From IMG/VR virus record IMGVR_UViG_3300013104_000064, positions 1 through 28,748 of that record: DNA of 28,748 nucleotides, one strand, 5' to 3'. A program made the translations under genes and the position numbers. Position 1 is the stretch's first letter; every line of letters begins with the position of its first letter. The DNA comes from a virus. The notes beneath the pieces were generated by a model. The model worked only from the letters and a program-made list of their open reading frames with translations. It was not told the DNA's origin and made no database searches. Positions 1 through 28,748 of the stretch are shown one piece after another.

Positions 1-52
1 TAGTGTCATATGCTCCATGGTACATCAATCGCACCACTGAGGGGAAATAGGT

Positions 53-238
53 ATGGGATTCGAGACTGAGTTGGATATGAACTGTAGCGTTACGGAAGAC
101 GATACGGTCGTGTTTCATATTGATGACGACGGGGATGTTTCCATTCGTAGTCACGACGGTCAAGTCGATACTGAAATTGTGTTGAGTTGTGCGGATGCTG
201 AGCATCTTCGCGATTGGCTCATCTGGCACCTGTCATGA
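53..238 (+). CDS. small acidic hypothetical protein (61 aa)
   Basis: I do not recognise a family. The protein is very acidic, with a run of Asp around residues 23-28 (HIDDDGD), and has no membrane segment or Cys motif. A good Shine-Dalgarno (GAGGGGAAA) lies about 6 nt before the ATG. Its TGA overlaps the ATG of the next small gene (ATGA), so the two are probably translationally coupled. It is transcribed towards the terminase genes. Real gene on the basis of RBS and coupling; function unknown. Confidence 0.7.
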   Translation: MGFETELDMNCSVTEDDTVVFHIDDDGDVSIRSHDGQVDTEIVLSCADAEHLRDWLIWHLS

Positions 239-384
239 AATGTTCGGAGCTGTACGAGGAAATGAAGGAAGCGCTCAAGTTCTTCGGTTTGCGGTTTCAC
301 GAAATGGACCAGATGGAAGTCGACGCGTACGAGGGGTATGTGATCTTCCGTTATGGTAAACGATCCATCAGCGTCAACCTATAA
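235..384 (+). CDS. small hypothetical protein (49 aa), coupled to the preceding gene
   Basis: The ATG is inside the ATGA overlap with the preceding gene. The product starts MKCSELYEEMKEALKFF and ends GKRSISVNL. It looks like a short amphipathic helix followed by a beta-rich tail; family not recognised. The TAA at 382-384 lies just past the terL stop (379-381, opposite strand), so the two genes converge with a 6-bp overlap. Support is the coupling and a natural-looking composition. No terminator is visible between the convergent genes. Confidence 0.6.
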   Translation: MKCSELYEEMKEALKFFGLRFHEMDQMEVDAYEGYVIFRYGKRSISVNL

Positions 385-1836
385 CATATCAGCCACACCG
401 ACCCGGTTGTTGTGAAGCATCTGACTGATCGCGTCACACATCGGGTCAATCTGGTCATCGTGAGCGTGCGTATCGTCAGCGGTGAACGCTTCACACTCCG
501 TAATGAAATCGTGAACCCACGGCGCATCAAGTGGGATCTTGACGTATCCGGCCTCAATGTAACCCTGGACGTCCATCACACGTGTCAGCTTGTTCGAGGC
601 TGGCCCACGTGGGATCGGGCGTACCGGGATCTTTGGCTTGATCACCTTCTGAATCTTCTGAATCAGTTCCGTACCTGACGACTTGTCCTCGACCGCCATG
701 AATCGCAGACGACCGCTGTGTGACGTTCTGTGCTTGTTCCAGAAGTCAGGGATACGCACCTCAAGCTCGTAAGCCTGGAAGCGCTCACGCAGCACGTCGA
801 GCAGGTACAGGTATCCGTCCTCACCTAACCCCCAGCACTCGGCAACCTGATAGTCGTTATGCTGCTTTGCCTTCTGCGCGGTGTCGACGAACACGGCTCG
901 CCACTTAAGCGGCGGCACGACACTGTAACGTCCGAACCATTCGCCGCGCAGGATGCCGCCGCCGAGCGGTGAGGGGCGTTGCTGCATCTGACTGGCGAAC
1001 ATGTACGAGTTCTTCGCCTTCATAGCCCTGAGCGCGTCCAGGGAGTGTTTCGAAGGCCACAATGCTGATTCGTGGTCGGTACCCTCGTCGACGATGGCGC
1101 TCAGCACCAGATGTCGGAAATTGTACTCGCTGTCTTTGAGCAGCATGCCGCAGAAATCATCCTCGTGAATCCGCTGCATGATCACAATGCACGGCGTCTT
1201 CGTGGAGTTGAAACGTGACTTGATCGTTTCGTCCCACCGACGGTTTACGGCCTTACGCATCGGATCGGAGTACGCATCGTCGGGCTTGAGCGGATCGTCG
1301 ATGATGATCGCGCCGCCGAACCCGTTGTCACCTTCGAAGTCGTCGATCTTGCCCGCGCCAAAGCCCGTGATAGGGCCGCCAGCGGACGTTGCGTAGAACA
1401 CGCCACCTTGCTCCGTCGCCCAGGCCTTCTTGCTGTCCTTGTTCGGCTTGATAGTCAGCTCGGGCCACAACTGAGCGAACTCAGCGGACTTCATAATCGT
1501 TTTGACCGTCTCGGAGTTATCGAGCGCCAGGATGTCAGCGTATGACAGGTGAATAAACTCACACTTGGCGTTCTTCACGTAGCACCACGCCACGAACATT
1601 TTCACCGCCAACTCGGTTTTCGAGTAGCGGGGCGGCATGTTGATGATTAGGTGGGTAGTGCGACCGTAGTAAACATCCATTAACGCGTCACAGATGACGT
1701 GGTGGTGTTCGCTCAGTACGAATTTGGAACCCTTGACGACCTTGAAGAAGTAGCGAACGAAGTATTCGAAACTTTCTTCACAGGCGAGTCGTAGGAAGAG
1801 GGCTTTCTCGGGTGTATCAACTTCAAAACGTTTCAT
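379..1836 (-). CDS. terL: terminase large subunit (DNA-packaging ATPase/nuclease)
   Basis: This is the motor protein that cuts concatemeric phage DNA and pumps it into proheads through the portal. At 485 aa it has the normal length. The N-terminal ATPase has a P-loop-like PPRYSKT at residues 68-74 and a Walker B strand AIIIDDP at 176-182. The C-terminal RNase H-fold nuclease shows VFVDTA (D318), AVEDKSSGTE (E383) and HDDQID (460-464), the usual acidic metal ligands. The ATG overlaps the end of the restored terS frame by 14 nt, the classic terS-terL coupling. The nearby RBS is weak, which fits re-initiation. It lies last in the packaging operon. Confidence 0.95.
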   Translation of the reverse strand: MKRFEVDTPEKALFLRLACEESFEYFVRYFFKVVKGSKFVLSEHHHVICDALMDVYYGRTTHLIINMPPRYSKTELAVKMFVAWCYVKNAKCEFIHLSYADILALDNSETVKTIMKSAEFAQLWPELTIKPNKDSKKAWATEQGGVFYATSAGGPITGFGAGKIDDFEGDNGFGGAIIIDDPLKPDDAYSDPMRKAVNRRWDETIKSRFNSTKTPCIVIMQRIHEDDFCGMLLKDSEYNFRHLVLSAIVDEGTDHESALWPSKHSLDALRAMKAKNSYMFASQMQQRPSPLGGGILRGEWFGRYSVVPPLKWRAVFVDTAQKAKQHNDYQVAECWGLGEDGYLYLLDVLRERFQAYELEVRIPDFWNKHRTSHSGRLRFMAVEDKSSGTELIQKIQKVIKPKIPVRPIPRGPASNKLTRVMDVQGYIEAGYVKIPLDAPWVHDFITECEAFTADDTHAHDDQIDPMCDAISQMLHNNRVGVADML

Positions 1837-2385
1837 TGAACGCTTTCTTAAAATCGATAACTTGTTGAGGTGTTACGTTTGTTGCGATGGCGCCAGTAAC
1901 TTCAACTTGCTGAGGTTTGTTCCAACCCAACATATCGGCAAGTTGTTTGGCAGCAGCACGACGATCAGCGGGACCAGTTAATTTATAACGGACTTCGCCG
2001 TCAGCTTGATCACGACTTCAGAAATATGTTTAAAGTTTTCCGGTTTGTTCAGGTCTTGCAACTTCAAATCGACAGTTGCTTGTTCGTGCAACATGGCGAT
2101 GATCTTGTCACGGTCAGCGTTAACTTTCGCAAGTCGATCAGTCTGTTCGTTCTTAAACATTTTGACGAACGAGTCAACCTTCGGATTACTGAGGAGTTCG
2201 CTAACACATGTGTCGGCTGTCACATCGCTCTTCGCCTTGCCGCCAGCCCGACGATACGCCTCACGCTGCGACAACCCTTCCAGTACGCCCAACGCCACAC
2301 CTTGCTGCAAACGAGTCAGGGCGTGGAATGCCGAAACCTGTTCGTCGCTCAGTTCGATGGTGCGGTTGTCGATGGTGATCAGCAT
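1823..2385 (-). CDS. terS: terminase small subunit, interrupted by a -1 frameshift
   Basis: The small terminase recognises the packaging site and feeds DNA to TerL. The first frame (ATG 2385) has a terminase-type HTH region, with LTRLQQGVALGVLEG then LSQREAYRRAGG at residues 28-49, and stops at 1978 after VIKLTAKSVIN. The -1 frame continues from about 2005 to a TGA at 1825-1823. It reads DGEVRYKLTGPADRRAAAK, then QLADMLGWNKPQQVEVTG, a typical TerS C-terminus. Joined, they give about 187 aa and overlap terL by 14 nt. The -1 frame has a TGA near 2019, so the shift must lie within about 2017-1981. I see no classical slippery heptamer, so a one-base sequence error, a true mutation or an unusual programmed shift are all possible. 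Confidence 0.85.
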
Positions 2386-2415
2386 TGCGGAAAGCCTTGC
2401 GGTTGAGGTTACACG

Positions 2416-2444
2416 ATTGTCGCCGTCGCTGACAGGCGAGTCAA
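2416..2444 (-). promoter_or_regulatory. promoter for the terS-terL operon
   Basis: On the minus strand TTGACT (2444-2439) is followed after exactly 17 nt by GACAAT (2421-2416), placing a start about 25 nt before the terS ATG. The -35 is embedded in TGACTCGCCTGTCA, a degenerate version of the palindrome TGACG-N4-CGTCA seen at the other promoters in this window. Predicted from sequence only. Confidence 0.6.
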
Positions 2445-2458
2445 TCCCGATGGGTCGT

Positions 2459-2738
2459 TACCCCGATAATCTGATCCGGGGTATTTATCGGGGTATGCTG
2501 TAAGTCCTTGTATTTACTACTAATATATATTTTATACCCCGATACCCTTAATAAATAATATTAGTATAGAAACTGTATAGGTATATGATAATACATATCA
2601 TTAACATATATATCGTATGGCTGGAGAGTGAGATCGATACGGGGTATTCAGGTAAATCCCCTACAGCCCACGGAATACGTGGCATCCAGCGTACCCCGGA
2701 TAGCGTGTGAGTTCCGGGGTACGGGGTATACCGGGGTA
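2459..2738. repeat. nine dispersed copies of a 7-bp CGGGGTA/TACCCCG repeat
   Basis: TACCCCG on the plus strand starts at 2459, 2535 and 2692. CGGGGTA starts at 2477, 2489, 2640, 2715, 2722 and 2732. Several are extended (ATCGGGGTAT, ATACCCCGATA), and the last three form a near-tandem cluster. Chance would give far fewer than one copy in 280 bp. Such arrays are typical of protein-binding iterons; the binding protein is unknown (TerS or a replication initiator are the obvious candidates). Confidence 0.85.
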
Positions 2739-2770
2739 CGGTTTTAAGCGAAAATAAATTATCTCGGGCT

Positions 2771-2936
2771 TCAGTAATTTATTTATAATTTAATTTGGTT
2801 ACTTTTTGACCAGAAAATGATCATTTTTAAATTACTGAAATTATCTCTGTCGACTTTTAATCATTTTTGGTTGACATCTGATCAAATTTTGATCGATTTA
2901 TAATTATCTCGACGTCAGTTAATTTTCAGTAATTTA
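2771..2936. repeat. AT-rich block with three copies of TCAGTAATTTA
   Basis: The 11-mer TCAGTAATTTA occurs directly at 2771-2781 and 2926-2936, and inverted at 2828-2838. A second motif, AATTATCTC, recurs near 2757, 2840 and 2902, twice extended to AATTATCTCG. TGATCA-type palindromes (around 2819 and 2879) are also present. The block is strikingly AT-rich compared with its surroundings, as in DNA-unwinding elements or regulatory arrays. Confidence 0.75.
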
Positions 2937-2978
2937 ATTTTCAACCGATGCCGGAATCACGGCATCCCCTCCAGGCGT

Positions 2979-3000
2979 AAAAAAACCCGCCTAAGCGGGT
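2979..3000 (-). terminator. intrinsic terminator whose loop contains the stop codon of the gene it ends
   Basis: On the minus strand the stem ACCCGC / GCGGGT closes a TTAG loop and is followed by seven T. The TAG stop (2993-2991) of the HTH gene is in the loop, so gene end and terminator coincide. It ends the minus-strand operon that starts at the promoter near 4880. Confidence 0.9.
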
Positions 3001-3452
3001 CGTTTCATCGCGTAAATCTTCTCCCATGTAGGCCATCCATCCGTCACATTCGGTCCCCTGGCTTCGATCCGCGTAGGTCGTTTTCGAGGTCGACCGTGTA
3101 CGGAGTTCATCGCCACTTTGATCCCACGCGCCATCGCCACACGCTTCAGCACGTGACCCTCGCTGTACCCTATGACCCTCGCCGCATATCCCCAGCTGCG
3201 ACCCTCAGCAGCCATCCTGTGCAGCGCCTGACCCATAGTTTCACCGGTGTCCCTTAGATATGCAGTAGCACGTATAAAAGGTTCGAAGGGATCTTTAGTT
3301 GGGTTATTTGCCAACATGTCGCAGAAACTTTGCGGGTGATAACCTATTGCACGTGCTGTATCAAAACGTGTAAGTCCCTGGTCTGCAAAGTCCGCAATAA
3401 GTTGCCAGAAGTTCACGCCCCACCGTGTTTCAACTTGACGTTTACCGGCCAT
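2991..3452 (-). CDS. putative DNA-binding protein with two HTH-like segments (153 aa)
   Basis: Two segments look like helix-turn-helix units: LTRFDTARAIGYHPQSFCDM (residues 28-47) and RSWGYAARVIGYSEGHVLKR (84-103). A basic stretch (GRPRKRPTRIEAR) follows, and the protein ends in a Trp-containing tail. This suggests a regulator or a site-binding protein. It is the last gene of its operon, and its start overlaps the previous stop (TAATG). It could be the protein that reads one of the repeat arrays immediately downstream, but that is only inference from proximity. No specific family assigned. Confidence 0.75.
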   Translation of the reverse strand: MAGKRQVETRWGVNFWQLIADFADQGLTRFDTARAIGYHPQSFCDMLANNPTKDPFEPFIRATAYLRDTGETMGQALHRMAAEGRSWGYAARVIGYSEGHVLKRVAMARGIKVAMNSVHGRPRKRPTRIEARGPNVTDGWPTWEKIYAMKRPA

Positions 3453-3634
3453 TACACACCCACCAGCGCCAGGAGCGCATCAATTGTAACGACGTGAGCG
3501 GCGTGTAAGTCGGCACGTTTGCGATAGTGCTTCTCGCCGGGGCCAGCATCATCGGCGTAAGCGGTGAGATTAATAACCGCGTTGGCGTGATACGCCCGCA
3601 GATCCCACAGGTGTTCAATCAGTTCTGGACTCAT
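3452..3634 (-). CDS. small helical hypothetical protein (60 aa)
   Basis: Not recognised. It appears helical, with His- and Ala-rich segments and no Cys pairs or membrane segment. The ATG lies in an ATGA overlap with the upstream gene and has a GGAG Shine-Dalgarno 8 nt upstream. Its TAA shares one base with the next ATG. Tight coupling on both sides supports expression. Confidence 0.75.
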   Translation of the reverse strand: MSPELIEHLWDLRAYHANAVINLTAYADDAGPGEKHYRKRADLHAAHVVTIDALLALVGV

Positions 3635-4374
3635 CGATTCATCTCCTTGACCTTGTCGAGGAAGGCGTTCAGCGCATCAGCCAGCGACTGGCATTGGTTA
3701 GAAGTCAGCATCGGGAAGTTGTGAGCCGCACAGACCGCTGACATAACCGACTTCATGGTGTGCACCACCGCTACCGGCGCGGGCGGCGAGGATACGGTCC
3801 AAGGGTCGCCGTGCGTTCCACCAGATACTTTAATTCCGGCTTGCCCTAGGACTATCAGAAGTGATGCAAGATGCGCGTCAGTAGGGTTAGGGCTCCATAG
3901 TTGCTCAATCCCTTCGGCCTGTGGCGAACTGTTCTCCAACTCAACTCCGGCAGCGCATGAGCAGTATCCGCGCCAGTCACCAATAGCGTCGCTGTATTCG
4001 CCAGAACCGTCACAGGATGTGCATACGGCTTGCACCGGATCTGTGGGGGTTATGGCGGCGCTGATCCGCTTAAAGAGTTTTGATCCTAGGTAGGATTCAT
4101 ATGGGATTACCTCGGACAACAACTCGGCCAGCTCCGCATTCCGCTGCTCGGCGGCTGTCAGGCGCTTATCAATTTCGTGTGCTTCTTCAGCCAAGCCATC
4201 CGCGCTATATTTCCAGCTTGCAGCGGTATCTTTTGCGAGCACCAGCTCTTCCCGCAACGCAGCCAGCTCAACTTGAGCGGCGTCGAAGTCTGTTGATTGC
4301 ACGTAGCGCCCCATCGGCGGCGCGTACACCCGCATACCGTTTCGCGTCCACTCATATCGTTTCACTTCACTCAC
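3631..4374 (-). CDS. Ea22-like phage accessory protein with coiled coil and Cys cluster (~247 aa)
   Basis: The N-terminus (VKRYEWTRNGMRVYAPPMGRY) and the Ala/Glu/Leu-rich coiled coil (about residues 30-90) are typical of variable phage accessory proteins often called Ea22-like. Then comes CTSCDGSGEYSD with CSCAAG, a probable metal-binding knuckle (about 117-140), and a C-terminal helical part. An ATG at 4380 has GGAG only 1 nt away, whereas the in-frame GTG at 4374 has the same GGAG at 8 nt and gives MSEVKRYEW, so I prefer GTG; 4380 remains possible. It overlaps the next gene by ATGA. Function unknown, probably non-essential early function. Confidence 0.75.
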   Translation of the reverse strand: MSEVKRYEWTRNGMRVYAPPMGRYVQSTDFDAAQVELAALREELVLAKDTAASWKYSADGLAEEAHEIDKRLTAAEQRNAELAELLSEVIPYESYLGSKLFKRISAAITPTDPVQAVCTSCDGSGEYSDAIGDWRGYCSCAAGVELENSSPQAEGIEQLWSPNPTDAHLASLLIVLGQAGIKVSGGTHGDPWTVSSPPAPVAVVHTMKSVMSAVCAAHNFPMLTSNQCQSLADALNAFLDKVKEMNR

Positions 4375-4409
4375 GGTCATTCTCCAATCTGCTGTGCCCT
4401 ATAGGGCGG

Positions 4410-4553
4410 TTATTGTTGGGTATGTTGAGCTCGCTTTTTCCATCCGGCATCCCAGCGCTTGCGGGAGTGCGGCGACTTCTCATCGTCGAATGGATTGGCG
4501 TCTCGCGCTTTACCTTCACGGTGCGCGGCGTAACCTTGTTCGAAAGCGGTCAT
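4410..4553 (-). CDS. ribosome modulation factor (RMF/CrpP-like) small protein (47 aa)
   Basis: The 47-aa sequence shows the RMF-family pattern: FEQGYAAHREGK, then NPF, then the Trp pair in RWDAGWKKR. Host RMF dimerises and inactivates ribosomes in stationary phase; the family also includes plasmid- and phage-borne relatives such as CrpP. A longer in-frame start at 4655 exists, but the ATG at 4553 overlaps the stop of the 28-aa gene upstream (ATGA) and removes an unrelated N-terminus. The phage role is not known; binding host ribosomes or nucleic acid is an inference. Confidence 0.75.
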   Translation of the reverse strand: MTAFEQGYAAHREGKARDANPFDDEKSPHSRKRWDAGWKKRAQHTQQ

Positions 4554-4636
4554 TGGGATTTCTCGATATGTCGAATCAACGAGTAGAACGCCGCCACGGC
4601 GACCGACGCCATGCACCAATATACGAGCCAGATCAT
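4550..4636 (-). CDS. 28-aa single-membrane-span peptide
   Basis: The peptide is MIWLVYWCMASVAVAAFYSL followed by IRHIEKSQ: one hydrophobic helix and a short charged cytoplasmic-type tail. It is too short for common gene callers. Support is strong by context: its ATG overlaps the upstream stop (ATGA at 4636-4633), its TGA overlaps the downstream ATG (4553-4550), and GGGAG lies 7 nt before the ATG. It fills exactly the gap between two genes. Function unknown. Confidence 0.8.
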   Translation of the reverse strand: MIWLVYWCMASVAVAAFYSLIRHIEKSQ

Positions 4637-4824
4637 GACCGGCTCCCGTCTTCAACTGGTAGATACGACACTTCGAACGTCAGGTACGAACCGTCCTCGA
4701 AATAGTAGGTGTGATGTTTCGCGTTATGCGGGCATTCGCGGCGGCTGAACGATGCAACGGCTGCCTGATACGGGTCTTTAGAACGACGGATGCACTGGGC
4801 AATGGTAAGACGAGAGGTGGTCAT
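4633..4824 (-). CDS. small hypothetical protein (63 aa), first gene of its operon
   Basis: Unrecognised; begins MTTSRLTIAQCIRRSKDPYQ and ends in a beta-rich part (YYFEDGSYLTFEVSYLPVEDG). Longer in-frame starts exist up to 4953, but they would run through the promoter and the terminator of the neighbouring operon. The ATG at 4824 has GGAG 8 nt upstream and lies about 20-30 nt downstream of the -10 box, so it is the convincing start. Confidence 0.75.
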   Translation of the reverse strand: MTTSRLTIAQCIRRSKDPYQAAVASFSRRECPHNAKHHTYYFEDGSYLTFEVSYLPVEDGSRS

Positions 4825-4851
4825 AGTGTCGCTCCAATGGTTGACGTGATA

Positions 4852-4880
4852 ATTATTATCCATAATGACGGACTCGTCAA
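4852..4880 (-). promoter_or_regulatory. sigma70-type promoter with palindromic operator
   Basis: On the minus strand TTGACG (4880-4875), a 17-nt spacer and AATAAT (4857-4852) form a strong promoter for the genes 4824 to 2991. The palindrome TGACGGACTCGTCA (4866-4879) overlaps the -35 box, as expected for a repressor site that blocks RNA polymerase. The same palindrome recurs at five other promoters in this window. Confidence 0.8.
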
Positions 4881-4890
4881 TACTCAGGCA

Positions 4891-4912
4891 AATAAAAAGC
4901 CCCGAAGGGCTT
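4891..4912 (-). terminator. intrinsic terminator after the 7543-4916 operon
   Basis: On the minus strand the stem AAGCCC / GGGCTT encloses the stable TTCG tetraloop and is followed by TTTATT. It begins a few bases after the stop codon of the 4916-5344 gene and just upstream of the next operon's promoter. Confidence 0.9.
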
Positions 4913-4915
4913 GAG

Positions 4916-5344
4916 TTACCGACTGGTGGTCGAGAATTTAATCCCGATGGCACGTAAGCGAATTACCTGATCCTGGGGCGGTAGGTTGGTGTATGACGTA
5001 CAACCCTGATTCTGAAGCCCCTCAATCGCTTCCTGTTGCTTCGTCGACTCAATGACAGCGAGCAGACACTCAGACGACTGCATCGCCACGCGCTTACCGT
5101 AACGGTCCATCGTCGACGCACACGACTCAGCGTACGCCAATGTGGACGCGGTGAGCGCTGCCACACGTATCGCGTCACACTGCGCCGCCTGGGCGATCCC
5201 ACAACTGCTCAGCGCTACGGCGAGCATTACGCCCATCACACCTTTACCTGTCTTGCACATTGGTCGATCCTCGTCGTTTACATCCCATTGATAGCCACAC
5301 GCGTGGCAGTGGTACTGATCGTTCACTCGTCTGGCTTTACACAT
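4916..5344 (-). CDS. zinc-ribbon N-terminus joined to an exported protein; dual start likely (142 / 114 aa)
   Basis: From ATG 5344 the product begins with a zinc-ribbon-like YHCHACGYQWDVNDED (Cys 13, 16, 30), then enters a signal-peptide-like segment (MCKTGKGVMGVMLAVALSSC, with possible cleavage after AQA) and a Cys-containing helical domain. ATG 5344 lies 1 nt after the upstream stop, which supports its use. However, ATG 5260 has its own GAGG 8 nt upstream and would give a clean secreted or lipoprotein-like 114-aa protein. Two products from one frame, or a fusion of two formerly separate genes, are both plausible. The expected fourth zinc ligand is not obvious. Confidence 0.65.
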   Translation of the reverse strand: MCKARRVNDQYHCHACGYQWDVNDEDRPMCKTGKGVMGVMLAVALSSCGIAQAAQCDAIRVAALTASTLAYAESCASTMDRYGKRVAMQSSECLLAVIESTKQQEAIEGLQNQGCTSYTNLPPQDQVIRLRAIGIKFSTTSR

Positions 5345-5345
5345 A

Positions 5346-5759
5346 TCATTTCACCAGTGATGCAGCGTATTCAACGAGGAACAGTTTCGGAGCTATCCAG
5401 ATCTGCAACCACGTGAGGTTGCATGCCCCCGCTATACCGAACCCGATAGTCAACATGCTCACGACTGTTACGAGTACCAGGCCCGGGTGGATTTCACCGC
5501 CATCGTCAAAGATAAATGTTGGCTTGATATGATAATCGTCGACTTTTACCTGACGCGTGTGTTTGTAGATGAACCAAATTGTGCCGATGATCAACAGTAG
5601 ACCAGCGACAAATGCTAGCAGGGATTCGACCATTTTCCAGATGAGTAGCTGGTGAATCACCTCGGGAATTTCAGCACTGAGAAAACTAACACCTGCGTCG
5701 ATACCATTCGAAGTTTTGGTGATCATTGCAGTCAGCGCTTGTTGCAGTTGCTCGTTCAT
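5346..5759 (-). CDS. phage membrane protein with two transmembrane segments (137 aa)
   Basis: The N-terminal ~40 residues are amphipathic (MNEQLQQALTAM, then SFLSAEIPEVIHQLL), followed by two clear membrane spans (about 45-65, LLAFVAGLLLIIGTIWFIY, and about 95-115, LVLVTVVSMLTIGFGIAGA) with a polar loop between. The pattern is common in small phage inner-membrane proteins of unknown function; a holin-like role is possible but not supported by position, since the lysis cluster is elsewhere. It lies just downstream of an internal promoter at 5801-5829. Confidence 0.75.
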   Translation of the reverse strand: MNEQLQQALTAMITKTSNGIDAGVSFLSAEIPEVIHQLLIWKMVESLLAFVAGLLLIIGTIWFIYKHTRQVKVDDYHIKPTFIFDDGGEIHPGLVLVTVVSMLTIGFGIAGACNLTWLQIWIAPKLFLVEYAASLVK

Positions 5760-5779
5760 CCTATGTACTCCGTGTCAGG

Positions 5780-6103
5780 TTATTTCGTTTCGTTGGGTGA
5801 AGTATTGACGAGTCCGTCATTAACGTCAATCGGTATTTTACGATCCTGACGGCTCGACCCGACCAGCGGCAATTGCCCCGGTGCCAAACCCCACGGGATC
5901 TCGGTTTTACAGTCGGGACATTGCTTCATATTCAGCGAGCTATACCTGATCAAATCGGTACACCCGCACGCGCAGCGGTTGCTCGTCGCAGGTAGCGGTG
6001 CGGTCACACGTGCCCTGGGCATCCCGCGCAGGTTCCACCCGATAGCAATGCTGAATCCGATGATAAGTACGAGAAGAATGTAATTTTCTACGGTCGGTAT
6101 CAT
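5780..6103 (-). CDS. membrane-anchored zinc-ribbon protein (107 aa)
   Basis: An N-terminal membrane helix (ILLVLIIGFSIAIGWNL, about residues 8-24) is followed by two Cys pairs, CACGCTD (about 44-50) and CPDCKTE (62-68), a typical treble-clef/zinc-ribbon. The soluble part should face the cytoplasm. The last codons (DVNDGLVNT) overlap the operator and promoter of the next gene. The start shares a base with the previous stop (TAATG). Function unknown. Confidence 0.75.
   Translation of the reverse strand: MIPTVENYILLVLIIGFSIAIGWNLRGMPRARVTAPLPATSNRCACGCTDLIRYSSLNMKQCPDCKTEIPWGLAPGQLPLVGSSRQDRKIPIDVNDGLVNTSPNETK
5801..5829 (-). promoter_or_regulatory. internal promoter with the palindromic operator in the spacer
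   Basis: On the minus strand TTGACG (5829-5824), 17 nt, AATACT (5806-5801). The palindrome TGACGAGTCCGTCA (plus strand 5806-5819) lies in the spacer and touches the -10 box rather than the -35 box. It would serve the membrane protein at 5759 and the gene after it. It sits within the 3' end of the upstream coding sequence. Confidence 0.7.
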
Positions 6104-6249
6104 TATGTAGACTCATCGTCACGGTGTGGGTTGGCTACGCACACGTATTCAAATGGCCATAGGAGGGGATATTCTTCACGAAGTTGATCGACATCCTTCT
6201 GATTTTCGGGGTGCAACTCGTAATGCTGCTCTTTCTGTAGATATTTCAT
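6103..6249 (-). CDS. small hypothetical protein (48 aa)
   Basis: The product begins MKYLQKEQHYELHPENQKDV and ends PHRDDEST. It is charged and soluble; no family recognised. Its ATG overlaps the upstream stop (ATGA at 6249-6246) and its TAA overlaps the next ATG (TAATG at 6105-6101), so it fills the gap between two genes exactly. That fit is the main evidence. Confidence 0.8.
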   Translation of the reverse strand: MKYLQKEQHYELHPENQKDVDQLREEYPLLWPFEYVCVANPHRDDEST

Positions 6250-6458
6250 TCGCGCCAATCCTTCCTGTTGGGGTTGTAGTTACATTGTCCCGAGCCCTGG
6301 CGGTGGATGAACCAATACCCATCGCATGTACAGGCCACACGTGAGTTCATCCACGCATCGAGTCGATACTCGCCGCCACACGTGCACATGCGAGACGTCG
6401 GCCACCGCGCCAGGGCTTTACGGGCGTCACACTTGCGACATCTGGTGTGGGTGCTCAC
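6246..6458 (-). CDS. Cys-rich zinc-finger protein (70 aa)
   Basis: The sequence has several Cys clusters: CRKC (residues 7-10), CTC (25-27), CTC (43-45) and a late Cys in GQCNYNP. Together they suggest one or two structural zinc sites. It is coupled to its downstream neighbour by ATGA and follows its upstream neighbour by 2 nt. Small zinc-ribbon proteins of this kind are frequent in phage early regions; a role in binding nucleic acid or a host protein is possible but unproven. Confidence 0.8.
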   Translation of the reverse strand: MSTHTRCRKCDARKALARWPTSRMCTCGGEYRLDAWMNSRVACTCDGYWFIHRQGSGQCNYNPNRKDWRE

Positions 6459-6460
6459 AG

Positions 6461-6673
6461 TTACCGACCCTGACGCAGATCTGCAAGCTTACGCGTCAGG
6501 TCAAGTGACGCCCGTTTGGCAGCGGCTGAGAACGGACGATCATCCTGCCAATTGCTACCGCCGTTACCCATCTCGATATCGGCACTGCGACGGACGTCCC
6601 GCAACGCCTTGAGCGCTTTCATCGTGCGAGCCAGTTCGATAAGCGTTTGATCAATCGTATGGTCCTGGATCAT
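6461..6673 (-). CDS. helical hypothetical protein (70 aa)
   Basis: Starts MIQDHTIDQTLIELARTMKA. It is predicted mostly helical, with a charged coiled-coil-like end (KRASLDLTRKLADLRQGR). An upstream in-frame start (6736) is less likely because the ATG at 6673 overlaps the upstream stop (ATGA). No known family. Confidence 0.75.
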   Translation of the reverse strand: MIQDHTIDQTLIELARTMKALKALRDVRRSADIEMGNGGSNWQDDRPFSAAAKRASLDLTRKLADLRQGR

Positions 6674-6951
6674 GGTCGGGCCTTCCGGGCGGCGAGCATT
6701 GCGTCGGCCATCTCGTACGCTGTTTCGCATAGGCATTTGTTTAACGCGACACCTGAGCCGTACGTCTCGAAGTCTTCCCAGTAGACAGGGGTCAGCGCCG
6801 CCATTGCTTTGATTGCGATGTAATCACGGGCGCTCAAACCCGAATATTGTTCGCTGGCGTCAGGCGGTAACATTCTGTCGCTAACAAAAGACTTTTGATA
6901 ATCACGCGTTTGGTTATGGTATTCAAACGGGAATGCTGGAAAATTTGACAT
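6670..6951 (-). CDS. phage accessory protein of the RDYxAxKAM / ADAML type (93 aa)
   Basis: Carries the pattern YSGLSARDYIAIKAMAAL near the middle and AYEMADAMLAARKA at the C-terminus. The same architecture appears in the product of 7313-7543 in this operon, so the two are paralogues. Proteins with this pattern are common in phages of Gram-negative bacteria but have no known function. Coupled by ATGA to the next gene; the upstream stop is 2 nt away. Confidence 0.8.
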   Translation of the reverse strand: MSNFPAFPFEYHNQTRDYQKSFVSDRMLPPDASEQYSGLSARDYIAIKAMAALTPVYWEDFETYGSGVALNKCLCETAYEMADAMLAARKARP

Positions 6952-6953
6952 AT

Positions 6954-7169
6954 TCAGTTCGCCCCTGTGTATGCGGCATTAAGTAATGACTTGAGTCGAT
7001 GGATTTCACGTTGATGATCAGCTTGCAACGCCTCGACGTCACTCAGTCGCACCAGCGGCTCTTGCTTAACGTCGATCCACCCGTGACCGAATGGCGCCGG
7101 TTGGTGCGCCCACAACAGCGCCACCTGACCCGGATTGCGACACGTGTATACGTATGCCAAGGGTTTCAT
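6954..7169 (-). CDS. small hypothetical protein (71 aa)
   Basis: Begins MKPLAYVYTCRNPGQVALLW and ends in a helical stretch (VEALQADHQREIHRLKSLLN) resembling a short coiled coil. GGGAG precedes the ATG with good spacing. The neighbours are only 2-3 nt away on both sides. No family assigned; function unknown. Confidence 0.75.
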   Translation of the reverse strand: MKPLAYVYTCRNPGQVALLWAHQPAPFGHGWIDVKQEPLVRLSDVEALQADHQREIHRLKSLLNAAYTGAN

Positions 7170-7172
7170 GCG

Positions 7173-7316
7173 TCACACTCCCATCAGTACGAGAACGAAC
7201 CCAACCCACCCGACGAGCGCAACGCCGCGCATCACGTTGAGTCGAGCCTGGAGGATATCCACGGTGGTCTCAGCCGCCCGTGCCCGGTTGTACCAAATCG
7301 CTGCGAGCTGTTTCAT
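7173..7316 (-). CDS. 47-aa membrane peptide
   Basis: The product runs MKQLAAIWYNRARAAETTVD, then a basic stretch and the hydrophobic helix VALVGWVGFVLVLMGV at the C-terminus, giving an N-in tail-anchored topology. The ATG overlaps the upstream stop (ATGA at 7316-7313), and the next gene begins 3 nt after its TGA. Amino-acid composition and perfect gap-filling support it; function unknown. Confidence 0.8.
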   Translation of the reverse strand: MKQLAAIWYNRARAAETTVDILQARLNVMRGVALVGWVGFVLVLMGV

Positions 7317-7543
7317 ACGTCACCGTCCCGGACCATGAGCATTGCGTCGGCCACACCATACGCAGACTTAGCCAATTTCACCGCGCCAGCGTCGTTGCCG
7401 ACACTCACGTTTGGGTCAGAGAGAAAACCTTGCATTGCCTTCGCTGCGAAGTAGTCACGGAGGCTCATACCCGAATATATGTTTGCAAACGATGATTCAA
7501 CAACCAGAGGGAATGCCGACCCACCATTATATTTATCGCTCAT
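7313..7543 (-). CDS. phage accessory protein, RDYFAAKAM / ADAML type (76 aa)
   Basis: Paralogue of the 6670-6951 product: YSGMSLRDYFAAKAMQGFL (about residues 25-43) and AYGVADAMLMVRD at the end. A GTG at 7558 is in frame, but the GGGAG that would serve as Shine-Dalgarno for ATG 7543 overlaps that extension, so ATG 7543 is chosen. It is the first gene of the ten-gene operon ending at 4916, about 35 nt after the predicted transcription start. Confidence 0.8.
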   Translation of the reverse strand: MSDKYNGGSAFPLVVESSFANIYSGMSLRDYFAAKAMQGFLSDPNVSVGNDAGAVKLAKSAYGVADAMLMVRDGDV

Positions 7544-7581
7544 CAGTCCCGCTCCCACGTGTGTTAATTGATGTCATGACC

Positions 7582-7610
7582 AGTATTAGTCATCCTGACG
7601 AGTCCGTCAA
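7582..7610 (-). promoter_or_regulatory. sigma70-type promoter with palindromic operator for the 7543-4916 operon
   Basis: On the minus strand TTGACG (7610-7605), 17 nt, AATACT (7587-7582). The palindrome TGACGAGTCCGTCA (7596-7609) overlaps the -35 box. It has the same spacing and operator placement as the promoter at 4852-4880. Confidence 0.8.
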
Positions 7611-7621
7611 TACCCGAGTAA

Positions 7622-7644
7622 TAAAAAGCCCCAGTGACGGGGCC
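7622..7644 (-). terminator. intrinsic terminator after the primase-helicase gene
   Basis: On the minus strand the stem GCCCC / GGGGC (loop GTCACT) is followed by TTTTTATT. It ends the operon whose last gene stops at 7753. A weaker hairpin (GCCC / GGGC followed by TTCAATTT) lies between them near 7720-7742. The ~105 bp between gene and terminator contain no convincing gene. Confidence 0.85.
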
Positions 7645-7752
7645 ATCAGATCGCGTCTCACCCTACGTACGGTAAATCCACATGCTATCCGTCGGGGTTC
7701 CTGCATGCTGCGACAATCTGGAAATTGAAGCCCAGCGTACCGGGCGACGCCG

Positions 7753-10080
7753 CTATCCTACCACCGCCTGACTCAACGCCGCAATCGCCACGGGGTCACC
7801 CTGCGCCGCCTCGTAATGACGTACCACTTCGGCACCCCCGACCAGATTGGCGTGGATATGACCCTGGCGGATGTACAACCGTGGCTTACCGTTATCCATC
7901 AGGATGTGGTTATTGACCCGACCATCCTTCAACGCCGGGTGCCAGTCGTAGCCGATGGACTTCATCAAGTCGCGACGTTTACGTGGTGCAATGGCACGAC
8001 CCATACGTAAACGTTCGATGAGTGTATCGAGTGCCATGCTCGATACCCAACCGCCCGCGAATCCCTGGCGACCTTCCTCGATGCACTCCATTACTTCTTG
8101 TTCAACTGCGCCTAAGCTCGCCTCGACTGCTTCGGCAGTAGTACTGGTATGGGGTGCGCGCTGGCACTCAGTAGTGGGGTTGAATGCTGCCGGGATTTCA
8201 TAATGATTGAGGTAATGGGCGACCTTTGCATACCCACCATTGCGCAACCACTCATATAGATCCGGGAAGTAGTTACCGCTCATCCCATCACGAATCAAAT
8301 CAGTCGCGTCCTGTTGCGCTGTATAGAACACAGCGAAGCGGCGATCTGACAGGGTTTTCTTGATTGCAGCTTTGTGGTTTGAATTAAACATGAAGTTACA
8401 GACGAGATCATGCATGGTCTGATCTTGCTGCATGGCCCGACGTGCAAGACGTGTGCCAGTTATCATTGGTTTCAAAATTTCAATAATTTCGGTGCGATGA
8501 TCCGGAACATTGATGTCCTCGACTGCAATGAAGAGCTTGTCGAAGAGCCACGCGTTGAACTTTTCCGAGATTTCAGCAGCAGCGGGGAAGTGGGTATAGC
8601 GTTGCCCAATTGCGTACGCCACGCAGCGGGTCAGGAGAGTTTTCCCGTTCCCTTCTGTCCCCTGGAGCAAAACGGTCCACTGAATTTTGTACCCCTTGTG
8701 TTGAAGGATACAGGCCATGTAAGACAAGACAATGGTGCGATCCCGCTCGTTCGGTAGCAGTTTCGCCAGATGGTTGAGGAACGGCGACACGTCACCAGCT
8801 TCGGTATGGATATTTACGGGGACGTATGTATTCACCATGCGAAAACCTTCTTCCTCGATGATCGATCCAGGTGGCGCAGAAGGTCGGAAAATATGCGAGT
8901 CGACTTTGGGAAACGATACGCATTGGTTCTCGGTAGACGCCTCGAAAGCCTTCTTCGTGGTCTTCTCACCCGTGTCATCCAGACTGAAGACGAAACCGCC
9001 CATCAGCGCATTGAATTGTTCCGACTTCAACATCGCACCGTTCGGCATGAACACACGGTGGGCGTCGGCAACATATACACAACCAGCAAAATGCTCGATC
9101 AATTGGCTCGCGGGCAGAAACTGGAATCCGGATCGCATGAACGGAATGTGGGCAACCGACGCCTCTGGCGTAGGCGCAATCTCGATAGGTTTGCCAACGC
9201 TGTACCAAGTTGTCTGACGCGCCACAGCGCCACAAATTGTCCGGTGGATATAAGACTTGTGCTTGTCCCATTTGGGCCTGACCATTGCGCTCATACGCAT
9301 CAGACGTTCGATCCTGTCGTGCTGTCCGCCGCACCAGAAGGCGAGACGCTGCGCCAGGGATGCGTCAGCAGATGAACCATCGTAACCACCGTCATCGGAA
9401 GGCCACGATTCGACCAAGGCATCTATGTTTCGCTCCCACAGGTCCTTGAACGATGCTTTACCGCCGAAAATCGACATCACGCCCTCGCTTGTCAGGGCTT
9501 TCTCAATGAGTCGCGCGTCGTCCTGAATTGGGCAACTGTCAGGATGAGGCACAGTCGTCCAGGTGGTCGGATTGACAGTGATCTCAGCGGGGAAGTATTG
9601 CGCAACGGTCTGGTTAAAAGCGACATCACTCGGGTGCATCATATCGCCGGATGCACCCGTCCCCAGGCAGATGAAACGATCATCGGTATAACATTCAATG
9701 TTGAGCGGGATGTTTTTGCACCCGTGGTCAGGCATGTCACCGACCACCACACCGAATATGTGGAGACCGGTGCCGCTATTGGACGTTTCGGTCATGCAAC
9801 CAGCGAATCGAGTACATAGTTCGATTGCCAGCGGAGACCAAGTTTGGTCAGGTAATAAGCACGCGTCCAAATCAATACAGAAGCGCCCGTCACCGTTCAA
9901 GATCGTAGCAGGGCGATACTCGGTACCTAATAGTGCAGCACGGTCAACCGCGTCAGCGTAGGACATGCGATCAGCAACGTGAAGACTGACAACTTTACCT
10001 GATAGGTCGCATGGCATTTTCTCAGTTTTACCCGGACGGTTCGTCGACGGGGTGGTCTTGCAAACGATAAAGTTATTCAT
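7753..10080 (-). CDS. primase-polymerase / SF3 helicase (NrS-1 polymerase-like, VapE/D5-type)
   Basis: A 775-aa replication protein. The N-terminal archaeo-eukaryotic primase-type domain has IDLD (D70, D72), SNSGTGLHIFG (100-110) and IECYTDDRFICLTG-like IECY...RFICLG (128-140). A central helical region, about 213-287 (DLWERN, then LAFWCGGQ and ERLMRMS), matches the helix-bundle seen in NrS-1-type enzymes. The C-terminal superfamily 3 helicase has Walker A GTEGNGKT (474-481), Walker B KLFIAVED (515-522) and a sensor NFMFNSNHK (562-570). It should prime and unwind at the phage fork. An in-frame start at 10128 exists, but ATG 10080 overlaps the upstream stop (ATGA). Family membership is confident; polymerase activity is not established. 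Confidence 0.92.
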   Translation of the reverse strand: MNNFIVCKTTPSTNRPGKTEKMPCDLSGKVVSLHVADRMSYADAVDRAALLGTEYRPATILNGDGRFCIDLDACLLPDQTWSPLAIELCTRFAGCMTETSNSGTGLHIFGVVVGDMPDHGCKNIPLNIECYTDDRFICLGTGASGDMMHPSDVAFNQTVAQYFPAEITVNPTTWTTVPHPDSCPIQDDARLIEKALTSEGVMSIFGGKASFKDLWERNIDALVESWPSDDGGYDGSSADASLAQRLAFWCGGQHDRIERLMRMSAMVRPKWDKHKSYIHRTICGAVARQTTWYSVGKPIEIAPTPEASVAHIPFMRSGFQFLPASQLIEHFAGCVYVADAHRVFMPNGAMLKSEQFNALMGGFVFSLDDTGEKTTKKAFEASTENQCVSFPKVDSHIFRPSAPPGSIIEEEGFRMVNTYVPVNIHTEAGDVSPFLNHLAKLLPNERDRTIVLSYMACILQHKGYKIQWTVLLQGTEGNGKTLLTRCVAYAIGQRYTHFPAAAEISEKFNAWLFDKLFIAVEDINVPDHRTEIIEILKPMITGTRLARRAMQQDQTMHDLVCNFMFNSNHKAAIKKTLSDRRFAVFYTAQQDATDLIRDGMSGNYFPDLYEWLRNGGYAKVAHYLNHYEIPAAFNPTTECQRAPHTSTTAEAVEASLGAVEQEVMECIEEGRQGFAGGWVSSMALDTLIERLRMGRAIAPRKRRDLMKSIGYDWHPALKDGRVNNHILMDNGKPRLYIRQGHIHANLVGGAEVVRHYEAAQGDPVAIAALSQAVVG

Positions 10081-10991
10081 TTTAGGAGTTCCAGCCAAGT
10101 AGTGATGTCCGGAGACATCTGACGCCATTCGGTCGCACCGTCGAATCCTGTCAGCCCTACTGATGGGAACTGGTTATGGAAAAGACGTTCGAGCATGCGA
10201 GGCACCGCGCCATCTTCACAATGGATTTCGCGATGAACTGAGAATTTGAAGGGTGTTACGCGGGCGAGTTTTTGACGACGTTTAACATGTCGATTACTGA
10301 TACCAATCTTGACCATCGTCTCGCATTCTGACAGTAGCGCGTAGAGTGTCCCAGGGCGACCGGTGTCGTACCCAGTCCACGAGCAGGCGGCACAACGAGT
10401 ACCTTTGTCGATGAAATTACCAATGTTTGCGGACCAGTCACCATGTAACGAGCAATTCACGATCACCTTGCTACGTTGGTCTTGATAATGTGTTTCCCAT
10501 CTGACAAAAGAGTAATGGGTGTCGATACAGAGGTCTTGCACCTGAGCTTCGCGTTCAACCTGTGAATATTTATAATGACCACCGCAGCCGTCACATCCTG
10601 TACCGCGTAGGAAATTTGACACGGATACTTCCCACGACCCATGAGTCGCGCAACTCACAACGAGTCGGGTGTTTTTGTTCTTGTACTCACTACACCATTT
10701 CACGAATGTCAGATTTTTTTCGGTGGTGAGTACCTGGATACGGTCCTCAACCTCTTTAATGTTTTTTCGACGATTGGTCGAATACGCCTCATTGCGACAG
10801 CCGATGCAACGTGAACCTTTTATTAGATTGTTGAACAGTGCGGACCAATCACCGTGTGCGGCACACCGCATTACAGCTTTTGTCGAACTATTTTTATACT
10901 CACCGACCCAACCCACAAATTCGTAACCGTCAGCTAAAGCGAGGGCAGACAACTGCGCCTCCCGATCTGACTTCGAGATTTTTCTAGGCAT
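10077..10991 (-). CDS. triple zinc-finger / GIY-YIG (T5orf172-like) nuclease, putative homing endonuclease
   Basis: Three tandem repeats (about residues 24-65, 95-136, 161-203) each have an FV.W pattern, C-x3-HG-x-W, an aromatic/Asn-rich turn and a final C-x2-C, so each probably binds one zinc. The C-terminal ~90 residues fit the GIY-YIG/T5orf172 fold: TLYALL (215-220), VKIGIS (227-232), basic HVKRRQKL, and LERLFHNQF with E268 and N273. This arrangement fits free-standing homing or site-specific DNA nucleases. It has GGGGAG about 9 nt before its ATG and couples by ATGA to the primase gene. Its base composition looks more AT-rich than its neighbours, consistent with acquisition. Confidence 0.8.
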   Translation of the reverse strand: MPRKISKSDREAQLSALALADGYEFVGWVGEYKNSSTKAVMRCAAHGDWSALFNNLIKGSRCIGCRNEAYSTNRRKNIKEVEDRIQVLTTEKNLTFVKWCSEYKNKNTRLVVSCATHGSWEVSVSNFLRGTGCDGCGGHYKYSQVEREAQVQDLCIDTHYSFVRWETHYQDQRSKVIVNCSLHGDWSANIGNFIDKGTRCAACSWTGYDTGRPGTLYALLSECETMVKIGISNRHVKRRQKLARVTPFKFSVHREIHCEDGAVPRMLERLFHNQFPSVGLTGFDGATEWRQMSPDITTWLELLK

Positions 10992-11021
10992 ACGCGATAG
11001 CTCCCCGCTAAGCGTGACGTA

Positions 11022-11306
11022 CTACAGAAGTGTTTGCAGCGCTCGAACTCGCAACGGCTTAGGCGCCTTCATGACTGTCTGGTCACCCTCGGCCATCCCC
11101 GCCGCCAGGATGTCGAGCTGTTCACTGTCGATGGCGCGACGCATGATGGCAGCCTTGAGGTTTTCCATCGTTGCGTAGTGGAGGTTCACAGTACCACCCG
11201 CCACACCCGCACGCTCTGCAATTGCGTCTCTACGAATACCGCGATACCCGCACTCGACAGCCAGGGTGAACGCTGCGTCGAGGATTTTGTCTTTCAAATG
11301 ACTCAT
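11022..11306 (-). CDS. TetR-type N-terminal HTH protein (94 aa)
   Basis: Residues 1-55 match the TetR N-terminal DNA-binding domain: KDKILDAAFTLAVECGYRGI, then DAIAERAGVAGGTVNLHYAT and ENLKAAIMRRAI. The usual ligand-binding domain (100+ residues) is missing; only a ~35-residue tail follows. A stand-alone HTH like this may be a compact phage regulator. Its own promoter region carries a near-match to the recurring palindrome, so autoregulation is possible but untested. It lies upstream of the zinc-finger/GIY-YIG gene. Confidence 0.75.
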   Translation of the reverse strand: MSHLKDKILDAAFTLAVECGYRGIRRDAIAERAGVAGGTVNLHYATMENLKAAIMRRAIDSEQLDILAAGMAEGDQTVMKAPKPLRVRALQTLL

Positions 11307-11323
11307 ATGTGTGTCCCACTCTT

Positions 11324-11371
11324 AATATATTGGCAATGGCGCCAGTGTGTCACCCGCTGACCGGCGCGTCA
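11324..11371 (-). promoter_or_regulatory. candidate promoter and degenerate operator upstream of the HTH gene
   Basis: On the minus strand GTGACA (11353-11348), 18 nt, TATATT (11329-11324) make a plausible sigma70 promoter. Just upstream is TTGACGCGCCGGTCA (11372-11358), matching TGACG-N4-CGTCA except for one base of the second arm. It overlaps the stop codon of the VRR-NUC gene. It would serve genes 11306 to 7753. Confidence 0.55.
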
Positions 11372-11854
11372 ATCGAATGACCCCGGTCCGGTTACAAATT
11401 TAAAATCGCCGCCGAGCATCGTTACGATCTGCCCGAACCGAAGCTGTGCCACTTCTCGTTCCGTCCCCGAGTAAACCCACCCCTCGGGCTTGCACTCACG
11501 GGCGGCGAATTGCGCAATGGTAGTGCCGACCATCTCAGGCGTAATGAGGCGCGGCAGTGGTCCGATGAGGTCGCTCGACTTGACCTTCTTGTTCATCGCC
11601 GCCGAATCGTTACACAGTCCCCAGCGCGTACCGGGCGACGGGGGATGTTTCGCGTCGTAAGCCCCGTTGTTGTTCCGCCACCCACGCCCGCCGAGTTCCG
11701 ACCATTCTTGACGTACGGCATTCTGTACCGCCGCCTCGGACTTCGGTTTGACCGATGTGGACTCGTGCGACTCACCGAGCCCCCACATGTCGTACAGCTC
11801 GGCGAGCGCTGCGTGACTCACGTTATGTTTCACTGCCCAGGCGACCAGACTCAC
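11369..11854 (-). CDS. VRR-NUC family nuclease (161 aa)
   Basis: The VRR-NUC (virus-type replication-repair nuclease) fold of the PD-(D/E)xK superfamily is recognised by EAAVQNAVRQEW (40-51), WRNNNGAYD (59-67), SSDLIG with D95, the core ECK motif (E120-K122) and a downstream Gln (Q137). It probably resolves branched DNA or processes replication ends. The ~30-residue N-terminal extension (AWAVKHNVSHAALAELYDMW) is an extra helical segment. It starts in an ATGA overlap and is last of the minus operon from 14642. No terminator follows before the next promoter. Confidence 0.88.
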   Translation of the reverse strand: MSLVAWAVKHNVSHAALAELYDMWGLGESHESTSVKPKSEAAVQNAVRQEWSELGGRGWRNNNGAYDAKHPPSPGTRWGLCNDSAAMNKKVKSSDLIGPLPRLITPEMVGTTIAQFAARECKPEGWVYSGTEREVAQLRFGQIVTMLGGDFKFVTGPGSFD

Positions 11855-12168
11855 TGCGGTAACTCCCCGGTGTCGGCGAAGTGTTGTAGCACCGGTAAAA
11901 GTTCAGCAACCTGTTCGCGAGTCAGATGCATCCGCGTAGACATCGACACTTCGTTCGGGACCGGATACGGAACCCATCCGCATGTTTCCGATGTGACTAC
12001 GCTGTGTGCTGCGGCTTGGCTCGCCATAATCATGGGGTTTGCGTCTGCAACCCCGAACCAGATCGCGTCCTCAGTCGCGAGGCTACTTTTCTGAATGTTG
12101 CACAATGCGTCGTATCGATCCGTGAACTCGATAAGCGCAAACCCGCGCTGCGTCAGTGACTGCTTCAT
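11851..12168 (-). CDS. conserved phage hypothetical protein (105 aa)
   Basis: The C-terminus MHLTREQVAELLPVLQHFAD and a preceding GWVPYPVPNEV are characteristic of a small protein frequently found beside phage replication genes. No catalytic motif or metal site is visible. Coupled by ATGA at both ends between the helicase and the VRR-NUC nuclease, so it probably acts in replication or its control. Function unknown. Confidence 0.8.
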   Translation of the reverse strand: MKQSLTQRGFALIEFTDRYDALCNIQKSSLATEDAIWFGVADANPMIMASQAAAHSVVTSETCGWVPYPVPNEVSMSTRMHLTREQVAELLPVLQHFADTGELPQ

Positions 12169-13823
12169 CGTCTAATACTCCCGTTGATTCGCTCGGTTAA
12201 TTCCTGCATTTCACTCGCCTTAAGCGTCTGGGCCGACCAAAGGTCTACGGAAAACATCCCAAAAAACTTGCGCATGATCTCCCGGTCACTCAACCCAGCA
12301 GCTCGTTCGTAACCCGCCCACACCGCCTCAGCCTCGCGCAACTGTGCCACGACCTCCTGAGTCGCCACGAGACGTTTCACGTTGCCCATTACGCCCAGTT
12401 GTGGACACCCTTGCGCGACCAACTGGTTACGGTAATCCTCGGGTGCCATATCCACACGGGCAATCGCTGCGCGCATCGTCGCGAGCGTAGCCGCGTCCAG
12501 TTCGTACAGATCGCCGTCGACTTGCTCGGGTCCGGTGCGCTCGGCAGGTGCTGGAATAGGTTCACCACACCCAGGGCATGCATCGAGGTAACGTTCGAAT
12601 ACGAACGTACACGCGAGACATACCCGAATCGTCGACACCTCACTCGACGAGCTGCGACGTTCCCGACGTTCAAGCGACCACTCACGCGGGGCATCCGGCA
12701 GCCCGTGACGCAGAACGTTGTTCACCGCGTCGATGATGATCGCGTGTGTCTTACCTTCCATCAGGCGCAGCGCACGGCCAAACATCTGAACGTATAACCC
12801 GTAACTCTGTGTCGGGCGGGCGAATAGCACCACCTCGACGGCGGGGATATCCACCCCTTCGCCGATCAGGGAATCGTTAACGATCATCAGGATTTTGCCC
12901 GACTTGAGATCGCGGATCGATTGCACCCGTTCCTCATCACTGTTGCGTCCCGATAGCGCCATCGCTGGAACACCCCGACCCCGGAACTGCTCGGCAACTT
13001 CCTCAGCGGTATCGATACCCACGGTAAACGTGATCCCACGCTTGCCCGGGCAAATCTTCAGGTAGTGATCAACGATATCGCCGACGATGTGTGAACGGTG
13101 AATCTCTTCTTTGAGTTCTTTATCCTGGAAATCCCCTGTGGTTTTACTGACCTTCACACGGGTCAAGTCGAGATCGGTTTTCGGACAATAGATTTTGTAC
13201 TTACTGAGGAACCCAGCCTCGATGAGATCACCCATCTGTGGGCCGAGAACAATCGTGTCGGCGTAACCATCGTTCGTGCGCCCCAACCCCTTACCGTCGG
13301 CACGTAGTAGGGTGGCAGTTGGACCAAGACCATACGCCCCAGCCTCGTCAAGTGGCGTGAGGATGTTCCCCCACGTCTTCGACTGCTTCGTGGCGTGGTG
13401 AAACTCATCCTGAATCACGGTCAGCCGGTCACCATATGCGACGAACCGGGCAATATCGGCGGGGCGCATCGACTGCACCGACCCGACAAACACCTTCGCG
13501 GTGCCGGGATCATAGAATGATTTCCCGTAGTTCTCCATGTGCAGGCGATTGGCAAACCGCACGGTGTTCTTCGCGGCGATGATCCCGTGACGTATTTCAT
13601 ACCGCGCCAAGGTGTCACTGAGTTGCGTGATCAGCTCTTGACGGTGCGCCAGGATCACCACGTACTGACCTCGCGCAACCTCACGGCGGGCAACTTCGCA
13701 CAGTGTGACCGACTTCCCGGACCCCGTGGGCATCACCAACGCCACGAAGCGGTTACCACCGCGCCACTCGATATAGATGTTGTCGATTGCTTCAAGTTGG
13801 TATGGACGTAAGGCGACGGTCAT
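12165..13823 (-). CDS. superfamily 2 DEAD/DEAH-type helicase with zinc-ribbon insert (552 aa)
   Basis: ATP-dependent DNA helicase. Motif I is MPTGSGKS (31-38), motif II DEFH (139-142), motif III GPTATLLRADGKGLG (167-181) and motif VI QMFGRALR (346-353). After the second RecA domain is a zinc ribbon CLAC...CPGC (C402, C405, C416, C419), then a helical C-terminus. The RecG/UvsW-like branch-migrating or origin-melting helicases of phages are the closest functional comparison. It sits in an unbroken ATGA chain with its neighbours. Confidence 0.92.
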   Translation of the reverse strand: MTVALRPYQLEAIDNIYIEWRGGNRFVALVMPTGSGKSVTLCEVARREVARGQYVVILAHRQELITQLSDTLARYEIRHGIIAAKNTVRFANRLHMENYGKSFYDPGTAKVFVGSVQSMRPADIARFVAYGDRLTVIQDEFHHATKQSKTWGNILTPLDEAGAYGLGPTATLLRADGKGLGRTNDGYADTIVLGPQMGDLIEAGFLSKYKIYCPKTDLDLTRVKVSKTTGDFQDKELKEEIHRSHIVGDIVDHYLKICPGKRGITFTVGIDTAEEVAEQFRGRGVPAMALSGRNSDEERVQSIRDLKSGKILMIVNDSLIGEGVDIPAVEVVLFARPTQSYGLYVQMFGRALRLMEGKTHAIIIDAVNNVLRHGLPDAPREWSLERRERRSSSSEVSTIRVCLACTFVFERYLDACPGCGEPIPAPAERTGPEQVDGDLYELDAATLATMRAAIARVDMAPEDYRNQLVAQGCPQLGVMGNVKRLVATQEVVAQLREAEAVWAGYERAAGLSDREIMRKFFGMFSVDLWSAQTLKASEMQELTERINGSIRR

Positions 13824-14179
13824 GCGGACCCCCGAAGCAATTCGGCAGCGCGACGACGTTCAGCCATGCCGAGTAGGTGCCGCAATGGTTCAGGGTCACG
13901 GAAGCGGGACTCGCTCGCGTACTCAGCGAGTTCGGACTGTAATCCGCAAAACTCGATACCTTCGTCTGGAGACAACCCGAACGGACCGGTCCGCAATGTG
14001 AGATCGAGCCAGTTGAACGCTAATCGGCAATCGGCGCACTGTTTATAACTGTAACCCTGACCGTCCTGAGCACCAGCGATCCGCATGTAGCGCGTGCCGA
14101 TACCGATGACGCCGTAGCACTCACAACATTTATGTTCTTTGCGAGCGGTGACACCCGACGCTGTGCAGAAATCGCTCAT
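13820..14179 (-). CDS. zinc-binding hypothetical protein (119 aa)
   Basis: The N-terminal half has two Cys pairs: CCEC (about residues 18-21) and CADC (48-51). In the usual phage type the spacing forms a zinc ribbon. The C-terminal half is helical and charged (LAEYASESRFRDPEPLRHLL, then MAERRRAAELL). It is placed directly before the helicase with an ATGA overlap. Function unknown; a small nucleic-acid-binding accessory protein is a reasonable guess. Confidence 0.8.
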   Translation of the reverse strand: MSDFCTASGVTARKEHKCCECYGVIGIGTRYMRIAGAQDGQGYSYKQCADCRLAFNWLDLTLRTGPFGLSPDEGIEFCGLQSELAEYASESRFRDPEPLRHLLGMAERRRAAELLRGSA

Positions 14180-14346
14180 ACCGGCTCACCCCGCTTAACA
14201 GCATCGACCGAGATTGTCACGCTGTCATCAGACCGAGCGGTGACACGTGGCGTCCCGAAGGTGTACGCACCGGACAGTTCATCAATGAGACGTTGGACCA
14301 CGTTTGTCCAGGGTGTGGAGCGTGCGAAGGTGTAGTCGATGGTCAC
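14176..14346 (-). CDS. small hypothetical protein (56 aa) with GTG start
   Basis: Begins with GTG inside a GTGA overlap with the upstream stop and ends with TGA overlapping the next ATG. GGGAG lies about 9 nt upstream. The product reads MTIDYTFARSTPWTNVVQRL, then LIDELSGAYTFGTP and SDDSVTISVDAVKRGEPV, a beta-rich composition. Short length and GTG start hide it from simple gene finding. Function unknown. Confidence 0.75.
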   Translation of the reverse strand: MTIDYTFARSTPWTNVVQRLIDELSGAYTFGTPRVTARSDDSVTISVDAVKRGEPV

Positions 14347-14642
14347 GATGCGTCACTCCCGTTAACTGTGGTCGTGTTAATAGTTACGCCAGCAGCGGTG
14401 ATTGCCTCGGCACACATGTCGTAAACCGTGTATCCGGCATCATATTCGTAAACTTCACGATCTGGCAGCGTGACCACCAGCGAGGCGCGGGACGCTTGCC
14501 AACCCATCCACGTCATATCGACCCACGTGGTGGAGTATCCTGTACCGGTCAGGTCTCGAATCAACAACCAGTCCATATACCCGTACTCTCGCGACTCAGC
14601 TTCCCATACGACCCACGCTTCAAACTCTTCACGCATTCCCAT
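14343..14642 (-). CDS. small phage early protein (99 aa), first gene of the minus replication operon
   Basis: MGMREEFEAWVVWEAESREY opens the protein, followed by a Trp-rich stretch (TWVDMTWMGWQASRA) and a C-terminal helix with AEAITAAGV. The N-terminal MREEFEAW pattern recurs in small early phage proteins of enterobacterial and pseudomonad phages. GGGG lies 7 nt before the ATG. It diverges from the plus-strand replication operon across an 81-bp intergenic region. Function unknown. Confidence 0.75.
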   Translation of the reverse strand: MGMREEFEAWVVWEAESREYGYMDWLLIRDLTGTGYSTTWVDMTWMGWQASRASLVVTLPDREVYEYDAGYTVYDMCAEAITAAGVTINTTTVNGSDAS

Positions 14643-14660
14643 TTTTATTCCCCTGATGTG

Positions 14661-14689
14661 TTGACGACGTCGTCATGTTCGCATAGGAT
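14661..14689 (+). promoter_or_regulatory. plus-strand replication promoter with perfect palindromic operator
   Basis: TTGACG (14661-14666), 17 nt, TAGGAT (14684-14689). The operator TGACGACGTCGTCA (14662-14675) is a perfect 14-bp palindrome overlapping the -35 box. It lies in the intergenic region between divergent replication operons, so a bound protein could control both directions. A minus-strand promoter is not obvious; TTGGTT-N16-TATGCG in the same interval is a weak candidate. Confidence 0.8.
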
Positions 14690-14723
14690 TGCCCCACATT
14701 CAACCAACGCAGAGAAATAAAAC

Positions 14724-15665
14724 ATGCTGATCACCATCGAACAACACACAGACGCCATGGAAATGCACCATATTGCCGTGGCGCTTCAACGTATAGCCGC
14801 CGAACGTGGCTATAAAGCACCGGTCGAGGTTCACACCTCGGCAAGTCAAACCAGCACCATCGGCGAAATGTCCGTAACTCTCAACGTCGATACCAGTAAC
14901 GCCACGTCGGCTGTTGAAGCGCTCGCCGATCTGATCGACCGTACCGGCGTGAAGATTGAAGGCGCACCACCGGTTACCGTACCGGTCGTTGACAGAGCCA
15001 AAGAGCAATATCAGGAAATGCTCGAAGCGGGAATAGTCGACCCAATCAACCCGGGTGACATCATCGTTCACCGTGAGTCTGATACGAACCTCGACGTTAA
15101 CGGTCTGCCGTGGGACGCACGTATCCACGCTGGCAGCCGTGAGCGAAACACTGACGGGTCATGGCGTGTGCGTCGTCGCCCTAAAGGTGTCGAGGAAGCT
15201 GATTGGGACGCCACACTGGCCCGCGTGACCGCTGAGCTGACCGACCTGATGGCGATTCCTGTAGCTGACGCGGCGACTGATGAAGCGTTGACCGACGCTG
15301 AAGTCGATGCGTTCGTGGATATCGTTCAGGGTGTGACTGGTGACGACACCATTGAACGTCCACTGGTGAACGAACCGGTCGTCGTAGCACCCCCAGTCAC
15401 CATTGCACCACCTGTAGTTGTCCCACCGGTTACCGCTGTGGCGCCGCCGATCACTGTCGACAAACCAGCAATCGAAACGTTTGCACAACTTATGAGTTGG
15501 CTCACCAGTCGCACCCCGAAAGACGAAGCGGCGAAACCTGCGATGGTGACTCGTGTTAACGAGATCCTGGCGGCGAACGGTCTGACCACCCTGCAACAAT
15601 TGGGTCAACGTGCGGATCTGATCCCACAGGTTCTGGTGCAATTCCGCGAAGCGTTTGGGGAGTAA
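14724..15665 (+). CDS. early protein with PWDARIH module and Pro/Val-rich linker (313 aa)
   Basis: The N-terminal ~90 residues are an alpha/beta region. Residues 124-150 carry LDVNGLPWDARIHAG followed by DGSWRVRRR, a motif also present in the C-terminus of the DNA polymerase encoded downstream. A Pro/Val-rich flexible linker (about 217-243) leads to a helical C-terminal domain (about 250-313, ending LIPQVLVQFREAFGE). First gene of the plus replication operon. Probably a replication/recombination accessory protein, but no catalytic residues are evident. A weak RBS (AGAGAAA) precedes the ATG. Confidence 0.8.
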   Translation: MLITIEQHTDAMEMHHIAVALQRIAAERGYKAPVEVHTSASQTSTIGEMSVTLNVDTSNATSAVEALADLIDRTGVKIEGAPPVTVPVVDRAKEQYQEMLEAGIVDPINPGDIIVHRESDTNLDVNGLPWDARIHAGSRERNTDGSWRVRRRPKGVEEADWDATLARVTAELTDLMAIPVADAATDEALTDAEVDAFVDIVQGVTGDDTIERPLVNEPVVVAPPVTIAPPVVVPPVTAVAPPITVDKPAIETFAQLMSWLTSRTPKDEAAKPAMVTRVNEILAANGLTTLQQLGQRADLIPQVLVQFREAFGE

Positions 15666-15668
15666 GTC

Positions 15669-16037
15669 ATGGCTGAGTTACCGGATGACGTGCAGGAAGC
15701 ACTTTTACAGAGTGCCAAAAATTGGATTCTCGGTAATTACTGGGGTCGTCAGAAACGTCTGACTGACCCATCGACGGACCGGGCACACTATACGTACCTA
15801 CTCAACCTTCGGTCGTGGAGCTTGGGCGATAACCGCCCGGCTACATTACGACGCCTGCGTAAACTGGTCGAACAAGGGTTGCTCATTGAGCGCCCCTACT
15901 ATCGAAAGGATCGTCGGTCGTGCGACTTCACCGTACCGACCAGTGAGCAAGCCGACGCGATTTATGATCAGGCGTTTGAATACTGGAAGGCCGTCGGATA
16001 TGTTCCGGGTGAGCTGATGTTGGAGATACCCCAATGA
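15669..16037 (+). CDS. hypothetical protein, possibly winged-helix (122 aa)
   Basis: Mostly helical with a segment ATLRRLRKLVEQGLLIERPY (about 58-77) that resembles the recognition helix and start of the wing of winged-helix proteins, including the typical EQGLLIER turn. GGGGAG lies just before the ATG and the TGA overlaps the nuclease ATG (ATGA). DNA binding is inferred from this pattern only. Confidence 0.75.
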   Translation: MAELPDDVQEALLQSAKNWILGNYWGRQKRLTDPSTDRAHYTYLLNLRSWSLGDNRPATLRRLRKLVEQGLLIERPYYRKDRRSCDFTVPTSEQADAIYDQAFEYWKAVGYVPGELMLEIPQ

Positions 16038-17200
16038 TCCTCCCACTCGTACACGACAGTAACGACTGGATGCGCTGCTTGGGGGCGGCGCAAGCCCGAG
16101 CCGCCTATCCGGGCGTACCGTCTGAACCACCCGAGTCAAAGCTTAAGGGTCGCGCTTGTCACGAGGCGTCCCAATTGCTGCTCGAACGCTGGCGCAAGGG
16201 TGGCGTGCTGGACTTTTCCGGTATCGTCGGGAGCCTGAGCAAAGACGGCATTGTGATCACGCAAGAACTGTTCGACGCGGCATACGAGTACGTCAACGAC
16301 GTAGCGAAATATTGCGACTTCAACTTTCTGACCAAGGAGGTACGAATCGAACAACGTGTCGACCTGAGTCGCTGGTTACCGGGTTGGTACTGCATCCCCG
16401 ACGCCTATGTATACGACGTGTCGAGCAACGTACTGACCGTGTGGGACGCGAAGTTCGGTCACAGCATCGTCGACGTGTTTGAAAACTGGCAACTGCTGAT
16501 CGGCGCGTTCGGAATCATCCAGGCGCTCGACATTACCGAACCGGTACGTCAGGCGGTCAAGCTGGACTTACGCGTTGTGCAACCTCGTGGGTTCACCAGT
16601 CAGGGTACGATTCGCAAATGGTTTGTTACCGCCGGTGGCGACGGGGTGGGTAAATACTGGGCGCAGTTACATGCAGCGTTACCAGTCGTAACCGGTGAAT
16701 CACCGCCTTGCACCGTAGGACCACAGTGTAAAAACTGTTCCGCCCGGGCAAACTGCGACACTCTGAGTCGTGTTGCTTACGAGGGTATCGACTTCGCTGG
16801 GTCGCTCCAAACCCACACGTTGACGGGGCACAACCTTGGTGTGGACTTGAAGCTGTTACGTCGTGCGCAGAAGGCTATCGAGTACCGTCTCAGCGGTCTG
16901 GAGGAACAGGCAATTCACGAGTTGAGTAATGGTGGGCTTGTGTCGTACTTCAGCACCGAACGCGGTAAGGGCCGTGAGCGTTGGAAGAAAGACGTACCAC
17001 ACGCCGAGGTGATCATGATGGGTGATCTGCTGGGTGTGGATATTCGCAAACCCGTCGAGATGGATACACCTGCACAAGTTCGTAAAAAAGGTATTGACGA
17101 ATCCGTCATAGCTGAATACAGTGAGACACCAATGACCGCACTGAAGCTGGTCGAGGTCGACGGCGCCAAGATCCGTCAGATATTCAACACACAAGGGTAA
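16034..17200 (+). CDS. DUF2800-type PD-(D/E)xK nuclease with Cas4/AddB-like Cys pattern (388 aa)
   Basis: RecB-family nuclease residues are visible: GRACHEAS (H43, E44), PDAYVYD (D123), WDAKFG (D138, K140) and a following QLL (Q153). One Cys near the N-terminus (C15) and three near the middle (C232, C235, C241; CKNCSARANC) match the 1+3 pattern that holds a 4Fe-4S cluster in Cas4 and AddB. C226 is extra. The last ~130 residues form an additional domain with unknown role. It is likely a 5'-3' ssDNA exonuclease in phage recombination, paired with the DUF2815 protein downstream as in many phages. Confidence 0.88.
   Translation: MILPLVHDSNDWMRCLGAAQARAAYPGVPSEPPESKLKGRACHEASQLLLERWRKGGVLDFSGIVGSLSKDGIVITQELFDAAYEYVNDVAKYCDFNFLTKEVRIEQRVDLSRWLPGWYCIPDAYVYDVSSNVLTVWDAKFGHSIVDVFENWQLLIGAFGIIQALDITEPVRQAVKLDLRVVQPRGFTSQGTIRKWFVTAGGDGVGKYWAQLHAALPVVTGESPPCTVGPQCKNCSARANCDTLSRVAYEGIDFAGSLQTHTLTGHNLGVDLKLLRRAQKAIEYRLSGLEEQAIHELSNGGLVSYFSTERGKGRERWKKDVPHAEVIMMGDLLGVDIRKPVEMDTPAQVRKKGIDESVIAEYSETPMTALKLVEVDGAKIRQIFNTQG
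17094..17122 (+). promoter_or_regulatory. internal promoter with operator upstream of the DUF2815 gene
   Basis: TTGACG (17094-17099), 17 nt, TACAGT (17117-17122), with palindrome TGACGAATCCGTCA (17095-17108) over the -35. It lies inside the 3' end of the nuclease gene (codons for IDESVIAEYSE) about 85 nt before the next ATG. The -10 is moderate, so the call rests mainly on the shared operator and spacing. Confidence 0.6.
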
Positions 17201-17206
17201 TTTTAC

Positions 17207-18043
17207 ATGACTGTTAAATACGCACCGTTCAAAGCACGTCTGGTTATGGGCTCCCCGTTCGAACTGAAAGTGACCGACCACGAGGGTAAACCTCAGCCGG
17301 ACGAGAACAAACATCACTGGTTTATGGCGTTCGCTGTACCGAAGGGCCCAACCTGGGACGCGATCTGGGCAACCATGTACAACGAGGCAGCGGGCGATTC
17401 GAAGTGCACCGCCGCGCTCTGTGGTCAGGCCGGTTTCAACTGGAAAATCGAAGACTGTGACGCCCCGGAAGACCCGACCAAACTCGGCACCGAATCGCGT
17501 CCAGCCGGTCACTGGCTGATCAAGTTCACACGCTACAAGGCGATGGGTCCGGTCACGCTGATCGACGGCAACAAACAACCGATCATCAACAAATCCGCTG
17601 TGAAAAAAGGCGACTGGTTCTGGGTCGTCGCATCGACCAAGTTCAACGGTGCCGCAACCGTGAAGACCAACGCCGGTATGTATCAGAACGTCGAAGGTCT
17701 GATGTTCGCTGAAGCCGGTATCGAGATCGTCAGCGAGGGCGCATTCAACGCTGACACAGAGTTCGCCGGTATCCAGGGCGGTGTGGTCGTAAACGGTGGT
17801 ACGAGTCAGGAAGGTGCACCGGTCGCAGCGAAGCCGCCAGTCACCCATACCCCACCACCTGTCGTTGCCGCCGCTGTTACACCGCCGCCACCGGCTCACG
17901 ATCTGGTCACCCCACCGCCTGTCGTGGTCCCGGTCGTACAGAAGTTCGAGTACAACGGTAACGTGCTGACCAAGACCGAATGGCTCGCAATGCCGGGTTG
18001 GACCGAATCAATGGTCGACCAGCACTGCAAACTCGTCGCGTAA
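17207..18043 (+). CDS. DUF2815-family ssDNA-binding-like protein (278 aa)
   Basis: Residues 1-180 fit the DUF2815 family (VKYAPFKARLVMGSPFEL at the N-terminus, RPAGHWLIKFTRYK and KKGDWFWVVASTKFNG in the middle), an OB-fold-like group found between DUF2800 nucleases and polymerases in phages and thought to bind ssDNA. The last ~95 residues are a Pro/Val-rich linker and a short terminal domain (EYNGNVLTKTEWLAM to the end). The linker resembles that of the 14724 protein. Good RBS (AAGGG) before the ATG, own internal promoter and a terminator after it, suggesting high expression. Confidence 0.85.
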   Translation: MTVKYAPFKARLVMGSPFELKVTDHEGKPQPDENKHHWFMAFAVPKGPTWDAIWATMYNEAAGDSKCTAALCGQAGFNWKIEDCDAPEDPTKLGTESRPAGHWLIKFTRYKAMGPVTLIDGNKQPIINKSAVKKGDWFWVVASTKFNGAATVKTNAGMYQNVEGLMFAEAGIEIVSEGAFNADTEFAGIQGGVVVNGGTSQEGAPVAAKPPVTHTPPPVVAAAVTPPPPAHDLVTPPPVVVPVVQKFEYNGNVLTKTEWLAMPGWTESMVDQHCKLVA

Positions 18044-18053
18044 CCATCCGACT

Positions 18054-18075
18054 GGCCCGGTGACACGGGCCTTTT
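18054..18075 (+). terminator. intrinsic terminator after the DUF2815 gene
   Basis: Stem GGCCCG / CGGGCC with a 6-nt loop followed by TTTT. The short T-run and the lack of a new promoter before the exonuclease gene suggest partial read-through. Confidence 0.75.
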
Positions 18076-18097
18076 AAACACGTCAGGGAATTCACGG

Positions 18098-18619
18098 GTG
18101 CAGATAATGCTCGACATCGAGACAATGGGTAACGGCTCGCAGGCGGCAATCATCGCTATCGGCGCCGCGGCCTTCGATCTCAATGGCGTACATGCCAAGT
18201 TTTACGCGCAATGCAGCCTCGAATCATCCGTAGACGCAGGGCTCGTGATGGATCCATCGACGGTTATTTGGTGGTTGAAGCAGTCCGATCAGGCCCGTGC
18301 AGCATTTGCCGATAATGATGCTGCACCACATTTGGCAATTGCGTTGTCTGACTTCGCACAATTCTGTCGCGATGTAGGTGTCGATCAAGTTTGGGGTAAT
18401 GGTGCATCGTTCGATAACGTAGTGTTGGGGAACGCCTACAAACGTAATTATCTCCCGATTCCATGGGGTCGTGCTGACCGCTGCTATCGCACGATCAAAT
18501 CACTGTATCCGGCGGTCAAGCTCGTCCGGACCGGTACACATCACAACGCGGTCGATGACGCCGAGAGTCAGGCTGTGCATCTGATCGACATCTGTAAAAC
18601 TTACGGGGTGACACTGTAA
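18098..18619 (+). CDS. 3'-5' exonuclease of the DEDD superfamily (173 aa)
   Basis: DnaQ/RNase T-like fold: motif I MLDIETMG (D6, E8), motif II VWGNGASFDNVVL, and a C-terminal HHNAVDDAESQAVHL carrying the last acidic residue. It resembles the single-domain phage exonucleases (DUF5051/Rv2179c type), which act on ssDNA or RNA ends. GTG 18098 is the start (AGGGA about 9 nt upstream); an ATG three codons later would remove nothing important. It couples to the next ORF by TAATG. The polymerase downstream has its own exonuclease motifs, so this enzyme is probably not the proofreader. Confidence 0.85.
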   Translation: MQIMLDIETMGNGSQAAIIAIGAAAFDLNGVHAKFYAQCSLESSVDAGLVMDPSTVIWWLKQSDQARAAFADNDAAPHLAIALSDFAQFCRDVGVDQVWGNGASFDNVVLGNAYKRNYLPIPWGRADRCYRTIKSLYPAVKLVRTGTHHNAVDDAESQAVHLIDICKTYGVTL

Positions 18620-18795
18620 TGTACATTCTCATTTTCGAAGACGGTGCAACATATTCTGCCGAAGAAGTCGGTGACGATGATCTGGCAATGGCGGATGAGG
18701 GGTATATCGATATTATCGATGTCAGAAAACCTTCAAATCCCTATCGCTACGCCAGCGGTGAATGGGAAGAGCTGACAAGTATCGACGATAACTGA
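18619..18795 (+). CDS. acidic small protein (58 aa)
   Basis: Starts in a TAATG overlap with the exonuclease stop. The product begins MYILIFEDGATYSAEEVGDD and ends GEWEELTSIDDN. It is strongly acidic with a beta-hairpin-like start; no family recognised. Coupling supports expression. Acidic mimics of DNA exist among phage inhibitors, but nothing here proves that role. Confidence 0.75.
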   Translation: MYILIFEDGATYSAEEVGDDDLAMADEGYIDIIDVRKPSNPYRYASGEWEELTSIDDN

Positions 18796-18816
18796 CCAAT
18801 CTGTCACAATCCGCGA

Positions 18817-18840
18817 AGCCCGGCACAGACCGGGCTTTTT
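18817..18840 (+). terminator. intrinsic terminator before the DNA polymerase gene
   Basis: Stem AGCCCGG / CCGGGCT with loop CACAGA, then TTTT. It lies 18 nt before the polymerase ATG. With no new promoter visible between them, polymerase expression may depend on read-through, which would keep it low. Confidence 0.85.
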
Positions 18841-18857
18841 CACACAGGGAGAACGAC

Positions 18858-20999
18858 ATGCGCCTGCTATCCCGCTGCGAGCCTATCAACGGTTGCGGCA
18901 AGACATACCCCGCTGACCTCGACAAATGCCCCCACTGTGGTACGCCTGAAGCGTTCAGCGTTGCCGAACCCGTGGATTCAAGGGATTGGGGCTGGGATCT
19001 CGAAACGTATCCCAACGTGATCACAGCGTCGTTTATCCACGCAGCGACCGGACTTGAGGTCGTGTTCGAGATTTCCGACCGTCGCAATCAAGTCGCCGAG
19101 CTGATCGAGTTCGTGCTGGGCCTGGGTCGAAGCAAAGCACGTGGCATCGGTTATAACAACCTGGGGTTTGACTACCCTATCATTCACTGGCTCGTCGCAA
19201 ACCCTAACGCCACAGCGCCACAGATATACGCCCACGCTATGAAAATCCTCAAGGCGAGCGATGCCGACCGGTTTGGTATGACGATCTGGGAAAGCGATCA
19301 CGTCTTCGAACAACTTGACCCGATGAAAATCTGTCACTTCGATAACAACAACAAGCGCACCAGCCTCAAGGCGCTTGAGATCGTCATGCGCTCGCGTAAC
19401 GTGATCGACCTACCGTTCCCCGTCGGCATCCCACTACGTGACGACCAGATCGATGAGTTGATCGCGTACAACAAACATGACGTTCGCGAAACCCTGAAGT
19501 TCTACATTCGGATTCTCCCCGAGGTTCATCTGCGTGAGGCGCTGTCGAAGCGTTACGAAACTCGCATGATGAACATGAGCAACACCAAGATCGGCGCGAC
19601 GATTCTCACCAAGGAGATGGAAGCGTCCGGCATCGTGTGCTTCGACCGTGGTCCTGGCGGCAAGCATCCCCGCCAAACGTACCGCGACAGTATCAACCTC
19701 GGCGACGTGATTTTCCCGTATGTCAAGTTCGAACGCCCCGAATTCATTCAAGTCGTCGAACAGTTCAAAGCGAAAACGCTACGTCGAACCGACATGGGTG
19801 AAGAGGTGAAGACGAAAGGTGCGTTCGCCAACATCGAGGCGAACGTCGACGGGTTCGACTATGTGTTTGGTCTCGGGGGAATCCACGGGTCGATCGTTTC
19901 ACAGATCGTGAGGTCTGATGACGAATACATGATCATCGACGCCGATGTGACGTCGTTCTATCCGAAAATGGCCATCGTCAATCGCCTGTACCCGGCACAC
20001 CTGGGTGAAGCGTACTGCGATAGTTACAACGGTGTGTTTCTTCAGCGCGCAACCTTCGCAAAGGGTACACCCGAAAACGCCGCGCTCAAGGAATCGCTGA
20101 ACGCGTCCTACGGCAACTCGAACAATAAATTCAGTTGCCTATTCGACCCGTATTACACAATGGCTACCACCATCAATGGTCAACTGTCACTGTGTATGCT
20201 CGCCGAACAGCTCGTCAAGATTCCGGACATGACGATGATTCAGTGCAACACCGACGGCCTCACCGTGCGCATCCCACGGTCATTCGAGGCGCATTTCTAC
20301 AGCGTGTGCAAGTGGTGGGAAGGTGTGACGCAACTGAATCTCGAGTACGCACTCTATTCGCGAATGATTATCAGAGACGTAAATTCGTATATCGCGGAGT
20401 ACGAGGGCGGTAAGCTCAAGCGCAAAGGCGCCTACGAATACAACACCTTGTGGCACCAAGACCCGTCGGCACAGGTGGTCGCCCGGGCGGCTGAAGCGGC
20501 GTTGGTGCGCGGCGAATCGGTACGTGAGTTCATCGCCAACCACCGCGACCCGTTCGATTTCATGTGTCGTGCAAAGGTGCCACGGTCGAACTCGCTACAT
20601 CTGCGCTTCAAGGATTGGGGTATCGATCAACAATTGCAGGGGACAACCCTTTACTTCGTCAGCCGCAACGGTGGAACACTCGTGAAGGTCGCACCACCGA
20701 CGGGCGAGCCTGGGACGTGGAATCGTAAGGCGAAGTTGACCGATTCGAACTTCAACGCTGTGATGCGTGAGATTGCAGGTCAACCCGGTGACCTCGACAG
20801 CGCTGGGACGCCGTGGGACGCACGAATCCACACGGGCAATCGCAGCAAGCATGATACCCGCGAAACCGGTATATGCAGCGGCTGGCGCGTCACAGAGTGC
20901 GCCGATGCGCGTCACTTCGACTGGTCGGATCTGAATTACGAGTGGTACATCGTCGAGGCTGAAAAGCTGGTGAATCCGCTGTTGACGAGTTCGTCATAA
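18858..20999 (+). CDS. family B DNA polymerase with N-terminal zinc ribbon (713 aa)
   Basis: Replicative DNA polymerase. Exonuclease motifs are WDLET (D47, E49), GYNNLGFDYPII (D105) and YNKHD (Y204, D208). Polymerase motif A is DVTSFYP (363-369), motif B KESLNASYG (411-419) and motif C CNTDG (463-467), where the usual DTD is NTD. The N-terminus has a zinc-ribbon-like C7/C13 and CPHC (24-27), uncommon in this family. The C-terminus (about 645-690) carries a GTPWDARIHTG module shared with the 14724 protein. At 713 aa it is compact. GGGAG precedes the ATG. Confidence 0.93.
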   Translation: MRLLSRCEPINGCGKTYPADLDKCPHCGTPEAFSVAEPVDSRDWGWDLETYPNVITASFIHAATGLEVVFEISDRRNQVAELIEFVLGLGRSKARGIGYNNLGFDYPIIHWLVANPNATAPQIYAHAMKILKASDADRFGMTIWESDHVFEQLDPMKICHFDNNNKRTSLKALEIVMRSRNVIDLPFPVGIPLRDDQIDELIAYNKHDVRETLKFYIRILPEVHLREALSKRYETRMMNMSNTKIGATILTKEMEASGIVCFDRGPGGKHPRQTYRDSINLGDVIFPYVKFERPEFIQVVEQFKAKTLRRTDMGEEVKTKGAFANIEANVDGFDYVFGLGGIHGSIVSQIVRSDDEYMIIDADVTSFYPKMAIVNRLYPAHLGEAYCDSYNGVFLQRATFAKGTPENAALKESLNASYGNSNNKFSCLFDPYYTMATTINGQLSLCMLAEQLVKIPDMTMIQCNTDGLTVRIPRSFEAHFYSVCKWWEGVTQLNLEYALYSRMIIRDVNSYIAEYEGGKLKRKGAYEYNTLWHQDPSAQVVARAAEAALVRGESVREFIANHRDPFDFMCRAKVPRSNSLHLRFKDWGIDQQLQGTTLYFVSRNGGTLVKVAPPTGEPGTWNRKAKLTDSNFNAVMREIAGQPGDLDSAGTPWDARIHTGNRSKHDTRETGICSGWRVTECADARHFDWSDLNYEWYIVEAEKLVNPLLTSSS

Positions 21000-21010
21000 T
21001 AGGTGATACT
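20982..21010 (+). promoter_or_regulatory. promoter with operator at the end of the polymerase gene
   Basis: TTGACG (20982-20987), 17 nt, GATACT (21005-21010), with palindrome TGACGAGTTCGTCA (20983-20996) over the -35 box. It starts within the last polymerase codons and drives the 21038 gene. Confidence 0.75.
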
Positions 21011-21037
21011 GGATGCACACAACAGAGGGTCATGTAG

Positions 21038-21373
21038 ATGAACGAACAGATACTATCGTCGGGTCGAGACGAATTGTGCGGCGACTATGGATTTGTAATC
21101 GAATGGGAGACGCTGGAGTATCGTTTCTCTTTCAAAATTCATCAAATCGAAGGTCGCTACGTCGACAGCAACGAAATCTCAGGCTTGGAAGAGGTGATTC
21201 ACGGCGACATCAAATGGGACGGGTGTGCAAACATCCTGTACGACAGTGGAAACTATGCACACTACTGTTCACCCCAAGGCTTGATCGATCAAGCGACAGC
21301 TCTGCGCTGGGTATACGAAAAAGCCCGCGAAGTTATTCCAAACAATATTATCGATGCATGGCCTGACGCCTAA
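21038..21373 (+). CDS. hypothetical protein (111 aa)
   Basis: Soluble, acidic, with a beta-rich first half (FVIEWETLEYRFSFKIHQ) and a helical end (ALRWVYEKAREVIPNNI). No known motif. AGAGGG lies about 9 nt before the ATG. It has its own promoter and terminator, i.e. a one-gene transcription unit, and converges with the minus holin-like gene with a 4-bp overlap. It may be an early or regulatory protein; not recognised. Confidence 0.75.
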   Translation: MNEQILSSGRDELCGDYGFVIEWETLEYRFSFKIHQIEGRYVDSNEISGLEEVIHGDIKWDGCANILYDSGNYAHYCSPQGLIDQATALRWVYEKAREVIPNNIIDAWPDA

Positions 21374-21645
21374 CCCACGCTGCGCAACGTAGCCTCGGCA
21401 CTGTTCGAGGCCTTTTCACGTCTGAGTTGTTCACGCAGAATCTCTTCACGCAATGCAGACTCTCGCGCCTCTTGGCGCATTTTGCGTACATGCATGACGA
21501 TAAGGGTGATCGACAGGATAATACCGACGACGGTGGCGAGTTTACCGATCTCACTCGGGATCAGATTTAACCACGTCGATAGGCCTGTCACTGTCGTGCT
21601 TGCCGATACCACGTAGCTTGGGCCGTGAGAGTCGAGAATATTCAT
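21370..21645 (-). CDS. holin-like protein with one or two membrane spans (91 aa)
   Basis: N-terminal segment VVSASTTVTGLSTWLNLIPS, then a strong membrane helix (about 36-53, LATVVGIILSITLIVMHV) and a long charged cytoplasmic tail (RKMRQEARESALREEILREQ and onward). This matches the layout of small phage holins of class II/III. It lies in the lysis region but is transcribed opposite to the lysozyme, so it could be an antiholin or a separate pore. Its ATG overlaps the stop of the 21642 gene (ATGA). Confidence 0.75.
   Translation of the reverse strand: MNILDSHGPSYVVSASTTVTGLSTWLNLIPSEIGKLATVVGIILSITLIVMHVRKMRQEARESALREEILREQLRREKASNSAEATLRSVG
21392..21416 (+). terminator. plus-strand terminator embedded in the opposing holin-like gene
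   Basis: Stem GCCTCG / CGAGGC, loop of 8 nt, followed by C and TTTT. It lies 18 nt past the stop of the 21038 gene, inside the C-terminal codons of the minus-strand gene. Confidence 0.65.
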
Positions 21646-21739
21646 ACTTTCGGATCGCTCTGATGACTAATACGAAGGCTTGCACCAGCATCGCGAACAT
21701 GCCCAGGACGTAACCTGCCAGCTCTACGTATTCCCACAT
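21551..21739 (-). CDS. possible nested membrane protein (62 aa)
   Basis: A third-frame ORF spanning the junction of the two neighbouring genes and fully overlapped by them. It has AGGA 8 nt before ATG 21739, one clear membrane helix (YVLGMFAMLVQAFVLVI, about 10-26) and a basic C-terminal tail. It could be a real lysis-control peptide or a hydrophobic shadow of two membrane-protein genes. The tail of the overlapping 156-aa frame looks less natural than this one, which argues for it. Confidence 0.5.
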   Translation of the reverse strand: MWEYVELAGYVLGMFAMLVQAFVLVIRAIRKYEYSRLSRPKLRGIGKHDSDRPIDVVKSDPE

Positions 21740-22112
21740 TTGAGCATTCCTGATCCGCAAGTGCGATGACTACCCCGACGTACAGGGCGATAAACAGCGC
21801 GTCGTAAATTGTCGAGGGTTGACGCATCTCGTACATCACCAACCCGACAACATTGAGGGACAGAGATACAGCGCTGAGGATCATCAACCGTACTGCCAGT
21901 TTATCGATAGTAACGAAAAATGATAGCAGTATGATGGTAAGCGAATCAGTTAGTGCGGCACCTATGTAATACCATTGGTCGCTGAGCAACCCGGATACAA
22001 GGGTGAACAAAAGGGTGGGTGTGGTAAACAGGAACGCGGTTCTACGCCGTACTGCCGACGGTTGACACCATGCAAAGATGCCAATCACGCACAGCAGCAC
22101 GGGGACAATCAT
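21642..22112 (-). CDS. multi-spanning membrane protein of the lysis region (156 aa)
   Basis: About five hydrophobic segments: near residues 2-15, 26-44, 49-67, 72-97 and 101-118. The final ~38 residues (ADQECSNVGIRRAGR and onward) are polar and lie over the nested ORF. The start couples to the 34-aa gene (ATGA) and the stop to the holin-like gene (ATGA). Similar membrane proteins often precede holins in phage lysis clusters; the role is unknown. Confidence 0.75.
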   Translation of the reverse strand: MIVPVLLCVIGIFAWCQPSAVRRRTAFLFTTPTLLFTLVSGLLSDQWYYIGAALTDSLTIILLSFFVTIDKLAVRLMILSAVSLSLNVVGLVMYEMRQPSTIYDALFIALYVGVVIALADQECSNVGIRRAGRLRPGHVRDAGASLRISHQSDPKV

Positions 22113-22213
22113 TTCTTGACCGACTTCTTGTCGCCGGTTGACGCTGCTGGTTTGCTGCGTCCCATACCGCCTGCGTCTTTGGATGGCTTCTTGTCGGCTA
22201 CTTTAGGTTTCAT
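22109..22213 (-). CDS. lysine-rich small basic protein (34 aa)
   Basis: The product begins MKPKVADKKPSKDAGGMGRS and ends in KKSVKK; 11 Lys in 34 residues. GGAAG lies 6-7 nt before the ATG, and the TGA overlaps the next ATG (ATGA). First gene of the minus lysis-side operon, too short for usual gene calling. It may bind nucleic acid or membrane phospholipid; unknown. Confidence 0.75.
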   Translation of the reverse strand: MKPKVADKKPSKDAGGMGRSKPAASTGDKKSVKK

Positions 22214-22244
22214 GGATGACTTCCAGTATGATGAGGGTGTTGAC

Positions 22245-22272
22245 ATTCTACACGAGGTAACAGCACATGCAA
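22245..22272 (-). promoter_or_regulatory. weak candidate promoter for the minus lysis-side operon
   Basis: On the minus strand TTGCAT (22272-22267), 16 nt, TAGAAT (22250-22245), about 32 nt before the ATG at 22213. It lacks the recurring palindrome. Offered with low confidence; the divergent gap is only 53 bp. Confidence 0.35.
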
Positions 22273-22488
22273 TTAATCCCACAGTGGCGCGCTTGCTGGC
22301 GTCGGTATAGTACCTGGCTTCTGGCTGCCGTCGGCACGCTGAGCTTGAACGACTTGATCGGATTCATGCCGTCGATTCAGGAATATATCGATCCGCAGAC
22401 TTACAAACTCGTGATGCTCGGTCTATCCGTGGCAACGTTTGTTGCACTTCAGATTCATCAACCATCTGTATCAGGGCCGAAGGTATGA
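22267..22488 (+). CDS. holin (73 aa)
   Basis: Two membrane segments (about residues 14-34, YSTWLLAAVGTLSLNDLIGFM, and 47-64, LVMLGLSVATFVALQIHQ) separated by a short loop with YIDPQTYK. A basic N-terminus (WRACWRRY) favours an N-in topology. It is directly upstream of, and coupled by ATGA to, the lysozyme gene, the normal holin position. GAGG lies 9 nt before the ATG. It should form the membrane hole that releases the lysozyme. Confidence 0.85.
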   Translation: MQLIPQWRACWRRYSTWLLAAVGTLSLNDLIGFMPSIQEYIDPQTYKLVMLGLSVATFVALQIHQPSVSGPKV

Positions 22489-22904
22489 ACCGCACGCGGC
22501 TGGCCGCACAGCTCGCGGTCGATGAGGGTCGTAAACGTCGACTGTACCGCGACACAGTGGGGAAGCTCACCATTGGCGTGGGTCGCAATATCGATGACCG
22601 TGGGCTACGTGATGACGAGATTGACCTGATGCTCTCCAACGACATCAATGAGGCTGTCGGTATCGCTCGTGCACTGGTATCGAACTTCGATAAACTCGAC
22701 GATGTACGTCAGGAAGTTGTCGTCAACATGGCGTTCAACATGGGTATCGTTCGACTCGGCGGTTTCAAACGTTTCATCACTGCACTGACGCGCCTGGACT
22801 TTCAGAATGCCGCCGATGAGATGAAGAATTCATCATGGTATACGCAAACAGGTGACCGTGCTGTACGACTTGTCTACGCGATGCGGGAGGGGCGACCTCA
22901 ATGA
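22485..22904 (+). CDS. T4-type lysozyme (GH24 endolysin), 139 aa
   Basis: Muramidase that cleaves the host peptidoglycan. The E-D-T catalytic triad is at E14, D23 and T29 (DEGRKRRLYRDTVGKLTIGVGRN region, same spacing as T4 lysozyme E11/D20/T26). The C-terminal helical lobe includes VVVNMAFNMGI and RAVRLVYAMREGRP. No signal peptide or SAR segment is visible, so release should depend on the holin. Confidence 0.95.
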   Translation: MNRTRLAAQLAVDEGRKRRLYRDTVGKLTIGVGRNIDDRGLRDDEIDLMLSNDINEAVGIARALVSNFDKLDDVRQEVVVNMAFNMGIVRLGGFKRFITALTRLDFQNAADEMKNSSWYTQTGDRAVRLVYAMREGRPQ

Positions 22905-23155
22905 GTCTGACAGCGATCATCGGTATTATCATCGGCGTCGTGGGCGCAATTCTCGGGGGCGTCCTTGGACATCGCGTGGGAAAGGCGCAAGGCGTCTCGA
23001 CCGGTGTGCAGCAGCAAGTCCAAACCCAACAAGTCGAACAGGCTAAAGCGACGGTACAGGCCGTCAAGGAACGTGCACATGTTGAAGACACAGTGGCTGC
23101 TGATTCTGATGCTGGGCTTGACGCAAGGCTGTCAAAGCACGACCGTCCCGATTGA
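22901..23155 (+). CDS. i-spanin (Rz-like), 84 aa
   Basis: Inner-membrane spanin subunit: N-terminal membrane helix (IIGIIIGVVGAILGGVLG, about 6-23) followed by a Gln-rich periplasmic coiled coil (VQQQVQTQQVEQAKATVQAV). Short compared with lambda Rz. It overlaps the lysozyme stop by ATGA, and an out-of-frame o-spanin begins inside it. Together they fuse inner and outer membranes at the end of lysis. Confidence 0.88.
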   Translation: MSLTAIIGIIIGVVGAILGGVLGHRVGKAQGVSTGVQQQVQTQQVEQAKATVQAVKERAHVEDTVAADSDAGLDARLSKHDRPD

Positions 23156-23276
23156 TACGGCGTGTAGCTGGGTGAAGCCGATCACCACATCGGCGGCAGA
23201 TCGAAAAGTTATGAGCCGCCAACTTAAGGAACAAGTGGCGGCTCATAACGACATGGTTGACCTGAAGTGCCCCTAG
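23079..23276 (+). CDS. o-spanin lipoprotein (Rz1-like), 65 aa
   Basis: Embedded in the +1 frame of the i-spanin and extending past it. The signal peptide ends in a lipobox-like LTQGC (MLKTQWLLILMLGLTQGC), and Cys 18 is the predicted lipidated residue. AAGGA lies 8 nt before ATG 23079, so the longer upstream frame (22965) is not used. The 3' half carries a 14-bp inverted repeat that acts on the opposite strand. Converges with the tailspike gene (4-bp overlap). Confidence 0.88.
   Translation: MLKTQWLLILMLGLTQGCQSTTVPIDTACSWVKPITTSAADRKVMSRQLKEQVAAHNDMVDLKCP
23204..23249 (-). terminator. strong minus-strand terminator inside the o-spanin gene
   Basis: A perfect 14-bp inverted repeat, GTTATGAGCCGCCA (23208-23221) and TGGCGGCTCATAAC (23236-23249), with a 14-nt loop. 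On the minus strand it is followed by TTTT (23207-23204), so it should end the tail operon after the tailspike stop at 23273. On the plus strand no T-run follows. Confidence 0.75.
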
Positions 23277-24391
23277 CTATTCAGGTACGCTACGGTGCTC
23301 GGTTGCAATGCCAGGTTGGATATTTTAGCCCCGGTTATTTTGTTGCAGCCGACCCGGTTATTTGACGAAAAATAACCGGCGTCCGACCCTTCCGCAACAC
23401 CGTACTGCATCTTCGATACGGCAGCTGGTACATACGTGGAAATCACGTTGCTGTCGATAAGGTTGCCCGTGCAGTACTGCCCATACATCAAGATCCCTGA
23501 CGCGAATGCTTCGCCAAGCTGGCACGGGTTGGAAATGAAATTGTTGTACACGCGGTTATCCATTGCATTGCCGGCGATGGCCACGCCTGACTTGCCACAC
23601 CCAAATATTGAGTTGTTGTAAATCTGGTTGGTGCTCGCAAATAGTCTCGTTGGGGCTATGTTCGGCGGATAAAATGTCTCGCCATGAATGGAAATACCAA
23701 AGTCATCAGACACCCCCACGTTCCACCGAGCGCAATTGTCGTGGATGCGAACATTGATGCAGTCCGTGATTTGGTAGGCTTCGAGGGTGGTGTCCATCGC
23801 CTTGTTGCCAGAGCAGTCGCCTCCATCTGTTTTGTAATAGCTGACGCCGAAGTTTGGCGCGTTGCTAACTCGCCCAAACTGCACGTCGTTATCAATCCCG
23901 CCGATTATCGCAACGCAATGATCAATGCCTGGATGTGACAATTTGTGGTATCGGGTTTTAATCCGCGTTCCTTCAACGTGCTGGATGCAGCGAACTTTTG
24001 CAGAAGGTACTTCGATGTAATCGAAATAACAGTCGGTGCAATTCTGCGACAGCGCGCCGAAGGTTTGGCCGGAGTTCGTGAAAACAATCTTTTCGAAAAA
24101 ACTACCGGTGGAATTTCTAACGAGCAGGCCGAACAGGTCAACGCATGCCGGATCGATGTCAATTGCGATGTTGCTCAGCTCTACGTTGTCCGCGTCTATG
24201 CAGTTGAGAAATGCCTCCCTTGTGGGCAGGCTGCTTGAGGCCTTGAGTACCGTGCCGCGCCCCTCCCCCGTAACCCGATGGCCCGTCCGGAACGTCAACG
24301 GCTGATCCACATATACGCCCGCAGGTATCATCACGTTTAGGGATGCATCGAGCGCGGCCTGCAAGGTTGGGTAGTCTGAAGCATTAATCAT
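23273..24391 (-). CDS. tailspike-like protein, parallel beta-helix (372 aa)
   Basis: Asn/Gly-rich repeats with the spacing of pectate-lyase-type beta helices (NVELSNIAIDIDPACVDLFG, NQIYNNSIFGCGKSGVAIAG, NRVYNNFISNP). The N-terminus YPTLQAALDASLNVMIPAGV is the usual start of such folds. It probably binds or cleaves host surface polysaccharide. ATG 24391 is preferred over 24463 because AAAGGAA lies 9 nt upstream. No head-binding domain is visible, so it may attach through the tail fibre encoded upstream. Confidence 0.85.
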   Translation of the reverse strand: MINASDYPTLQAALDASLNVMIPAGVYVDQPLTFRTGHRVTGEGRGTVLKASSSLPTREAFLNCIDADNVELSNIAIDIDPACVDLFGLLVRNSTGSFFEKIVFTNSGQTFGALSQNCTDCYFDYIEVPSAKVRCIQHVEGTRIKTRYHKLSHPGIDHCVAIIGGIDNDVQFGRVSNAPNFGVSYYKTDGGDCSGNKAMDTTLEAYQITDCINVRIHDNCARWNVGVSDDFGISIHGETFYPPNIAPTRLFASTNQIYNNSIFGCGKSGVAIAGNAMDNRVYNNFISNPCQLGEAFASGILMYGQYCTGNLIDSNVISTYVPAAVSKMQYGVAEGSDAGYFSSNNRVGCNKITGAKISNLALQPSTVAYLNS

Positions 24392-24395
24392 TAGA

Positions 24396-24782
24396 TTATG
24401 TTCCTTTAGGATACGGGGGTTTGACAGGAAGTCCTTTGGATGCGTCCCCCGCTTCTGCACCAACTATTGTGCGTAACGCTTTTCTGTATGCCGCCCATTC
24501 AGATGGAACGGGGACAGCATTTTCAGCACAACGCATGATAGTTACATCTGAGCAGTTAAGCGCTACCTGAGCTTGAAGTTTTAAATCACCCCATGAAGGC
24601 TTGGTTGGGTCGTGTGCCTCGTATACAGCAAGCACCCCGTCAATTACCGCCTGAGGGGTATCCTCGAAAAACTCGATTATTCCGTTAGGGCTCCATGTAA
24701 AGTGTTGACCAACTAGGCCCCCGTATGCCACAAGCTCATCAAAAAAAGATGGCCCGATTGCTTTCTGCGTCATTTGATTCAC
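24396..24782 (-). CDS. tail fibre assembly / chaperone-type protein (128 aa)
   Basis: The pattern AQVALNCSDVTIMRCAENAV followed by PSEWAAYRKALRTIV is characteristic of phage tail proteins of the XkdW / fibre-assembly type. It ends in a Pro-rich tail (LPVKPPYPKGT). Overlaps the fibre stop by 4 nt and precedes the tailspike gene by 4 nt, consistent with a role in folding or attaching these fibres. Confidence 0.85.
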   Translation of the reverse strand: MNQMTQKAIGPSFFDELVAYGGLVGQHFTWSPNGIIEFFEDTPQAVIDGVLAVYEAHDPTKPSWGDLKLQAQVALNCSDVTIMRCAENAVPVPSEWAAYRKALRTIVGAEAGDASKGLPVKPPYPKGT

Positions 24783-25756
24783 CCGTTGACCTGTACGATT
24801 GTTTGAACATTGACTACCGTTGTTGTTGTGACGTTAACCGATCCAATCAGCATGGTGAAATGCTTACCCTCGCTAAGACCAAGAGCGCCATGACCAGAAA
24901 ATCCTCCACTGAACCCGGTTTGTAATGTAATGTTCTGAGATGGGGTGTACTGATTACCTACAGTATCGATAGACGTTGCTATTGACGTAGTACCTTGGTT
25001 GGTCATCGAAATTGTCCCTACTCCTGAAATAAAAGGAACATCGTCCGCCCAGTTCAAAAATGTAACTCGGAGCGCAGAGTTGATTTCGGCACCAGTGAGA
25101 TTGCTAAACGTGTACCCCGGTTGGGTTGCACTATCTGCAATAATCTTGCGGCGGTTAAACCAGTTGAGACAGGTTCGAGACAGGGCGGCATCTACAAACT
25201 GAGTGGATGCGTTAGTGGATACCATGCCAACAAGAGTCTGCGTTACGTCGCCGCTTTTCACCACTACGCCGTTTGTATTTGTGACGTAAGCGGTTGTGGA
25301 AAGGTTTAGAACTGGCGCCGCAGTCGTACCAGAGAGGTAGACGTAATAGAGTGTCGAGGCTGCCAGACCGCTAATTGTGTAGGTGACACCTGCCGACGGT
25401 AACTGTAGCTGAACACCGTTGACAATGACATTACGACCGTTATACGGGCTTAGCGTTAGGGTCGTCGTACTACCCACTGCTAGTCGACATTGCCCGTGAC
25501 CAAGCTGAGATAGCATCGATTGCATCGCCGTAAAGTATTGCGACGATCCCACGGCATCTACAGTGTTGTTCGGCGTAATCGATGCGGCATTTAACAATGA
25601 CGCAAAAAAACCATCCCAGTCGTTCGCCCAATCCTGTTCGATGTATGAACCGTCGAGTGCGCCGGGGGCAGAGCGGTTTTTAAACGCGCCCTGGGGATGT
25701 GCCGAGTTACCGGTTGTCCAGCGGCCCGGATACCGCGTGTCACGTTGTAAAGCCAT
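24779..25756 (-). CDS. tail fibre protein (325 aa)
   Basis: The N-terminus (ALQRDTRYPGRWTTGNSAHP) is typical of phage fibre adaptor proteins that attach to the baseplate. The middle and C-terminal parts are Thr/Ser/Gly-rich beta sequence (STTLTLSPYNGRNVIVNG, VNVTTTTVVNVQTIVQVNG). GGAG lies 9 nt before the ATG. Carries the receptor-binding function together with, or as scaffold for, the tailspike. Confidence 0.82.
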   Translation of the reverse strand: MALQRDTRYPGRWTTGNSAHPQGAFKNRSAPGALDGSYIEQDWANDWDGFFASLLNAASITPNNTVDAVGSSQYFTAMQSMLSQLGHGQCRLAVGSTTTLTLSPYNGRNVIVNGVQLQLPSAGVTYTISGLAASTLYYVYLSGTTAAPVLNLSTTAYVTNTNGVVVKSGDVTQTLVGMVSTNASTQFVDAALSRTCLNWFNRRKIIADSATQPGYTFSNLTGAEINSALRVTFLNWADDVPFISGVGTISMTNQGTTSIATSIDTVGNQYTPSQNITLQTGFSGGFSGHGALGLSEGKHFTMLIGSVNVTTTTVVNVQTIVQVNG

Positions 25757-25760
25757 GGGG

Positions 25761-26402
25761 TCAAACTCCTACATAACCGTGGAATTGTGCGTCGAGGTCA
25801 CCGAATTCAGCGTCGAGGTCACCGAATTCCGAAGGTATATAACTGTCAAGGAATCCATTGAAACGAACACCCTGTGGTTTTGGTATTAATTTTGCATTCA
25901 GCAACGCCCAGCGTTCGAGATCCGTAAGGTTACCATTGAACTCGATACCGAACGACATATCCTCGCCATCGATGACCCTGATGACATTTGCGCCGGGGAT
26001 GAGGAACGTCACGCCATCGAGGATTGATTCGATTGTTGCGTCGCTGTTGTTCTTGATAATTTTTGCACGAATGACCAGCCGAAAGAACTCATCCGACATT
26101 AATGCATCTTGACCAATCGTCGTCGCGCTAAACATGGCGTTCGTGTCACCAAACGAATCACCATCGGTCAATGCAAACAATCCAGGCGACAGAGGCGTGG
26201 TAGCCAGGAAATTACGATTCGCTACGACGATTCGCCCGATCACATCCAGCTGTGCGCCGACGTTGTTGTCGATGTCATACGACCCTCGAACAGCCTCGGC
26301 AGCCGCCTCAATCTTACCGCCGAGCGTGCGGCAGATCGCATACCACTCGACAGCCTTGGGCTTGGTGCGGTACTGCGCGTAGATTCGATCCGGAATGTCC
26401 AT
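25761..26402 (-). CDS. DUF2612-family tail protein (213 aa)
   Basis: The family (baseplate component beside baseplate J in myoviruses) is recognised by VGAQLDVIGRIVVANR (48-63) and the middle GDTNAMFSATTIGQDALMSDE. It ends in tandem EFGDLDA repeats. Its ATG shares a base with the baseplate J stop (TGATG). It probably bridges the wedge and the fibre. Confidence 0.85.
   Translation of the reverse strand: MDIPDRIYAQYRTKPKAVEWYAICRTLGGKIEAAAEAVRGSYDIDNNVGAQLDVIGRIVVANRNFLATTPLSPGLFALTDGDSFGDTNAMFSATTIGQDALMSDEFFRLVIRAKIIKNNSDATIESILDGVTFLIPGANVIRVIDGEDMSFGIEFNGNLTDLERWALLNAKLIPKPQGVRFNGFLDSYIPSEFGDLDAEFGDLDAQFHGYVGV
25789..25829. repeat. tandem 21-bp in-frame duplication at the 3' end of the DUF2612 gene
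   Basis: GCGTCGAGGTCACCGAATTC occurs at 25789-25808 and 25810-25829, unit 21 bp, encoding EFGDLDA twice. A recent duplication that adds exactly seven residues. Confidence 0.9.
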
Positions 26403-27616
26403 CAGACCACCACTGTGGTGATATTAGCCGCCGTCCAGCGTGACAACTGGTTGTAGGCTATCGCGACGTTGGACGTACCACCGTTGACGATCATCGATTG
26501 CACGTAGCTGTTACCGTATTGCCCAATCACTTGGTTGATCGGCACGTAAAGTGTGCTGTACGGAACAGTCTCACCAATGTCGAACCCCGTCTGTTTAAAT
26601 CCGTCGGCGGCGGGGACCAGCGTACCACTGGTGAATTCCAGAAACGCAGCATCGATCAGGTCAGCGATGTTAGGGGGTAGCGTACCGTCGTTCTTCAGTG
26701 TGACAGTGATCACCATGTCCACGTAGATCGGGCGGCTGTACTTAATCACTTTGGTGTTCGTCGGATACTTCAATGACGTTACGGTGAGTGTCACCGGTGT
26801 ACCCGGTTGAGCGAGGAACACACCTGGGTTCTTCTTGATGTACATCGCGTAAGCCACGTCGTAATCAACACCGCCGTCGACCAGCACGGCAAGCGACTTA
26901 CGTGGGAGCCCCCACGGGTTGTACACCGGGTCAACCGTTGCAACGTCGGTATCGTTCTCGTAAATCTTTACCCGGCGCACACCCGGTACGGCGTACAACT
27001 CACCGTATGCCGAATCGATCTGGTTGTTGCCTGGACGCCCTACAGCCGTCGCACGCTCGATGCGTAACGATGAGTCGAGTTGTTCATCCGTACCCGGTGT
27101 GGCTACGCTGGGGTTCGTTACACCCGTCCAACCGCCGACCACGTCGCTGATACCGGTGATGGTGCCAATGTCAGCCTGTACCGGTCCGGTAACGATACAT
27201 GTGGCCGTCGTCGACGCAGTGCCACCTGTGAGCGTCACGGTCTGGTCAAGCGTCCAGACTGACCCGGTGGTTGCGGACTTGATGCGCTTTCCCGCCGCGA
27301 CAATCGTACCGGCTGTACCGGTGAGCGTCACAGCGACATTGGAAGGTGTACCGTTGGAACGAGTGGTACCTGTCAGCGCACAGATGACGTCAAGATCGAC
27401 CTTCGTGGCCTTGCTCGGGTCTTTGGAGTTGTACGCTTGTTGCAGCGTCTCATCCAACACACCGAACACCTCGGCATCATGGGCGAGCTTGAGACCGTCG
27501 GGGGTCGACTCGTCAAGATTCCACAGGGGGTCGATGTCGAGGTACAACTGACGTTCTTCATTGAACCAGTCGTTCTGAATTTTTAGGACGTAGCCTTGTG
27601 CTGTAACCTCAGCCAT
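26402..27616 (-). CDS. baseplate J-like protein (404 aa)
   Basis: Baseplate wedge/rim protein of the gpJ/gp6-like family. N-terminal helical part (DWFNEERQLYLDIDPLWN, DGLKLAHDAEVFGVLDETLQ), then a beta-rich body (VAVTLTGTAGTIVAAGKRIK), the conserved SVATPGTDEQLDSSLRIERA-type segment, YGELYAVPGVRRVKIYEN, and a C-terminal domain contacting the tube. Overlaps the upstream gp25-like gene by 8 nt. Confidence 0.93.
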   Translation of the reverse strand: MAEVTAQGYVLKIQNDWFNEERQLYLDIDPLWNLDESTPDGLKLAHDAEVFGVLDETLQQAYNSKDPSKATKVDLDVICALTGTTRSNGTPSNVAVTLTGTAGTIVAAGKRIKSATTGSVWTLDQTVTLTGGTASTTATCIVTGPVQADIGTITGISDVVGGWTGVTNPSVATPGTDEQLDSSLRIERATAVGRPGNNQIDSAYGELYAVPGVRRVKIYENDTDVATVDPVYNPWGLPRKSLAVLVDGGVDYDVAYAMYIKKNPGVFLAQPGTPVTLTVTSLKYPTNTKVIKYSRPIYVDMVITVTLKNDGTLPPNIADLIDAAFLEFTSGTLVPAADGFKQTGFDIGETVPYSTLYVPINQVIGQYGNSYVQSMIVNGGTSNVAIAYNQLSRWTAANITTVVV

Positions 27617-27962
27617 TGAAAATTACCTCGTCAACCCCGTAGGTGGTGAGAATGCCCGCTGTCACCGTGTACGTGCGGGAGTTGATATCGAAATCTGTGT
27701 CGAAACTGATAAGGCGTACAACGCCCGGGGTTGACGCGATTCGCACACGTAACGCAGATTCGGCAACGTCCAGGCTAGTAAACTTCCCGAGGATCTGTTC
27801 GTACCACGGCGTACCGGCTGTAATGTCTCGGAAATATTCACCAAGGAACAGCGCCAAGCGAGTCTTGACGGTCTGCGCAATTTCCTCACGCCCACCGATG
27901 AATTGTTGCTCACCGCTGGTAATGATGTCGCCCGTGACGGGGTCGAGACGTCGAACTGTCAT
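27609..27962 (-). CDS. gp25/W-like baseplate wedge protein (117 aa)
   Basis: Small lysozyme-like wedge protein. The segment EEIAQTVKTRLALFLGEYFR (26-45) is the characteristic start, followed by GTPWYEQIL and a beta C-terminus with RTYTVTAGILTTYG. Order spike - gp25 - J is the standard myovirus baseplate block. The start couples to the spike stop (ATGA). Confidence 0.85.
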   Translation of the reverse strand: MTVRRLDPVTGDIITSGEQQFIGGREEIAQTVKTRLALFLGEYFRDITAGTPWYEQILGKFTSLDVAESALRVRIASTPGVVRLISFDTDFDINSRTYTVTAGILTTYGVDEVIFNG

Positions 27963-28624
27963 GGTGTCGGGATTCCAGATGTGGCCGTACCAGCAGTAAC
28001 ACCAGTGTGGCGATGTGTCTTGAGCTGAATAGTACCAGCTTTAACATCGTTCGGCGTGGTCACAAGGGATGCCACGTCGATGGTCACGCCGTTGATGTTT
28101 ACGGTGCCGTCGGCGCCGATACGGATGAACCCCGAACCGTTCTCCCACGCCATCGACCCGTCTTGCTTGAGCCACATGAATTGTGTGCCTGTCAGGTTGC
28201 TCAGCCGTATTCCGTTGTTCTGGAACGCTGGGAGCGCGTTGGGTAAGGAACGGAAGCCAGGAAGAAAGAAAGCATCCTGCGGGTCATGGAATCGACCGAT
28301 TGGATTCTCAGCGATACCGCCCGTTTGAAGCCACCCGTCAATGCACCGTTGGCTGAACAGGATATCGCCCTCGTCACCTGGGTCGATCTGGTATTCGACG
28401 TGGTACGCACCCCCTGGGAAATATACGGGGGTTTCAATGATTGCGGGCGGGTCGAATTTCGCACCGTTCAGGTCCACACGTACAATACCGATCTGCACTT
28501 GGGCGAGTTGGGTGACGGGGTCGAACGCGAGAATATGCCCAGGTGTGGATGTGGCGACACCTTTCATCATTTCACGGAATGCTTCCCGTAGCATCTGCGG
28601 CTGTTTTGATCGCGTATGTGCCAT
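27959..28624 (-). CDS. baseplate central spike protein (gp138/gpV-like, 221 aa)
   Basis: N-terminal OB-fold part (HILAFDPVTQLAQVQIGIVR, 30-49; VEYQIDPGDEGDILFSQRCI, 76-95), then a beta-helical stem, and a C-terminal apex with KTHRHTGVTAG (202-212). The H204-x-H206 pair is the usual metal-binding tip of phage membrane-piercing spikes. GGGG lies 8 nt before the ATG. First gene of the minus-strand tail operon in this window. Confidence 0.9.
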   Translation of the reverse strand: MAHTRSKQPQMLREAFREMMKGVATSTPGHILAFDPVTQLAQVQIGIVRVDLNGAKFDPPAIIETPVYFPGGAYHVEYQIDPGDEGDILFSQRCIDGWLQTGGIAENPIGRFHDPQDAFFLPGFRSLPNALPAFQNNGIRLSNLTGTQFMWLKQDGSMAWENGSGFIRIGADGTVNINGVTIDVASLVTTPNDVKAGTIQLKTHRHTGVTAGTATSGIPTP

Positions 28625-28651
28625 GTGTCGACCCCATTAAATATGGACATG

Positions 28652-28680
28652 ATAATACATTGACGACGCTTGACAGTCAC
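28652..28680 (-). promoter_or_regulatory. candidate promoter for the baseplate/tail operon
   Basis: On the minus strand GTGACT (28680-28675), 17 nt, TATTAT (28657-28652), with a start about 20 nt before the spike ATG. The -35 lies in TGACGTGACTGTCA (28684-28671), a one-mismatch form of the recurring palindrome. Further TGACG half-sites lie alongside (28661). Confidence 0.55.
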
Positions 28681-28690
28681 GTCATTAAGT

Positions 28691-28746
28691 GAGACTGTGC
28701 AGTCTCCCTGCTGTGTGTTGATGTCGCCCGGTTCGCCGGGCTTTTT
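28691..28746 (+). ncRNA. candidate small structured RNA ending in a terminator
   Basis: Plus-strand hairpin GAGACT-GTGC-AGTCTC (28691-28706), then an unstructured ~19 nt, then a terminator hairpin with T-run. Upstream lie TTGACG (28660) and TTGACA (28670) as possible -35 boxes; their -10 boxes (CATTAA at 28683, GACTGT at 28693) are poor. No plus-strand gene precedes it, so the terminator needs another explanation. Tentative. Confidence 0.4.
28726..28746 (+). terminator. intrinsic terminator (plus strand) at the right edge
   Basis: Stem GCCCGG / CCGGGC with a TTCG tetraloop followed by five T. On the minus strand no T-run follows, so it works rightwards only. Confidence 0.85.
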
Positions 28747-28748
28747 AA

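Follow-up and report, generated by a model that had tools for sequence, protein, structure and literature searches.

What is the function of a dense array of short repeats that lies immediately in front of the terminase genes of a phage? The array is located in the window, i.e. the entire 28,748-nt stretch of viral DNA from IMG/VR analysed here, whose TerL (terL, 379-1836, minus strand) is 81% identical to TerL of the Klebsiella phages KpV79 and IME346; as judged from its sequence, the stretch represents part of the genome of a Jedunavirus-like myovirus. The initial annotation described nine copies of the 7-mer CGGGGTA/TACCCCG, in both orientations, in 280 non-coding bases upstream of terS, and suggested that they represent either the iterons of an origin or a TerS recognition site. 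An exact count agrees with the description: boxes start at positions 2459(-), 2477(+), 2489(+), 2535(-), 2640(+), 2692(-), 2715(+), 2722(+) and 2732(+), the stretch is non-coding, and its edge is 74 nt from the start of terS (1978-2385, minus strand), the first gene of a late operon. We refer to the array (2459-2738, in the direction of the terS operon on the minus strand) and its homologues in relatives as element A1. An intrinsic terminator (2984-3001, minus strand) sets the gene upstream of A1 apart from the element.

Outside the array, the other 28.5 kb of the contig contain just three further boxes, and the box density in the array is ~300 times that in the rest of the contig. The 12 boxes of the whole window compare with a shuffle mean of 2.78, and 12 was reached in 0 of 100 shuffles. 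Other 7-mers are present in at most five copies per 280 nt anywhere in the contig, and when the local region was dinucleotide-shuffled, 6 of 2000 shuffles contained some 7-mer in at least nine copies. Moreover, in relatives that carry two elements, GGGGTA density in the elements is 47- to 347-fold that elsewhere in the same genomes. In total, the shuffles, the 7-mer counts and the density contrast in genomes rule out that the array arose by chance or from low-complexity sequence. A structured RNA at the array was dismissed, since no Rfam family was found in window positions 1800-3100.

Read toward terS, the element consists of a distal four-box cluster, an isolated box, an AT-rich core, a box pair, a proximal box and a promoter. 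The distal cluster (2692-2738) comprises a minus-strand box (2692-2698) and a near-tandem plus-strand trio (2715-2738), and contains an imperfect 20-nt inverted repeat. The trio had been noted previously, and is real; however, it is located at the promoter-distal end of the array and not beside terS. The isolated middle box (2640-2646, plus strand) is followed by the AT-rich core (2518-2566), in which the inverted arms TACTAATAT/ATATTAGTA (2518-2526 and 2558-2566) enclose AAGGGTAT-CGGGGTAT, with a box (2535-2541) and the half-box TACCCTT (2543-2549). This double GGGTA core is the best-kept part of the element across genomes. The proximal box pair (2477-2495, plus strand; boxes 2477-2483 and 2489-2495) has the opposite orientation to the promoter-proximal box and reads TACCCCG-n5/6-TACCCCG in relatives. 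The promoter-proximal box itself (2459-2465, minus strand) lies 37 nt from the -10 hexamer of a predicted sigma70-type late promoter of the terS operon (TTGACT-17-GACAAT, 2416-2444, minus strand), which centres the box at ~-53. The box is directional rather than palindromic, and among 105 boxes from ten genomes A/T is preferred before it and T after it. Taken together, the elements show an enrichment of perfect IHF sites (12 compared to 1.0 expected); the window contains no exact IHF site, and we rejected an IHF site as a universal part of the element, as these sites are restricted to some lineages.

The AT-rich block that had been reported to adjoin the array is present (2745-2945), and the array additionally has an internal AT-rich part at ~2495-2635. 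Within the block at 2745-2945, which is distal to the array, a segment of ~70-120 bp is inverted in the relatives G004, G002, L006, L007, G008 and G001 and not inverted in L004; the joints coincide with short inverted words, e.g. CAGTAATTT/AAATTACTG. By sequence, the segment resembles a cassette that is shuffled or inverts, for which no recombinase was identified.

The array is kept in relatives. L004-L007 retain eight to nine boxes upstream of terS, and members of Jedunavirus have fewer exact boxes in an element that is still recognisably homologous. In complete relatives, identified by a primase search and by reading of whole genomes, the element is present twice in direct orientation, i.e. 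A1 before terS-terL and A2 before the neck/tail operon, so that the same box stands at more than one late operon per phage. A2 is located ~13-20 kb beyond A1, upstream of a neck/tail-completion gene homologous to JD001 gp13. Paired direct copies were detected by self-BLAST in 16 genomes (JD001, KpV79 and 14 contigs; in contig G001 the position of A1 upstream of terS is not visible), and both copies are visible on inspection in PEAT2 and BUCT_49532. In most two-copy genomes, the two densest GGGGTA windows are A1 and A2. The contig of the window ends before the expected position of A2, and A2 in this phage is a prediction. The conservation and the duplication lend good support to the earlier view that the repeats are probably protein-binding sites. 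Distal to A2 in the clade of the window, at 48705-48930 in G004 and at the same place in G001, G002, G006 and G008, GTCAC/GTGAC words are slightly enriched, with four to six copies compared to ~1 expected.

Among the 34 elements placed in a tree, A1 and A2 from the same genome are sisters in G003, G006, G009, G010, G012, G013, G014, G015 and G017, and the copies of JD001 and KpV79 cluster together. In the clade to which the window belongs, the A1 copies group apart from the A2 copies, with the exception of G006. The G006 copies at 35460-35748 and 50050-50338 (L115) share 95% identity, and each belongs to the A2 type; in sister phages, A1 and A2 have stayed distinct. By sequence, a recent gene conversion over ~14 kb is the likely source of the G006 pair. 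Altogether, the likeness of A1 and A2 points to repeated homogenisation by recombination, or to selection by one shared binding protein, or to both.

The position of the last box relative to the predicted promoter is constrained. For 14 representative elements, we took the last box and the best -10 hexamer within the next 60 nt. The best -10 was found at 25-28 nt in nine elements and at 36-38 nt, one helical turn further, in two. With spacing classes that were picked after seeing the data, and with promoters predicted from approximate -10 frequencies, 11/14 elements fit either class compared to a mean of 1.8 and a maximum of eight in 5000 shuffles. The best -10 scores had a mean of 6.8 compared to 4.2 in shuffles. 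A second scoring scheme gave the same picture and added G009_A2, G003_A1 and G011; G003_A2, G013_A1 and the G015 copies fitted poorly. Taking the -10 hexamer as -12 to -7, a gap of 25 nt centres the box at ~-41. The gap is 37 nt in the window and 26 nt, one helical turn less, in its close relatives G008 and L006. Most element promoters are predicted to have an extended -10 and no clear -35; the predicted promoter in the window has a good -35 (TTGACT) and a weak -10 (GACAAT), and it is possible that it would be active without an activator. Within the same genome, the spacers of the A1 and A2 promoters have just 3-8 of 20 bases in common. Because the spacers are unrelated in sequence, we reject that the fixed spacing is simply the copying of one promoter.

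The element does not follow the terminase. The array persists across two TerS types that are 27% identical over 88 residues and in genomes in which TerL has been replaced and no homologue of the window TerL was detected; moreover, the gene adjoining the element varies while the element stays. Its constant companion is a replication block whose genes include phrog_93 (endonuclease-like) and those for a DEAD/ResIII helicase, a small TetR-HTH protein and an NrS-1-like primase-polymerase. In the window, the latter is a primase-polymerase/helicase (HBD and DUF5906; 7753-10128, minus strand), and a separate DNA polymerase (phrog_1252, 18858-20999) is encoded alongside it. Acinetobacter phage Scuro and contig G011 have one element each together with structural genes that look different, and no homologues of the tested structural genes were found in G011. 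As read by eye, Scuro retains the distal half and the core, and a clear box-plus-promoter end is absent. G016, whose TerL shows 74% identity and whose primase is alike in the N-terminal part alone, has the TetR-HTH protein and no array. With G016 as the one near-complete array-negative genome in the comparison, the association of the element with the replication block is suggestive. Upstream of terS, G016 instead has a single copy of a large imperfect inverted repeat of other sequence (17463-17748; L148), possibly a different control system.

Every array genome examined encodes a TetR_N-type protein. In the window, this is a 94-aa TetR-type HTH protein without a ligand/dimerisation domain (11022-11306, minus strand), which adjoins the primase and is conserved. 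The protein has a TetR_N match above the Pfam cut-off, its family profile matches the TetR DNA-binding domains of solved structures, and its model is all helical with a mean pLDDT of 93; in Foldseek, with modest E-values, the top rank was the DNA-bound TetR-family protein EilR. The homologues of G005, G011 and Scuro (143-166 aa; loci L123 near 9000-9260, L134:7074-7568 and L152:21427-21924) appear to contain two tandem TetR-like units. A monomeric or tandem HTH protein would suit directional boxes, and the 94-aa protein is our first candidate for a binder of CGGGGTA. The HTH-like neighbour gene at 2991-3452 is an unlikely source of the binder, as among the compared genomes it is present just in G002.

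On the basis of sequence comparison, we slightly favour the interpretation that the array is a late-promoter control region, one of two per genome, that is bound by a phage protein. We infer that transcription does start at the predicted promoters, that the bound protein would activate and not repress them, and that the binder is probably the small TetR-HTH protein. According to this model, a phage-encoded sequence-specific protein would bind the directional CGGGGTA boxes; bound to the proximal box, whose centre at ~-41 (or a helical turn higher) places it at the -35 region or slightly upstream, it would contact the sigma70 RNA polymerase of the host at a -10 that is often extended. The other boxes and the bendable AT-rich core, with its IHF site in several relatives, would load and position the protein. 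With A1 in front of terS-terL-portal-capsid and A2 in front of neck-sheath-tail, one regulator could fire both virion operons together. Counting against late-promoter control is that the upstream part of the element reaches ~-330, which is longer than most class II promoters need.

Several other interpretations have to be weighed against late-promoter control. The initial annotation's alternative of a TerS recognition site (pac/cos), which would mark the start of packaging, would be in keeping with the location of the array next to terS, and the repeated boxes with IHF sites resemble lambda cosB. However, the same genomes carry the element before the neck operon too, giving two sites per genome; the array does not co-vary with TerS and is found where no homologue of the window TerL was detected; and deposited records begin at differing points, that of KpV79 inside A1. 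In addition, the relative IME346 was reported to have no fixed termini (PMC9007800). We consider a packaging site very unlikely and, given the two copies, the independence from the terminase and the ends of IME346, reject packaging as the main role. In the self-BLAST genomes, many contigs have 127-bp end overlaps, which suggest circular assemblies and likewise speak against a packaging site. More improbable still is that the element has no regulatory function and is a repeat for homologous recombination or a mobile repeat: the two direct copies and the gene conversion that left the G006 copies so alike are what such a repeat would give, but boxes and spacing are conserved while the intervening DNA and the flanking genes change, and every copy precedes a late operon. 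If the boxes were instead repressor operators that keep the late promoters off early in infection, a box near -41 could occlude polymerase equally well, the good -35 of the window promoter would be accounted for, and TetR-family proteins are usually repressors. Against this, spacings of 25-28 and 36-38 nt put the boxes on one face of the helix and many boxes are located upstream, as is the pattern for contact activators, and most of the promoters have an extended -10 in place of a clear -35. Repression is an unlikely reading of the element.

An iteron origin, the other alternative raised initially, is doubtful in our estimation. Here, A1 and A2 would be a pair of origins, or an origin and a crr-like accessory site as in P4, to which the primase-polymerase/helicase or the TetR-HTH protein binds and at which the AT-rich core melts. 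The repeats and the AT-rich segment that this proposal invoked are indeed present, and array, core and IHF sites together resemble an iteron origin; however, the strongest constraint that we observed is the phasing to the promoter. The element accompanies the helicase-TetR-primase module even in Scuro and G011, where homologues of the tested structural genes were not detected, and the primase, encoded 5 kb from the array, has the NrS-1 helix-bundle domain. NrS-1 primase recognises TTTGGTTA (PMC8718748), which is present at 2794-2801 in the AT-rich block beside the array and at one other place in the window (6909). The core boxes of G007 read TTGGTTA, and the alpha protein of P4 binds origin repeats (PMC4234260). 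GC skew, which the initial annotation suggested as a check, was analysed in 12 genomes, and its extremes are not consistently on the element: the minimum of the detrended skew is at most 0.4 kb from A2 in two genomes, G010 and G007, in G012 and G013 it lies 2.5-2.8 kb beyond A2, but in 8/12 genomes it is 35-39 kb from A1 and away from both copies. Moreover, an origin does not need the strict orientation and the promoter phasing at both copies, and it would be unusual to find two near-identical origins separated by 13-20 kb. The element could have a second role in replication. A version that joins both functions is unlikely: the single or tandem TetR-HTH protein would load the boxes, the same sites would serve as origins for the primase-polymerase and as switches of the virion operons, coupling replication to late transcription, and gene conversion would keep the copies alike.

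In the literature searched, the timing of late genes in Jedunavirus-type Klebsiella phages appears undescribed, and several of these phages are therapy candidates. If it controls late promoters, the element offers a specific switch together with a candidate regulator. It is also usable as a marker of late operons in metagenomic contigs, and is an example of two distant control regions that evolve in concert.

Activator-dependent late or middle phage promoters are known from P2 (Ogr), Mu (C and Mor) and phi29 (p4), and class II activators such as CRP bind at -41.5. As in these phage systems, a short box is fixed just upstream of a sigma70 promoter, here a predicted one that in most elements, though not in the window, lacks a clear -35, and the box recurs before several late promoters within a single phage. 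By contrast, as many as ten boxes, in both orientations, are spread across ~300 bp in the element described here, which also has an AT-rich core; the entire element is duplicated and homogenised, and the regulator is a candidate. To our knowledge, CGGGGTA is not the box of P2 Ogr, Mu C or Mor, phi29 p4 or the class II systems. Lambda cosB, which has R sites with IHF, similarly has repeated boxes near terS, and some relatives of the window phage share the IHF sites; here, however, there is a second copy far from the terminase genes and a relative reported to lack fixed ends. P4 has crr as a second site besides ori. In common with ori/crr and with iteron origins, there are two separated repeat-rich sites, AT-rich DNA and a linked primase-helicase; unlike in P4, both sites here have a fixed orientation and phase relative to a predicted late promoter, and the primase is of the archaeo-eukaryotic NrS-1 type. 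Finally, in pRN1, whose origin is a stem-loop without iterons, the orf56/orf904 operon likewise encodes a small DNA-binding regulator beside an archaeo-eukaryotic primase-polymerase (PMC4234260).
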